Part shown: piece after piece, positions 1-64,000 of the stretch
Layout of the letters: each line of letters opens with the position of its first letter
Position numbering within the stretch: the stretch's first letter is position 1
Source of the DNA: Kitasatospora sp. NBC_01266
GTDB lineage: Bacteria; Actinomycetota; Actinomycetes; Streptomycetales; Streptomycetaceae
DNA: 64,000 nt
Assembly (NCBI RefSeq): GCF_036242395.1
Contig: NZ_CP108458.1
Coordinates: forward strand, 5,022,001 to 5,086,000
Direction of reading: 5' to 3'
Notes under the pieces: generated by a model
The model's input: the letters and a program-made list of their open reading frames with translations, nothing else
Databases searched by the model: none
What the model was told of the DNA's origin: nothing
Program-made: the position numbers and the translations under genes

Positions 1-438
1 CTCCTCGCCCAGCGGCGCCACCTGGCTGTCCAGCGCGCGCGAGAGGTCGGCCAGGGTGCGCGGCAGGTGCAGTCCGCAGAGCGGGTCGAGCAGGAACGGG
101 GTGCGGGCCAGCTCGCGGCCGGCGCCCGCCAGGTCGAAGGAGAGCCCGCCGAACTCGGCCCAGGCCTCGATCGCGGCCGGGAAGACCACGTGCGGGACAC
201 CGTCGGGGGCGGGCCGACCGAGCAGCTGGTCGGCCCACTGCTCGGCGCGCCGGATCTCCCAGCGGCCCGGGTGCCAGCCGGCCTGCTTGAGGGCGGCGGC
301 GACCTCGGCGGGGAACCGGGGCTGGGAACGGACCGGGCTCGCGGTTGTGGAGCTGAGCGGATTCAGGGGGTACTCCGGGCTCGGGGGACAGGGACCTGAG
401 GCCGGGTCAGGCCTGGGCTCGGGGACCGACCTCGACAC
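1..438 (-). CDS. SUKH-3 domain immunity-like protein (3' end outside window)
   Basis: The reverse strand encodes a protein with RFPAEVAAALKQAGW, HVVFPAAIEAWAEFGG and DPLCGLHLPRTLADL, the pattern of Streptomyces SUKH-3 domain proteins. SUKH (SMI1/KNR4) domains typically bind and neutralise nuclease or deaminase toxins. The C-terminus lies beyond base 1. The start is uncertain: the first in-frame GTG at 438 has no clear ribosome site and would overlap the upstream deaminase gene by about 30 bases. The conserved part begins near base 330, so a later start (for example CTG near 367) is possible. It follows the YwqJ-like deaminase in the same orientation, probably co-transcribed, which suggests it is that enzyme's partner. 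The family call is fairly sure. The toxin/antitoxin role is inferred from the family. Confidence 0.8.
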   Translation of the reverse strand, partial: MSRSVPEPRPDPASGPCPPSPEYPLNPLSSTTASPVRSQPRFPAEVAAALKQAGWHPGRWEIRRAEQWADQLLGRPAPDGVPHVVFPAAIEAWAEFGGLSFDLAGAGRELARTPFLLDPLCGLHLPRTLADLSRALDSQVAPLGEE

Positions 439-868
439 TCTGCACGGTGAAGTGCTCGAGCAGCGGCGCGCAGGAGCGGCAGGGCGGTGCGTGGGTGCCG
501 TGGGCCGGATCGTCCTGCTCGCGGATCCGCACCGTGGTCAGCTTGGCGCCCTTCAGCGCCTTGCGGGCGTCGTGCAGGCTCAGCGGCTTCTTCGCGGCGC
601 GCTTGGAGCGGCTGGTGTCCACCGTGCCGAGGTAGTTGGAGAGCAGCACCGCCTCCGGGCAGCGCCCGGCGAACCGCTCCCGGTGCTCCAGCGGCAGCCG
701 GGCCAGGAACTCGCCGACCAGCGGGTGCAACTCGGGCTCCTGGTCGGCCTTGCGCCCGGCCAGCGTGTGCACCTCGCCGCCGCGCAGCGAGAGGGCGGCG
801 GCCACGGCGGGCAGCAGGCTGTCCCGGTGGTGGCGCAGCAGTGGCGCGGTCGGCGCGCTGTGGTCCAC
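407..868 (-). CDS. YwqJ-related putative deaminase
   Basis: A 153-residue protein with a GTG start at 868 behind a strong ribosome site (GGGAGGAG). Two zinc-deaminase signatures are visible: a CxE element (RCPEAVLLS, about residue 70) and PPCRSC (about residue 130), the PCxxC half of the site. In toxin-type deaminases these coordinate zinc and activate water to deaminate a base in a nucleotide or nucleic acid. It has no signal peptide, secretion leader or RHS/WXG repeat, so it looks cytoplasmic, unlike secreted polymorphic toxins. It overlaps or abuts the SUKH-3 gene downstream and is divergent from the WHH/SUKH gene. The substrate cannot be told from sequence. Confidence 0.82.
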   Translation of the reverse strand: MDHSAPTAPLLRHHRDSLLPAVAAALSLRGGEVHTLAGRKADQEPELHPLVGEFLARLPLEHRERFAGRCPEAVLLSNYLGTVDTSRSKRAAKKPLSLHDARKALKGAKLTTVRIREQDDPAHGTHAPPCRSCAPLLEHFTVQSVEVGPRAQA

Positions 869-1100
869 GACTGCTCCTCCCTGGTCGGCAGCGGGCTCGG
901 GGCCAGCCTGCCAAACGTTTCGGACAGTGGATCACCCGGGGGTCCGGCAGATGTCCTGATGGGCCATCAGGTTCACGGATAATTCACAAACTGTGGGTGT
1001 GGATCCGGTTTTCCCGGGGCGGCCGGGCCAGCGGACCAGTCGAAGCCCTGACCCCATACCCTGGTGGCTAGCTACATCGGCTTCAGCAGGGGGCACCCAG

Positions 1101-2102
1101 ATGACGACAGGTCGGCCCGGCACCGCTGCCGCGCCCAACGCGGCCTACGCGGGACAGGTGGTCCACTTTCCCGACCCGGTGCGAGCCGCCAAGTACCCCG
1201 CGGGGGTGCGGGTGGACGCCCAGGGGTACCCGGACTTCGGTCCGTACGCCAAGGCCGCCGCCGAGGTCGCCGATCCGCCGGCGGGTTTCGGCGTGGACGA
1301 GCTGCGGCTGACCGACTACGTCTCGGCCAATGCGGCGCTGTTCAGCCAGGGGCACGAGCTGTGGGCCGATCAGGAGGCCGCCGTGGCCACCCCGGTCGGC
1401 TGGACCTGGCACCACGCGGTCGGCCGGGCGGCGCCCGGCTGGCGGCGGATGGAGCTGGTCCCGGTCGAGGTCAAGGCGCTGCTGCGGCACCACGGCGGCC
1501 TGGTCCTGTCGCCCGCCGACCACTCGCGGCGCGGCACCCGGCCGCTGCAGGAGAGCCAGGCCGTGCACTTCTCGCTCTCCAGGGAGGGCGACACCGCGCT
1601 GAGCGTCAGTGAGGACCTGGTGCAGGCCGCCGAGGAGAAGCTCGGCTACCGGCTGCCCGGCCCCTACCGGGGCTTCCTCAAGCTGGCCGGCGGTCACGCC
1701 CCGGTGGGCGTGGCGCTGGACACCGAGCTCGGCCTGCTGCTCGACCAGCCGTTCCTGACCCTCTGCGAGGAGTACGGGGTCGAGGACCTGGTCTACGCCA
1801 ACAAGTGCCTGCGCGATCATCTGACCAAGGACTACCTGGGCATCGCGTACGCCCAGGGCGGCATCATCGCGCTCAAGGTGCGCGGCGAGGACCTCGGGTC
1901 GGTCTGGTTCTGCCTCTACGACGACGCCCGCGACACCGGCGGGCCGGAGGAGCCGGCCGACCGGGTGCGGCGGCTGCTGCTGCGCTGCGGCGACACCTTC
2001 GACGACTTCCTGCTCCGGCTGGCCGGCAGTCCGCCGGAGCTGGAGACGGTGGCGGAGCTGATGGTGGACGGCGGGTTCGCCCGCGCGGTGCCGGTGTCGT
2101 GA
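1101..2102 (+). CDS. WHH-type nuclease domain fused to SMI1/KNR4 (SUKH) domain
   Basis: A 333-residue protein. I prefer the ATG at 1101 over an upstream in-frame start at 993 because the recognisable protein begins there. The N-terminal half contains GWTWHH at residues 101-105, followed by RMELVPVEVKALLRHHGG. This W-H-H plus H..HxGG pattern marks the WHH branch of HNH/Endonuclease VII toxin nucleases. The C-terminal half (about residues 170-330) has LGYRLPGPYRGFLKLAGG and a FDDFLLRL ending, typical of SMI1/KNR4 immunity domains. Toxin-like and immunity-like domains thus sit in one cytoplasmic chain with no secretion signal. It is divergent from the deaminase pair and followed 67 bases later by the SUKH-4/deaminase gene. 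The SUKH call is firm. The WHH call rests on the motif alone. Confidence 0.78.
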   Translation: MTTGRPGTAAAPNAAYAGQVVHFPDPVRAAKYPAGVRVDAQGYPDFGPYAKAAAEVADPPAGFGVDELRLTDYVSANAALFSQGHELWADQEAAVATPVGWTWHHAVGRAAPGWRRMELVPVEVKALLRHHGGLVLSPADHSRRGTRPLQESQAVHFSLSREGDTALSVSEDLVQAAEEKLGYRLPGPYRGFLKLAGGHAPVGVALDTELGLLLDQPFLTLCEEYGVEDLVYANKCLRDHLTKDYLGIAYAQGGIIALKVRGEDLGSVWFCLYDDARDTGGPEEPADRVRRLLLRCGDTFDDFLLRLAGSPPELETVAELMVDGGFARAVPVS

Positions 2103-2169
2103 GACGCGCGGCGAGCGGTACCGGCAGGGGAATGACGGCGGTGGCACAGAAGGCGGAGGCGGTCCCGGC

Positions 2170-4773
2170 ATGATGACGTACGCGCAGGCGCAGGACCTGG
2201 CGGCGGAGTGGATCAACGGCGGGGTGCCGCACTTCCAGCAGCGCGAGGTGCGGGTGCGGGAGTTCGACCTCGGGTTCGTCTGCTGGGCGGAGGACCGGGA
2301 CGGCGGGCCCTCCTCGGACGGCGGGGCGGTCAAGCTGGTGATCGCCCGGGACACCGGGGCGAGCACGCTCTGGCCCGCGCTGCCGGTCAACGAGGTGGTC
2401 CGGCGCTACGAGGAGGCCTACGGGCGGCCCGCCGGGGCGACCCCGTCCGGGCTGGCCAAGCCGCTGCCCGGACCGGTCGAGGCGACCTCCTTCCTGCTCA
2501 GCCCGCCGCAGTGGGTGCTGGACGCCGGAGCGGCGGCGCTCGCGGCCGAGGCCGAGCAGCTGGGCCAGGCGCCGGTGGCCGCCGCGCCCACGACGCCCAC
2601 GCCATCGACGATTCCCGCGCCGGCCACGACGCCTGCGCCCTCGACGACGCCCACGCCCTCGACGATTCCCGCGCCCGCCACGGCGCCCGAGCCCGCCCGG
2701 CTGACCGCGCCGCCGATCTCCGACCGGCCGGCCGGGGACGGGCCCACCATGCTCGCCCCGCCGCCCTGGGAGCTGGCGGAGCACGGCGAGGAGCCGGACG
2801 CCGCCCCGCGGACCCCGCCGGAGGCGCGCACGGTCCGGATGCCACCGCCGACCGAGCCGCCGGTCGCCGACCAGCCGCCGGTCGCCGACCAGCCGCCAGT
2901 CGCCGACCAGCCGCCGGCGCCGCCCGCGTTCCCGGAGCCGCCCGCCACGCCGGTGGGCTGGAACCCGCCGCCCTTCCCGGTCCGCGCTCAGCCGGCCGAG
3001 GTGCCCCCCGCGCCGCCGGTCACCCCGCCGGCCCCGGCCACGCCGGTGGGCGGGTACGCGCCGACCATGCTCTCCGCCGACGGTCCGCCCGGTCTGCTGG
3101 GCCTGACCGGGGCGCCGACCCCGGCGCCGTCGCCGGTTGCCCCGTCGCCCGTCGCCCCGCCGCCGGCCCCCGGGCCCGAGCAGGGGCAGGGTCAGGGCCA
3201 GGGTCAGGGCGTCGCGTACGCGCCGACCATGCTCTCCACCGATGGCCCGCCCGGTCTGCTGGGTCTGCCCGGCGCGCCCGGCACCCCTGGCGCGCCGGTG
3301 CCGCCGCCCGCCGTGGGGGGCCGCGGCGGGAGCGTCCCGCCGCCGCCCCCGCCGGTCGCCCTGCGGCACGGAGCCGCCCAGGGCGGCGCGCCCGTGCCGC
3401 CGCCCGCGGTCGGTGGCCGCGGCGCGAGCTCCCCGCCCCCGCCGCCGCCCGGCGGGCTGCTGCACGCGGGTGGCAGCGGCGCCGAGCCGCACGCCACCCC
3501 GGGGGGCCGGGGCGCCGGCAGCACGCCGCCGCCTCCGCCGCCCAGCGGTCTGCGGGGCGCGCCCGAAGCCGATGAGCTGGCCTCCGCCGCGACCAGCAAG
3601 GCGGCCAGGCCGCAGCGCCCGGGTGCGGAGGGCGCCCCGCAGCAGGGCGCCGGTGTCGCGCAGGCCGCGACCCAGCTGGCCTCGGCCGTGCCGGGCGGCG
3701 GTCCCGGCCTGCCCGGCGCCGCCGCGCCGGTCCCCGGGTTGCCGCCGCAGGGCGCCCCGGTCCCGCCGGGTGTGCCCACCGTCGGGCCCGGCTACCTGGC
3801 CGTGCTCAGCTACCGCGCCCCGGACGGCTCCGAGCAGAAGGTGATGCAGCGCAGCGAGCCCGGCACGCCGCACCCGGAGTGGAAGATCCTCCAGGAGCTG
3901 CGCCGCCTCGGCGTGCCCGCCGAGCAGGTACTGGAGCTGTACACCGAGCTGGAGTGCTGCGACCTGCCGGGCGGCTACTGCGCCCGGCTGGTCGCCTCCT
4001 CCTGGCCGAACGTCCGGATCACCCACACGGCCGCGTACGGGCGCGAGCAGCAGGCCCGGCAGGCGGGCATGGCCCACCTGCTCAACCACCTGGACGAGCT
4101 GCACCAGCTGGCGGCGGGCCCGCGTCGGCCGCGCCCGCTGCGGGTGCCGCTGCCCGCGCCCGGGACGCTGCCGCCCCGGCCGCCGGTGCCGCCGCAGCAG
4201 CTCGGGGCCGAGCTCGCGCAGTTCTTCGGTCCGGGCGTCTTCCGCTACGAGCAGCGCGCGGTCGCAAGGGCGGGCGTGCCCGAGGTGGTCGCGCAGACCC
4301 TGGTCTGGGCGGGTCTGCCGACCAACTTCGGGCCGTTCTTCTGGGCGCACACCCCGGATAACCGGCCGATCCCGACGCTGGCCGAGCTGGCCGCCGAGCG
4401 CGGCCGGCCGGCCGGGCCCGACGCGGGCGGCTACCTGGTGCTCGGCAACGACTACGGCCGCCAGCTCTGTGTGCAGTACGGCACAGCGGCGGTGGTCGCG
4501 GTGGATCTTGATGGGGGAATCTCCCGCCCGGAGGGCGGGGGAGGAACCGGGGAGGCCCCGCGCTTCGTCAACAGTGGTGTGCCGGAGTTCGTCCGGTCGC
4601 TCGCCCTGCTCGGTCGGATGTGGCCGCTGCGTTACGGACTGACCCCGGATCAGGCCGGGCGCTGGACCGCGGACTTCCAGGCCGAGCTGGCCGGGCTCGA
4701 CCCGGCGGCCCTCCAGGCACCCGACACCTGGTGGGCGGTCCTCCTGGAGCAGTTCTGGGACGGCCTGCTCTAG
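2170..4773 (+). CDS. Multidomain protein: Imm35/YrhB-like, Pro-rich linker, nucleotide deaminase-like, SUKH-4
   Basis: An 867-residue protein, start ATG 2170 (a second ATG follows at 2173) behind GGAGG. Residues 1-95 resemble YrhB/Imm35-type immunity domains (VREFDLGFVCWAED, ARDTGASTLWPALPV). Residues about 110-540 are an extremely Pro/Ala/Gly-rich linker with internal repeats: three VADQPP units, two APTMLS-DGPPGLLGL blocks and poly-Pro tracts. Residues about 540-640 have HPEWKIL and ELECCDLPGGYC, the HxE and Cys-rich halves of nucleic acid/nucleotide deaminases. Residues about 665-867 match SUKH-4 (YEQRAVARAGVPE, LPTNFGPFFW, GYLVLGNDYG, RFVNSGV, MWPLRYGL). No signal peptide. Inferred role: an intracellular deaminase held by its own immunity-type domains and tethered by a flexible linker. 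The substrate is unknown. Confidence 0.8.
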   Translation: MMTYAQAQDLAAEWINGGVPHFQQREVRVREFDLGFVCWAEDRDGGPSSDGGAVKLVIARDTGASTLWPALPVNEVVRRYEEAYGRPAGATPSGLAKPLPGPVEATSFLLSPPQWVLDAGAAALAAEAEQLGQAPVAAAPTTPTPSTIPAPATTPAPSTTPTPSTIPAPATAPEPARLTAPPISDRPAGDGPTMLAPPPWELAEHGEEPDAAPRTPPEARTVRMPPPTEPPVADQPPVADQPPVADQPPAPPAFPEPPATPVGWNPPPFPVRAQPAEVPPAPPVTPPAPATPVGGYAPTMLSADGPPGLLGLTGAPTPAPSPVAPSPVAPPPAPGPEQGQGQGQGQGVAYAPTMLSTDGPPGLLGLPGAPGTPGAPVPPPAVGGRGGSVPPPPPPVALRHGAAQGGAPVPPPAVGGRGASSPPPPPPGGLLHAGGSGAEPHATPGGRGAGSTPPPPPPSGLRGAPEADELASAATSKAARPQRPGAEGAPQQGAGVAQAATQLASAVPGGGPGLPGAAAPVPGLPPQGAPVPPGVPTVGPGYLAVLSYRAPDGSEQKVMQRSEPGTPHPEWKILQELRRLGVPAEQVLELYTELECCDLPGGYCARLVASSWPNVRITHTAAYGREQQARQAGMAHLLNHLDELHQLAAGPRRPRPLRVPLPAPGTLPPRPPVPPQQLGAELAQFFGPGVFRYEQRAVARAGVPEVVAQTLVWAGLPTNFGPFFWAHTPDNRPIPTLAELAAERGRPAGPDAGGYLVLGNDYGRQLCVQYGTAAVVAVDLDGGISRPEGGGGTGEAPRFVNSGVPEFVRSLALLGRMWPLRYGLTPDQAGRWTADFQAELAGLDPAALQAPDTWWAVLLEQFWDGLL
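2850..3560 (+). repeat. Repeat-rich Pro linker in the SUKH-4/deaminase gene
   Basis: This coding stretch is built of short degenerate repeats: three copies of a VADQPP hexapeptide near 2868-2915, two copies of an APTMLS(A/T)DGPPGLLGL block at about 3058-3110 and 3220-3275, QG dipeptides at 3181-3210, and three PPPAVGGRG/poly-Pro units at 3300-3540. Such tracts usually form disordered, length-variable linkers. Confidence 0.75.
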
Positions 4774-4788
4774 CCGCCCGGCGGCTGG

Positions 4789-4822
4789 GGCCGGGGCAGC
4801 ACCGGTGGGTGCGGCCCCGGCC
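4789..4822 (+). terminator. Hairpin after SUKH-4/deaminase gene
   Basis: A 9-base GC stem (GGCCGGGGC / GCCCCGGCC) lies just past the stop codon at 4773, separating this gene from the DivIVA-like gene. There is no T-tract, as usual in high-GC actinomycetes. Confidence 0.45.
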
Positions 4823-4838
4823 GGCGGTGTCGCTTCCT

Positions 4839-4867
4839 TTGGCTTTCCGAACGATCTGCGCAAAATA
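4839..4867 (+). promoter_or_regulatory. Candidate promoter of the DivIVA-like gene
   Basis: TTGGCT at 4839-4844 and AAAATA at 4862-4867 are spaced by 17 bases in a locally AT-richer stretch about 85 bases upstream of the start. This fits a housekeeping-sigma promoter. Read by eye only. Confidence 0.4.
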
Positions 4868-4951
4868 GGTCAAGAAGACCGCAGGTACCGAGCACCTGAT
4901 CGAGCCCAGCCAGGCACCGAGCCCAGCCGGCCACTGAGGGGAAGACAGTAG

Positions 4952-6313
4952 ATGAGCGACGCCATCCCGTCGTACGGCTTCACCGCTGCCCGGAAGGGTT
5001 ACGCGCCAGAGCAGGTCGACCGCGCGCTGGGGGCGCTGACCGCCCAGCGGGACCACGCCTGGCACCGGCTGAGCCAGCTCGGTGCCCAGATCCGTGAGCT
5101 GGAGACGGCCCTGGCCGCCGCCCGGCAGGCCGCCGCCGAGGCCCCCGAGCCCGACTACAGCACGCTCAGCGAGCAGGCCGGCGACCTGATGGCGATCGCC
5201 GAGAACGAGACCCGGCAGATCCGCGAGAAGGCCGAGCGGTTCAGCACGCAGACCCGCGACGCGGTGGCCGAGGCCGGCCGGACGCGGCAGAGCGAGGCCG
5301 CCGCCTACGCCACCGCCACCCGCGCCGAGGCCGACGAGGCCGCCCGCCGGACCGAGGTGAGCACCCGCGCCGCGGCCGAGAAGCTGCGCACCGACGCCGA
5401 ACAGGACGCGCGTGCCTGCCGGGACGCCGCCACCGCCGAGTCCGCCCGGATCCGGGTGGCCGCCGCCGAGGCGGGCGAGCGGGCCGAGGCCAAGCTGGCG
5501 GAGCTGCGCCGCGACGCCGACGAGCGGTTCGCCGCCGAGGAGGCCGCTGCCGCCGCCGAGGACGCCAAGATCTCGCTGGCCGCCGAGCACCGCCTCAAGG
5601 AGGCCGAGCAGCACCGGGAAACCACGCTCGGCGTGGTCAAGCAGATCGACACCGACGCCCAGGCCAAGGCCGACCAGCTGATCGAGACCGCCCGCCGCGA
5701 GGCCGAGCAGATCAACGCCCGCACGGCGGCCGAACGGGCCGAGTTCGACAAGCGGCTGGAGACGGTGCAGACGCACCTGGACCACATCAAGGGCACGCTG
5801 GCCTCGCTGACCGGCAAGGCGGTCGGGATGATCGAGCCGGGCCAGGTGCCCGCTGCCGCGCTGGCCGCTGCCGCGCCCGCCGCGCCCGCGCTCGACTCGG
5901 AGGCGGACACCGGTGAGGTGCCGCTGCCGGCCGCCCCCGAGGTGGCTGTCCCCGAGGCGGTCGCCGCCGACGCGCCGACCACCGTGCTGCGGATGCCCGC
6001 CGAGCTGTTCGAGGCCACGGTCGCCCAGCCCCAGATCGCCCAGCCGCAGCCCGCCCAGCCGCAGGTCGACCCGCGCACCGCCCTGCGCGCGGCGGGCGCC
6101 GCCCAGCCGCCGGTGCCGCCCCGCCCGGCCACCCCGCCGCCGGCCCCGCCGCAGGCGCCGAGCGACCCGGCGGCGGAGACCACGCTGATGCCCCGGATCG
6201 CGGGGGCGCCGCGCAACGCGGACGAGACCGCGGTCATCCCGAAGATCGTGATCATCGACGACGAGGTCGCCCTGGACTCGCTGCCCAACACGGTGGGACG
6301 TCGGCGGAGCTGA
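4952..6313 (+). CDS. DivIVA-like coiled-coil protein (often annotated cellulose-binding protein)
   Basis: A 453-residue protein, ATG 4952 with GAGGGGAAG upstream. The N-terminus (GFTAARKGYAPEQVDRALGAL) is a DivIVA-type membrane-targeting segment. Residues about 25-290 form a long Ala/Glu/Arg-rich coiled coil with heptad character, as in the Streptomyces DivIVA/Scy/FilP cytoskeletal families. The C-terminal 150 residues are Pro/Ala-rich and disordered. They carry several threonine-centred motifs (TTVLRMP, ETTLMPRI, ETAVIPKI). The name cellulose-binding protein is common for this family in Streptomyces genomes but I see no carbohydrate-binding domain. The likely role is a polar or filamentous scaffold. 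Its place beside the SUKH/deaminase gene and the similar Thr motifs there suggest a link, which is inference. Confidence 0.75.
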   Translation: MSDAIPSYGFTAARKGYAPEQVDRALGALTAQRDHAWHRLSQLGAQIRELETALAAARQAAAEAPEPDYSTLSEQAGDLMAIAENETRQIREKAERFSTQTRDAVAEAGRTRQSEAAAYATATRAEADEAARRTEVSTRAAAEKLRTDAEQDARACRDAATAESARIRVAAAEAGERAEAKLAELRRDADERFAAEEAAAAAEDAKISLAAEHRLKEAEQHRETTLGVVKQIDTDAQAKADQLIETARREAEQINARTAAERAEFDKRLETVQTHLDHIKGTLASLTGKAVGMIEPGQVPAAALAAAAPAAPALDSEADTGEVPLPAAPEVAVPEAVAADAPTTVLRMPAELFEATVAQPQIAQPQPAQPQVDPRTALRAAGAAQPPVPPRPATPPPAPPQAPSDPAAETTLMPRIAGAPRNADETAVIPKIVIIDDEVALDSLPNTVGRRRS

Positions 6314-6325
6314 CCTCGGGTGGGA

Positions 6326-6363
6326 CAGCCGCGGGCCCGGCCGATCGGCCGGGCCCGCGGCTG
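6326..6363 (+). terminator. Perfect 38-bp palindromic terminator
   Basis: A perfect inverted repeat (arms CAGCCGCGGGCCCGGCCGA and its complement) follows 12 bases after the stop of the DivIVA-like gene. It is a strong factor-independent terminator candidate. Confidence 0.8.
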
Positions 6364-6919
6364 ATCTGCCGCCAGGCGGCGGTGTCCGAGCGGGCGCGGC
6401 GGTGCGGGGCAGCCGACCGGAGCCGAGCGCTGCGACGGTTGGCGGCGGTGAAAGGGCCCGGGTGCTCACGGGCCGGGCTCCGGCCAGGACCCGTGGCGCC
6501 CTCCAGGAAAGGGCGCCACGACTCCCGACGGTCGGGCGGGTGCCCCCACCCAGGGTCACCCGGCCTCGCACCCCGACCCCCATCGGAGTGCGTTCGGCCC
6601 ACCAGTCCATCCCCCACGGTTGGAGCGGCGGGCACGGGATCCATCCTGCGCGCCGTCCATGGACTCCCAGTGACAGGAGTATGTCCACTTCTTGACAATC
6701 GGCCACTGTGTCCGAACGCCAGGTCATCACCGCCGCCGACGGTCATGTGCATGGCTGTGTCCGACTGCCCGCCCGCCCGCTCCGTCGTTGCCTCGGCGTA
6801 GGCTGGGAGCCTGACCCGGCCCCTGTGCACCGCGTGCCGGGCCCATCAAGCTGCCCGGCGGCAGGAGCAAGCTTCGCCACCGGGCGCTCCGCCTGGACGC
6901 AACGGGACGAAGAGACTCC
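6364..6919. other. Intergenic region upstream of mfd
   Basis: No convincing gene is seen in this stretch. A second hairpin (GTGGCGCCCT / AGGGCGCCAC) lies at about 6493-6519. TTGACA at 6692 lacks a good -10 partner. TAGGCT at 6800-6805 resembles a vegetative -10 box and could start an mfd transcript with a leader of about 110 bases. Confidence 0.5.
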
Positions 6920-10537
<3,618 letters not shown>

Positions 10538-10542
10538 TCCCC

Positions 10543-10582
10543 GGGCAGTTGGGCGGCGGAGCACGGCGCCGCCCAACTGCCC
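10543..10582 (+). terminator. Terminator after mfd
   Basis: A perfect 16-base stem (GGGCAGTTGGGCGGCG at 10543-10558, complement at 10567-10582) with an 8-base loop, starting 6 bases after the mfd stop. Confidence 0.8.
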
Positions 10583-10784
10583 GCCCGACTGCCCGCCCAG
10601 CGCCGCCGCTCGCGGGAGCGGCGCGTCAGTCCAACGGGCGCTCCGCAGAGCACTGCTGACGGTGGGTCAGCCGTGTTCGCCGTCACTCGTTCGGTGCAAC
10701 CTCCGGGCAACGGCCGTCCCGGCTCTCTATTCTCATGTCACGTCAGGAGCCAGTCGCCACCGCAGCCCCGCCCGGAGGCCCAGC

Positions 10785-11450
10785 GTGATCCGCAGCCACT
10801 CCCTCCGCCGCTCCGCCCAGCTCGCCCGCCGCCGGCTGCGCCGTGCGCTGCCCGCCGTCGGCGTGCTGCTCGCGGCGGCCGTGCTGACCGGTTGCGGGGG
10901 TCGGCCGGTGCAGGCCGGGGCGGCGGCGGTGGTCGGCCCCGACCGGATCACCGAGTCGGCGGTGCAGGCCCGGGTGGCCGAGTTCCGCGCGCAGGCGGCC
11001 CGGTTGCCGAGCGGGCAGTACCAGGAGCAGGCGGGGCTGGTGGGGGCGACCGTCTCCGGGATGATCTTCAGCGAGGTGGTCGAGCACGCGCTGGCCGAGC
11101 ACCGGCTGACCGTCAGCGACACCGAGATCGCCCAGGCGCGGGCCGACCAGGCACAGGCCTGGGGCGGCGAGGCGGGGCTGGAGCAGATGCTGCTGCTCAA
11201 GCACGCGGTGCCGGCCGGCGAGATCGACACCTTCCACCGCGAGCAGATCGGCCTGCAGAAGCTGGCCGCGCTGGGCGGGCAGCAGATCGGCACCACGGAG
11301 GGCAACAAGACGGTGCACCAGCTGCTGGCCGAGGCCGCCGGCGAGCTCAAGGTGACCGTCAACCCGCGCTACGGCAGCTGGGACGCGCAGCAGGCGGTGC
11401 TGGAGAGCCCGAGCGAGGAGTGGCTGCCGCAGTCGGGTGCCGCCGCCTGA
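10785..11450 (+). CDS. SurA N-terminal domain lipoprotein (extracytoplasmic chaperone-like)
   Basis: A 221-residue lipoprotein, GTG 10785 behind GGAGG. The N-terminus is Arg-rich, followed by a hydrophobic segment and the lipobox LTGC (about residues 33-36), so it should be a lipid-anchored protein outside the membrane. The mature part (GPDRITESAVQARVAEFRAQ, QLLAEAAGELKVTVNPRYG) matches the SurA/PrsA N-terminal chaperone fold. There is no parvulin prolyl-isomerase domain, so a chaperone rather than isomerase role is likely. This gene commonly sits between mfd and mazG in Streptomyces. Family assignment is good. Clients are unknown. Confidence 0.85.
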   Translation: MIRSHSLRRSAQLARRRLRRALPAVGVLLAAAVLTGCGGRPVQAGAAAVVGPDRITESAVQARVAEFRAQAARLPSGQYQEQAGLVGATVSGMIFSEVVEHALAEHRLTVSDTEIAQARADQAQAWGGEAGLEQMLLLKHAVPAGEIDTFHREQIGLQKLAALGGQQIGTTEGNKTVHQLLAEAAGELKVTVNPRYGSWDAQQAVLESPSEEWLPQSGAAA

Positions 11451-11454
11451 GCGG

Positions 11455-11469
11455 TAGGTTCGAGGGGTG
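11455..11469 (+). promoter_or_regulatory. -10 box for leaderless mazG
   Basis: TAGGTT at 11455-11460 ends six bases before the GTG at 11467, with no ribosome site between, so transcription probably begins at the start codon. Confidence 0.55.
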
Positions 11470-12495
11470 GACATCTCGACGGACACCCCGAACAGCGCTG
11501 ACGCCGCCAAGCTGACCCTGCTCACCACCACCCACCGGGTGGCTCCCGGCCTGCTCAGCTGGCCCGCCTGGGAGGCGCTGCGCGCGGCGCCGCTGGTGCT
11601 GGCCGCCGATCCGGCGCACCCGCAGCTGCCCGCGCTCGCCCGGGCCGGGGTGACGGTCGAGCTGCTGGCCCGCGGCAGCGCCCCGGCGCTGGCCCGCACG
11701 CTGGTCGAGCGCGCCCCGGTGCTCTTCCTGGGCAGCCCGGACGGCGACCCGGGGCTGACCGAGGCGCTGGCCCGGATCGCGGTCGAGGAGGCGGGCCGGG
11801 CGCCGGAGATCGAGCTGCTGCCCGGCTCCTACGACCTGCCGGGGGCCCGGCTGCTCGACCTGGTCGCGGTGATGGACCGGCTGCGCTCGCCCGGCGGCTG
11901 CCCCTGGGACGCCGAGCAGACCCATGCCAGCCTGGTGAAGTACCTGGTCGAGGAGGCCTACGAGCTGGTCGAGGCGATCGAGGAGGGCGACCGGGCCACG
12001 CTTCGCGAGGAGCTGGGCGACGTGCTGCTGCAGGTCTTCTTCCACGCCCGGATCGCCGAGGAGCACCCCGAGGACCCGTTCTCCATCGACGAGGTGGCCG
12101 GGGCGATCGTCGACAAGCTGATGTACCGCCACCCGCACGTCTTCGGGGACTCCGACGCCGCCACCACCGACCAGGTGGAGGCCAACTGGGAGGAGCTGAA
12201 GGCCGCCGAGAAGCAGGACCGCGAGTCGGTCCTGGACGGTGTGCCCTCGGGGCTGCCGGCGCTGGCGTACGCGGCGAAGCTGGTCTCCCGGGTCCGCCGG
12301 GCGGGCTTCACCGGGGTACCCGACGCGCCGTACGCGCTGCCCGCCGAGCTGACCGGGCAGACGGTCGGCGCGTTGCTGCTGGCGGTGGTGCAGCGTGCCC
12401 ACGACGCCAGGGTGGACCCGGACGCGGCGCTGCGGGAGGCCGCGCGCGGTTACCGGGCCGCGGTACGGGCCGCCGAGGGGCTCGCCGCCGACTAG
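11467..12495 (+). CDS. mazG: Nucleoside triphosphate pyrophosphohydrolase MazG
   Basis: A 342-residue protein. The MazG domain (about residues 135-250) shows GGCPWDAEQTH, EEAYELVEAIE and EELGDVLLQVFFHA. The EExxE-type acidic residues bind Mg and hydrolyse (d)NTPs to monophosphates, clearing aberrant nucleotides and modulating ppGpp. The first 130 residues are a less conserved extension seen in actinobacterial MazG that resembles part of a tetrapyrrole-methylase-like fold (LLTTTHRVAPGLLSWPAWEAL). The GTG start at 11467 has no Shine-Dalgarno sequence but a TAGGTT box immediately upstream, pointing to a leaderless mRNA. It lies 16 bases after the SurA-like gene. Confidence 0.92.
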   Translation: MDISTDTPNSADAAKLTLLTTTHRVAPGLLSWPAWEALRAAPLVLAADPAHPQLPALARAGVTVELLARGSAPALARTLVERAPVLFLGSPDGDPGLTEALARIAVEEAGRAPEIELLPGSYDLPGARLLDLVAVMDRLRSPGGCPWDAEQTHASLVKYLVEEAYELVEAIEEGDRATLREELGDVLLQVFFHARIAEEHPEDPFSIDEVAGAIVDKLMYRHPHVFGDSDAATTDQVEANWEELKAAEKQDRESVLDGVPSGLPALAYAAKLVSRVRRAGFTGVPDAPYALPAELTGQTVGALLLAVVQRAHDARVDPDAALREAARGYRAAVRAAEGLAAD

Positions 12496-12537
12496 GCCCT
12501 GGCGGCGGCCCCGGTCCTTGGCGCCCGGGGCCTGGTG

Positions 12538-12954
12538 CTACGCGGGCTGCTGGTGGGCGTGCGCCTGCCGCTGCGGCGGGACGCAGGCGCCGATCGCCTC
12601 GCCCAGCGGGTCCAGCAGCTCGGCGAGGCGGTGCAGCTGGCCGGGCAGCTCGTCCATCGCGACGATCCGCTCGCCGTCGGGGCCGGCCACGCAGAACAGG
12701 TCGATCGGGCCCAGGTGCTTCTCGGTGGTGTCGACCAGGGCGGCGATGTCGCTGGGCTGGTGGATGTCGGACCTGACCCCGATCACCGGGCAGCCGGTCC
12801 GGTCCAGGGCGGCGGCCAGGTCCTCGGCCACCCCGGTCCGGGGGTCGGCGATCAGCATGCCGGCGGCGCCCGCCGCGGCGAACCGACGGGCCGGCCCGTC
12901 GCCGTCACCGCCGTTGAGTACCGCGATGACCACCACTGCCCCGGTGACTCGCAT
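12538..12954 (-). CDS. Truncated SDR-like Rossmann protein
   Basis: A 138-residue protein with ATG 12954 and a strong ribosome site (GGGAGGAG), so it is probably expressed. Its first 95 residues look like the N-terminal half of a short-chain dehydrogenase: beta strand VVVIAVL, a glycine stretch GGDGDGPARRFA where SDRs have TGxxxGIG, then GVRSDIHQPSDIAALVDTTEKHLGPIDLFCVAG. The catalytic Ser-Tyr-Lys half is missing and the remaining 40 residues are unrelated. It therefore cannot be a normal dehydrogenase. It may be a decayed SDR or a nucleotide-binding regulator. It is convergent with mazG. Confidence 0.6.
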   Translation of the reverse strand: MRVTGAVVVIAVLNGGDGDGPARRFAAAGAAGMLIADPRTGVAEDLAAALDRTGCPVIGVRSDIHQPSDIAALVDTTEKHLGPIDLFCVAGPDGERIVAMDELPGQLHRLAELLDPLGEAIGACVPPQRQAHAHQQPA

Positions 12955-13754
12955 GGCCTGCTCCTCCCTGGGGGCGCTGCCGCACTGCCGCGCCCGCCAA
13001 CCACGTATCGGAGGATCGTAGGCTTCTCCTGACCCTCCGCAACAGGGATTACCCGTCAGGTGACCAGGCTCACTCCTCCCGGGGACCGGATACCGTCAAG
13101 ACATGCCGGACCGCCCCGATTCACCGCCACTCCCGCCCTCGCCGCCCCTGTTCACCTGGGAATTCGCCGCCGACCCCTATCCGGCGTACGCCTGGCTGCG
13201 CGAGCACGCCCCGGTGCATCGGACCACCCTGCCGAGCGGGGTTGACGCCTGGCTGGTCACCCGCTACCCGGATGCCAGGCAGGCGCTGGCCGACGCCCGG
13301 CTCTCCAAGAATCCGGCCCACCACAGTGAGCAGGCGCATCGCACGGGGCGGGTGGGGATCCCGGGGGAGCGGCAGGCCGATCTGATGACGCACCTGCTGA
13401 ACATCGACCCGCCCGACCACACCCGGCTGCGCCGCCTGGTCTCCAAGGCCTTCACCCCGCGCACTGTGGCCGAGTTCGAACCCCGGGTGCAGCAGCTGAC
13501 GGACCGGTTGATCTCCGGCTTCGCGGCGCGCGGCTCGGCCGACCTGATCCACGAGTTCGCCTTCCCGCTGCCGATCTACGCGATCTGCGACCTGCTCGGG
13601 GTGCCGGCCGAGGACCAGGACGACTTCCGGGACTGGGCCGGGATGATGATCCGGCGCGGCGGCGGCCCGCGCGGCGGGGTGGCCCGCGCGGTCAAGCGGA
13701 TGCGGGCGTACCTGGCGGAGCTGATCCACCGCAAGCGGGCCGAGCCGGGCGACG

Positions 13755-13762
13755 ACCTGATC
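13755..13762. other. Left attachment-site core (inferred attL)
   Basis: ACCTGATC at the exact point where P450 homology stops. The right junction has ACCTCATC at 17347-17354 in the same reading phase. This is a candidate crossover core. The call is inferred from the break in P450 homology. Confidence 0.45.
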
Positions 13763-13790
13763 CTTGCAAGCCGTCTGACCTGCGAAAACT

Positions 13791-13833
13791 CACGGTCGAC
13801 CCTCGCTCGCAGCCCGAGCGAGGGTCGACCGTG
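13791..13833. terminator. Perfect 19-bp stem terminator at left end of the element
   Basis: CACGGTCGACCCTCGCTCG and its exact complement flank a 5-base loop (CAGCC). It sits between the P450 fragment and the convergent intact P450 and would serve both. In a circularised element it would lie right at the end of the recombinase frame. Confidence 0.85.
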
Positions 13834-13837
13834 ATCA

Positions 13838-15073
13838 TCAAGGTGATGCTGGCGTGAACTCGACCGGGAGTTCCCGCAGGCCACGCATGATCAGACCGCC
13901 GCGCCAGCGCAGCTCTGCCGGGTCCGCAGCGAGCTGGAGATCCGGCAGTCGGGTGAGCAGGCTGGAGAGCGCCACACGGCCCTCCAGGCGGGCCAGCGGG
14001 GCGCCGATGCAGTAGTGGATCCCGTGGCCGAAACCGAGGTGCGGATTGTCGGCGCGCGCGAGGTCCAGGGTGTCCGGCTGACCGAACCTGGCCGGGTCGC
14101 GGTCGGCGGCGGCGAGTACGACGAGAACTGGGTCGCCTGCCGAAACAGCCTGGCCGCCGATTTCGAGCGGCTCGGTGGCATAGCGCCAGGTGGCCAGCTC
14201 CACCGGGCCGTCGTAGCGCAGCAGTTCCTCGATCCCCGTATCGAGCAATCGGGACTCTCCATCTGCAAGGGCAGCCTGAAGGAGCGCCAGCTGGGGCGGA
14301 TTCCGAAAGAGCGCAAGTGCGCCATTGCCGATCAGATTAATGGTCGTCTCAAACCCTGCGAACAAAAGTACGAAGCACATCGCAACGGCCTCGTTCTCGG
14401 TGAGGTGCTCGCCGTGGTCGCTGGCCCGGATCAGACCGGAGATCAGGTCGTCGCCCAGGTCGGCCCGCTTGCGATGAATTAGGTCTGCCAGGTACGCACG
14501 GATGCGCTTGACAGCCCGGCCCACCCCGCCGCGCGGGCCGCCGCCGTGCCGGATCATCATGCCAGCCCAGTCGCGGAAGTCCTCCTGGTCCTCTTTCGGA
14601 ACGCCGAGGAGGTCGCAGATCGCGTAAATCGGCAAGGGGAAGGCGAACTCGTGGATCAGGTCCGCCGAACCGCGTGCGGAGAATTCCGAGAGCAGACGGT
14701 TCGCGATGCTCTGCACCTGGGGTTCAAACTCTGCAACTCGAGCCGGTGTGAACGCTTTGGAGACCAGCCGGCGCAGCCGGGTGTGGTCCGGCGGGTCGAT
14801 GTTCAGCAGATGTGTCATCAGATTGGCGCTGCGCTCGCCCGGAATTCCGGTCTTCCCCTTGGCGTGTGCCGACTCGTCGTGGTGCACCGGGTTCTTCGAG
14901 AGCCGGCCGTCGGCGAGCGCCTGGCGTGCGTCGGCGTAACGCGTCACGAGCCAGGCTTCGACGCCGCTCGGTAGCTGGGCCTTGTACACAGGTGCATGCT
15001 CACGCAGCCACGCGTACGCCGGGTAGGGGTTGGAGGCGAACCCCCAGGTGAAGAGTTCAGGCCGATCAGACAT
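13838..15073 (-). CDS. Intact cytochrome P450 carried by the inserted element
   Basis: A 411-residue soluble bacterial P450 monooxygenase, ATG 15073. All hallmarks are present: LLNIDPPDHTRLRRL, the I-helix LLFAGFETT (oxygen activation), the K-helix EELLRYDG, and the heme loop FGHGIHYCIG with the thiolate ligand at about Cys355. It matches both halves of the disrupted P450 closely along the whole length and supplies the roughly 29 residues missing there. The decamer GGATACCGTC just before the start also precedes the broken gene, so the promoter region is homologous. Its codons are less GC-biased than the chromosome's. Inference: it replaces the activity lost by insertion. Substrate and redox partners are unknown and no ferredoxin gene is adjacent. 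Confidence 0.93.
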   Translation of the reverse strand: MSDRPELFTWGFASNPYPAYAWLREHAPVYKAQLPSGVEAWLVTRYADARQALADGRLSKNPVHHDESAHAKGKTGIPGERSANLMTHLLNIDPPDHTRLRRLVSKAFTPARVAEFEPQVQSIANRLLSEFSARGSADLIHEFAFPLPIYAICDLLGVPKEDQEDFRDWAGMMIRHGGGPRGGVGRAVKRIRAYLADLIHRKRADLGDDLISGLIRASDHGEHLTENEAVAMCFVLLFAGFETTINLIGNGALALFRNPPQLALLQAALADGESRLLDTGIEELLRYDGPVELATWRYATEPLEIGGQAVSAGDPVLVVLAAADRDPARFGQPDTLDLARADNPHLGFGHGIHYCIGAPLARLEGRVALSSLLTRLPDLQLAADPAELRWRGGLIMRGLRELPVEFTPASP

Positions 15074-15296
15074 ACCTCGACGGTATCCCGCTGCCGATGT
15101 TCGGAGGCCATCAGCCCTCTGACACCCCGCGCTACCACGATGTGAGGACGTGCCAGGTCGCCGGGGAGGATCCTGTTCGGTCATTTCCCTGTACACGGTC
15201 GGCCTGACGATCCGACAGATATACTCGCCCCGAACATGGGTGACCCCGACGGCGCTGCGAACGCCCCGGGGTCCGGCCACTCGGGCAAGGAGTGAC
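15074..15296. promoter_or_regulatory. Divergent promoter region between cargo P450 and recombinase
   Basis: The two genes of the element are transcribed apart from this 223-base region. TATACT at 15220-15225 is a near-consensus -10 box about 70 bases before the recombinase start. No good -35 box is seen. The P450 side carries GGATACCGTC immediately before its ATG. Confidence 0.45.
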
Positions 15297-17858
15297 ATGG
15301 CTAATTCAACCCTGCCTGGACAGCGTGTCGCAAGCCGGGGCGCGGCGCGCCAGAAAGCTGGACTGCCGGTTCGGATCGCCATCTACGTCCGCGTCTCCAC
15401 CAGGAATCAGGTCGAAGGCTCCGGTCTGGATCAGCAGGAGAAGGATGCGAGGGCGTGGATCGAATTCTGGTTCCGCGACGTTCCTTTCGAGATCGTCGGA
15501 GTCTTCGTCGATGACGGAATCTCCGGGAAGATCGACAACCGTCGCGACCAGGTGAAGCTCAAGGCAGCGATTGCCGCAGGCGACGTCGACCTCGTCATCT
15601 CCCAGAAGCTCGACCGGTTCGGGCGCACCATGCACGATATCCAGCGCTGGGTGTGGGAGATGAACGACCAAGGGCTGCGCGTCGTCACGGCAGACGGCCG
15701 TATCGACTCGCAGAACGAGATGTTCGAGCTGGTGCTGGCGCTGCTGGCCTACATGGCGCAGCTGGAGCACGAGCTGATCTTCTCGCGGACGTTCAACGGG
15801 CGCGAAGCGAAGCTCGACGCCGGCGGCTGGGTGGCCGGACCGCCGCCGTTCGGTTTCATGCTGGAAGGGATGGGCTCGAAGGAGGGCTCCCGGATCGCCC
15901 TGTCCGAGGATGAGTGCCGAGTGCTGGCGATGGGCGCCGGGTCCATGATCGACCAGGGCATGAACTACTCCGAGACCATCGATCTCCTCAACGAGAAGGA
16001 GATGTTCACCCGCAGCGGACGGCCGTGGACGGTGGGCAACTGGATCAAGCGCATCAGTCACGAGGCGATCCTGGAGTGCTGCGTCACCTACCGGAAGAAC
16101 AACGGGTGGAAGAACGGTACGAAGCAGGACGAGGACGGCAAGGCTCTCTACGGAGAGGCCAAGCGCATTCCGATGCCGGAGGTCTTCACACCTGAGCGCC
16201 GTGAAGCGTTGAAGGACGTGATCGCCAAGCTCTCCATCGAGTCGCGTCGCGCGAACTCGGAGTATCCGCTGTCCGGCCGTATCGACGGTCACTGCGGAAA
16301 CGTCTACATCGGTGGCGGTGTCCGTGGTGGCGGTACCCGTGTCTACCGGTGCAAGGGCGTCGATGACGGTTGCGACGACGTGTACCTCGATGCGACCGAC
16401 ACCGAGAAGGCGGTGTGGGCGCAGCTGACGCCTCTCCTGAACGATCCGAAGCGGATCGAGATGCTCGCCAAGGAGTGGGTGGAGTCCCTCCCCGGGACGA
16501 AGGAGAAGCACGACGAGCGTGTGATGACGCTGCGCGCTCAGGTGGAGGCGAAGGAGGATGAGATCGCCGACATCCTCCTCATGTGTCACAAGAACAGGCT
16601 GCCGGACCGGGTGCGAGAGAAGTCCCTCTCCAAGCCCAACAGGGAGCTGATGGCTCTCCAGGCATCCCTTCAGGAGGCCGAGGCATGGCTGGAGGACTAC
16701 GAGTCGACACAGCAGGAGGCGAAGGAGATGGAGGAGTTCATCTCTTCGGCGCGCCTGCGGGTGGGGGATCTGACTCTGGCGGAGAAGTCGGAGCTGTTCG
16801 CGATGTTCGATGTCCGGGTGTCAGCCGGGAACCACCGGTTCAAGAAGCGGTCGGGTAAGCCGTGCCCGGTGACGGAGTGGCACAAGGGGACGCAGCACCC
16901 GGTGCCGGCCGACATCGACGAGGACGACTGGGTGATGGTGAAGGAGATCCTCTCGGCCTACGTGGCGAAGTCGTCGTTCACGAAGACGACGATCGACCTG
17001 CGGCTGGCCTTCAACGGCATGTTCTGCCGCCTGCGCACCGGGACGCCGTGGAACGAGATGACGGATGCGTTCGGCAACCCACAGCGGATCCGTGAGCGGC
17101 AGCTGACCTTCTTCCAGCGTGGCGCGTGGAAGGCGATCGTGGAGATGCTGAACCAGCGCGGTGGTGGGACGCCGGTGTACGTGGCTCCGACGATTCCTCC
17201 GCTGAAGATCACGGGGCGCGTGGCGCGGTCCCTGTGGGTGGTGGTCGGTGAAGAGGGGCCGGTGGAGGCCCCGGAGGCGCCCGCGAGTGTAGGGCCGAAG
17301 GATGGCCCGCATGCTGTGCTCGCCGCGAGTTTTGAGACGACTGTCAACCTCATCGGCAATGGCATGTACACGCTGATGAACCACCCGGAGCAGCGCGCCC
17401 GGCTGCAGGAGTCGCTGCGCCGCGGCGAGCGGGAGCTGCTGACCACCGCCGTCGAGGAACTTCTGCGCTACGACGGCCCGGTGGAGCTGGCCACCTGGCG
17501 GTTCGCGACCGCGCCGCTGACCATCGGCGGGGTGCACATCCCGGTCGGCGATCCGGTGCTGGTGGTGCTCGCCGCGGCCGATCGCGACCCGGCCAGGTTC
17601 GGCCAACCGGACACCCTGGACCTGGCCCGCAGGGACAATCCGCACCTCGGCTTCGGGCACGGCATCCACTACTGCATCGGCGCCCCGCTGGCCCGGTTGG
17701 AGGGGCAGGCGGCACTGGCCACCCTGCTGACCAGGCTGCCCGACCTCGACTTCGCCACCGAGCCGGCGGAACTGCGCTGGCGGGGCGGCCTGATCATGCG
17801 TGGGCTGCGTGAACTGCCGGTCTCGTTCACGCCGGAGTCCTCGGCCGGCACGTCCTGA
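15297..17858 (+). CDS. Large serine recombinase, reading in frame into the P450 C-terminal half
   Basis: ATG 15297 follows a perfect AAGGAG site. An upstream in-frame start at 15150 is unlikely. The open frame is 853 codons, of which about the first 680 belong to the recombinase. The resolvase/invertase catalytic domain has IYVRVST with nucleophile Ser34, then QKLDRFGR and AYMAQLEHELI. A recombinase domain follows (GGWVAGPPPFGF). Next come a degenerate zinc ribbon (GHCGNVYIG...YRC...GC), a coiled coil (about residues 405-490) and an extra C-terminal segment (LRLAFNGMFCRLRTGTPW, about residues 560-580) like the start of IS5-type/DUF4096 transposases. Such enzymes integrate circular DNA at attB/attP sites without a host factor. 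There is no stop before the P450 part, so a chimeric protein would be made unless translation ends otherwise. Confidence 0.92.
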   Translation: MANSTLPGQRVASRGAARQKAGLPVRIAIYVRVSTRNQVEGSGLDQQEKDARAWIEFWFRDVPFEIVGVFVDDGISGKIDNRRDQVKLKAAIAAGDVDLVISQKLDRFGRTMHDIQRWVWEMNDQGLRVVTADGRIDSQNEMFELVLALLAYMAQLEHELIFSRTFNGREAKLDAGGWVAGPPPFGFMLEGMGSKEGSRIALSEDECRVLAMGAGSMIDQGMNYSETIDLLNEKEMFTRSGRPWTVGNWIKRISHEAILECCVTYRKNNGWKNGTKQDEDGKALYGEAKRIPMPEVFTPERREALKDVIAKLSIESRRANSEYPLSGRIDGHCGNVYIGGGVRGGGTRVYRCKGVDDGCDDVYLDATDTEKAVWAQLTPLLNDPKRIEMLAKEWVESLPGTKEKHDERVMTLRAQVEAKEDEIADILLMCHKNRLPDRVREKSLSKPNRELMALQASLQEAEAWLEDYESTQQEAKEMEEFISSARLRVGDLTLAEKSELFAMFDVRVSAGNHRFKKRSGKPCPVTEWHKGTQHPVPADIDEDDWVMVKEILSAYVAKSSFTKTTIDLRLAFNGMFCRLRTGTPWNEMTDAFGNPQRIRERQLTFFQRGAWKAIVEMLNQRGGGTPVYVAPTIPPLKITGRVARSLWVVVGEEGPVEAPEAPASVGPKDGPHAVLAASFETTVNLIGNGMYTLMNHPEQRARLQESLRRGERELLTTAVEELLRYDGPVELATWRFATAPLTIGGVHIPVGDPVLVVLAAADRDPARFGQPDTLDLARRDNPHLGFGHGIHYCIGAPLARLEGQAALATLLTRLPDLDFATEPAELRWRGGLIMRGLRELPVSFTPESSAGTS
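17331..17858 (+). pseudogene. Cytochrome P450, C-terminal half, cut off by the element
   Basis: From FETTVNLIGNG onward the frame is a P450 C-terminal half with EELLRYDGPVELATW (K-helix), GDPVLVVLAAADRDP and FGHGIHYCIG (heme Cys), ending in LRELPVSFTP. It pairs with the N-terminal half at 13103-13762. The first 11 codons use TTT, ACT, CTC and AAT, unlike the high-GC codons that follow, and resemble the carried P450, so the true junction may lie near 17354-17363. It has no start of its own and is joined in frame to the recombinase. Confidence 0.88.
17347..17354. other. Right attachment-site core (inferred attR)
   Basis: ACCTCATC, matching ACCTGATC at the left junction in 7 of 8 bases and in the same codon phase (Asn/Asp-Leu-Ile). 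Confidence 0.4.
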
Positions 17859-17912
17859 CGGTGCGTTGATCTGCTGATCTGTTGATATCTCAGCTTGCCG
17901 CGACCGGCTGAC

Positions 17913-17939
17913 GGCGTGTCGGAAGTGTTCCGACACGCC
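17913..17939 (+). terminator. Terminator after the P450 C-terminal half
   Basis: A perfect 12-base stem (GGCGTGTCGGAA / TTCCGACACGCC) with a 3-base loop, 55 bases past the stop codon. Confidence 0.7.
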
Positions 17940-18090
17940 TGATCTGAACAGGCATCAATGCGGACAAACCTGATCGGTTAGTAGGCGATCTGCCACTTGT
18001 CGTAATTCTCGTGTGATGTACGCGATATGAGCTTGTGATTGGTCCGTCAATCTGCCTACCCTCCCAGGAGTTCGCAGCTGCGAACCCCGC

Positions 18091-18256
18091 GTGCGGTACG
18101 CCGAATCCTGCCCACCGCGCTGCCGGGACACCCGACCTACTCGGGGCAGGGGCGGGGGACCCAGGATTTTCTGCCGTCTCCCACGGCTAGGGGTGAAGCC
18201 GCGTCAGCGGCCGGGCCGACCTCACGGGCCCGAACCCGACAGCTCACCTCGCAGGC
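18091..18256 (+). ncRNA. c-di-AMP (ydaO/yuaA-type) riboswitch upstream of rpf
   Basis: The leader contains the conserved blocks of the actinobacterial ydaO class in order: GCCGAATCCTGCC, GGGGCAGGGGCGGGGGACCC, GGGGTGAAGCCG, GGCCGGGCCGACC, and CCGAACCCGACAGCTCACCTCG just before the ribosome site of the rpf gene. This riboswitch class binds c-di-AMP and typically turns off cell-wall hydrolase genes. Identified from sequence blocks and context, with no covariance search. Confidence 0.88.
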
Positions 18257-18275
18257 GTGCGGAGAGGGACAGTTC

Positions 18276-19148
18276 ATGCTGCTCATGGGCAATGGCCGTC
18301 ATCGTCGTCGTACCCAGACCGAGAAGGCGATCGCCGTGGCCGGCGTCGCCGGCGCGGGCCTGGCGGTGCCGCTGCTCACCGCGACCGCCGCGCACGCCGC
18401 TCCGGTGTCGGCCTGGGACAAGGTCGCCAACTGCGAGAGCACCAACAACTGGAGCATCAACTCGGGCAACGGCTTCTACGGCGGCCTGCAGTTCACCTCC
18501 TCCACCTGGGCCGCGTACGGCGGCACCCAGTACGCGCCGCAGGCCAATCAGGCCACCAAGGCGCAGCAGATCTCGGTCGCCGAGAAGGTGCTGGCCTCCC
18601 AGGGGCCCGGCGCCTGGCCGGTCTGCTCGGTCAAGGCCGGCCTGTCCCAGGGCGGCGCCGCCGCGACGGTGGACACCACCGCGCCGGCCGCGCAGAGCCA
18701 GCAGCAGACGCGGCCTCAGGCGCTGGCTCCCCAGGCCCCGCAGGCCAAGCCCCAGGCGCCGCAGTCCGCCGCCCCGGCCTTCCCCGGCCAGGCCGGCTGG
18801 GACGCGAAGAGCCAGGTGTACTGGTACCAGAGCGACGGCGGCTGGTTCTGGACCAGCCACCAGGGCGTGTACAACCGGTACGCCGCTCCCCAGGCACCGG
18901 TGCAGGCGCCAGTCCAGGCGCCAGTCCAGGCTCCGGTCCAGGTGCCGGTCCAGACGCCGGCCGCCGCCGTCGGCAACGCGGGCGGCTCCGGTCACGACTA
19001 CACCGTGCGGGCCGGCGACACCCTCTCGACCATCGCCCAGGCCCAGCACCTGGGCGGCGGCTGGCACCAGCTCTACCAGGACAACCAGCAGACCGTGGGC
19101 GGGAATCCGGACCTGATCATGCCCGGTCAGGTGCTGCACTTCGGCTGA
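18276..19148 (+). CDS. Resuscitation-promoting factor with LysM domain
   Basis: A 290-residue secreted protein. ATG 18276 follows GGAGAGGGA. A signal peptide of about 40 residues ends near TATAAHAA. The Rpf lysozyme-like domain follows (SAWDKVANCESTNNWSINSG, FYGGLQFTSSTWAAYGG), including the conserved Glu after NC. Rpf enzymes cleave peptidoglycan and promote spore germination. A Gln/Pro/Ala linker contains five VQ(A/V)P repeats (18898-18960), and a C-terminal LysM (YTVRAGDTLSTIAQ) binds cell wall. Expression is probably controlled by the c-di-AMP riboswitch directly upstream. Streptomyces carry several rpf paralogues, so no letter is assigned. Confidence 0.93.
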   Translation: MLLMGNGRHRRRTQTEKAIAVAGVAGAGLAVPLLTATAAHAAPVSAWDKVANCESTNNWSINSGNGFYGGLQFTSSTWAAYGGTQYAPQANQATKAQQISVAEKVLASQGPGAWPVCSVKAGLSQGGAAATVDTTAPAAQSQQQTRPQALAPQAPQAKPQAPQSAAPAFPGQAGWDAKSQVYWYQSDGGWFWTSHQGVYNRYAAPQAPVQAPVQAPVQAPVQVPVQTPAAAVGNAGGSGHDYTVRAGDTLSTIAQAQHLGGGWHQLYQDNQQTVGGNPDLIMPGQVLHFG

Positions 19149-20630
<1,482 letters not shown>

Positions 20631-20719
20631 GCAACCTCGCAGCAAGCCTGACCGATGCCCCGGCGCGCACCCCGTAGGGTGGACGCCGGGGCATCGGCGC
20701 GAGTGGGAGGGGTCAGGAG

Positions 20720-21151
20720 ATGGCAGGCTGGAAGATCCCGGGTCTGAGCGGCCGGCCGCGGTTCACCAGCCGGGCCACCGTGCTGGTCCTGGTGCTCTGC
20801 TCGCTGGTGGCGATCCTCGCGTATCCGACCCGGCAGTTCATCAACCAGCGCGACCAGATCGCCGCCCAGCGGGTCAAGGCCGAGCAGGCCCGCCGACAGG
20901 TCGAGCAGCTGACCACCGAGCTGGCCCGCTGGCAGGACCCGGAGTACGTCAAGGCCCAGGCCCGCGAGCGGCTGCACTACGCGATGCCCGGCGAGACCCC
21001 CTTCGTCTCGATCGACCCCACCCCCTCGGCCGCCGCCTCCCCGCCCTCGGGCCGAGGCTCCGCCCAGGCCGCCGCGCAGGCGGCCAAGCCCTGGTACGCC
21101 GCCGTCTGGGACTCGGTCGACGCGGCTGCCACCCCTGCCCCCGCCCCGTGA
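20720..21151 (+). CDS. FtsB/DivIC-family septum formation initiator
   Basis: A 143-residue bitopic membrane protein: a short cytoplasmic N-terminus, one membrane segment (ATVLVLVLCSLVAILAYP, about residues 19-36), then a coiled coil (INQRDQIAAQRVKAEQARRQ) and the DivIC signature WQDPEYVKAQARERLHYAMPGE. Members join FtsL and FtsQ in the divisome. In Streptomyces they act at sporulation septa and are dispensable for growth. ATG 20720 follows GGTCAGGAG. The C-terminal 40 residues are Pro/Ala-rich. It sits between eno and the DUF501 gene, 89 bases after eno. Confidence 0.9.
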   Translation: MAGWKIPGLSGRPRFTSRATVLVLVLCSLVAILAYPTRQFINQRDQIAAQRVKAEQARRQVEQLTTELARWQDPEYVKAQARERLHYAMPGETPFVSIDPTPSAAASPPSGRGSAQAAAQAAKPWYAAVWDSVDAAATPAPAP

Positions 21152-21198
21152 GAAGCCGGCCTCGTGCGAGGCCGGCCCTGTGAGAAGACAGCGCTGAC

Positions 21199-21840
21199 AT
21201 GACACTTGAGAACCAGCCGGTCGCCGACCGCGACCTGGCCGCCGTCGCGGCCCAGCTCGGCCGCGTCCCGCGCGGCACCCGGGCGGTGGCGCACCGCTGC
21301 CCGTGCGGCAACCCGGACGTGGTGGAGACCGCCCCCCGGCTGCCCGACGGCACCCCGTTCCCCACCCTGTACTACCTGACCTGCCCCAAGGCCGCCTCGC
21401 TGATCGGCACCCTGGAGGCGGACGGCGTGATGAAGGAGCAGACCGCCCGGCTCGCCGAGGACCCGGAGCTCGCCGCCGCCTACCAGAAGGCGCACGAGGA
21501 TTACATCGCCCGGCGCGACGCGATCGAGGTGCTGGAGGGCTTCCCCTCGGCCGGCGGGATGCCGGACCGGGTGAAGTGCCTGCACGTGCTGGTCGGCCAC
21601 TCGCTGGCGGCCGGCCCCGGCGTCAACCCGCTGGGTGACGAGGCGCTGGCGATGCTGCCCGAGTGGTGGCGCAAGGGCGGCTGTGTGAGCGAGCAGCAGG
21701 TCGAGGCGGGGGTCGAGGCGCTGGTGGCCCAGCGGGACGAGGCCGAGGACCACACGGCGGTGATCGCCGCCAAGGAGCGCAAGACCGCCGAGCGCGCCGC
21801 CAAGCGCCAGGCCGAGCAGCAGGACGAGGGAGAGAAGTGA
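21199..21840 (+). CDS. DUF501 domain protein
   Basis: A 213-residue protein of the actinobacterial DUF501 family. Recognisable are RVPRGTRAVAHRCPCGNPDVVET, TPFPTLYYLTCPKA and RVKCLHVLVGHSLAAGPGVNP. Cys residues in CPCG, TCPKA and KCLH are likely metal-binding, though no function is established. It always lies between the DivIC-like and Ppx/GppA genes in Streptomyces. The C-terminus is a charged helix rich in Ala, Glu and Lys. Its stop overlaps the next start (GTGA), so the two are translationally coupled. Confidence 0.9.
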   Translation: MTLENQPVADRDLAAVAAQLGRVPRGTRAVAHRCPCGNPDVVETAPRLPDGTPFPTLYYLTCPKAASLIGTLEADGVMKEQTARLAEDPELAAAYQKAHEDYIARRDAIEVLEGFPSAGGMPDRVKCLHVLVGHSLAAGPGVNPLGDEALAMLPEWWRKGGCVSEQQVEAGVEALVAQRDEAEDHTAVIAAKERKTAERAAKRQAEQQDEGEK

Positions 21841-22778
21841 GTGTCACCCGGGTCGCCGCGATCGACTGCGGCACCAACTCGATCCGCCTGCTGATCGCCG
21901 ACCTCGACCCGGCCACCGGTGCGATCACCGACCTGGACCGGCGGATGCTGATCGTCCGGCTCGGCCAGGACGTGGACCGCACCGGCCGGCTGGCCCCCGA
22001 GGCGCTGGAGCGCACCTTCGCGGCCTGCCGCGAGTACGCCGCGGTGATCGCCGAGTACCAGGTGGGGCCGGAGCGGACCCGCTTCGTGGCCACCAGCGCC
22101 TCCCGGGACGCCGAGAACAGCGCGGAGTTCACCAAGGGCGTGCGCGAGATCCTGGGCGTCGAGCCCGAGGTGGTCAGCGGCGACGAGGAGGCCCAGCTCT
22201 CCTTCACCGGCGCCACCAAGGAGCTGGCCGGCGCCGCCGTGCCCGCGCCGTACCTGGTCTTCGACCTGGGCGGCGGTTCGACCGAGTTCGTGCTGGGCGG
22301 CGCGCAGGTGCACGCGGCCCGCTCGGTGGACATCGGCTGCGTGCGGCTGACCGAGCGGCACTTCGCCGGCTCGCAGGTGCCGACGGCCGATCAGATCGCG
22401 GCGGCCAGGGCGGACATCGAGGCGGCCCTCGACCAGGCCGCCGAGGTGGTCCCGCTGACCGAGGCGGCCTCGCTGGTGGGCCTGGCCGGGACGGTCACCA
22501 CGGTGGCCGCCATCGCGCTCGGCCTGCCGGAGTACGACTCCACCGCCGTGCACCACTCCCGGCTGTCGTCGGCGCAGGTCCGCGAGGTGACCGAACGGCT
22601 GCTCGCGGCCACCCACGCGGAGCGGGCCGCGATCCCGGTGATGCACCCGGGCCGGGTGGACGTGATCGGGGCCGGCGCGCTGGTGCTGCTCTCGATCATG
22701 GAGCGGACCGGGGCCGAGGAACTGGTGGTCAGCGAGCACGACATCCTGGACGGGATCGCCTGGAGCGCGGCGGTCTGA
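21837..22778 (+). CDS. Exopolyphosphatase / ppGpp phosphohydrolase (Ppx/GppA family)
   Basis: A 313-residue protein. GTG 21837 overlaps the DUF501 stop by 4 bases and has GAGGGAGA upstream. The actin-like ATPase fold is seen in AIDCGTNSIRLLIAD (phosphate-1 loop), VATSASRDAENS, SGDEEAQLSF and FDLGGGSTEFVLG (phosphate-2 loop). Family members release phosphate from polyphosphate or convert pppGpp to ppGpp. At this short length it is the actinobacterial Ppx1/Ppx2 type without the C-terminal HD domain. It is the last gene of the eno-linked run, before a hairpin at 22833. Confidence 0.92.
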   Translation: MSVTRVAAIDCGTNSIRLLIADLDPATGAITDLDRRMLIVRLGQDVDRTGRLAPEALERTFAACREYAAVIAEYQVGPERTRFVATSASRDAENSAEFTKGVREILGVEPEVVSGDEEAQLSFTGATKELAGAAVPAPYLVFDLGGGSTEFVLGGAQVHAARSVDIGCVRLTERHFAGSQVPTADQIAAARADIEAALDQAAEVVPLTEAASLVGLAGTVTTVAAIALGLPEYDSTAVHHSRLSSAQVREVTERLLAATHAERAAIPVMHPGRVDVIGAGALVLLSIMERTGAEELVVSEHDILDGIAWSAAV

Positions 22779-22832
22779 GGACGTGTCGGCTCGCGGTCCA
22801 CTGGTGTCCCACCAGTCGGATCCCTCGATGGA

Positions 22833-22873
22833 CACTCGGCCGGGCCGCCCGATGGCGGCGACCCGGCCGGGTG
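22833..22873 (+). terminator. Hairpin after ppx/gppA
   Basis: CACTCGGCCGGGCCGCC pairs with GGCGGCGACCCGGCCGGGTG with one bulge and one or two mismatches. A plausible terminator. Confidence 0.45.
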
Positions 22874-23178
22874 CCGCGAGAAAGTTCGTGAATTTCTTCA
22901 CATGGCGAATCGGACATTCGGCTCAGTCCGCGGGGCGGTTCGTCCGGATTGCGAGAGTGAAGGTCGGCGGTCGCGGCGGCCCGATGGATCCCAGGCGGGG
23001 TTCCGGATACGCCAGCGAAATCGAAACGGCGCTCGGGAACCTCGGTGCGGGGCGGATCGTTGCTGCTCAGCAGGGCGAGTGGAATCCAAACCTCCGTACG
23101 GGTCCGCCGGGGCCCCGTTGAGCGGCCCTCAAGTCCCGAGGTGTGGGCGGGCAGTGTAGCAGAGGCTGTCCAGATCCT

Positions 23179-23194
23179 TGTGACGGGCCTCACG
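23179..23194 (+). promoter_or_regulatory. Probable Rex (NADH-sensing repressor) operator of ndh
   Basis: TGTGACGGGCCTCACG: the GTGA-N6-TCAC core matches the Streptomyces Rex operator (TGTGAACGCGTTCACA) in both half-sites and spacing. It lies 36 bases before the ndh start. Rex control of ndh is known in Streptomyces coelicolor. Confidence 0.65.
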
Positions 23195-23229
23195 AATGGT
23201 GCTCCGACCGGTGCTGGATACTTTCCGAT

Positions 23230-24603
23230 ATGAGCACCACGGAGCGTCCTCGCATCCTCATTGTCGGCGGTGGTTACGTCGGCCTGTATGCCGCGATGCG
23301 CATCCTCAAGAAGATGCGCTACGGGGAGGCGACCGTCACGGTCGTCGACCCGCGGTCGTACATGACGTACCTGCCCTTCCTTCCCGAGGCGGCCGGCGGC
23401 AACGTCGCGCCCCGCAACCTCGTCGCACCGCTGCGCAGCGCCCTGAAGAAGGCGGAGGTGCTCACCGGTCACGTGACCGCTGTGGACCACGCCCGCAAGG
23501 TCGCCACCATCGCGCCGCTGGCCGGCGACAGCTACGAGCTGCCCTTCGACTACCTCGTCGTGGCCACCGGCTCGGTCTCCCGCACCTTCCCGATCCCCGG
23601 CCTCGCCGAGCACGGCATCGGCATGAAGACGGTCGAGGAGGCGATCAGCCTCCGCAACCACGTCATGGCGCAGCTGGACAAGGCCGAGTCCACCACGGAC
23701 CCGGAGATCCGGCGCAAGGCCCTCACCTTCGTGATCATCGGCGGCGGCTTCGCCGGCGTCGAGACCATCGCCGAGGTCGAGGACATGGCCCGGGACGCGG
23801 CGAAGATCTACAAGACCGTCAGCCGCGACGACATGCGCTTCATCCTGGTCGAGGCGGCCAACCGGATCCTGCCCGAGATGGGCCCGGACCTCGGCCTGTG
23901 GACCAAGCAGAAGCTCGAAGAGCGCAACATCGAGATCTACATCGAGACCTCGATGGACTCCTGCGTCGACCAGCACGTGGTGCTGAAGAACGGCGTCGAG
24001 GCCGACGCGGCCACCATCGTGTGGACCGCGGGCGTCAAGCCCAACCCGGTGGTCGCCAACTTCGGCCTGCCGCTGGGCCCGCGCGGCCACATCGACACCG
24101 CCCCGACGCTGCAGGTCCAGGGCTTCGACAACGTCTGGTCGGCCGGCGACAACTCGCAGGTGCCGGACCTGGCCGCCGGTGAGGGCGCCTGGTGCCCGCC
24201 GAACGCCCAGCACGCGGTGCGCCAGGCCGTGGTCCTCGGTGACAACGTGATCTCCGGTATGCGCGGCTTCCCGCAGCAGGAGTACAAGCACAAGAACCTC
24301 GGTGCGGTCGCCGGTCTGGGCCTGCACAAGGGCGTGGCGATCCTCTTCGGCAAGTACAAGCTGAAGGGCCGTCCGGCCTGGTGGTTCCACCGCCTGTACC
24401 ACGGCAGCCGGGTGCCGACCATGAACCGCAAGGTCCGGGTCTTCACCGACTGGACGCTCGCGATGTTCCTCAAGCGCGAGACGGTCGGCCTCTCCGAGAT
24501 GGAGAAGCCGTTCGGTGCCTTCCAGGAGGTCACCGTCTCCGTCCCGGCGCCGGCCGCTCCCGCCGAGGCCGAGAAGGCCGACAAGGCGCTCGCGAGCAAG
24601 TAA
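23230..24603 (+). CDS. ndh: Type II NADH dehydrogenase (NAD(P)/FAD-dependent oxidoreductase)
   Basis: A 457-residue flavoprotein. ATG 23230 was chosen because the FAD fold starts at once: ILIVGGGYVGLYAA (GxGxxG dinucleotide motif). Further motifs are MTYLPFLPEAAGG, FVIIGGGFAGVETIAEVEDM (second Rossmann fold, NADH), IVWTAGVKPNP, and VWSAGDNSQVPD (FAD-binding). NDH-2 oxidises NADH and reduces menaquinone at the membrane without pumping protons. The hydrophobic/amphipathic C-terminus (RKVRVFTDWTLAMFLKRET) would anchor it. A Rex-type operator upstream fits redox control. The tail ends in an Ala/Glu/Lys stretch. Confidence 0.92.
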   Translation: MSTTERPRILIVGGGYVGLYAAMRILKKMRYGEATVTVVDPRSYMTYLPFLPEAAGGNVAPRNLVAPLRSALKKAEVLTGHVTAVDHARKVATIAPLAGDSYELPFDYLVVATGSVSRTFPIPGLAEHGIGMKTVEEAISLRNHVMAQLDKAESTTDPEIRRKALTFVIIGGGFAGVETIAEVEDMARDAAKIYKTVSRDDMRFILVEAANRILPEMGPDLGLWTKQKLEERNIEIYIETSMDSCVDQHVVLKNGVEADAATIVWTAGVKPNPVVANFGLPLGPRGHIDTAPTLQVQGFDNVWSAGDNSQVPDLAAGEGAWCPPNAQHAVRQAVVLGDNVISGMRGFPQQEYKHKNLGAVAGLGLHKGVAILFGKYKLKGRPAWWFHRLYHGSRVPTMNRKVRVFTDWTLAMFLKRETVGLSEMEKPFGAFQEVTVSVPAPAAPAEAEKADKALASK

Positions 24604-24724
24604 GCGACTGACCCCCGGCCGTAGGGAGCCGGGATGTGAGTCGGAGGCCCTCCGCCCGGCAGCGTCGCCGGACCACGACCTCCGTGGTGCTCAGCCGGCC
24701 GTGCGACCGGGCGGAGTACGAACC

Positions 24725-24756
24725 GCAGTACCAGCAGGACGCAGTACCAGCAGGAC
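24725..24756. repeat. Tandem 16-bp repeat (two copies)
   Basis: GCAGTACCAGCAGGAC occurs twice head to tail between ndh and its terminator. A small local duplication. Confidence 0.85.
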
Positions 24757-24762
24757 AGCGTG

Positions 24763-24804
24763 AAAGGCCCCGGCCGGTGGCGAGGACCACCGGCCGGGGC
24801 CTTT
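24763..24804. terminator. Bidirectional terminator between ndh and the ABC permease
   Basis: A perfect 18-base stem (AAAGGCCCCGGCCGGTGG and complement) with a 6-base loop and a T-run on each strand, between two convergent genes. Confidence 0.88.
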
Positions 24805-24832
24805 TCGGCTGCCCGGGCCCGTCGACGGGGCG

Positions 24833-27421
24833 TCAGGCGGCCTTGATGCTCTCCAGGATGTCCAGCCTCGCGGCCCGCCGGGACGGCCAGATGGCCGCCA
24901 CCAGGCCGACCACCCCGGCCAGCACCAGGAAGAGCAGCAGCTTGCCGTACGGCAGCACGGTGCTCAGTCCGGTGACCGAGTCCTTCAGCGTGCCGTTCAC
25001 CGCCCAGGCCAGGAAGCAGCCCAGGCCCAGGCCCAGCACCGCGCCGAAGAGCGAGATCACCACCGACTCCAGCTGGACCATCCGCTTGACCTTGGCCCGG
25101 TCCAGGCCGATCGCCCGCAGCATCCCGATCTCGCGCTTGCGCTCGAAGACCGACATCGCCATGGTGTTGACCACGCCCAGCACGGCCACCAGGACCGACA
25201 TCGCCAGCAGGCCGTAGAGCATGTTGAGCGCGAACGAGATGACCGAGCTGGCCTGGTCGCGCAGGTCCGCCTTGCTCTGCACCTCGATCAGCGGGTTGTC
25301 GCCGCCGGCCGCGGTCAGCGCCCGCTCCAGCGCCGGGCTCGGCCCGTCGGCGCCCTTGACCAGCACCTGGCCGTAGTCGTCGGTCGCGCCGTGGCCGGCC
25401 AGCGCCGCGTTGCTCATGGCCATCTCGCTGATCATCGGGTTGCGCTGGTAGATGCCGCCGACCGTGAGGCTGCCGCTGCGGCCGTCCGGGAAGGTGGCCG
25501 GCACGGTGCTGCCCACGCTCAGGTGGCTGCTCTGCGCGACGACCGTGTCGACCAGCAGCTGCCCCTGGTCCAGCGCGGCCTCGGAGCCGGCGGTCATGGT
25601 CAGCGTGAGCAACTGCCCGGCCTGCGCCGGGTCCACGCCGGTGACCTGGGAGTGCGAGCCGGCGATGGTGAAGCCGACGGTGTCGATCGGCGAGGCGGCG
25701 GCGACCCCGGGGGTCTTCCTGACCTGGTCGACGATGGACTGCGAGAGGGGCAGGCCGTTGGACATCTGCACCGCGTAGTCGGCCTTCAGCGAGTCGCCGA
25801 CCGCCTTGTCCAACCAGCCGTTCAGCGAGGCGCCCAGCACGGACAGCGCGCTGACCAGGGTCAGGCCGATGGTGAGGGCGGCGGCGGTGGCGGCGGTCCG
25901 GCGCGGGTTGCGCACCGCGTTCTGCTGGGCCAGCTTGCCGGAGACCCCGAAGAGCCTGCTGAGCAGCGGGCCGATCAGCGCGATCAGCGGGCGGGAGAGC
26001 AGCGGGATCAGGATGAAGATGCCGATCAGCGCGGCTCCCGCGCCGCCGGCCACCAGCTCCCGGCCGCCGCTGCCGGCCGCCGCGCCGCCGAGGATCAGCG
26101 CCACACCGGCGGCGGTGATCACCCCGCCGATGCTGTTGCGCACCAGCAGCCCCTTCTGGGAGGCCGGCTGGTCGCCGCTGCTCATCGCCGCCACCGGGGC
26201 GATCCGGGCCGCCCGGCGGGCCGGCAGCAGCGCCGAGACCACCGTGACCAGGACACCGACCAGCAGCGCGGTCAGCACGGTGGCCGGCGAGACGACCAGC
26301 GGGCCCGACGGCGTGTTGCCGCTGCCCAGCTGCCCCACCAGCGCCTGCATCCCGGCCCCGATCCCGATGCCGGCCAGCAGACCGGCCACCGAGGAGAGCA
26401 GGCCGATCAGCACGGCCTCCAGCAGCACCGAGCGGGTGACCTGCTTGCGGCTGGCCCCGATCGCCCGCAGCAGGGCCAACTCCCTGGTGCGCTGGGCGAC
26501 CAGCATGGTGAAGGTGTTGGCGATGATGAAGATGCCGACGAAGAGCGAGATGCCAGCGAAGGCCAGCAGCATGGTGCGGATGCTGCCCATGGTCTGGGAG
26601 ACCAGCTGCCGCTGGTCGGACTGGAGTTGGTCGGCGGTCTTGGCGGTGATGTGGTCGGGGTGCCCGATGGCCTGGTCGACCTCGGTCAGCAGGGTGTCCT
26701 GGCTGGTGCCGGGCGCGGCGGTGAGCGAGATCTCGGAGAACCGCCCCGGCGCCAGCAGCAGGCGCTGCGCGCTGGCGGTGTCGAAGAGCACCAGCGGGGC
26801 GCCGGCCGAGACCCTGGGGTCGTCGGTGGTGAAGATGCCGGTGAGGGTGGCGTTCATGGCCGGGCCGTTGGTGGCCACCCGGACGGTGTCGCCGACGTGG
26901 TAGCCGGCCTTGTCGGCGCTCTGCCGGTCCAGCGCGATCTCGCCGGACTTCTGCGGCCCGCGGCCCTCGGCCATCGGGTAGCGGGGGTCCTGACCGGCGC
27001 TGTCCGGTACGTAGTTGGCGCCGGTGGAGCCGCCGTCCTGGCCGATCGCCTTGCCCTGCTTGTCCGCGACGGCGGCGAAGCTGGAGACGGTGCCGCGGCT
27101 GCTCGCCACCCCCGGCAGCTTGCCGAGCTGCGCGAGGGTGGCGGCGGTGAGCCCGGGGTCACCGGGCCCGGTCTGCTCGGACCCGGCGCCGGCGGACCCC
27201 GCGTCGGTGGACTGCGAGCCGGTGGACTGCGCGCCGGTGTCGGAGACCAGCACGGAGAGGTCGGAGTAGCTCTTGGAGTAGCTGTTCTTCAGCGCCGACC
27301 CGAAGGTGTCGGAGAAGACCATGGTGCCGGCCACGAAGGCGGTGCCCAGCAGCACGGCCAGCGCGGTCATCAGCAGGCGGCCCTTGTGGGCCAGCACGTT
27401 GCGCAACGCGGTGCGGTACAT
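24833..27421 (-). CDS. FtsX/MacB-family ABC transporter permease
   Basis: An 862-residue permease, ATG 27421. It has an N-terminal membrane helix (GRLLMTALAVLLGTAFVAGTM), an extracytoplasmic MacB-PCD region, an FtsX core with three helices near residues 280-400, and a duplicated second half (NAVRNPRRTAATAAALTIGLT, then a second PCD region and FtsX core ending AARLDILESIKAA). This two-half layout is typical of actinobacterial exporters of the LolCDE/MacB type acting on envelope peptides or lipids. The ATPase gene lies 15 bases upstream on the same strand, so they form one operon. The substrate is unknown. Confidence 0.9.
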   Translation of the reverse strand: MYRTALRNVLAHKGRLLMTALAVLLGTAFVAGTMVFSDTFGSALKNSYSKSYSDLSVLVSDTGAQSTGSQSTDAGSAGAGSEQTGPGDPGLTAATLAQLGKLPGVASSRGTVSSFAAVADKQGKAIGQDGGSTGANYVPDSAGQDPRYPMAEGRGPQKSGEIALDRQSADKAGYHVGDTVRVATNGPAMNATLTGIFTTDDPRVSAGAPLVLFDTASAQRLLLAPGRFSEISLTAAPGTSQDTLLTEVDQAIGHPDHITAKTADQLQSDQRQLVSQTMGSIRTMLLAFAGISLFVGIFIIANTFTMLVAQRTRELALLRAIGASRKQVTRSVLLEAVLIGLLSSVAGLLAGIGIGAGMQALVGQLGSGNTPSGPLVVSPATVLTALLVGVLVTVVSALLPARRAARIAPVAAMSSGDQPASQKGLLVRNSIGGVITAAGVALILGGAAAGSGGRELVAGGAGAALIGIFILIPLLSRPLIALIGPLLSRLFGVSGKLAQQNAVRNPRRTAATAAALTIGLTLVSALSVLGASLNGWLDKAVGDSLKADYAVQMSNGLPLSQSIVDQVRKTPGVAAASPIDTVGFTIAGSHSQVTGVDPAQAGQLLTLTMTAGSEAALDQGQLLVDTVVAQSSHLSVGSTVPATFPDGRSGSLTVGGIYQRNPMISEMAMSNAALAGHGATDDYGQVLVKGADGPSPALERALTAAGGDNPLIEVQSKADLRDQASSVISFALNMLYGLLAMSVLVAVLGVVNTMAMSVFERKREIGMLRAIGLDRAKVKRMVQLESVVISLFGAVLGLGLGCFLAWAVNGTLKDSVTGLSTVLPYGKLLLFLVLAGVVGLVAAIWPSRRAARLDILESIKAA

Positions 27422-27436
27422 GGTGTGTCAGGCCCT

Positions 27437-28207
27437 TCAGCTGGTGCGGCCCTTGGCGTCGAAACGACGCATCCGGTCCAGGACGGCGTCGGCGGTGGGG
27501 TCGCTCAGCTCGTCGACGATCCGGCCGTCGGCGAGGAAGACGACCCGGTCCGCGTAGGAGGCGGCCACCGGGTCGTGGGTCACCATCACCACGGTCTGGC
27601 CCAGTTCGCGTACCGAGTTGCGCAGGAAGGAGAGGATCTCCGCGCCGGAGCGGGAGTCGAGGTTGCCGGTGGGCTCGTCGGCGAAGACGATCTCCGGCCG
27701 ACCGGCCAACGCCCGGGCGCAGGCCACCCGCTGCTGCTGGCCGCCGGAGAGCTGGCTGGGGCGGTGCGAGAGCCGGCCGGACAGGCCGACGGTCTCCACC
27801 ACCGCGTCCAGCCAGGCCTTGTCCACCTTGCGGCCCGCGATGTCCATCGGCAGCGTGACGTTCTCCAACGCGGTGAGCGTGGGCAGCAGGTTGAAGGCCT
27901 GGAAGATGAAGCCGATCTTGTCCCGGCGCAGTTGGGTCAACTGCTTGTCCTTCAGGCCGACCAGCTCGGTCTCGCCGATCGTGGCCGAGCCGGAGGTGAC
28001 CGCGTCCAGCCCTGCCATGCAGTGCATCAGGGTGGACTTGCCGGAGCCCGAGGGGCCCATGATCGCGGTGAACTCACCCTGCCGGAACTCGACATCCACC
28101 TCGTCCAGCGCCACCACCCGGGTCTCACCGGAGCCGTACACCTTGCTCAGCCGCACGGCGCGGGCGGCGGCCCGGCCGGTTCGGACGGCGGCGGTCGTCG
28201 TGGTCAC
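27437..28207 (-). CDS. ABC transporter ATP-binding protein (MacB/LolD type)
   Basis: A 256-residue ATPase. GTG 28207 with AGGAG five bases upstream was chosen over longer frames reaching 28618. Motifs are Walker A GPSGSGKST, the Q-loop IFQAFNLLPTLTALENV, the ABC signature LSGGQQQRVACARAL, Walker B EIVFADEPTGNLD, and the switch His in VVMVTHDP. It powers the FtsX-type permease just downstream. The first 25 residues are an Ala/Thr/Arg-rich extension before the domain. Confidence 0.94.
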   Translation of the reverse strand: MTTTTAAVRTGRAAARAVRLSKVYGSGETRVVALDEVDVEFRQGEFTAIMGPSGSGKSTLMHCMAGLDAVTSGSATIGETELVGLKDKQLTQLRRDKIGFIFQAFNLLPTLTALENVTLPMDIAGRKVDKAWLDAVVETVGLSGRLSHRPSQLSGGQQQRVACARALAGRPEIVFADEPTGNLDSRSGAEILSFLRNSVRELGQTVVMVTHDPVAASYADRVVFLADGRIVDELSDPTADAVLDRMRRFDAKGRTS

Positions 28208-28535
28208 GGGTACTCCTAGGGGTCGGCCGTCGGGCAGTGCGGGGTGACGGTGGTTCGTTGCGGTATGTCCCTTCATGTTCTCCGCCGATCGCGCCGGATT
28301 CGTCGCCCCGGCGGACGGTTGGACCGCGGCCCGCAGGCTTACCCGACGGCCTCCGTTCTCCTCCTGCGGTATGACACGACCCCGGGTGGCCGGATCCGGC
28401 GGTTCCGCTGGCCGAATTGCGAACAGTTCGTCAGATGGCAAGGAAACATGACAACTTCCCCGCCAAGGAACATGCGCAAGAGGGATCGGGGCGACTAGGC
28501 TCAGGGGTAGCTCGCACATGGGCCCAGCGCTCCCC
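28208..28535. other. Divergent region between ABC ATPase and bldA
   Basis: No gene is supported. The right end holds TAGGCT at 28496-28501, a vegetative-type -10 box placed to start the tRNA transcript about 28 bases before the mature 5' end. Control elements for the ABC operon are not recognisable. Confidence 0.5.
28496..28501 (+). promoter_or_regulatory. Candidate -10 box of the tRNA-Leu(UAA) gene
   Basis: TAGGCT 35 bases upstream of the tRNA. The -35 region is not clear. Confidence 0.4.
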
Positions 28536-28620
28536 GCCCGGATGGTGGAACGCAGACACGGGCAGCTTAAAACTGCTTGGCCGCGAGGCCGTGCCGGTTC
28601 GAGTCCGGCTCCGGGCACCA
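28536..28620 (+). tRNA. bldA: tRNA-Leu (anticodon UAA), bldA
   Basis: An 85-base class II tRNA. The acceptor arm GCCCGGA pairs with TCCGGGC, followed by A and an encoded CCA (28618-28620). The anticodon loop is CTTAAAA (28566-28572), giving anticodon UAA at 28568-28570. A long variable arm (TTGGCCGCGAGGCC) and the T-arm GCCGGTTCGAGTCCGGC follow. In Streptomyces the sole tRNA reading the rare UUA codon is bldA, which gates sporulation and antibiotic genes. By eye I found no in-frame TTA codon in the genes of this window. Confidence 0.95.
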
Positions 28621-28633
28621 GGTCGGCGAACGT

Positions 28634-28671
28634 GACGGCGCCCCGCCTCCCCCGGGAGGCGGGGCGCCGTC
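28634..28671 (+). terminator. Terminator after bldA
   Basis: A perfect 17-base stem (GACGGCGCCCCGCCTCC and complement) with loop CCCG, 14 bases after the tRNA. Confidence 0.85.
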
Positions 28672-28756
28672 GTGCGTGCCGCCCCTCGGGTCTCTCTTTG
28701 CCAACGCATTACCATTGGCCCTGCGGGCGGCGCCGCGTCGCCCTGGGAGGAAGATC

Positions 28757-29557
28757 ATGAGGAGCAGCAACCCGGTCTTCTCGCGGGAGGGATCGTTCGG
28801 CCGCGACCCCGGCTACGCCGGGTTCGGCGGCGCGCAGCCGCCCACCGCCGAGCAGTTGGCGGAGCTGTACCGCGCGCCGGCCGCGGGCCCGCGTGCGACC
28901 GGCCGGATGACCATGGACGACGTGGTCGCCAACACCGCGCTGACGCTGCTCACAGTGGTGGCCGCGGGCGCGGTGGCCTGGTTCGCGCTGCCGGCCGCGA
29001 GCTTCGCGATCGCCGGCCTCGCCGCGCTGGCGGCTCTCGTGGTGGGCCTGGTGGTCAGCTTCCGGCGGAGCGTCAACCCGGCCCTGGTGCTGCTCTACGC
29101 GGGCCTGGAGGGCTTCTTCCTGGGGGCGCTCACCAAGGCCTTCAACACCATCTGGCCGGGCATCGCGATCCAGGCGGTGCTGGGCACGGCCGCCGTCTTC
29201 GCGGGCATGCTGCTCGCCTACCGCGGCGGTCTGGTCAAGGTCACCGCGCGGTACACCCGGATCGGGCTGGCGATCGCGGTGGGCTTCGTGCTGCTGCTGG
29301 CGGTGAACCTGGTGGCCGCGCTCTTCGGTGCCTCGCTGGGGCTGGACTCCGGGCCGCTGGGCATCGTCTTCGGGCTGGCCGGGGTGGGCCTGGGCGCGTT
29401 CTTCCTGTCGCTGGACTTCGCGGCGGTGGACCAGGCGATCCGCGCCGGTGCGCCGCGCCGGGAGTCCTGGCGGGCGGCTTTCGGGCTGACCCTCTCGCTG
29501 GTCTGGATCTACCTGGAACTGCTGCGCCTGATCGCGATCCTGCGCGGGGACGACTGA
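28757..29557 (+). CDS. Bax inhibitor-1 / YccA family membrane protein
   Basis: A 266-residue protein, ATG 28757 behind GGGAGGAAG. After a 55-residue soluble N-terminus come seven hydrophobic helices, the layout of the Bax1-I/TMBIM superfamily. The ending SLVWIYLELLRLIAILRG is the conserved last helix of the YccA branch. Eukaryotic and some bacterial members are pH-sensitive calcium leak channels. The Streptomyces role is not known. It stands alone between the bldA terminator and a leaderless small gene. Confidence 0.9.
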   Translation: MRSSNPVFSREGSFGRDPGYAGFGGAQPPTAEQLAELYRAPAAGPRATGRMTMDDVVANTALTLLTVVAAGAVAWFALPAASFAIAGLAALAALVVGLVVSFRRSVNPALVLLYAGLEGFFLGALTKAFNTIWPGIAIQAVLGTAAVFAGMLLAYRGGLVKVTARYTRIGLAIAVGFVLLLAVNLVAALFGASLGLDSGPLGIVFGLAGVGLGAFFLSLDFAAVDQAIRAGAPRRESWRAAFGLTLSLVWIYLELLRLIAILRGDD

Positions 29558-29586
29558 CCCCCGCCGGACCGCGTTTCGCCGGGCAC

Positions 29587-29592
29587 TAGGCT
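29587..29592 (+). promoter_or_regulatory. -10 box for leaderless small gene
   Basis: TAGGCT ends 6 bases before the ATG at 29599 and there is no ribosome site, so a leaderless transcript is likely. Confidence 0.5.
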
Positions 29593-29598
29593 CGCGGC

Positions 29599-29958
29599 AT
29601 GGGTGAACAGGGGCTGGACGGGCTGGACGAGTTGGTGACGGTGCTGGACCGGCTGGCGGACCGTTTCCGGGCGATGCCGCAGAGCTACCTGCTCGGTGCG
29701 GCGCCCGGCCACTCCTCGCGGGCGGCGGCGGGACTGTCGCTGGCCCGGCAACTGGCCGGCTGGGCGCAGCAGGTCGAGGAGGGCGAGGGGGTGCGGGTGC
29801 GGGAGATCCCGGACGCCGGGGTCTTCGCGGTCGGCGACCAGCTCTCGGTGGCCGGCCACGACCTGGTCACCGCGCTGGCGCAGACGCCGACCGCCGCGCC
29901 CGGCCTCCTGGCGGAGGCGGTCGCGGCGGTGCGGGCGATGACCCAGGTGACGCTCTGA
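29599..29958 (+). CDS. Conserved hypothetical protein, 119 aa
   Basis: A small, soluble, mostly helical acidic protein with no membrane segment. I do not recognise a named domain. Visible features are a helical start (LDGLDELVTVLDRLADRF), a central SSRAAAGLSLARQLAGWAQQVE and a C-terminal LLAEAVAAVRAMTQ. The start at 29599 is supported by an adjacent TAGGCT box (leaderless). Its length, good coding bias and promoter argue that it is real. Confidence 0.7.
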   Translation: MGEQGLDGLDELVTVLDRLADRFRAMPQSYLLGAAPGHSSRAAAGLSLARQLAGWAQQVEEGEGVRVREIPDAGVFAVGDQLSVAGHDLVTALAQTPTAAPGLLAEAVAAVRAMTQVTL

Positions 29959-29977
29959 GGTGCTGACGCTCTGATCT

Positions 29978-29994
29978 GCTGACGGTCCGTCAGC
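29978..29994. repeat. Short palindrome CTGACGgtCCGTCAG
   Basis: One of three related palindromes at gene ends in this window (others at 35497 and 38856). It could act as a weak terminator between convergent genes. Confidence 0.6.
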
Positions 29995-30035
29995 GCGGCC
30001 ACTGGCAGCCCTCGGGCCCGCTGGTGGCCTGGTCC

Positions 30036-30983
30036 TCAGATGCTGGCCACCACGCGGTCGGCCAGCACGTAGACGGTCTCCTCGTCGGTCGAGAAGGTCA
30101 GCGAGTACGAGCCGGAGAAGCGCGAGCCGCCGAGCAGCCGGACGTCCTCGCCGGCCCGGACCGCGTCGATCAGGCGGTAGGCGGCCTCGCGGTCGCCGGG
30201 GGCCACGCAGAGCGTGGTGCCGTCGGCGAAGGCGTAGACGTCCAGCGTGCCGAGCGGGCCGGGGCGGACGTCGGTGAGTGCGATCCGCTCTTCGGCGAGC
30301 GCGGTCAGCCGGGTGTCGGTCCACTCGCGGGACGGGGCCTGGCTGGGCACGAAGTCGGGGTGCGAGGGGTGCCGGCGCGGGTCGGGGGTGGGCGCGGGGC
30401 CGGTCTGGGCGGCCGGGTCGGGGTCGAGCAGACCGGCCTCGAGACCAGTGGCCAGCAAGTCCGCCTCGCGGGCCGCGCGGGCCTCGTGGGCCGCGTTGAC
30501 CTCACCGCTGGGTGCGACGCCGCCCACCGGTCCCGGCAGCGTGCCGCTGTCGCCGATCATGTCCTCCAGCGCCGAGCGCAGCGCCTCGCCGAACGACGGG
30601 TCCATGGTGCCGGCGCTGTCCGCGGCCTCCTCCGGGCCGGTCGGGCGGGGGAAGAAGACCGGCCAGCTCTCCGCCGGACCCAGGCTGCCCAGCCCGCTCA
30701 GCTGCTCGCCGGCGAGGTCGGTGAACGGGGCGTCCAGCAGCGGGTCGTCCTCGGCCGCCCGGGCCTCCTGCTCGGCCCAGAACGCCCGGGCCTCGCTGAT
30801 CTCCCGCTCCCGGTCGGCCGCCAGGGCCTCGGTGACGGCACGGCGTATCGCGTCCTCGTCCACGGCGGCGGGCGCGGCGGTTGTTCGGTCGGCGGCCAGC
30901 TTGCGCAGGGCGCGCACCTGGAGCAGGACGGCGGTGCAGACGGCGATCAGGACCAGCAGCAGGGCGACATACACAGCGCTCAC
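30036..30983 (-). CDS. Membrane-anchored hypothetical protein, 315 aa
   Basis: GTG 30983 follows GAGGAG. It begins with a membrane segment ([19 protein letters not shown], residues 5-23), then a charged helical stretch ([29 protein letters not shown]), an acidic and Pro-rich middle, and a compact C-terminal domain of about 90 residues ([21 protein letters not shown] ... [19 protein letters not shown]). No family is recognised. The topology suggests a signal-anchor protein. It is convergent with the 119-aa gene and upstream of a long intergenic repeat region. Confidence 0.65.
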
Positions 30984-31536
30984 GGAACGTACTCCTCGCG
31001 CGGAGTGGAACAGGGGAACGTTTCCACCCTGCCGTATGGGTGGGTGGTGCTGCAGAGGAAGATGTCCGAAATGTCGGTGACCTTCGTCATTGTCCAAAAA
31101 TCAAAAAGGTGCCCTGGTGTACGCTGCGCGGTTGGGCGACTTCGCTGCGTCGAAATCGAGGGCCCCGGGGACGAGTTGAGGGCCGGATCGCGGCTCGCGA
31201 GGTGATCCGGCCCTCAATTACCGTCCGTGACGCCAAACGGGTGGCAGGGCCCGTCGGGCCTCAGTTCGAGTCCTCAGCTCAAGTCCTCAGCTCAGCCGCT
31301 CGATGCTCTCTGGTCGCGGCTGAACTGCTCCTTCGCTGCGGGCGGGTGCCGCCCTTCCCCCAGCCTTCGGCCGGGAGGTGCCCCCTGGCGACCCCCACCC
31401 TCCGCTGCGTCTCAGCTCAGCCGCTCGATGCTCTCTGGTCGCGGCTGAACTGCTCCTTCGCTGCGGGCGGGTGCCGCCCTTCCCCCAGCCTTCGGCCGGG
31501 AGGTGCCCCCTGGCGACCCCCACCCTCCGCTGCGTC
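30984..31536. other. Intergenic region with a tandem 125-bp duplication
   Basis: The left 300 bases show no gene. The right part (31286-31535) is two identical 125-bp units adjoining the thiolase stop codon. The open frames crossing it are products of the duplication. Confidence 0.7.
31286..31535. repeat. Two perfect 125-bp tandem units copied from the thiolase 3' end
   Basis: Units at 31286-31410 and 31411-31535 are identical by eye. Each starts with CTCAGCTCAGCCGCTCGAT, which recurs at 31536 as the end of the thiolase gene (Glu-Arg-Leu-Ser-stop on the minus strand). Each contains the GC-rich inverted element (CCCCCAGCCTTCGGCCGGGAGGTG) of a kind common between Streptomyces genes. The unit thus includes the last codons, stop and probable terminator, duplicated downstream. 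Confidence 0.9.
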
Positions 31537-32757
31537 TCAGCTCAGCCGCTCGATCACCATCGCCATGCCCTGCCCGCCACCCACGCACATGGTCTCCAGG
31601 CCGAACTGCTTGTCGTGCCACTGCAGGGAGTTGATCAGCGTGGTGGTGATCCGGGCACCGGTCATGCCGAACGGGTGGCCGACCGCGATCGCGCCGCCGT
31701 TCACGTTCAGCTTGTCCAGGTCGATGCCCAAGTCCCGGTAGGAGGGGATGACCTGGGCCGCGAAGGCCTCGTTGATCTCCACCAGGTCGATGTCGCCGAT
31801 GCCCAGCCCGGCCCGCCGCAGCGCCTGGCGGGAGGCCTCGACCGGGCCGTAGCCCATGATCTCGGGGGAGAGCGCCGAGACGCCGGTGGAGACCACCCGG
31901 GCCAGCGGCGTGATGCCCAGCTCGCGCGCCTTGGTGTCGGACATGATGACCAGCGCGGCGGCGCCGTCGTTCAGCGGGCAGCAGTTGCCGGCCGTGACCG
32001 TGCCGTCGGGGCGGAAGACCGGCTTGAGGCCCTGCACGCCCTCCAGCGTGACGCCCGCGCGCGGGCCGTCGTCGGCCGAGACCACGGTGCCGTCCGGCGT
32101 GGTGACCGGGGTGATCTCGCGCTGCCAGAAGCCCGCCTTGATCGCGGCCTCGGCCAGGTTCTGCGAGCGCACGCCGAACTCGTCCTGGTCGGCCCGGGTG
32201 ATCCCCTTGAGCGCGGCGAGGTTCTCGGCGGTCTGGCCCATCGCGATGTAGGCGTCCGGCAGCAGGTCGTCCTCGCGCGGGTCGTGCCACTCCCCGCCGC
32301 CCTCCTCGGCGCGCTTGGCGGTGCGGGCCACGGCCTCGCCGAAGAGCGGGTTCTGGGTGTTCGGCATCCCGTCCGAGCTGCCGTTGATCGAGCGCGAGAC
32401 GGTCTCCACGCCGGCTGAGATGAAGACGTCGCCCTCGCCCGCCTTGATCGCGTGCAGCGCCATCCGCGTGGTCTGCAGCGAGGAGGAGCAGTAGCGGGTG
32501 ATGGTGGTGCCGGGCAGGTAGTCCATGCCCATCTGGACCGCGATGATCCGGGCCAGGTTGTGGCCCTGCTCGCCGCCGGGCAGGCCGCAGCCGAGCATCA
32601 GGTCGTCGATCTGGCGCGGGTCGAGCTGCGGGACCTTGGCCAGCGCGGCGGCGATGATCTGGGCCGTGAGGTCGTCCGGGCGGACGTCCTTGAGCGAGCC
32701 CTTGAAGGCGCGGCCGATCGGCGAACGGGCGGCGCTGACGATGACGGCTTCGGGCAT
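31537..32757 (-). CDS. Acetyl-CoA C-acyltransferase (thiolase)
   Basis: A 406-residue thiolase, ATG 32757. Catalytic residues are Cys90 ([12 protein letters not shown], acyl acceptor), His361 ([11 protein letters not shown]) and Cys391 ([10 protein letters not shown]). The NEAFAAQ motif is also present. It condenses or cleaves acyl-CoA and acetyl-CoA, as in fatty-acid beta-oxidation (FadA-like) or acetoacetyl-CoA formation. The substrate cannot be settled from sequence. There is no adjacent FadB-type gene. The 3' end is followed by two extra copies of its own last 16 bases within a tandem duplication. Confidence 0.93.
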
Positions 32758-32805
32758 GACGGCTCCCTGGTGTGTGTCCGGCTGCTACGGAGAGGAAAGT
32801 TACTC

Positions 32806-33867
32806 TCAAGTAGCGCGTACGTCATCCGTGCCCGGCTGTGAGCTGTCCGACTCGCCGGGCAGCGCCGGCGCGTCCTGCGGCAGGCCGAACCGCAGCCGGT
32901 GTTTGACCAGCGCCCAGCGCTTGCCGCCGACGCCGGCCGAGGTGCCCGCCACCTCGGTGCCGGACTGCCCGGCCGCGGTCGCCGCGGCCACCGCCATCGG
33001 CAGCACCGCCTCGCGCCGGGCCGGCGGCTCCTCCTCGGCGGCCTCGGGCCACAGGCCCAGGGTCGCGCAGAGCGAGGGCAGCACGGCCATCGCCGCGGTG
33101 GCGTAGCCCTGGGCGGAGGGGTGGAACCGGTCGGAGGCGAACATCTCGGGTCTGGTCGCGAACTCCGGCCCGAGCAGCGAGCCGAGCGAGACGGTCCGCC
33201 CGCCGGCCTCCACCACCGCGATGGTCTGCGCCGCCGCCAGCTGCCGGCTGACCCGCCGGGCCAGCCAGCGCAGCGGTGGCCGCACCGGCTTGATGGTGCC
33301 CAGATCCGGGCAGGTGCCCACCACCACCTCGCAGCCGAGGGTGCGCAGGTCCCGGACCGCTTCGCCGAGTTGCCGCACGGCCTGGGCGGCAGGGGTGTGC
33401 CTGGTCACGTCGTTGGCGCCGATGATGATCACCGCGACCTGCGGCCGGTGCGCCAGCGCGAGCCGCACCTGGCGCGCCAGGTCGTCCGAACGCGCTCCGG
33501 AGACCGCGACGTTGACCAGCCGCACCCGCTGCTCGGCGACCGCCGCCAGCCCGGTGGCCAGCAGCGCGCCCGGGGTCTCCCGGCCGCGCCGCACGCCCAG
33601 GCCCACCGCCGTCGAGTCCCCCAGGAAGGCCAGCACCAGCGGCTCCTGCTGCTCGGCGCCCGGGTCGGCGAGCCCGTCCCCGTAGACCCCGTCGGCCTTC
33701 GGCGGATCGCCCTCCAGCAGGCCGACCGCCCGGACCGCGAGGCGGCTCTCGGTGAACAGCACCCCCGCCAGTCCGGCCCCCAGCAGGCCGAGCCCGCCGC
33801 CGCCGTACGCCGCCGCGGTGGCGATCCGTCGGGCGACGCGCGCCCTCGAATGCTGCGCCCCAGGCAT
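32806..33867 (-). CDS. SGNH/GDSL-type hydrolase, membrane-anchored
   Basis: A 353-residue protein with an N-terminal hydrophobic segment (GGGLGLLGAGLAGVLF, about residues 19-34) and an SGNH esterase domain. Block I is LAFLGDSTAVGLGV (nucleophile Ser), block II VAVSGARSDDL (Gly), block III IIIGANDVTRHT (Asn), and block V SDRFHPSAQGYA (Asp-His). It should act outside or at the membrane on an ester or acyl group. The last 90 residues are not conserved. It is 48 bases upstream of the thiolase on the same strand and divergent from cystathionine beta-synthase. Confidence 0.9.
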   Translation of the reverse strand: MPGAQHSRARVARRIATAAAYGGGGLGLLGAGLAGVLFTESRLAVRAVGLLEGDPPKADGVYGDGLADPGAEQQEPLVLAFLGDSTAVGLGVRRGRETPGALLATGLAAVAEQRVRLVNVAVSGARSDDLARQVRLALAHRPQVAVIIIGANDVTRHTPAAQAVRQLGEAVRDLRTLGCEVVVGTCPDLGTIKPVRPPLRWLARRVSRQLAAAQTIAVVEAGGRTVSLGSLLGPEFATRPEMFASDRFHPSAQGYATAAMAVLPSLCATLGLWPEAAEEEPPARREAVLPMAVAAATAAGQSGTEVAGTSAGVGGKRWALVKHRLRFGLPQDAPALPGESDSSQPGTDDVRAT

Positions 33868-34099
33868 TCGGCTACCCCCTTCGCATCCGTCCGGTCACCC
33901 GTAGTGTGCCGAGCCGGCCTCGTGGCCTGCTCGGCTCGCCACCGGGCGCTCCGCTCTTCGTGCAGCTCTTCCTACAGCGCGCGGACCCACCGCCTCCATA
34001 CCCTTTGACACCTTCGCGCTATCGAGCGGCATCGGCCATCTGGAGCCATAGGCTGGTGGCACCGAAGAACTGCCAAGGCCACAGACCGGGAGGACCCCC

Positions 34100-35500
34100 G
34101 TGCGGTACCACAATTCGATCATCGAGCTGGTCGGCAACACCCCGCTGGTGAAACTGACCAAGGTCACCGAGGGCATCTCCGCGACCGTGCTGGCGAAGGT
34201 CGAGTACTTCAACCCCGGTGGTTCGGTCAAGGACCGCATCGCGATGCGGATGATCGAGGCCGCGGAGGCCTCCGGCGCGCTCAAGCCCGGCGGCACCATC
34301 GTCGAGCCGACCAGTGGCAACACCGGGGTGGGCCTGGCGATCGTGGCCCAGCAGAAGGGCTACAAGTGCATCTTCGTCTGTCCGGACAAGGTGTCCACTG
34401 ACAAGATCAACACGCTGCGCGCCTACGGCGCCGAGGTCGTGGTCTGCCCGACCGCGGTGGCCCCCGAGCACCCCGACTCGTACTACAACGTGTCCGACCG
34501 CCTGGTCCGTGAGACCCCCAACGCCTGGAAGCCGGACCAGTACTCCAACCCGGAGAACCCGGCCTCGCACTACCACTCCACCGGCCCGGAGCTGTGGGAG
34601 CAGACCGCGGGGAAGATCACCCACTTCGTCGCGGGCGTCGGCACCGGCGGCACCATCTCCGGCACCGGCCGGTACCTGAAGGACGCCTCGGACGGCAGGG
34701 TCCAGGTGGTCGGCGCCGACCCGGAGGGCTCGGTCTACTCCGGCGGCACCGGGCGCCCGTACCTGGTCGAGGGCGTCGGTGAGGACTTCTGGCCCACCGC
34801 CTACGACCGCACGGTGGCCGACGAGATCGTCGCGGTCTCCGACAAGGACTCCTTCCAGATGACCCGCCGCCTGGCCAAGGAGGAGGGCCTGCTGGTCGGT
34901 GGCTCCTGCGGGATGGCCGTGGTGGCCGCACTGGAGGTCGCCAAGCGGCTCGGCCCGGACGACGTGGTCGTGGTGCTGCTGCCGGACGGCGGCCGCGGCT
35001 ACCTGTCGAAGATCTTCAACGACGACTGGATGGCCGACTACGGCTTCCTGCCCACCGCCGCCGACGAGGCGCACATCGGCGAGGTGCTGGCCCGCAAGGA
35101 CGCCATCGAGCACGAGGGCATCCCGCAGTTCGTCCACATGCACCCGGGCGAGACGGTCGGCGAGGCCGTGCAGGTGCTGCGCGACTTCGGCGTCTCGCAG
35201 ATGCCGGTGGTCTCGCCGGGTGCGGGGCACCCGGACATCATGGCCGGCGAGGTGATCGGCTCGGTGGCCGAGCGCGACCTGCTGGCGGCGCTGTTCAGCG
35301 GCGGCGCGCAGCTGTCGGACCGGCTGGAGCAGCACATGTCCCGGCCGCTGCCGGTGGTCGGCTCGGGCGAGTCGGTGACCGGGCTGATGACCGTACTGGA
35401 GGCGAACGACGCGGCGGTGGTGCTGGTCGAGGGCAAGCCGCAGGGCATCGTGACCCGGCAGGACCTGCTCGCCTTCATGGCCGGGCGCTCCGCGCACTGA
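34100..35500 (+). CDS. Cystathionine beta-synthase
   Basis: A 466-residue PLP enzyme, GTG 34100 with GGGAGGA upstream. The catalytic region has FNPGGSVKDR (PLP Lys44), PTSGNTGVGLA and GVGTGGTISGTGRYLK (phosphate loop). After residue 340 come two CBS domains (MHPGETVGEAVQVLRDFGV, IVTRQDLLAFM), the arrangement of true cystathionine beta-synthases. CysK lacks these domains. It condenses serine and homocysteine to cystathionine for reverse transsulfuration. metB, 4 kb downstream, supplies a gamma-enzyme for the partner reaction. It stands alone, and the stop codon lies inside a short palindrome. Confidence 0.92.
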   Translation: MRYHNSIIELVGNTPLVKLTKVTEGISATVLAKVEYFNPGGSVKDRIAMRMIEAAEASGALKPGGTIVEPTSGNTGVGLAIVAQQKGYKCIFVCPDKVSTDKINTLRAYGAEVVVCPTAVAPEHPDSYYNVSDRLVRETPNAWKPDQYSNPENPASHYHSTGPELWEQTAGKITHFVAGVGTGGTISGTGRYLKDASDGRVQVVGADPEGSVYSGGTGRPYLVEGVGEDFWPTAYDRTVADEIVAVSDKDSFQMTRRLAKEEGLLVGGSCGMAVVAALEVAKRLGPDDVVVVLLPDGGRGYLSKIFNDDWMADYGFLPTAADEAHIGEVLARKDAIEHEGIPQFVHMHPGETVGEAVQVLRDFGVSQMPVVSPGAGHPDIMAGEVIGSVAERDLLAALFSGGAQLSDRLEQHMSRPLPVVGSGESVTGLMTVLEANDAAVVLVEGKPQGIVTRQDLLAFMAGRSAH

Positions 35501-35511
35501 CGTTCCGTCAG
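35497..35511. repeat. Palindrome CTGACGttCCGTCAG over the CBS stop codon
   Basis: The TGA stop (35498-35500) forms part of the left arm. It is related to the palindromes at 29978 and 38856. Directly after it are three GGTCCGGGC units (35512-35540). Confidence 0.6.
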
Positions 35512-36070
35512 CGGTCCGGGCGGTCCGGGCGGTCCGGGTGATCCGGGTGGTCGGCGCGGGCCGGGGTGGTGCGGGTTTACCTGATGGTTCGTTGGCGACC
35601 GTGGTTGGTACATCCGCGACATCCGGGCGCAGCACCGGGTTAACAACCGTCCGGCACTGTAGTGAGCACGGCAAGACGCCGAACGTGACGGTGGCGGTGA
35701 TCGGGAGCGGCTCCCCGGTCGCCGTGCCGTCCGGACACACCAGCCGGCCTGACCCGGTGCACTGTGTCTCCCTCCGGGCCCGCTCGCGGGTCGGAGGGGC
35801 CCCACGTGGGGGCCGTCGTCGTCCCGCCCCTGCTTTTGGACCACCGTCTCGGTGGGGGAGCAGGGTGTGGCGGCTCCCACGGCACCTCGCGCCCCTGGTG
35901 GCGCGGCTCCGCGGCTCCCGGGTGGGGGAGCGAAGCGGAGCGCCGGCAGGGCCGGTCCCGGGCTTCCCGGGGCCGGCCCTCGCCGTGCCGGCCGGCTTCC
36001 GCCGGTGCCTCCCCGGTGCCTTCCCGGGTCCCCGTTGGGTCCGGGCCTGGTTGTCGCCTACGCTCGCCCC
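35512..36070. other. Long intergenic region without a supported gene
   Basis: Contains short GGTCCGGGC/T repeats (35512-35550), a near-palindrome GGGCCCCACGTGGGGGCC (about 35796-35813), and GC-rich inverted pieces including GTGGGGGAGCGAAGCGGAG, a type common between Streptomyces genes. Open frames crossing it lack coding character. TACGCT at 36058-36063 may be the -10 box of the next gene. Confidence 0.55.
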
Positions 36071-36403
36071 ATGACCAGCACCGAAGGCAGCATCACCCCA
36101 GACATCGACGCCCCCCGCTACGTCCGGCTCAGCATCGAGCTGATCGCCGAGATCACCGACGAGGGTGCCCTCAAGGCCGCCGCGCTCGCCCAGGTCGAGG
36201 CCGACGAGTACCTCGACGACGAGGAGCGCGCCCAGTCCGTCGAGGCGATCGAGGTGGACCCGTCGGGTTCGCTCGCCCACTTCATCGACCCGGTCGCGCT
36301 GCTCGGCGACGTCCCCGGGATCGAACTGACCCAGGCCACCTGGGAGTCCGCGCAGACCGCGTTCGACCCGGAGGACGACAGCTACGAGTTCGAGGTCGAG
36401 TAA
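36071..36403 (+). CDS. Conserved hypothetical acidic protein, 110 aa
   Basis: ATG 36071, seven bases after TACGCT with no ribosome site, so probably leaderless. The product is small, very acidic and soluble (PRYVRLSIELIAEITDEGALK, then DDEERAQSVEAIEVDP and EDDSYEFEVE). No domain is recognised. Strong codon bias in this frame supports a real gene. Confidence 0.7.
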   Translation: MTSTEGSITPDIDAPRYVRLSIELIAEITDEGALKAAALAQVEADEYLDDEERAQSVEAIEVDPSGSLAHFIDPVALLGDVPGIELTQATWESAQTAFDPEDDSYEFEVE

Positions 36404-36581
36404 CAGCTCGTCGCTCGCGGTCGCACTCCGTGACCTACCGCCCGCCGCTTGCCGGTTGGGCGGTATGTCCATTTTTGGCGCAATCTCCTGCCATCTCATA
36501 CGATCTGAACCTCTTCGGGGAACCGGTTCGCCCTGGAATCAGTCTTTAGGTCCGATTTGACCTCAGGGTAGGGAGACGACG

Positions 36582-37856
36582 GTGGCGGCGCAGCAGCAGG
36601 AGCACGGTGCGAGTGGTGGGGCCTGGAGCCGACGCGGGGTGCTCGCCGGACTGCTGGGGGCGCCGGTGCTGCTGGTCGCGGCGTGCAACGGCAACGGCAG
36701 CGGTAGCGGCGGCGGCAAGGCCGGCGGCGCCGGCGCCGGTTCGGGGGCCCCGCCCGGCGGAGCCACCGCGTCCCCGCAGACCTCGGCGGCGCGGATCACC
36801 GTCTCGCCCGCCGACGGCACCGCCAACGCCCCGTTCACCGCACCGGTCACCGTCACGGTCACCGACGGCACGCTCGGCTCGGTCACCGTCACCGACGCCG
36901 CGGGCGGGCGAATAGCCGGGCAGCTCGCCCCCGACGCGCGCAGCTGGACCAGCACCGCGCCGCTGAGCAGCGGCACCAGGTACAGCGTGGCGGCGGACGC
37001 GACGGACGCGCGAAAGCTCGCGGCGGACGCCAACACCTCGTTCGGCACCGCGACGCCCGCCAACACCTTCGTCGGCTACTTCACCCCGGAGAACGGCGCC
37101 ACCGTGGGCGTCGGCATGCCGGTCTCGATCACCTTCAACAAGCCGGTCACCAACCGCAAGGCCGTCCAGCAGGCGATCACCGTGGTCGCCGACCCGGGCG
37201 TGCCGGTGGTCGGCCACTGGTACTCCAGCACCCGGCTCGACTTCCGCCCGCAGCAGTACTGGGCGAAGGGCACCAAGGTGACGCTCAAGCTGCGGCTCAA
37301 GGACGTCGAGGGGGCGAACGGCGTCTTCGGCACCCAGTCCAAGGACGTCGACTTCACCGTCGGGCGCGCGCAGACCTCGGTCGCCGACCTCGCGGCCGGC
37401 ACGCTCACGGTGACCACCGACGGCCAGGTCAGCGCCGTCTACCAGGTGATCGGCGGGGCGCCCGCGCACCGCACCTGGGCCGGGAGGATGGTCATCTCGG
37501 AGCGCTTCGCGCAGACCAAGATGGACTCCGCCACGGTCGGCCTCGGCGACGAGTACAACATCCCCGACGTGCCGCACGCCCAGCGGCTGACCGCCTCGGG
37601 CACCTTCATCCACGGCAACTACTGGTCGCCCGCCTCGGCCTACGGCCACGCCAACCTCAGCCACGGCTGCATCGCGCTGCGCGACGTCAAGGGCGGCGGG
37701 AACCCGGGCACGGACGGCGCGAAGTTCTACGCCTCCTCGATCCTCGGTGACGTGGTCGAGGTGGTCAACTCCGGTGACCGGACGGTGGATCCGGCCAACG
37801 GCCTGAGCGACTGGAACCTCTCCTGGGCCGACTGGACGGCCGGCAGCGCGGTGTGA
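36582..37856 (+). CDS. L,D-transpeptidase (YkuD), lipoprotein
   Basis: A 424-residue envelope protein. GTG 36582 follows GGGAGA. The leader contains a twin-arginine (SRRGVLAGLLG) and lipobox LVAAC, so it is exported, perhaps by Tat, and lipidated. A Gly/Ser-rich spacer and two Ig-like/Big domains (VSPADGTANAPFTAP, FTPENGATVGVGMPVSI) lead to the YkuD domain with the catalytic motif SHGCIALRD: His361 and nucleophile Cys363. It forms 3-3 cross-links in peptidoglycan, like mycobacterial LdtMt2, whose layout it shares. Confidence 0.95.
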   Translation: MAAQQQEHGASGGAWSRRGVLAGLLGAPVLLVAACNGNGSGSGGGKAGGAGAGSGAPPGGATASPQTSAARITVSPADGTANAPFTAPVTVTVTDGTLGSVTVTDAAGGRIAGQLAPDARSWTSTAPLSSGTRYSVAADATDARKLAADANTSFGTATPANTFVGYFTPENGATVGVGMPVSITFNKPVTNRKAVQQAITVVADPGVPVVGHWYSSTRLDFRPQQYWAKGTKVTLKLRLKDVEGANGVFGTQSKDVDFTVGRAQTSVADLAAGTLTVTTDGQVSAVYQVIGGAPAHRTWAGRMVISERFAQTKMDSATVGLGDEYNIPDVPHAQRLTASGTFIHGNYWSPASAYGHANLSHGCIALRDVKGGGNPGTDGAKFYASSILGDVVEVVNSGDRTVDPANGLSDWNLSWADWTAGSAV

Positions 37857-37870
37857 GCCGCTCCGTAGGC

Positions 37871-37901
37871 TTGAGTCTCCAGCGACGGGAGACTCCACAG
37901 T
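37871..37901 (+). promoter_or_regulatory. MerR-type promoter and operator
   Basis: A perfect inverted repeat GAGTCTCC-N7-GGAGACTC (37873-37895) lies between TTGAGT (37871-37876) and CACAGT (37896-37901). The spacing is 19 bases, the overlong spacer typical of MerR-controlled promoters. Transcription should begin about 37908, at the ATG of the regulator. This points to autoregulation. Confidence 0.75.
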
Positions 37902-37908
37902 GGTGGCC

Positions 37909-38859
37909 ATGGACGACGACACCCTGCGCACCATCGGGGACCTGGCCCGGCTGACCGGTCTGCCGGTCAAGACCATCCGGTTCTGGTCCGACGCGGGCGT
38001 GGTGCCGCCGACCGACCGAACCCCCGCCGGCTACCGGCTCTACGGACCCGAAGCTCTCGCCCGGCTCGACCTGGTGCGCACGCTGCGCGACCTCGGCGTC
38101 GACCTCGCCACCATCCAGCGGGTGCTGGCCCGCGAGGTCACCGTCGCCGAGGTCGCCGCGGCCCACGCCGAGGCGCTGGACGTGCAGATCAGGACGCTGC
38201 GGTTGCGCCGGTCCGTGCTGCGCGCGGTGGCCCGGCGGGGAGCCACCCCGGAGGAGATGGAACTGATGCACAAGCTCGCCAAGCTGACCGATCAGGAACG
38301 CCGCCGCCTGATCAACGACTTCATCGACGAGGCCTTCGAAGGGCTCGACGTGGGGCCCGAGTTCATCGCCAAGATGCGCGCCGCGATGCCCGAGCTGCCG
38401 GACGACCCGTCGCCCGAGCAGACCGAGGCCTGGGTGGAGCTCGCCGAACTCGTCCAGGACCCGGGATTCCGCGCCGGGGTCCGCAGGGCCGCCGAGTACC
38501 AGGCCAGGGACGCGGCGGCCGGTGCCAACGCCGATGTCGCCGCCAACCAGGCCCTGGTGGACCTGGTGGTGGCCAGGGCCGGCGCCGCGCTGGCCTCCGG
38601 GATCGCCCCCGGCACCCCGATGGCCGTCCCGGTGCTCGCCGAACTGGCCGGAGCCTTCGCCGCTTTCTTCGGCCGCACCGACGACGCGGCGTTCCGGGCA
38701 TGGCTGCTGGACCGGATGGAGAACGGCAACGACCCGCGCTACGAGCGCTACTGGCAGCTGCTCGCCAGGATCAACGGCTGGCCGGTGAACGCCGAACTCG
38801 GCCCGGCCTTCGGCTGGCTCACCGAGGCCCTGCGGGCCGATCCGGTGCGCACCGGCTGA
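37909..38859 (+). CDS. MerR-family transcriptional regulator
   Basis: A 316-residue regulator. ATG 37909 was preferred over GTGs at 37900/37903 because it coincides with the predicted transcription start (leaderless). The N-terminal MerR domain (TIGDLARLTGLPVKTIRFWSDAG, then TPAGYRLYG) is followed by the dimerisation helix. The large C-terminal region (about residues 125-316) is an all-helical domain with no cysteine cluster, so not a metal sensor. It may bind a drug-like ligand, as in TipA-type regulators. Convergent with msrA. The two stop codons lie in one palindrome. Confidence 0.9.
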   Translation: MDDDTLRTIGDLARLTGLPVKTIRFWSDAGVVPPTDRTPAGYRLYGPEALARLDLVRTLRDLGVDLATIQRVLAREVTVAEVAAAHAEALDVQIRTLRLRRSVLRAVARRGATPEEMELMHKLAKLTDQERRRLINDFIDEAFEGLDVGPEFIAKMRAAMPELPDDPSPEQTEAWVELAELVQDPGFRAGVRRAAEYQARDAAAGANADVAANQALVDLVVARAGAALASGIAPGTPMAVPVLAELAGAFAAFFGRTDDAAFRAWLLDRMENGNDPRYERYWQLLARINGWPVNAELGPAFGWLTEALRADPVRTG

Positions 38860-38872
38860 CCGGATCCGTCAG
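38856..38872. repeat. Palindrome covering both stop codons of merR and msrA
   Basis: CTGAC-CGGATCC-GTCAG: the TGA of merR (38857-38859) and the stop of msrA on the other strand (38869-38871) sit in opposite arms. Third member of the CTGAC/GTCAG family in the window. Confidence 0.6.
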
Positions 38873-39534
38873 TCACCCGCCCTGGCCACGCCGATCGGGC
38901 AGCTGGCCCCGGTGCCGCCCAGGCCGCAGTAGCCGTTCGGGTTCTTGGCGTCGGACAGGTACTGCTGGTGGTAGGGCTCGGCGGGGTAGAAGGGGCCGGC
39001 CGGGGCGATCTCGGTGGTGATCGGGCCCAGGCCGATGGCGGTCAGGGCGGGTTGGAAGGCGGCGGCGGAGGCCTCGGCGGTGCTCTGCTGGGCCGCGGAG
39101 TGGGTGTAGACGGCGGAGCGGTACTGGGTGCCGACGTCGTTGCCCTGGCGGTTGCCCTGGGTCGGGTCGTGCGCCTCCCAGAAGGTCTTGAGCAGCGTTT
39201 CGTAGGAGATCGCCGCCGGGTCGAAGACGACCCGGACGGCCTCGGTGTGCCCGGTCAGGCCGCTGCACACCTCCTCGTAGGTCGGGTTGGGGGTGTGGCC
39301 GCCCTGGTAGCCGACCAGGGTGGTCCAGACACCGGGCAGCCGCCAGAAGGTCCGCTCGGCGCCCCAGAAGCAGCCGAGGCCGAAGTCGGCGACCTCGAAC
39401 CCGGCCGGGTAGGGCGCGGTGAGCGGGTGGCCGAGCACCGTGTGCGGCTCGGTCAGCGTGAAGGCGGGCGCCGGGCGGCCCGGCAGGGCCCGGTCGGCGG
39501 TGACGAGCTCGGTCTTGTGGCGGTTGAACAGCAT
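38869..39534 (-). CDS. msrA: Peptide methionine sulfoxide reductase MsrA
   Basis: A 221-residue enzyme that reduces methionine-S-sulfoxide. The catalytic motif [11 protein letters not shown] (nucleophile Cys at about residue 55) and the downstream [31 protein letters not shown] and [12 protein letters not shown] are all family hallmarks. C-terminal resolving cysteines are present in [14 protein letters not shown]. The first 40 residues are an extension common in actinobacterial MsrA. It is convergent with merR and divergent from metB. Confidence 0.95.
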
Positions 39535-39578
39535 GCTTGGTCAACGCGTGCCGGGGTCCAGGGATTCCGTGCGGGCAC

Positions 39579-39584
39579 TACGCT
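39579..39584 (+). promoter_or_regulatory. -10 box for leaderless metB
   Basis: TACGCT seven bases before the ATG at 39592, with no ribosome site. Confidence 0.45.
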
Positions 39585-39591
39585 CAGGCCC

Positions 39592-40746
39592 ATGAGCGAT
39601 CATCAGCACCCTCAGGGCTTCGAGACCCTTGCCATCCACGCGGGTCAGGAAGCGGACCCCCGTACCGGGGCGGTCGTCCCTCCCATCTACCAGGTGTCCA
39701 CCTACAAGCAGGACGGCGTGGGCGGCCTGCGCGGCGGTTACGAGTACAGCCGGTCGGCGAACCCGACCCGCACCGCGCTCGAGGAGTGCCTGGCGGCCCT
39801 GGAAGGCGGGCAGCGCGGGTTGGCCTTCGCCTCCGGCCTGGCCGCCGAGGACACCCTGCTGCGGACGATCCTGGCGCCCGGCGACCACATCGTGATCCCC
39901 AACGACGCCTACGGCGGCACCTTCCGGCTCTTCAACAAGGTGCTCACCCGCTGGGGGGTGGACTTCTCGGTCGCCGACACCCAGCACCCCGAGAAGGTCC
40001 GCGAGGCGCTCAAGCCGAACACCAAGGCGGTCTGGGTGGAGACGCCCAGCAACCCGCTGCTCGGCATCACCGACATCGCCGCCGTCGCGCAGATCGCCCA
40101 CCAGGCGGGCGCGCTGCTGGTGGTGGACAACACCTTCGCCAGCCCGTACCTGCAGCAGCCGCTGGCGCTCGGCGCCGACGTGGTGGTGCACTCCACCACC
40201 AAGTACATGGGCGGGCACTCGGACGTGGTGGGCGGCGCGCTGGTCGCGGCGGACGCCGGTCTCGGTGACGAACTGGCCTACCACCAGAACGCGATGGGCG
40301 CGGTGGCCGGCCCGTTCGACTCCTGGCTGGTGCTGCGCGGGATCAAGACGCTGGGCGTGCGGATGGACCGGCACACCGCCAACGCCGAGCAGATCGTGGC
40401 GCTGCTGGCCCGGCACCCGAAGGTCACCCAGATCTTCTACCCGGGGCTGGCCTCGCACGCCAACCACGAGGTGGCGGCCAAGCAGATGAAGGCCTTCGGC
40501 GGCATGGTCTCGTTCCGGGTCGAGGGCGGGGAGCAGGCGGCGGTCGACGTCTGCAACCGGGCCAAGCTGTTCACCCTCGGCGAGTCGCTGGGCGGCGTGG
40601 AGTCGCTGATCGAGCACCCGGGCCGGATGACGCACGCCTCGGTGGCGGGTTCGCTGCTGGAGGTCCCGGCCGACCTGGTGCGGGTGTCGGTCGGCATCGA
40701 GTCGGCCGACGACCTGGTCGCCGACCTGGCCCAGGCGCTGCAGTAG
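39592..40746 (+). CDS. metB: Cystathionine gamma-synthase (or gamma-lyase)
   Basis: A 384-residue PLP enzyme of the Cys/Met metabolism family. ATG 39592 was chosen since FETLAIHAGQEADPRTGAVV is the normal N-terminus. Conserved features include YEYSRSANPTR, the SGLAAEDTLL phosphate loop, DNTFASPYLQQPL, and the PLP Lys204 in HSTTKYMGGHSDVVGG. It joins O-succinyl- or O-acetylhomoserine with cysteine, or cleaves cystathionine. Members in Streptomyces can do both. With cystathionine beta-synthase at 34100 it could complete reverse transsulfuration. Confidence 0.92.
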   Translation: MSDHQHPQGFETLAIHAGQEADPRTGAVVPPIYQVSTYKQDGVGGLRGGYEYSRSANPTRTALEECLAALEGGQRGLAFASGLAAEDTLLRTILAPGDHIVIPNDAYGGTFRLFNKVLTRWGVDFSVADTQHPEKVREALKPNTKAVWVETPSNPLLGITDIAAVAQIAHQAGALLVVDNTFASPYLQQPLALGADVVVHSTTKYMGGHSDVVGGALVAADAGLGDELAYHQNAMGAVAGPFDSWLVLRGIKTLGVRMDRHTANAEQIVALLARHPKVTQIFYPGLASHANHEVAAKQMKAFGGMVSFRVEGGEQAAVDVCNRAKLFTLGESLGGVESLIEHPGRMTHASVAGSLLEVPADLVRVSVGIESADDLVADLAQALQ

Positions 40747-40901
40747 CGACCGGCGGGTGCTGCTGCCCGGCCGGCCCCTGGACGGGGCCGGCCGGGCGCC
40801 ACGGACGCCGGGAACGCCGGTTTTCCGCTGGCCGGACCGGGCGGAGCGCGCCAGAGTGGACCTGTACTGCGTCTGCCGTCCGGAAGAGATGAGACAGGCC
40901 C

Positions 40902-41873
40902 ATGCAGCCAGCCATCCAAGCCGAGAACCTGGTGAAGACCTTCGGTGACGTGTGCGCCCTGGACGGGGTGAGCCTGGACGTGCCGCAGGGGACGGTGCTG
41001 GGCCTGCTCGGGCCCAACGGCGCGGGCAAGACCACCACCGTGAAGGTGCTGACCACGCTGCTGCACCCCGACTCGGGCCGCGCCACGGTGGCCGGCGTGG
41101 ACGTGCTCAAGCACCCCAACCGGGTGCGCAGCCTGATCGGCCTCTCCGGCCAGTACGCCGCCGTGGACGAGTACCTGACGGGCCGGGAGAACCTCCAGAT
41201 GGTCGGCGAGCTCTACCAGATGAGCGCGCGGGAGGCCAAGGCCCGGGCGCGCGAGCTGCTGGAGTGGTTCAACCTCACCGAGGCCGCCGACCGCATCGCC
41301 AAGACCTACTCCGGCGGCATGCACCGCCGCCTGGACCTGGCCGCCGCGCTGGTGGTCCGCCCGCCGGTGATGTTCCTGGACGAGCCGACCACCGGCCTGG
41401 ACCCGCGCAACCGCCTCGCGCTCTGGGAGGTGATCGAGGACCTGGTCGAACAGGGCACCACGCTGCTGCTCACCACCCAGTACCTGGAGGAGGCCGACCG
41501 CCTGGCGCACGACATCGCCGTGGTCGACCGGGGCAAGGTGATCGCGCGCGGCACCGCCGACCAGCTCAAGGCGCAGATCGGCGGCGAGCGGGTGGAGGTG
41601 GTGGTGCACCAGCCCGACCTGATCGCCACCGCCGTGGAGGCGCTGAAGAGCTACGCGGTGGGCGAGCCGAGCGTGGAGCGGAACACCCGCCGGATCACCA
41701 TGCCGGTCAGCGGCGGCGCCAAGGTGCTCGCCGACGTGATCCGCGAGCTGGACTCGCGGGACGTCGAGATCGACGACATCGGGCTGCGCCGGCCCACCCT
41801 GGACGACGTCTTCCTGTCGCTGACCGGGCACGCCACGGCGGCCGAGAACGGCGAGTCGGGCGAGGAGGCCTGA
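40902..41873 (+). CDS. DrrA-like ABC transporter ATPase
   Basis: A 323-residue ATPase of the daunorubicin-resistance type. Walker A LGPNGAGKTTT, signature YSGGMHRRLDLAAAL, Walker B VMFLDEPTTGLD and the H-loop position held by Gln (LLLTTQYLEEAD), as is normal in DrrA-type proteins. The C-terminal 90 residues form the DrrA regulatory extension. It is coupled with the permease gene, which starts two bases after its stop. It exports a hydrophobic compound, perhaps a drug or lipid. Confidence 0.93.
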   Translation: MQPAIQAENLVKTFGDVCALDGVSLDVPQGTVLGLLGPNGAGKTTTVKVLTTLLHPDSGRATVAGVDVLKHPNRVRSLIGLSGQYAAVDEYLTGRENLQMVGELYQMSAREAKARARELLEWFNLTEAADRIAKTYSGGMHRRLDLAAALVVRPPVMFLDEPTTGLDPRNRLALWEVIEDLVEQGTTLLLTTQYLEEADRLAHDIAVVDRGKVIARGTADQLKAQIGGERVEVVVHQPDLIATAVEALKSYAVGEPSVERNTRRITMPVSGGAKVLADVIRELDSRDVEIDDIGLRRPTLDDVFLSLTGHATAAENGESGEEA

Positions 41874-41874
41874 G

Positions 41875-42738
41875 ATGAGCGCGAACTCCGCCACCGAACA
41901 GGCCATCGGCGCCGCCGTCCCGCGCCAGCGGCACGGCCTGGCCGCCATGGCGCACGACTCCTGGGTGGTCGCCCGGCGCAACCTGCGCCGGATGTCCAGG
42001 ATTCCGGAGATCGTGGTCTTCGGGCTGCTCCAGCCGGTGATGTTCGTCCTGCTCTTCTCGTTCGTGATGGGCGGGGCGATCAACGTCCCGGGAGCCGGGG
42101 CCAGTTCCTCGATCTACATCCAGTTCCTGATGGCCGGCATCTTCGCGCAGACCGTCACCTTCGCGGTGGCGGGCGCCTCGGCCGGCATCGCGGAGGACAT
42201 GACCAAGGGCCTGGTGGACCGGTTCCGCTCGCTGCCGATGACCCGCTCGGCGGTGCTGGTCGGGCGCACCCTGGCCGACCTGTGCCAGACCGCCTTCACC
42301 CTGCTGGTGCTCGCGATGGTGGCGCTCGCGGTCGGCTGGCGGATCCACCACGGGTTCCCGCAGGCGCTGGCCGCCTTCGCGCTGCTCCTGCTGCTCGGCT
42401 ACGCGTTCTCCTGGATCGGCGCGCTGATCGGGCTCTCGGTGCGCAGCCCGGAGGCGGCCACCTCGGCGGGGCTGATCTGGCTCTTCCCGCTGACCTTCAT
42501 CTCCAACGCCTTCGTGCCGGTCAGCAGCATGCCGGGCTGGTTGCAGCCGATCGCCTACTGGAACCCGTTCAGCGCCACCGTGCAGGCCTGCCGCAACCTC
42601 TTCGGCAACCAGATCGGGCCGGTGGCCGAGGCCTGGCCGATGCAGCACGCGGTCGGCGTGTCGATCGGCTCCTCGCTGGTGGTGATGGCGGTCTTCTCCT
42701 GGCTGTCGGTGCGCAAGTACCGCTCCGCGGTCGAGTAG
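41875..42738 (+). CDS. DrrB-like ABC-2 transporter permease
   Basis: A 287-residue ABC-2 membrane protein, ATG 41875 directly after the ATPase stop. Six hydrophobic segments follow the signature IPEIVVFGLLQPVMFVLLF. EDMTKGLVDRFRSLPMTRSAV and NPFSATVQACRNLFG are typical of DrrB/daunorubicin-type permeases. It pairs with the preceding ATPase. Two copies of each would form the exporter. Confidence 0.93.
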   Translation: MSANSATEQAIGAAVPRQRHGLAAMAHDSWVVARRNLRRMSRIPEIVVFGLLQPVMFVLLFSFVMGGAINVPGAGASSSIYIQFLMAGIFAQTVTFAVAGASAGIAEDMTKGLVDRFRSLPMTRSAVLVGRTLADLCQTAFTLLVLAMVALAVGWRIHHGFPQALAAFALLLLLGYAFSWIGALIGLSVRSPEAATSAGLIWLFPLTFISNAFVPVSSMPGWLQPIAYWNPFSATVQACRNLFGNQIGPVAEAWPMQHAVGVSIGSSLVVMAVFSWLSVRKYRSAVE

Positions 42739-42790
42739 CGGGGGTCGCTCCGCGGTCGAGTAGCCGCAGCGTGCCGATCCGCCCGGAAAC

Positions 42791-42831
42791 GCGGGAGCGC
42801 CCCGGACCACGAGGGTCCGGGGCGCTCGCGC
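42791..42831. terminator. Terminator between drrB-like and greA genes
   Basis: An 18-base stem with one mismatch (GCGGGAGCGCCCCGGACC / GGTCCGGGGCGCTCGCGC), loop ACGAG, between convergent genes. Confidence 0.8.
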
Positions 42832-42850
42832 GTTGCCGCGGCGGGGTGGG

Positions 42851-43348
42851 TCAGCCGACGTACGGCTTGACCTCGAGGATCTTCACTCCGGCCTTCTTGC
42901 CGTTGGGCAGCTCGTACTCGGCGCTGTCGCCGATCTGCTTGCCGTCGATGGCGCGGCCGAGCGGGGACTGCGGCGAGTAGACGTCCAGGTCGTCGCCGGC
43001 CACCTCGCGCGAGCCGAGCAGGAAGACCATGGTGTCGTCCGGGTCGCCGCCGAAGGCCACGGTCACGACCATGCCGGGGGCGACCACGCCGGAGTCCGCG
43101 GGGGCCTCGCCCACCTTGGCCCGCTCCAGGAGCTGGGTGAGCTGGCGGATCCGCAGCTCCATCTTGCCCTGCTCCTCGCGGGCGGCGTGGTAACCGGCGT
43201 TCTCCTTGAGGTCACCCTCTTCGCGCGCGGCCTCGATCTTCTGGGTGATCTCGGTGCGCAAGGGACCGGTCAGCTGGTCCAGCTCGTCCCTGAGCTTGTC
43301 GTAGCCGGCCTGAGTGAGCCAGGTCACGTTCTCGCTGGTCTGGGTCAC
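42851..43348 (-). CDS. greA: Transcription elongation factor GreA
   Basis: A 165-residue factor. GTG 43348 with GAGGAG five bases upstream was preferred over a longer frame. The N-terminal coiled coil (WLTQAGYDKLRDELDQL, REEGDLKENAGYHAAREEQG) carries the acidic tip residues that enter the RNA polymerase channel. The C-terminal FKBP-like domain ends in LPNGKKAGVKILEVKPY. It triggers cleavage of backtracked RNA. Confidence 0.95.
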   Translation of the reverse strand: MTQTSENVTWLTQAGYDKLRDELDQLTGPLRTEITQKIEAAREEGDLKENAGYHAAREEQGKMELRIRQLTQLLERAKVGEAPADSGVVAPGMVVTVAFGGDPDDTMVFLLGSREVAGDDLDVYSPQSPLGRAIDGKQIGDSAEYELPNGKKAGVKILEVKPYVG

Positions 43349-43602
43349 GGGTGCTCCTCGTCGGTGCTGGGAGGTGCTGAGGGTGTCGTCAGCAGTGGTA
43401 CGGGTGCTCTCTACAAAGCAACGCCCACGTCCGAGCCGTGCGGCACGGAAGGGGCGAAACCACGAGCCTAACAATCTCCGGCCCGGGGTGGGAGTCCCGT
43501 AGCGGCGCGTTAGCGGTCCGTTTGCGGCTCCGGCGCTAACGGACTGCCCGCAGGGCGGCTCGGCGATGCCCGCCGAAGCCCACCCGACCGGGTTACACCC
43601 GG

Positions 43603-44022
43603 TTACTTCGAGGGCGTACAGCCCATCAGTTCGGCGGTGGTGCCGCGCGCGGTGGTGCGGATGGTGATCGAGTGCACAAAAGTGGTGCCCTGCTTGGGGA
43701 CCGGCACGTCGAGCTGGCCGACCACCGTGCCGTCGGCGGCCTGCGAGCGGATCGTGCAGGTGCCGCCGGTGCCGGAGTCCTTGAGGACCGACAGCTCGGC
43801 CTGCACCTGGGAGTCCGAGACGATGTTGAAGGTCGGCACCGCGCCGTTCAGCTTGCTCTGGGTCGAGATGTACGAGCTGCCGAACCAGGCCACCAGGCCC
43901 AGCACCAGGACGCCCAGGACCGCGCCGACCACCTTCAGCGTGTGGTCCGCCTGCTGGTCGCTGCTCCTGCCGTAGCGGCCCTGCGGAGCGGTGCCGGGCG
44001 TGCTGCTGCTGGTGGCGGTCAT
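43603..44022 (-). CDS. DUF4307 membrane protein
   Basis: A 139-residue protein. ATG 44022 has GAAGGGA 12 bases upstream. A low-complexity N-terminus precedes one membrane segment (VVGAVLGVLVLGLVAWFGS, about residues 30-48). Then comes an extracytoplasmic domain with two Cys residues (GGTCTIRSQ and LMGCTPSK) that may form a disulfide. This is the DUF4307 family, usually next to mca in actinomycetes. It is divergent from mca here, and its function is unknown. Confidence 0.85.
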   Translation of the reverse strand: MTATSSSTPGTAPQGRYGRSSDQQADHTLKVVGAVLGVLVLGLVAWFGSSYISTQSKLNGAVPTFNIVSDSQVQAELSVLKDSGTGGTCTIRSQAADGTVVGQLDVPVPKQGTTFVHSITIRTTARGTTAELMGCTPSK

Positions 44023-44160
44023 GGCAGGTTCAGTCCCTTCCGTGGAGGCCGCTGGTTGGCGCACCGGTTCGCGCACCGAGCGCGGGGAATGTGCGGGCCG
44101 TCCAGTCCGTCACTATAGGGGGACAAGCTGAGCCCGGACATTCCCGGAAGGAACCAGGCG

Positions 44161-45057
44161 TTGACTGAGCAGTTGCGGCTGATGGCGGTGCACGCGCACC
44201 CGGACGACGAGTCCAGCAAGGGTGCGGCCACCATGGCCATGTATGTCGCCCAGGGCGTTGAGGTGCTGGTGGCCACCTGCACCGGCGGGGAGCGCGGCTC
44301 TGTGCTCAACCCGAAGCTCCAGGGCGATCCGTATGTCGAGGAGAACATCCACGAGGTGCGGCGCAAGGAGATGGACGCCGCACGGGAGATCCTGGGGGTC
44401 GAGCAGGCCTGGCTGGGCTTCGTCGACTCCGGGCTGCCCGAGGGCGACCCGCTGCCGCCGCTGCCCGAGGGCTGTTTCGCGCTGCAGGACGAGAAGGCGG
44501 CGGCCGAGCCGCTGGTGCGCCTGATCCGCGAGTTCAAGCCGCAGGTGATCACCACCTACGACGAGAACGGCGGCTACCCGCACCCCGACCACATCATGAC
44601 CCACAAGATCACCATGCTGGCCTTCGAGGCAGCGGGTGACCCGGACGCCTACCCGGAGGCCGGTGAGCCCTGGCAGCCGCTGAAGCTCTACTACAACCAC
44701 GGCTTCCCGATGGGCCGGATCCGCGCCCTGCACGCCTACCTCACCGAGAACGGCCACGATTCGCCGTACGGCGAGTGGATCGCCGGCTGGGAGAAGAGCG
44801 GCCGGGCGGAGCGCGAGATCACCACCCGGGTGCACTGCGCGGACTGGTTCGAGACCCGGGACAAGGCGCTGCTCGCGCACGCCACCCAGATCGATCCGGA
44901 CGGCCCGTGGTTCCGGGTCCCGCTCACGGTGCAGCGGGAGGTCTGGCCGACCGAGGACTACGAGCTGGCCCGTTCGCTGGTCGACACCGACCTGCCGGAG
45001 GACGACCTGTTCGCCGGGCTGCGCGCCGTCTCGCTGGCGGGGGACGCGGCGCAGTAG
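44161..45057 (+). CDS. mca: Mycothiol S-conjugate amidase Mca
   Basis: A 298-residue zinc amidase. The start is a TTG at 44161 behind GGAAGGAA, since the family begins with LRLMAVHAHPDDESSKGAA. The metal site is AHPDDE plus HPDH. CTGGERGS and RRKEMDAAREILGV are also diagnostic. Mca cleaves mycothiol adducts of toxins and antibiotics so the mercapturate can be exported, and distinguishes mycothiol-using actinobacteria. Confidence 0.95.
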   Translation: MTEQLRLMAVHAHPDDESSKGAATMAMYVAQGVEVLVATCTGGERGSVLNPKLQGDPYVEENIHEVRRKEMDAAREILGVEQAWLGFVDSGLPEGDPLPPLPEGCFALQDEKAAAEPLVRLIREFKPQVITTYDENGGYPHPDHIMTHKITMLAFEAAGDPDAYPEAGEPWQPLKLYYNHGFPMGRIRALHAYLTENGHDSPYGEWIAGWEKSGRAEREITTRVHCADWFETRDKALLAHATQIDPDGPWFRVPLTVQREVWPTEDYELARSLVDTDLPEDDLFAGLRAVSLAGDAAQ

Positions 45058-45103
45058 TCCGACGCCGCTGGTGGGGCGGGTCGTTCGCGACACGCCCCAC
45101 CCC

Positions 45104-45134
45104 GGTGACCCGGGCGTCGGACAGCCGGGTCACC
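45104..45134. promoter_or_regulatory. Inverted repeat between mca and the small membrane gene
   Basis: GGTGACCCGG (45104-45113) and its complement CCGGGTCACC (45125-45134), loop 11, end nine bases before the ATG at 45143. A second IR, GTGGGGCG/CGCCCCAC (45071-45100), precedes it and may end the mca transcript. The first could be an operator. Confidence 0.4.
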
Positions 45135-45142
45135 ATGGAGCC

Positions 45143-45334
45143 ATGAGTACCTCCGTGAACCTCGCGCACGCCGCCACCGAGCTGGCCTACGACCCGAACT
45201 CGGTCACCCCGGGCCTGCTCGGCTTCGTCGTCTTCTGCGGCCTGGGCGTGGCCACCTGGTTCCTGCTGAAGTCGATGAACGGCCAGTTCAAGCGGATCGA
45301 CTTCACCGAGGAGCCGGAGAACCCCAAGGAGTAG
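45143..45334 (+). CDS. Small single-pass membrane protein, 63 aa
   Basis: ATG 45143 with GGAG upstream. One membrane helix (GLLGFVVFCGLGVATWFLL, about residues 26-44) is followed by a basic then acidic tail (KSMNGQFKRIDFTEEPE). Small proteins of this form occur next to mca in Streptomyces. Role unknown. Confidence 0.8.
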   Translation: MSTSVNLAHAATELAYDPNSVTPGLLGFVVFCGLGVATWFLLKSMNGQFKRIDFTEEPENPKE

Positions 45335-45339
45335 CGGGT

Positions 45340-45777
45340 TCAGCGGACCGCGTCGACCAGCTCCTCCCGGCGCCGCCTGCCGGCGTAGCAGCCGAGGTCG
45401 ACCCGGTCGATCCCGACGATCGACGGCGCCACGTGGTGCCGTACCCCGGCGCGTTGCTCCGCTGCCGGCAGGTGGCGCCCGACGGCCTCGAAGAAGCCGA
45501 TCGCGGCGGACCGCCGCATCGTCGCCCGGTTCGTGACGTCGATCACCACCTCGACCCCGTCCAGTGCCCGGTCGATCCCTTCGCCGGTGACCAGGTCGAT
45601 CCCGGACGACCGCGCCAGCACCACCGGTTGGTGCCCGGCCGCCGTCAGCGCGGTCACCAGGGGACGTCCCGTCAGACCCGCACCGCCCGCCACCGCTACT
45701 CGCAGCTGCCTGCCGCTCCTGCCCGGTCCGGTTGAGGGTGCGCTGAGTGGACAAGGCGGCGGCGCGGGCTGTGACAT
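45340..45777 (-). pseudogene. Truncated NAD(P)-binding (NmrA-like) protein
   Basis: A Rossmann start is clear (RVAVAGGAGLTGRPLVTALTAAGH), as are DGVEVVIDVTN and APSIVGIDRVDLGCYAGRRRREEL, in the order of full NAD(P)H-binding epimerase-like proteins. The frame stops right after this at about 145 residues, where relatives run to about 250, so the C-terminal substrate half is missing. The start at 45777 is a guess; 45840 is also open. Likely a remnant. Confidence 0.6.
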
Positions 45778-45969
45778 CGCGCCGGTGCGGGGCTTCGAGT
45801 GCCGCTGCCCCTGCCGACCGGCCGGTAGCGGCGGTCGCATACCCTGTTCCCTCGCAGTTCGGCTTCAAAGGGTGGACAGCTATGCTGCGCGCCGGGAACC
45901 GAGGCGCGACACGCCGACGTCCCGATATTCACGACCAAGCACGACCAGGCACGAACGAAGGCGGCGGAC

Positions 45970-47691
45970 GTGAGCGAGATGCAGGTGGACAGCCCCGGTC
46001 CCGGGCCGCGTCGTCGTGCCCGCGGTGCCCAGCCCCCGGCGCCGGTGACCGGTGGTCGGGCGGCGGCCCGCAAGAGCCAGAAGAAGCCCAAGCGCGGCCT
46101 GCGGATCCTGGCCTACACCACGGCCGGTCTGGTGCTGGTGACGGCGGGCACCTTCGGCTACATATACGAGAAGCTGAACGGCAACATCAAGCACTCGGCG
46201 CTGTTCGCCGGCACCTCGGGTGACGCGGGCCACGAGAAGCCCGACGCCTTCGGCCGCACTCCGATCAACATCATGGTGATCGGCTCCGACACCCGCGACA
46301 ACGCCGCCGACTGCGCGATCGGCGGCGACTGCGGGCCCGGTGCCAACGCCGACGTGGAGATGGTGCTGCACGTCTCCGCGGACCGCAGCAACGCGACGGT
46401 GATGAGCATCCCGCGCGACATCATCACCGACCTGCCGGGCTGCACCGACACCCAGAACCACACGGTGATGAAGCCGCAGCGGAACATGATCAACAGCACC
46501 CTGGACTACGGCCCGGGCTGCACGGTGGCCGCCGTGCACCAGCTGACCGGCATACCCATCGACCACTTCATGATGGTCGACTTCACCGGTGTGGTGCAGA
46601 TGTCGGACGCGGTCGGCGGCGTGCCGGTCTGCGTCGACAACAACGTCTACGACCCCGATTCGCACCTCAAGCTGAAGCAGGGCAACCACACCCTGCAGGG
46701 CATGGCGGCGCTGGAGTTCGTCCGCACCCGGCACGGCTTCGGCGACGGCAGCGACCTGGGCCGCACGGTGGCCCAGCACATGTTCCTCAGCTCGATGGTC
46801 CGCCAGCTGAAGAGCGCCGGCACGCTGACCAACCCGACCGCGGTGCTCTCGCTGGCCAACGCCGCCACCAAGGCGCTGACCGTCGACGACGGCCTGAGCG
46901 GCATCACCAACCTGGTGGGCCTGGCCGACGACCTCAACAAGGTCCCGACCAACCGCATCACCATGACCACGATGCAGAACGACCCGGACCCCACCAACAA
47001 CTCCCGGGTGGTGGTCGACCCGTCCGCGAAGAACCTGTTCAACGCGATCATCAACGACCAGTCGCTGACCGCCGGTGACGGCTCCAAGTCCTCGGCCGCC
47101 GCGCAGGCCACCTCCAGCGCCAACCCCGCCGCCCCGTCGTCCCCCGTCGCTCCGGCCGCGCCCACCCCGGCCGCTCCGGCGGCGGGTGCCGGCGCGCCGA
47201 TGCGGGAGATCGCGGTCCACGTGGAGAACGGCAGCGGGGTGCCCGGCCGGGCCGCCGATCTGGCCACCTCCCTGAAGACGACCGGTTACAGCTCCCTCAC
47301 CGCCGCCTCCAACGCCACCGCTTCCGCCGAGACCAGCGAGGTCACCTACACGGCGGGCCGGGAGGCCGACGCCCAGGAGGTGGCCGCCTCGGTCGGTCTG
47401 CCCGCCTCGGCGGTCAGGCCGGGCAACGGCGCCGGGATCACCCTGGTGATCGGCAAGGACTGGACCAGCGGCACCACCTTCGGTGGCGGCTCCGCCTCGG
47501 GCGGCGCTCCCGCCTCGCCGGCCCCGGTCAACACCCAGGCGGCGCTGAGCAACTCCAACGCGCAGACCGCGGACGACTCCACCAAGTGCGCCCAGGTCAG
47601 CACCCAGGACACGGTGTCGCTCAACGGCGTCGGGATGACCCCGACCAGGGCCTACGCCAAGAGCCCGAGCGTGCCGGACTCCGCGCCCTGA
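45970..47691 (+). CDS. LytR-CpsA-Psr (LCP) family cell-wall ligase
   Basis: A 573-residue membrane protein, GTG 45970 after GAAGGCGGA. A basic Pro-rich cytoplasmic N-terminus and one membrane helix (ILAYTTAGLVLVTAGTFGYIY, about residues 46-66) lead to the LCP domain: INIMVIGSDTRDN, NADVEMVLHVSADRS, MSIPRDIITDLPG, and EFVRTRHGFGDGSDLGR with the conserved Arg and Asp residues. A Pro/Ala linker and a LytR_C domain (IAVHVENGSGVPGRAADLA) follow, then a low-complexity tail. LCP enzymes attach wall polymers to peptidoglycan. Confidence 0.94.
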   Translation: MSEMQVDSPGPGPRRRARGAQPPAPVTGGRAAARKSQKKPKRGLRILAYTTAGLVLVTAGTFGYIYEKLNGNIKHSALFAGTSGDAGHEKPDAFGRTPINIMVIGSDTRDNAADCAIGGDCGPGANADVEMVLHVSADRSNATVMSIPRDIITDLPGCTDTQNHTVMKPQRNMINSTLDYGPGCTVAAVHQLTGIPIDHFMMVDFTGVVQMSDAVGGVPVCVDNNVYDPDSHLKLKQGNHTLQGMAALEFVRTRHGFGDGSDLGRTVAQHMFLSSMVRQLKSAGTLTNPTAVLSLANAATKALTVDDGLSGITNLVGLADDLNKVPTNRITMTTMQNDPDPTNNSRVVVDPSAKNLFNAIINDQSLTAGDGSKSSAAAQATSSANPAAPSSPVAPAAPTPAAPAAGAGAPMREIAVHVENGSGVPGRAADLATSLKTTGYSSLTAASNATASAETSEVTYTAGREADAQEVAASVGLPASAVRPGNGAGITLVIGKDWTSGTTFGGGSASGGAPASPAPVNTQAALSNSNAQTADDSTKCAQVSTQDTVSLNGVGMTPTRAYAKSPSVPDSAP

Positions 47692-47772
47692 TCGGAGCCT
47701 CGCCGCACCGCACCGGTCCGGCGAACGGCTCGTGACGTCGTGTCACTGCGCGTCACGGGCCGTCATGCGGGA

Positions 47773-47778
47773 TAGAAC
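47773..47778 (+). promoter_or_regulatory. -10 box for leaderless amidase gene
   Basis: TAGAAC ends six bases before the ATG at 47785, with no ribosome site. The upstream 40 bases hold repeated GTCAC/GTGAC pentamers. Confidence 0.45.
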
Positions 47779-47784
47779 CGGGGC

Positions 47785-49809
47785 ATGTCCAATCTCTCGA
47801 GGTCCTGCCGCCGCCTGCCGGCCGCCCTGGTCGCCCTGGCCCTGGTCGGCGTCACCGGGCCGGCCTGGTCCACCGACGCCGCCTCCGACACCGCCGCCGG
47901 CGTCACCACCGGGCAGCTGCAGCGCCAGTTCGACCTCGCCGCGCGGGAGTTCGGGGTGCCGCGGGGCCTGCTGCTGGCGCTGGCCTACCAGGAGAGCCGC
48001 TGGGAGTCGCACCAGGGCCAGCCGAGCACCACGGGCAACTACGGTGTCCTCGGCCTGACCGGGGTCGACGTCGCCGCGCTGAACGCCGCGCGGGCCGGTC
48101 GGGCCACGGCGGAGCGGGACGCGCGCGGTGACGGCGCGGCGGTCCGCGCGGACCGCTCGACTCCCGATGTGCGGCCGCTCACCGACTCCCCGGCGCTGCA
48201 CACGCTGGACGCCGCCGCGACGCTGATCCACCGGCCGCCGGCCGCGCTGCGCGGTGACAGCGCGCAGAACATCCGGGGCGGTGCCGCGTTGCTGGCGCGC
48301 TACCAGCGGGAGGCGGGCGGGTCCGCCGTCGCGGATCCGGCCCGGTGGTACCAGGCGGTGGCCCGGTTCGGCGGCGGCGGCCCGGTGCAGCCGGGCGGGG
48401 CGCAGGCGGGCCGGGTGTTCGCCGACCGGGTGCTGCGGACCGTGCGGACCGGAGCGGCCCGGACCACCTCGGACGGCCAACTGGTGGTGCTGCCGCCCGA
48501 CCCCGACCTGCTGCCGCCCGAGGAGCCGGGCACCCCGGACGCCTCGGACCTGCTGGGCGTGCTGGGCGCGATGGGGCAGCCGGCCGAGTGCCCGGCCGAC
48601 CTCGGGTGCGGCTTCACCCCCGCCGCGTACGCGCTGACCGACCCCAAGGACCCGACCTCGTACGGGAACTACAACCCGGCCAACCGTCCCGAGGACGGCC
48701 AGGCGATCCGCTACATCGTCATCCACGACACCGAGGGCGACTACGCCGGGTCGCTCGCCGCCTTCCAGGACCCGCACGAGCAGGCCTGCGCGCACTACCT
48801 GATCCGCGCCTCCGACGGCCATGTCACCCAGCTGGTGCGCACCAAGGACATCGCCTGGCACGCCGGCAACAAGACGATCAACATGCACAGCATCGGGATC
48901 GAGCACGAGGGCTACGCGGTCCCCACCGACCGCCCGACCTGGTACTCCGAGCAGCTCTACGAGTCCTCCGCCGAGCTGGTGCGCTACCTCGCCGCCCGGT
49001 TCGGCGTGCCGCTGGACCGCCAGCACATCATCGGCCACGACGACGTGCCCGGGCCGACCCAGGGCGCCGTGGCCGACATGCACTGGGACCCGGGGACCAT
49101 CTGGGACTGGAGCCACTACCTCGACCTGCTCGGCGCACCGGTCCAGCCCGGCACCGACACCCCGCCGAAGGCCGGCGACACGGTGACCATCGCCCCGCCC
49201 TTCGACGCGGCCAACGAGCCCCCGGTCTCCGGGCTGGCGGCCCGGCCGGAGAACTTCGTCTACCTGCGCACCCGGCCGCAGGCCGACGCGCCGCTGGTCA
49301 ACGGCGGTGGCACCAAGGCCGACGACTGGAGCGACAAGGCGGTGACCGGCACCCGCTACGTCGTCGCCGACCGGCAGGGCGACTGGACGGCGATCTGGTA
49401 CGACGGCCAGAAGTGCTGGTTCTTCGACCCGAACGGGCGGGCCGCCAGGACCGACCGGCGCTCCGGCCCGGCCGAGCCGACCCTGCTGACCCCGCGCCCC
49501 GGCCTCAGCGGCATCCCGGTCTACGGCCGGGCCTACCCCGAGGCCGCCGCCTACGCCCGCTACCCCGCCATCAAGGTGATCCCGGTGGAGCCGCTGAAGC
49601 AGACCATCCCGGCCGGCCAGCGCTACCTGGCCGTCAACTCGGCGCCGCAGCCGGCCGATTACTTCTACGACGAGAACATCAACGGCGACGCTCCCGACGA
49701 CCGGACCCTGGTGGTGGGCAAGGAGACGTACTACCCGATCCGCTTCAACCACCGCCTGGCGTTCCTGAAGGCCGCCGACGTCCAGGTGGTCCCCGCCGCG
49801 GTGGAGTGA
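47785..49809 (+). CDS. Secreted N-acetylmuramoyl-L-alanine amidase with lysozyme-like N-terminal domain
   Basis: A 674-residue secreted protein. Signal peptide to about residue 30 (ALVALALVGVTGPAWSTDA). Residues about 45-215 resemble a transglycosylase-type domain (FGVPRGLLLALAYQESRWE, QNIRGGAALLARYQ). Residues about 300-450 form an Amidase_2 domain (IRYIVIHDTEGDY, AHYLIRASDGHVTQLV, HSIGIEHEG, HIIGHDDVPG) with zinc-ligand histidines. The C-terminal 220 residues contain an SH3-like wall-binding part (VYLRTRPQADAPLV). It should remodel peptidoglycan. Confidence 0.9.
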   Translation: MSNLSRSCRRLPAALVALALVGVTGPAWSTDAASDTAAGVTTGQLQRQFDLAAREFGVPRGLLLALAYQESRWESHQGQPSTTGNYGVLGLTGVDVAALNAARAGRATAERDARGDGAAVRADRSTPDVRPLTDSPALHTLDAAATLIHRPPAALRGDSAQNIRGGAALLARYQREAGGSAVADPARWYQAVARFGGGGPVQPGGAQAGRVFADRVLRTVRTGAARTTSDGQLVVLPPDPDLLPPEEPGTPDASDLLGVLGAMGQPAECPADLGCGFTPAAYALTDPKDPTSYGNYNPANRPEDGQAIRYIVIHDTEGDYAGSLAAFQDPHEQACAHYLIRASDGHVTQLVRTKDIAWHAGNKTINMHSIGIEHEGYAVPTDRPTWYSEQLYESSAELVRYLAARFGVPLDRQHIIGHDDVPGPTQGAVADMHWDPGTIWDWSHYLDLLGAPVQPGTDTPPKAGDTVTIAPPFDAANEPPVSGLAARPENFVYLRTRPQADAPLVNGGGTKADDWSDKAVTGTRYVVADRQGDWTAIWYDGQKCWFFDPNGRAARTDRRSGPAEPTLLTPRPGLSGIPVYGRAYPEAAAYARYPAIKVIPVEPLKQTIPAGQRYLAVNSAPQPADYFYDENINGDAPDDRTLVVGKETYYPIRFNHRLAFLKAADVQVVPAAVE

Positions 49810-49840
49810 GAGCGGGCGGGCCGCCCGGACAGCTCCCCGG

Positions 49841-49900
49841 CCCGTATAGATCCCTGATAGGCCCCGGATAGGAGCCGCCCCGACGCTGGGTCGAGGCAAG
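49841..49900 (+). promoter_or_regulatory. Shared promoter-like motif upstream of the PPTase gene
   Basis: CCCGTATAGA at 49841-49850 and GCCCCGACGCTGGGTCGAGGCAA at about 49877-49899 closely resemble CCCGTATAGA and GCCCCCGAGGCTGGTCGCAA before the MbtH gene (55602-55634). TATAGA would be a good -10 box. The common pair suggests shared control of the NRPS cluster. Confidence 0.55.
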
Positions 49901-49935
49901 TCTCCCGTCCGGGAGCCGAGGAAGGGAGAAGACGG

Positions 49936-50730
49936 ATGGACGCTGGCGACCCTCGAGCGGTCTTCGACGCCGGCGTCACGCATGTCTGGCACGGGACGAC
50001 CCGCGGGCCGCTCGGCGCCGACGATCTCGCGGTGCTCTCGGCCGCCGAACGGGACCGGGCACGGCAGATGGCCGAGCAGGCAGGTCTGCACTACGCGGGC
50101 GCGCACGTGGCCGTCCGCCGCATCCTGGCCGGCTACCTGGGCACCGAACCCGCCGGACTGCGGATGGGGCGGCTGCGCTGCCCCGAGTGCGGTGGCACCG
50201 ACCACGGTGCGCCGTGCGTGGTCTGGCCGCCGAGCCGGTTGAGCTACAGCCTCTCCCGCTCCGGCCCGCACTGGCTGCTGGGGATCACGGCGGGCCACCA
50301 GCTCGGCGTGGACCTCGAAGCCTCGCTGAACTTCATCGACGCCGAACAGGTGGCGCCGATGGTGCTCTCCCCGAGCGAACTCGCCCACCTGAGAGCCCAG
50401 GGCGACGACGAGAGCCGGTTCGCCGAGTTCCTGCGCTGCTGGACGCGCAAGGAGGCCGTCCTCAAGGCCAGCGGCATCGGCCTGATGGCCGACGTCAGCT
50501 CGGTCGACGTGCAACCCGCCCGGCCCGGACCGGTGGTGGTCCGGCACTCCGCCGTGACCGGCCCCGGGGCCTGGGTGGTGGCCGACCTGCGCATCGGCGG
50601 CGGCCGCTGGGCCGCCATCGCCCGGGAGCCCGAGGGCGCCGGAGAACTGGTGGTGCGCGCGTACTCCCCGAACGACCGAACAGCGGAACCGCACGCGGCG
50701 GCCGCGCGGCTGCCCGTGCCCACCGCGTGA
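49936..50730 (+). CDS. 4'-Phosphopantetheinyl transferase (Sfp type)
   Basis: A 264-residue enzyme, ATG 49936 with AGGGAGAAG upstream. It has the Sfp-type motifs LGVDLE (Mg-binding Asp/Glu) and FLRCWTRKEAVLKASGIG (W-KEA motif). It moves phosphopantetheine from CoA to the Ser of carrier domains, turning apo- into holo-NRPS. An unusual four-Cys/His stretch (CPECGGTDHGAPC, about residues 76-88) is common in actinobacterial relatives. As the first gene of the cluster it probably activates the NRPSs downstream. Confidence 0.94.
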   Translation: MDAGDPRAVFDAGVTHVWHGTTRGPLGADDLAVLSAAERDRARQMAEQAGLHYAGAHVAVRRILAGYLGTEPAGLRMGRLRCPECGGTDHGAPCVVWPPSRLSYSLSRSGPHWLLGITAGHQLGVDLEASLNFIDAEQVAPMVLSPSELAHLRAQGDDESRFAEFLRCWTRKEAVLKASGIGLMADVSSVDVQPARPGPVVVRHSAVTGPGAWVVADLRIGGGRWAAIAREPEGAGELVVRAYSPNDRTAEPHAAAARLPVPTA

Positions 50731-50814
50731 ATCCGTGACCCACCACGTGAGATCCAGCGCGTGAAACCGACCGACCCACCAGATCTCTGAGTGACCCTCA
50801 CCGGAGAAGAGGAG

Positions 50815-53172
50815 ATGGCCGTGCCGACCCCCGTCGAACGGACTGCCCGTCATACCCCACCGACACCTTCGCGCCGCAGGCCGCTGATCGAGCGGGTGAC
50901 CGGCTGGTCGGCCAGAAACAGAAAGACCGCCCTGCTGGGCTGGATCGCCTTCGTCGTGCTGGCGCTCGCCGTCGGCTCGGTGCTGGGCGGCAAGGGCCCG
51001 AAGAGCTACGACCCCGGCGAGTCCGGCGTGGCCCAGCGGATGATCGACCAGGCCGGCCCCAACTCCCGTCCCCCGGCGGAGAGTGTGCTCGTCCAGGCGG
51101 GCCCGTCGAGCGCCGGCTTCGGCACCGACGCCGCGATGCGCCAAGCCGTCTCCCAGGTCGCCGCCGCGCTGCGGGCGCTGCCCGCGAGCACCTTGACGAA
51201 CGTCCAGGAGCCGACGGCGACGGCCGCTCAGGGCCTGATATCGGCCGACGGCCGTTCGGCACTGGTCACCTTCCAGCTGGCCGGCCCCGGTTACGGCTGG
51301 GACGACGCGGACACCACGGTCGCCGCCGCCGAGCAGGCGGTGGCCAAGGTCGCCGCCGCGCATCCGGAACTGAAGATCGTCGAGGCCGGCGACGCGAGCG
51401 TCAACCAGGCGGTGGCCAAGGCCACGGCGAAGGACTTCGCCAAGGCCGAGCAGACCTCGGTGCCGCTCACGCTGCTCGTCCTGCTGATGGTCTTCGGTGC
51501 GCTCGTCGCGGCCGGCATCCCGGTGCTGCTGTCGATCACCGCCGTGGCGGCGGCGCTCGGGCTGATGCACCTGGCGGGCCACTGGGTGCCGGTCAACAAC
51601 TCGGCCGCCTCGGTGGTGCTGCTGGTCGGCATGGCCGTCGGCGTCGACTACTCGCTCTTCTACCTGCGCCGGGTCCGCGAGGAGCGGCTCGCGGGCCGCA
51701 GCCCGGAGCAGGCGCTGCGGATCACCGCGGCGACCTCCGGCCGGGCGGTGGCCGTCTCCGGCCTGACCGTGATGGTCTCGATGGCCGGGCTGCTCTTCAC
51801 CGGGATCGACACCTTCACCGGGATGACGGTGGGCACCATCATCGTCGTGCTGCTCGCGGTGATCGGCTCGCTGACGGCGCTGCCCGCGCTGCTCTCGCTG
51901 CTCGGCCACCGGATGGACGCCGGCCGGCTGCCCTGGCTCGGCCGCCGCCGGGCCGCCGCCCGTGACTCCCGGATGTGGGGCTCGCTGGTCGGCCAGGTCG
52001 TCAAGCGGCCGCTGGTCTGGGGCGGTTCGGTGCTGGCGCTGCTGCTCGTCGCCGCCCTGCCCGCGCTGGACATGCGGCTGGCCGACCCGAGCCTGCAGAA
52101 CGAACTGCCGCGCAGCGTCCCGGAGATCGCCAACATGGTGGCCATCCAGGACGCCTTCCCCGGCAGTCCGGCCCCGGCCATCGTGGTGGCCCGCGGCGCC
52201 GTCGTGCACAGCCCGGCGTTCGACCAGGCCATCGCCGCCCTGCACCGCGAAGTCGCCGCGAGCGGTGGCGCGTTGCACGAGCCGGTCGCCGTGACGCCGG
52301 TGGGCGAGGCGGCCAACAACACCGTCGTGGTGTACGTGCCGCTGGCCGGCAACACCAGTGACGCGCCCGCCGTGGCCGCCCTCAAGACCCTGCGGGAGCA
52401 GGCCCTGCCGCAGAGCCTGGGCAAGGTGGCGGGCCTGCAGTACGCGGTGACCGGCGAGACCGCGGTCTCGGACTTCGCCGACGCGGTCCGCAGCAGCATC
52501 CCGATCGTCTTCGCCTTCGTGCTCGGCTTCGCCTTCCTGCTGCTGGTCGCGGCCTTCCGGTCGCTGGCCGTGCCGCTCGTCTCGATCCTGCTCAACCTGG
52601 TCTCGATCGGTGCCGCCTACGGCGTCATGACCTGGATCTTCCAGGACGGGCACGGCAGTTCACTGATCGGGTTCCACCCCTACGGCGGGGTGATCAGCTG
52701 GCTCCCGCTCTTCATGTTCGTGATCCTCTTCGGGCTGTCGATGGACTACCACGTCTTCATCCTGAGCCGGATCCGCGAGCTGCACCTGCGCGGTGCGGAC
52801 GGCCGGCTGGCCGTCACCAAGGGCATCTCCGGCAGCGCCGGCGTGGTGACCAGCGCGGCGGGGGTCATGGTCGCGGTCTTCTCGATCTTCGCCACGCTGT
52901 CCATGGCCGACTACAAGATGCTCGGCGTGGGCATGGCCGTCGCCGTCCTGATCGACGCCACGCTGGTCCGGGGCATCCTGCTGCCGTCGGCGCTCGCGCT
53001 GCTCGGCGAGCGGGCCTGGACGCTGCCCGGCTGGCTGGCCTGGGTGCCGAGCCTGTCGGTGGAGGGCGAGGCCGAGGCCGAGGAGGAGCCGGTGCCGGAC
53101 GCCGCGCCGGAGTACGACCTCGCGGTCCTCGAGACGCAGTACGAGCCCGTGCGGGAGCTCGGGCGCGTCTGA
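50815..53172 (+). CDS. MMPL/RND-family transporter
   Basis: A 785-residue membrane protein. ATG 50815 follows GGAGAAGAGGAG. A GTG at 50821 would have better spacing, and 50791 is also open. The MMPL layout is clear: helix 1 (TALLGWIAFVVLALAVGSVL), a large outer loop, five helices with GMAVGVDYSLFYLRRVREE (the Asp/Tyr proton relay), then the mirrored second half ending LFGLSMDYHVFILSRIRE. It probably exports the NRPS product or gives self-resistance. Three degenerate CGTGA-N-ATCC direct repeats precede it. Confidence 0.92.
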   Translation: MAVPTPVERTARHTPPTPSRRRPLIERVTGWSARNRKTALLGWIAFVVLALAVGSVLGGKGPKSYDPGESGVAQRMIDQAGPNSRPPAESVLVQAGPSSAGFGTDAAMRQAVSQVAAALRALPASTLTNVQEPTATAAQGLISADGRSALVTFQLAGPGYGWDDADTTVAAAEQAVAKVAAAHPELKIVEAGDASVNQAVAKATAKDFAKAEQTSVPLTLLVLLMVFGALVAAGIPVLLSITAVAAALGLMHLAGHWVPVNNSAASVVLLVGMAVGVDYSLFYLRRVREERLAGRSPEQALRITAATSGRAVAVSGLTVMVSMAGLLFTGIDTFTGMTVGTIIVVLLAVIGSLTALPALLSLLGHRMDAGRLPWLGRRRAAARDSRMWGSLVGQVVKRPLVWGGSVLALLLVAALPALDMRLADPSLQNELPRSVPEIANMVAIQDAFPGSPAPAIVVARGAVVHSPAFDQAIAALHREVAASGGALHEPVAVTPVGEAANNTVVVYVPLAGNTSDAPAVAALKTLREQALPQSLGKVAGLQYAVTGETAVSDFADAVRSSIPIVFAFVLGFAFLLLVAAFRSLAVPLVSILLNLVSIGAAYGVMTWIFQDGHGSSLIGFHPYGGVISWLPLFMFVILFGLSMDYHVFILSRIRELHLRGADGRLAVTKGISGSAGVVTSAAGVMVAVFSIFATLSMADYKMLGVGMAVAVLIDATLVRGILLPSALALLGERAWTLPGWLAWVPSLSVEGEAEAEEEPVPDAAPEYDLAVLETQYEPVRELGRV

Positions 53173-53193
53173 CCTCCGGACCGAGGACCCCCA

Positions 53194-53233
53194 ACGGCCC
53201 GCCGTGGCTGCCGATGGCAGGGCGGCGGGCCGT
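53194..53233 (+). terminator. Hairpin after the MMPL gene
   Basis: ACGGCCCGCCG (53194-53204) pairs perfectly with CGGCGGGCCGT (53223-53233). The 18-base loop makes this a weak or partial terminator inside the cluster. Confidence 0.5.
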
Positions 53234-53277
53234 GCCACACCCTGGTGCCGAACCGATCCCACTCTCAGGAGCACACC

Positions 53278-54282
53278 GTGGCCGTACGCCACCTCATCTC
53301 TCTCGAAGACCTCACCGATGCCGAGTTGCGGTCCGTGGTGGCCCGGGGTGCCGCGTTCGCGGACGGGCAGGGCAGGGCGGCGCGTCCGCTGGACGGCGCG
53401 GTCGCCGGGATCTACTTCCGCAAGACCTCGACCCGCACCCGCACGGCGTTCTCCGCCGGGGCGCTGCGGCTGGGCGGCCAGATCGTCGGCTACGGGCCGG
53501 ACGACCTCCAGCTGAGCACCGGGGAGACCAGCCAGGACACCGGGCAGGTGTTCGCGCGGATGCTGGACATCCTGGTCGCCCGGACCGCGGGCGAGACGGC
53601 CGAGCTGCGGGCCTGGGCGGACCAGGACCGGATGTCGGTGGTCAACGCGATGAGCGCCGACGAGCACCCGACCCAGGGGCTGACCGATCTGACCACCCTG
53701 CTGCGGCAGTTCGGGCGGATCGACGGCCTGCGGGTGCTTTACGTCGGCGAGGGCAACAACACCGCCGCCGCCCTGGCGCTCGGCCTGCTGCGCTTCGCGC
53801 GGGTCGAGCTGGAGCTGCGCACGCCGCCCGGCTTCGGCCTCACCGCGGACATCCGGGCCAAGGCGCTGGCCCGGGCGGCGAAGAGCGGTTCCCGGCTGAT
53901 CGAGCGGCACGACATGGACGAGCTGCCGGTGGACGTGGACGCCGTCTACACCTCGCGCTGGCAGACCACCGGCACCTCCAAGGCGGACCCGAACTGGCGT
54001 CGGCTGTTCGAGCCGTTCCGGATCACCGCCGCGCTCTGGGAGCTCAGCCCGAAGGCCGCCTTCCTGCACGACCTGCCCGCCCACCGGGGCGAGGAGGTCA
54101 CCGCCGAGGTGCTGGACGGCCCGGCCAGCATCGCCTTCGACCAGGCGGCGAACAAGATGTACAGCGCGATGGCGGTGCTGGAGTGGTGCCGCGCGGGCGC
54201 CGTCGGCGGCCAGTCCGCCGGTGGTCGGTCCGCCCGCGCCGGCTGGTCCGCCGGGCCGGCGATCGAGGACGACCTCCGATGA
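53278..54282 (+). CDS. Ornithine carbamoyltransferase-like enzyme with altered amino-acid site
   Basis: A 334-residue protein, GTG 53278 behind AGGAG. The carbamoyl-phosphate motif STRTRT (residues 51-56) and DEHPTQGLTDL are intact, so transfer chemistry should work. In arginine-pathway OTC the HCLP motif supplies a Cys to the ornithine site. Here it reads FLHDLPAHRGEEV, with Asp265 replacing that Cys, and the usual SMG loop for ornithine is not recognised. Set in an NRPS cluster, it probably carbamoylates another amine (for example 2,3-diaminopropionate) to a ureido amino acid. The C-terminal 30 residues are Gly/Ser/Ala-rich. Its stop overlaps the MFS start (ATGA). Confidence 0.85.
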   Translation: MAVRHLISLEDLTDAELRSVVARGAAFADGQGRAARPLDGAVAGIYFRKTSTRTRTAFSAGALRLGGQIVGYGPDDLQLSTGETSQDTGQVFARMLDILVARTAGETAELRAWADQDRMSVVNAMSADEHPTQGLTDLTTLLRQFGRIDGLRVLYVGEGNNTAAALALGLLRFARVELELRTPPGFGLTADIRAKALARAAKSGSRLIERHDMDELPVDVDAVYTSRWQTTGTSKADPNWRRLFEPFRITAALWELSPKAAFLHDLPAHRGEEVTAEVLDGPASIAFDQAANKMYSAMAVLEWCRAGAVGGQSAGGRSARAGWSAGPAIEDDLR

Positions 54283-55520
54283 CCACCCAGACCGTCGCTC
54301 CGCCGGTGCAGGCTCCGGTCGAACCGCTGCGCCGCAACCGGGACTTCCTGATGCTCTGGATCGGCGCGGGCGTCTCGATGCTGGGCCTGCGGGCGGGCAC
54401 GGTCGCCTACCCGCTGCTGGTGGTCTGGCAGGGCGGCTCGCCGGTCGCCGCCGGCCTGGTGGGCTTCGCCGCCGTGCTGCCGCAGCTGCTGGTGCAGCTG
54501 CCGGCGGGCGTGGCGGTGGACCGCTGGGACCGGCGCAGGGTGCTGGTGACCTGCGATCTGGTCGGCCTGCTGGCGATGGCGTCGGTCGCCGCGATGGTGC
54601 TGCACGGCGGGCTCTGGCTGCCGCTGCTGATGGCGGCGGCCTTCGCCGAGGGCAGCGCGGCGCTGGTCTACCGGCTGGCCGAGCGGGCGGCCGTGCGCAA
54701 TCTGGTGGCACCCGAGCAGCTCTCCGCCGCGCTCGGCCAGAACGAGGCCCGCGGGCAGGCCGCCGGGCTGGTCGGCGGCCCGGCCGGCAGCGGGCTGTTC
54801 ACCCTGGCGGGCTGGCTGCCGTTCGGCTTCGCGGCCCTCGCGCACCTGGTGGCGCTGGGCACCCTGCTGCTGATCAGGAAGGAGCTCCAGGAGACCCGGA
54901 CCCCCGAGCCGCGCCGGGTGCGCACCGAGGTCGCCCAGGGGCTGGCCTGGGTCTGGCAGCAGCGCTTCATGCGGGCCGCGGTGGTGCTGATCGCGGGCAG
55001 CAACCTGCTCTTCCAGGTGCTGGCGCTGGCGCTGGTCCTGGTGGTGAAGCAGCACGGCGGTTCGCCGCTGACGATCGGGCTGATCGGCATGGCGTCGGGG
55101 GTGGGCGGGGTGGCCGGTGCGCTGGCCGGGCCGCGCTGCATGCGGCGGGTGCCGATGTCGGTGCTGATCTGCGGCACGCTGGTGGCCTGGGCACTGCTGG
55201 TGCTGCCGGTCGCCTTCACGAGTGCGCCGGTGCTGCTGGGCGCGCTCTTCTCGGGCATGAGCTTCGCGGGCGCGCTGGTCAACGTGGTGGCCGGGGTGCA
55301 CCAGGTCCAGGTCACCCCCGATGCCCTCCAGGGGCGGGTGACCAGCGTCTTCGCGCTGGCCGGCTCCGGGATGAACTCGGCCGGGGCGCTGGCCGGCGGC
55401 CTGCTGCTGGCCGCGCTCGGCACCCGCACCACGGTGCTGGGGGTGGCGGCGGCGATGGCGGTGATGGCGGTCGCGGCGGTGCTCGCACCGGCGGTCAGGA
55501 GCGGTGGCGCAGCGGCCTGA
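54279..55520 (+). CDS. MFS transporter (EntS-like exporter)
   Basis: A 413-residue protein with 12 predicted helices. ATG 54279 overlaps the previous stop by 4 bases, giving translational coupling. Diagnostic are [20 protein letters not shown] at the N-terminus, the loop 2-3 motif [13 protein letters not shown], and [28 protein letters not shown]. This is the MFS_3/enterobactin-exporter branch typical of siderophore or peptide export. It ends the first transcription unit of the cluster. Confidence 0.9.
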
Positions 55521-55601
55521 GGTGGGGCGAGGCGCACGGCCCGGCGGAGTGTTCTCCGTCGGGCCGTCGCCGTATGTGCGGGCGGTAGCGGTCGCAGAGA
55601 T

Positions 55602-55634
55602 CCCGTATAGACGCGCCCCCGAGGCTGGTCGCAA
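55602..55634 (+). promoter_or_regulatory. Shared promoter-like motif upstream of mbtH/NRPS operon
   Basis: CCCGTATAGA at 55602-55611 followed by GCCCCCGAGGCTGGTCGCAA matches the region before the PPTase gene. The 5' leader to the mbtH start would be about 90 bases. Confidence 0.55.
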
Positions 55635-55707
55635 CGCAGGGACCGGCCGGGGCCGCAGCGCCCTGCACCGGACCAGAACACGACCCGTGAAGTCTGAGGA
55701 GATTTCC

Positions 55708-55932
55708 ATGTCCAGTGCACAGACCGACACCGCTCCCTCCTTCCACGTGGTGCTCAACGACGAGGAGCAGTACTCGCTCTGGTCGGCCGACCGCGAGCTG
55801 CCCGCCGGCTGGCGCGCGGCGGGCTTCACCGGCACCCGCGAGGAGTGCCTGGCGCACATCGCCGAGGTGTGGACGGACATGCGCCCGCTGAGCCTGCGTC
55901 AGCGGATGCAGCAGACCGCCGCCGCTGCCTGA
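55708..55932 (+). CDS. MbtH family NRPS accessory protein
   Basis: A 74-residue protein, ATG 55708 with TGAGGAG upstream. The MbtH pattern is complete: [50 protein letters not shown], with the conserved Trp residues. MbtH binds adenylation domains and makes them soluble or active. It is the first gene of the operon, 60 bases before the NRPS, and should partner its A domains. Confidence 0.96.
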
Positions 55933-55992
55933 CCCACCCGGACCACCTCGACCCCCGCCCATCGGCAGCTGCCGACCGTATGAGGAGTACCT

Positions 55993-61022
<5,030 letters not shown>

Positions 61023-61026
<4 letters not shown>

Positions 61027-64000
61027 GCACCGCCGAGAACGAGAGCACGGCCGCCCGCCGCGCGGAGCTGCTGCGCAGCCGCCTGGCCGGCCGCAAGGGC
61101 GCCCGCAAGGCGCCCGCCGGGATCGGCCGCGCCGACCGGAGCGGCCCGCTGGCCCTGTCCGCCGGACAGCAGCAGATGTGGTTCCTGAACCGCCTCGACC
61201 CGGACAGCGCCGAGTACCTGGTGCCGCTGGTGCTCCGGCTGCGCGGCACCCTGGACCCGGCCGCCCTGGCGCGGGCCTGGAACGGGGTCCTCGCCAGGCA
61301 CGAGATCCTGCGCACCCGCTACGCCCTGCGGGGCACCGAGCCGGTCCAGCTGATCGACGAGGCCGCCTCCCTCGAGCTGCCGGTGACCGAGCTGACCGGC
61401 TCGGCGGACGCCGAGCGGCAGCTGACCGAGCTGGTCGAGCGCGAGGCCCGCACCCCCTTCGACCTCGCCACCCAGTGGCCGGTCCGGGCCCGCCTGGTCA
61501 AGTTGGCCGACGACCACCACGTGCTGGCCGTGGTCTTCCACCACATCGCCTGCGACGCCTGGTCGGTGAAGGTCTTCGGCGGCGAACTCGGCGCCCTCTA
61601 CACCGCCGAGCTCCAGGGCGGCCCCGCGCCGCTCGCGCCGCTCGACCTGCAGTACGCCGACTACGCCGCCTGGCAGCGCGAGCAGCTCGCCGGGCCCGCG
61701 CTGGAGCGCCAACTCGGCTACTGGCGGGAGCGGCTGGGCACCAGCCTGCCCACCGAGCTGCCGACCGACCGCCCCCGCCCGGAGCTGCGCGACGCGTCCG
61801 GCGCCGAGGTCCCGCTCGCCTTCCCGGCCGAACTCGGGCAGCGGGTACGCGACCTGGCCGCCGCGCACGGCACCACGCCGTTCGCGGTGCTGCTCACCGC
61901 CTTCCAGGTGCTGATCGCCCGCTACAGCGGCCGTCCGGACGTCAACGTCGGCACGGTCGTCTCCGGTCGCACCCGCCCCGAGCTCCAGCAGCTCATCGGC
62001 TACGGCATCAACACCCTGGTGCTGCGCGCTCGCTGGGCCGGTGACCCGGGCTTCGGCGAGCTGCTCGACCAGGCCCGCGGCGCGGTGCTGGACGCCTTCG
62101 ACCACCAGGAGGTGCCCTTCGCCCGGCTGGTCGACGAGCTCCAGCCCGAGCGCGACCCCTCCCGCACCCCGCTCCACCAGGTCGCGCTGACCTGGCACGA
62201 GGAGCGCCACGACGCGATCTCGCTGCCCGGCGTGCGGGTCGAGGCCTTCGAGTGGCAGGACACGATCGCCAAGTACGACCTGCTGCTCCAGGTCGAGGAG
62301 CGGGCCGACGGCACTCTCGGCGGCCGGCTGCAGTACGCCACCGCCCTCTTCGAGGCGGCCACCGCGACCCGGCTGACGGCCCACCTGGCCGCCCTGCTGG
62401 AGCAGGCCACCGCCGATCCGGCCGCGCCGGTCTCCCGCCTGGAGATCCTCGGCGAGGCGGAGACGGCCGTGCTGACCGGCGCCCTGGACGGGCACCTGCC
62501 CAGCGCGCCGGTCGAGCGCACCCTGCACCAGGTCTTCGAGGAGTGGGCCGACCGCACCCCGCAGGCCGTCGCCGTGGTCGCCGACGGTCAGCAGCTCACC
62601 TTCGCCGAGGTCAACGAGCGGGCCAACCGCCTGGCGCACCACCTGCGGGCGCTCGGGGTCGGCCCCGAGGACCTGGTCGGCGTCTGCCTGGAGCGCGGCC
62701 CGGAGCTGGTCCCGACGCTGCTCGGCGTGCTCAAGTCCGGTGCGGGCTACCTCCCGCTGGACCCGGCCAACCCGAGCGACCGCCTCGGCTACGTGCTGGC
62801 CGACTCCGGCGCGAAGGTGGCCGTCGTGCACGCCGCGACCCGCCCGCTGCTGGCCGAGGTCTTCGCGGGCGAGCTGGTCGACGCCGAGCGGCTGACCGGG
62901 CAGGCCGCGCCGGCCGGGGCCGACCCGGTCGGCAACCCCGAGCCGCTGGCCGGCCCGGACAGCACCGTCTACGTCATCTACACCTCCGGCTCGACCGGCA
63001 AGCCCAAGGGCGTCGTGCTGTCGCACGCCAACGTGCTGCGCCTGTTCGACACCACCCGCCCGCAGTTCGGCTTCGGCCCCGCGGACGTGTGGACCATGTT
63101 CCACAGCTACGCCTTCGACTTCTCGGTCTGGGAGATCTGGGGTGCCGTGCTGCACGGCGGCCGGGTGGTCATCGTGCCGAGCCTGACGGCGCGTGACCCG
63201 GAGCTCTTCCTGGACCTGCTGGTCGAGCAGGGCGTCACCGTGCTCAACCAGACGCCCTCCGCCTTCGCCCAGCTGATCCGGGTCGACGGCCGCCGCGCCG
63301 AGCCCGCCGAACTGTCGCTGCGCACCGTCGTCTTCGGCGGCGAGGCGCTGGACTTCGCCGCGCTGCGCGAGTGGGTCGCGCGGCGCGGGCTGGCGGCGCC
63401 CGAGCTGATCAACATGTACGGGATCACCGAGACCACCGTGCACACCACCTACCACCGGGTCGGCGAGCGGGACCTGGCGGCCGGCGCGGGCAACGCGATC
63501 GGCCACCCGCTCGGCGACCTCGGCGTCTACCTGCTGGACGAGTACGGCCAGTTGGCCCCGATCGGGGTGCCCGGCGAGATCCACGTCGCGGGTCCGGGCG
63601 TGGCGCGCGGCTACCTGAACCGGCCGGAGCTGACCGCCGAGCGCTTCGTGCCCGACCCGTGGGGCCCGGCCGGCTCGCGCCTCTACAGGAGCGGTGACCT
63701 GGCCCGGCGCCGCCCGGACGGCAGCCTGGAGTTCCTCGGCCGGATCGACACCCAGGTGAAGATCCGCGGCTACCGGATCGAGCTGGGCGAGATCGCCAAG
63801 GTGCTCCAGGAGCACCCGGGCGTCGCGGACGCGGTCGTGGTCGCCCGCCAGGACGCGCCCGGCGACAAGCGCCTGGTGGCCTACCTCGTCGCGGCCGGCG
63901 AGGCACTGCCGGGCAACGGCGAACTGGCCGGGCACTGCGCCGCCGTGCTGCCCGGCTACATGGTCCCGGCCGCCTTCGTCGCGCTGGAGCGGATCCCGCT
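61023..64000 (+). CDS. NRPS, C-A module (predicted Thr), runs past the window end
   Basis: At least 992 codons are open from ATG 61023, with no stop before base 64000. It begins with a charged helical segment (ARRAELLRSRLAGRKGARK), possibly a docking element for the partner NRPS. The C domain (about residues 35-475) has LSAGQQQMWFLNRLDPDSA and the active-site motif as HHIACDAWS, where Ala replaces the usual Gly after the Asp. The A domain (from about residue 500) has YTSGSTGKPKGVV. Its pocket reads DFWNVGMVHK, nearly identical to the published Thr code. The window ends in the A-domain tail (GYMVPAAFVALERIP), so PCP and later modules are outside. Confidence 0.93.

Follow-up and report, generated by a model that had tools for sequence, protein, structure and literature searches.

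Why should a conserved P450 gene be interrupted by DNA that carries an intact homologue of that very gene? The question is raised by a locus of Kitasatospora sp. NBC_01266, found in a 64,000-nucleotide stretch (positions 5,022,001 to 5,086,000 of NZ_CP108458.1; here called the window, with its own numbering used below). The native P450 gene is split by a 3568-bp insert (13763-17330), in which only two genes were recognised, those of a large serine recombinase (LSR) and of an intact P450 in inverted orientation. An earlier note on this DNA had described a P450 split into 13103-13762 and 17331-17858 around about 3.6 kb holding nothing but these two genes, with the intact copy matching both broken halves. 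Both statements were confirmed, the amino acid identities to the carried copy being 82% (169/207) for the N-terminal half and 77% (134/175) for the C-terminal half. The parts of the locus are as follows.

13088-13097, plus strand: GGATACCGTC, promoter-like box (TACCGT) 5' of the native P450 start, conserved upstream of native genes far above shuffled DNA
13103-13762, plus strand: N-terminal part of the native (target) P450
13763-13782, no strand assigned: left junction zone, attL not recognisable
13783-13834, minus strand: terminator-like 20-bp hairpin with U tract, 3' of the carried P450, fold z -8.4
13838-15073, minus strand: carried P450, complete, 411 residues, recognised by its open reading frame, domain and structure matches and dN/dS
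15079-15088, minus strand: GGATACCGTC, promoter-like box of the carried P450, present before both P450 starts
15297-17330, plus strand: LSR with a Resolvase domain, a weak Zn ribbon and a DUF4096/IS5-like C-terminal domain
17331-17858, plus strand: C-terminal part of the native P450, from the FETT codons on and in the same frame as the recombinase (the LSR lacks a stop codon before the P450 C-half, through which its frame continues to 17858)

The target locus has the order mazG-P450-rpf-eno with a conserved P450, and the enolase and Transglycosylase-LysM neighbours were confirmed in the window. In the sister genus, probably Streptomyces, the order is P450-rpf-rpf-eno. SCO3099 is CYP107U, SCO3098 is a LysM homologue of rpfA and SCO3097 is rpfA itself, whereas SCO3096 we take to be eno. 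Judged by synteny with the adjoining rpf genes and eno, the target P450 and the cargo are both classed as CYP107U1-like, and the solved-structure matches of the carried protein include 5cje, TamI, PikC and CYP107A1. The CYP107U1 gene is said, in the title of a study devoted to it, to be linked to sporulation and antibiotic production.

The explanation that we favor, with a probability of roughly 80%, is that an integrative element supplies a whole replacement of the gene that it destroys, the outcome being repeated in-place gene replacement. The minimal element would be about 3.5 kb and consist of an LSR and, on the other strand, a complete CYP107U-like P450 that has a promoter and a terminator of its own. 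The LSR would direct insertion into a single conserved CYP107U-like P450, at codons of its I-helix (...LLFAG|FETT...), thereby destroying the resident gene, and the carried copy would assume its function, so that the lesion would be tolerated. Later, selection would retain the carried P450 only, and the recombinase and the native halves would erode. At the level of sequence, the anatomy, the common target gene, the repeated independent acquisition and the retention of cargo with loss of the rest can be read directly.

The window's genus, presumably Kitasatospora in our comparison set, which includes K. mediocidica (L017) and 'Streptomyces' tateyamensis (L018), gave a P450 match in 70/70 genomes. 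The earlier note had proposed that strains free of the insert should show the uninterrupted gene, and in 66/70 genomes the locus indeed has a single native-orientation P450 and no insert (one of these 66 genes has a 1-bp frameshift). The four remaining genomes have the element. Relatives with an empty site and use of the same target in independent insertions fit a site-specific integrative element. Its history differs from that of its hosts. Measured in 150-bp windows, identity between the window and K. mediocidica (L017) is 91-99% (mostly 95-99) for the element, against 58-93% (mostly 80-92) for the flanks, and dS is 0.111 for the carried P450 and 0.102 for the recombinase versus 0.387 for host mazG. 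Comparison of the window with carrier L048 gave the reverse pattern (element 0.491, mazG 0.235). The broken halves are vertical: those of the window are 95.3% (N) and 92.5% (C) identical to the native gene of a close empty-site relative (L094), and the C-half of L017 is 92.9% identical to L076. The broken halves thus agree with the host tree, and the element does not. The host tree, a subset of 69 rows, rejected a clade of the window plus L017 (p-AU 2.6e-4) and a clade of all four carriers of the genus (p-AU 1e-57). Carriers are scattered over this tree such that 13 carriers need 12 changes, at least nine of which are forced by starred branches.

The same layout recurs in the sister genus, which adds 11 loci where the P450 at this position is inverted; the LSRs with this layout are 31-36% identical to that of the window. 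The 80 loci read in the sister genus were hand-picked and nonrandom, about every second row of the matches listed; 189/199 genomes were matched and the 10 without a match fall outside the sample. Over the 15 inverted cases (four of the window's genus and 11 of the sister genus) the carried P450 is open in every one, and the LSR looks complete in seven, damaged in four and absent in four. The earlier note had held that two P450 genes standing as old neighbours without the recombinase would speak against its reading, and such neighbours were encountered only in derived form, as inverted intact P450s (L048, L151, L215 and L226). Native P450 fragments are still present in L048 and L215, which therefore look like later losses of the recombinase; none remain in L151 and L226. 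The four loci would suit an old inverted P450 duplication into which a recombinase was inserted later, a reading that is already contradicted and scarcely credible, since close relatives of carriers show just one P450 gene, in the native orientation, the host tree needs the 12 changes given above and carried and native copies belong to different lineages.

The last point comes from a P450 tree of 71 rows (L215 and L226 are in neither this nor the host tree), in which carried P450s form two clades apart from natives. A single carried clade was not rejected (p-AU 0.604), and the carried P450s would thus represent one or two lineages apart from natives, one being allowed. In the free tree the carried copies of the window's genus adjoin same-genus natives (support 93). 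As a separate observation, the replaced, inverted P450 is low in GC3 by a test that treats the sequences as unrelated.

Decay of the native gene also bears on a different use of the recombinase. The in-frame joining of the LSR to the C-half and the presence of the homologous point, inverted, in the intact copy could denote an invertible switch, the LSR flipping the segment between two FETT regions and exchanging C-terminal halves. We consider such a switch very improbable, because most carriers have an eroded native C-half or none at all, the native N-half remnants of five carriers are what insertion would leave, and native C-halves track the host whereas the carried C-terminal part tracks the element, so that no swap is seen.

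If an integrative element is at work, as we favor, its recombinase should be tied to this site. The window LSR has an N-terminal Resolvase domain (PF00239, Pfam E 2.2e-26) and the residues RVST (R32-T35) are invariant among six aligned LSR relatives, Ser34 presumably being the catalytic serine. Its Zn ribbon scored 25.0 bits, just below the 25.3 cut-off, and Pfam gave no match to the PF07508 Recombinase domain, which was above cut-off in L137, L130, L132 and L139, below cut-off in L136 and not listed for L182. The window LSR and the relatives of at least 50% identity that were found were all at the P450 locus beside a P450 (clade A 3/3, clade B 6/6, clade C 3/3), as the earlier note had anticipated. 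One of the clade B six, L231, has a different layout, a clade-B-like LSR beside a native-orientation P450, with no P450 fragment beyond that P450. Related recombinases at sites lacking a P450, the other finding that the note had named as adverse, were only distant ones (27-40% identity). In the recombinase tree, which included L133 as 115 residues and L018 as a deleted copy, the P450-site enzymes form three separate clades (A, B and C) interleaved with recombinases from other sites, and the design may therefore have more than one origin. The recombinase itself probably performed the insertion.

A general rule that such recombinases carry copies of their targets was rejected: within 18-20 kb around 12 LSR relatives at other sites (L132, L134, L136 and L138-L146) no P450 of the target type was found. 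One of these loci, L144, has short duplicated stretches (50-59 residues, 76-90% identity), one of them at the recombinase end. Origin from a phage, plasmid or virus was likewise set aside for want of a close recombinase in such sequences: phage-record matches were all below 60% identity, no plasmid record covered 80% of the LSR, and a pattern scan of viral contigs gave no LSR relative. No transfer, replication or virion genes were recognised in 13763-17330, nor was an excision factor recognised in the element.

The exact insertion point was readable in only four copies. The right junction lies at the FETT codons of the I-helix in four of five copies examined, which come from two LSR clades; the fifth (L135) has decayed. 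On the left there is no clean attL, which speaks against the favored explanation: the target lacks about 65 bp in L017 and 87 bp in the window, or 22-29 codons counted by eye, and plain attP x attB recombination loses no bases. The loss falls at nearly the same place in the window and L017, both of which have vertical flanks. This odd and nearly identical left junction with its missing target bases, together with the frequent breakage of the recombinases, would be expected had the element passed between species through homologous recombination in the P450 halves that flank it or in the locus, leaving the recombinase as a relic. We think this rather improbable: to judge by a few single-base differences, the window returns to bases of its host lineage within about 10-25 bp on either side of the element, which would require two very close crossovers, and three separate recombinase clades occupy the site. 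A circular form of the element is presumed, although no circle or cargo-free attP was seen in the sequences examined.

Two candidate signatures of the att site were discarded. The similarity between the right end of the element and the native site, taken as a shared att arm, was not significant (shuffles 0.10-0.12). A recoded att site in the carried copy also failed as an idea: although the window has a low GC3 (0.64) near FETT, some carriers show no such dip, and GC3 is lower still in a different stretch of the gene. Of the 411 columns compared between carried and native proteins, those at -7, -5 and +5 from FETT rank in the eight most differentiated, but the att window as a whole is not elevated (168/386 sliding windows score as high). 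Five native genes share the residues of the carried type at -7 and -5, so that the change near FETT may have run in either direction.

For the carried copy to replace the native gene it would have to be expressed. A TA-n3-T box at leaderless spacing precedes the in-frame start of 15/15 inverted P450 copies and of 64/65 natives in the window's genus and 68/75 in the sister genus. Shuffled upstream DNA gives 0.7-3%. The stricter form TAC[CG]GT is found in 15/15, 62/65 and 42/75, respectively, with a background of at most 0.1%. The earlier note had singled out the decamer GGATACCGTC as shared by the two P450 starts; it does lie 5' of both, but is not private to the pair, the box being common across natives. 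The 3' hairpin is kept in L017 as a 16-bp version in which bases have changed yet still pair. The promoter and terminator of the carried P450 are accordingly named as such on sequence grounds and are probably functional.

Among the four carriers of the genus the carried P450 has a dN/dS of 0.045-0.08. This purifying selection, with the age of the carried lineage and its fixed or near-fixed differences from natives, some near the I-helix motif, would also be consistent with a P450 that is simply useful cargo of better or different activity, breakage of the native gene being incidental. We consider this unlikely, as the cargo in 15/15 inverted cases is closely homologous to the destroyed gene (about 77-87% identity), lies at its locus and has a promoter box of the same type. 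In the replacement reading that we prefer, the carried enzyme would have the same function as the native enzyme and compensate for the lesion, and the native P450 would be important enough to need replacing.

A search of the literature by titles and abstract openings found no description of this element. As a rule, integrative elements that insert into genes stay harmless by bringing a replacement end of the target. As described in PMC10111431, such elements (icd, tRNA genes) carry the replacement end within attP and gene function is kept. They resemble the present case in site-specific insertion within a gene and in bringing function-preserving sequence, but theirs yields a functional recombinant target, whereas here a separate whole gene is brought, inverted and with its own box. 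The target gene is not restored: each native part lacks its other half. In regulated gene integrity, as that paper outlines it, an element breaks a gene until excised (PMC10111431); the host gene is broken in both cases, but here a spare copy is supplied and no excision factor was recognised, and decay of the native halves makes restoration impossible in most carriers. Actinomycete ICEs (PMC3218068) share the serine recombinase and protein-gene insertion, but no replication or transfer gene was recognised in the 3.6-kb insert. In the phage records, the recombinases with the best coverage are serine integrases of phiHau3-like Streptomyces phages, whose 15 listed matches have 31-34% identity along 88-96% of the length, but no phage gene was recognised in the element. 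At L136 (G368, sister genus) a 32%-identity LSR is flanked by intact and truncated copies of an ABC-2 permease; there the intact permease has the same orientation and lies behind its ATPase gene, as in end replacement of the classical type.

Home-and-rescue gene drives are synthetic and rely on a nuclease and repair homing in diploids. They and the present element both insert into a valued gene with a diverged rescue copy, although here the agent is a serine recombinase in bacteria. Tentatively, and at a little under even odds, this may be a natural class of that kind, in which an old element-borne P450 lineage, distinct from the native alleles, travels with three diverged LSR clades, all of them aimed at the same gene in two genera, and each insertion leaves the host dependent. 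Dependence on the element's copy would mean that the element cannot be lost; the recombinase would then decay and the inverted, low-GC3 replacement gene remain.

A third of a very small element is a full spare of the gene that it breaks. The locus would provide a replicated natural case of insertion-driven orthologous gene replacement, at one locus in two genera, and addiction by replacement could be tested in common laboratory strains of Streptomyces. The recombinases, with a defined target site within a highly conserved gene, would be useful as integration tools. There is also a warning, that a gene in its expected place may be a mobile substitute. If the home-and-rescue reading is true, this could be a way for important developmental genes to be overwritten where they lie, with no benefit to the host.

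The split P450, a resident gene that is CYP107U1-like by synteny, sits between mazG on one side and rpf (Transglycosylase-LysM) and eno on the other (gene names checked). The window covers 5.02-5.09 Mb of a genome of 8.57 Mb in two contigs. The earlier note described an insert of only a recombinase and an intact P450 on the opposite strand, and these are indeed the only two recognisable genes in the 3568 bp between the P450 halves. They are divergent, with 223 bp between their starts.

13103-13762, + strand: N-half of the native P450 (cut gene)
13783-13834: 20-bp hairpin with a U tract, 3' of the carried P450 (z -8.4)
13838-15073, - strand: carried P450, complete, 411 aa
from 15297, + strand: large serine recombinase
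17331-17858, + strand: C-half of the native P450 (cut gene)

No stop codon closes the recombinase frame, which reads on in frame across the native C-half (853 aa counted from the recombinase ATG). This frame (15297-17858) is open up to the P450 end both in the window and in L017, the Kitasatospora mediocidica locus, and could yield a recombinase-P450 chimera in both. L017 has a 16-bp version of the hairpin, kept with paired substitutions.

In the genus, taken to be Kitasatospora from members such as K. mediocidica and 'Streptomyces' tateyamensis, each of 70 genomes has a P450 match with E of 1e-110 or lower. In 66 of them the locus has a single native-orientation P450, uninterrupted by any insert, and reads mazG+, orf137-, P450+, rpf+, eno+ (mazG was not found in loci L097 and L109, and the L114 contig stops before mazG). 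Alignment to strains lacking the insert, the check proposed in the earlier note, thus shows the uninterrupted gene. One of these P450s (L049, genome G012, about 9600) has a 1-bp frameshift relative to a 98% identical neighbour, which would be either a sequencing error or a recent loss. The four carriers are the window, L017, L018 ('Streptomyces' tateyamensis) and L048, and in all four the native P450 is fragmented. The N-part extends to about codon 211 in the window, codon 75 plus a short stretch in L017, codon 37 in L018 and codon 48 in L048; the C-part starts at the FETT codons in the window and L017 and at about codon 324 in L048, and comprises about the last 20 codons in L018 (by reading). 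The L018 recombinase has an internal deletion and that of L048 is gone.

Across the order, 391 genomes were searched, and 14 other genomes turned up with recombinases at 31-36% identity. In six (L129, L130, L131, L133, L135, L137) the order is mazG+, P450-, recombinase+, rpf+, rpf+, eno+, and the P450 shares 77-83% identity with the carried copy of the window; the proposed tie between recombinase and P450 locus held for these six, but relatives at other sites exist. In the sister genus, taken to be Streptomyces (199 genomes searched, 80 of 189 P450 loci read), 75 loci have the P450 on the eno strand and no recombinase (for L161, where the contig stops before eno, strand was judged by rpf) and five have an inverted P450 (L151, L182, L183, L215, L226). 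L182 retains native fragments on either side (codons 6-70 and 371-409); a stretch of about 2.4 kb (3667-6060) that includes a helix-turn-helix/DUF5753 regulator, possibly extra cargo or a later insertion, separates its N fragment from the inverted P450. The carried P450 is open at all 15 inverted loci, whereas the recombinase looks complete at seven, is damaged or truncated at four (internal deletions in L018 and L183, interrupted in L133, without a matching N-terminus in L129) and was not found at four. We treat L231 (genome G591, 7281-10617) as an exception to the inverted layout: a clade-B-like recombinase (50% identity) lies directly downstream of a native-orientation P450, with about 3.6 kb further before rpf and no P450 fragment there. 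A clade-C recombinase search of the same 199 genomes gave just one 40% relative, at another site.

The decamer GGATACCGTC had been noted as shared by the carried and broken genes. A TA-n3-T box lies upstream of 64/65 Kitasatospora natives, 68/75 sister-genus natives and 15/15 inverted copies (0.7-3% in shuffled upstream DNA); for the stricter TAC[CG]GT the counts are 62/65, 42/75 and 15/15 (0.1% or less when shuffled). We read the spacing as that expected for the -10 box of a leaderless gene. Given these frequencies, the carried P450 appears to be served by a promoter of its own, matching the native one in type, as the earlier note supposed. The decamer is not a private mark of the pair and represents a conserved promoter-like element rather than a sign of recent copying.

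In 150-bp windows the window and L017 elements are 91-99% identical (mostly 95-99) versus 58-93% (mostly 80-92) for the flanks, and synonymous divergence is 0.111 for the carried P450, 0.102 for the recombinase and 0.387 for mazG. Comparison of the window with L048 gave the opposite pattern (carried P450 0.491, mazG 0.235). The broken native halves track the host: those of the window are 95.3% (N) and 92.5% (C) identical to L094, an empty-site relative, and the L017 C-part is 92.9% identical to L076, its empty-site sister. A host tree of eno plus mazG (69 rows) rejected a clade of the window and L017 (p-AU 2.6e-4) and one of all four Kitasatospora carriers (1e-57). Placing the 13 carriers on this tree takes 12 changes, of which starred branches force at least 9; since label shuffling gave a mean of 12.1, with 291 of 500 shuffles as low as observed, carriers are scattered over the host tree as if at random.

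A tree of 71 P450 proteins, including 13 carried copies, grouped the Kitasatospora natives (95), the four carried copies of that genus (100) and nine inverted sister-genus copies (97). The free tree placed the four beside natives of their own genus (93); forcing all 13 together was not rejected (p-AU 0.604) and gave a higher likelihood, and on nucleotides the L135 carried P450 joins the four. These results argue against a local copy and for one or two old, element-borne P450 lineages as the cargo. GC3 of the carried copies (0.79-0.92 in 13 of them) is below that of the natives (mean 0.938, lowest 0.789, n=122; Mann-Whitney p 1.5e-8, relatedness ignored). The four carried P450s that lack a recombinase have GC3 of 0.87-0.96; where one is present the mean is 0.82, a difference in the direction expected under amelioration. 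dN/dS is 0.045-0.08 for the carried P450 and 0.28 for the recombinase. Three recombinase clades (A, B, C) occupy the P450 site, and recombinases from other sites branch among them; hence either the design is ancient and targets were switched later, or it had more than one origin.

Right junctions were read in five copies. Four, from two recombinase clades (window, L017, L129, L131), resume the host P450 at TTYGARACGAC, the FETT codons, which we take to be part of the I-helix oxygen-binding motif; the recombinase frame continues into FETT in all four, and the element-side sequence ahead of the junction differs between the two clades. In the fifth (L135), decay has gone too far for the point to be placed. 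Native-orientation P450s of L050, L090, L161, L167 and L191 have I-helix MCFV, as in most carried copies, instead of MAFI (I at that position in 117/122 natives), either an ancestral state or an altered target site. At the left junction the target is missing up to FETT, about 65 bp in L017 and 87 bp in the window, and the flanks of both insertions are vertical. Ordinary serine integration loses no target sequence. The loss would reflect a deletion of attL in each of the two, an atypical reaction, or transfer of the element by short-tract recombination. In every carrier the native N-half has suffered erosion, and most carriers lack it altogether.

The recombinase belongs with the phiHau3-type phage integrases (31-34% identity among the matches listed). 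That of the window (15297-17309) has a C-terminal DUF4096 (IS4/5 transposase-type) domain at residues 541-614, an unusual pairing common to several relatives, including other-site ones. At L136 (8118-14687) a recombinase (32% identity) is flanked by two ABC-2 permease copies, one intact and preceded by its ATPase gene, the other start-less; this element probably is of the usual kind, supplying a replacement end for another target. L144 has short duplicated stretches (1-2021 and 10911-11147; 50-59 aa, 76-90%), one at the recombinase (28% identity) end and the others about 9 kb off, which may mark a further target whose end the element supplies. Related recombinases adjoin ispG (GcpE) at L141, with dxr on the opposite side by eye, and an amidohydrolase gene fragment at L142; no target copy was seen at either.

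According to PMC10111431, the attP of an integrase that targets a gene usually brings replacement sequence that keeps the recombinant target functional, and exceptions are usually cases of regulated gene integrity. The element matches neither class as described there, because it destroys the target and brings a complete homologue, inverted and with a putative promoter box of its own. It has a fair chance of meriting a separate class. Most likely the recombinase would perform attP x attB recombination at the FETT codons, the native P450 would be lost on insertion and the carried P450 would take over, after which all but the carried P450 would decay. We infer that insertion without a spare P450 would be costly.
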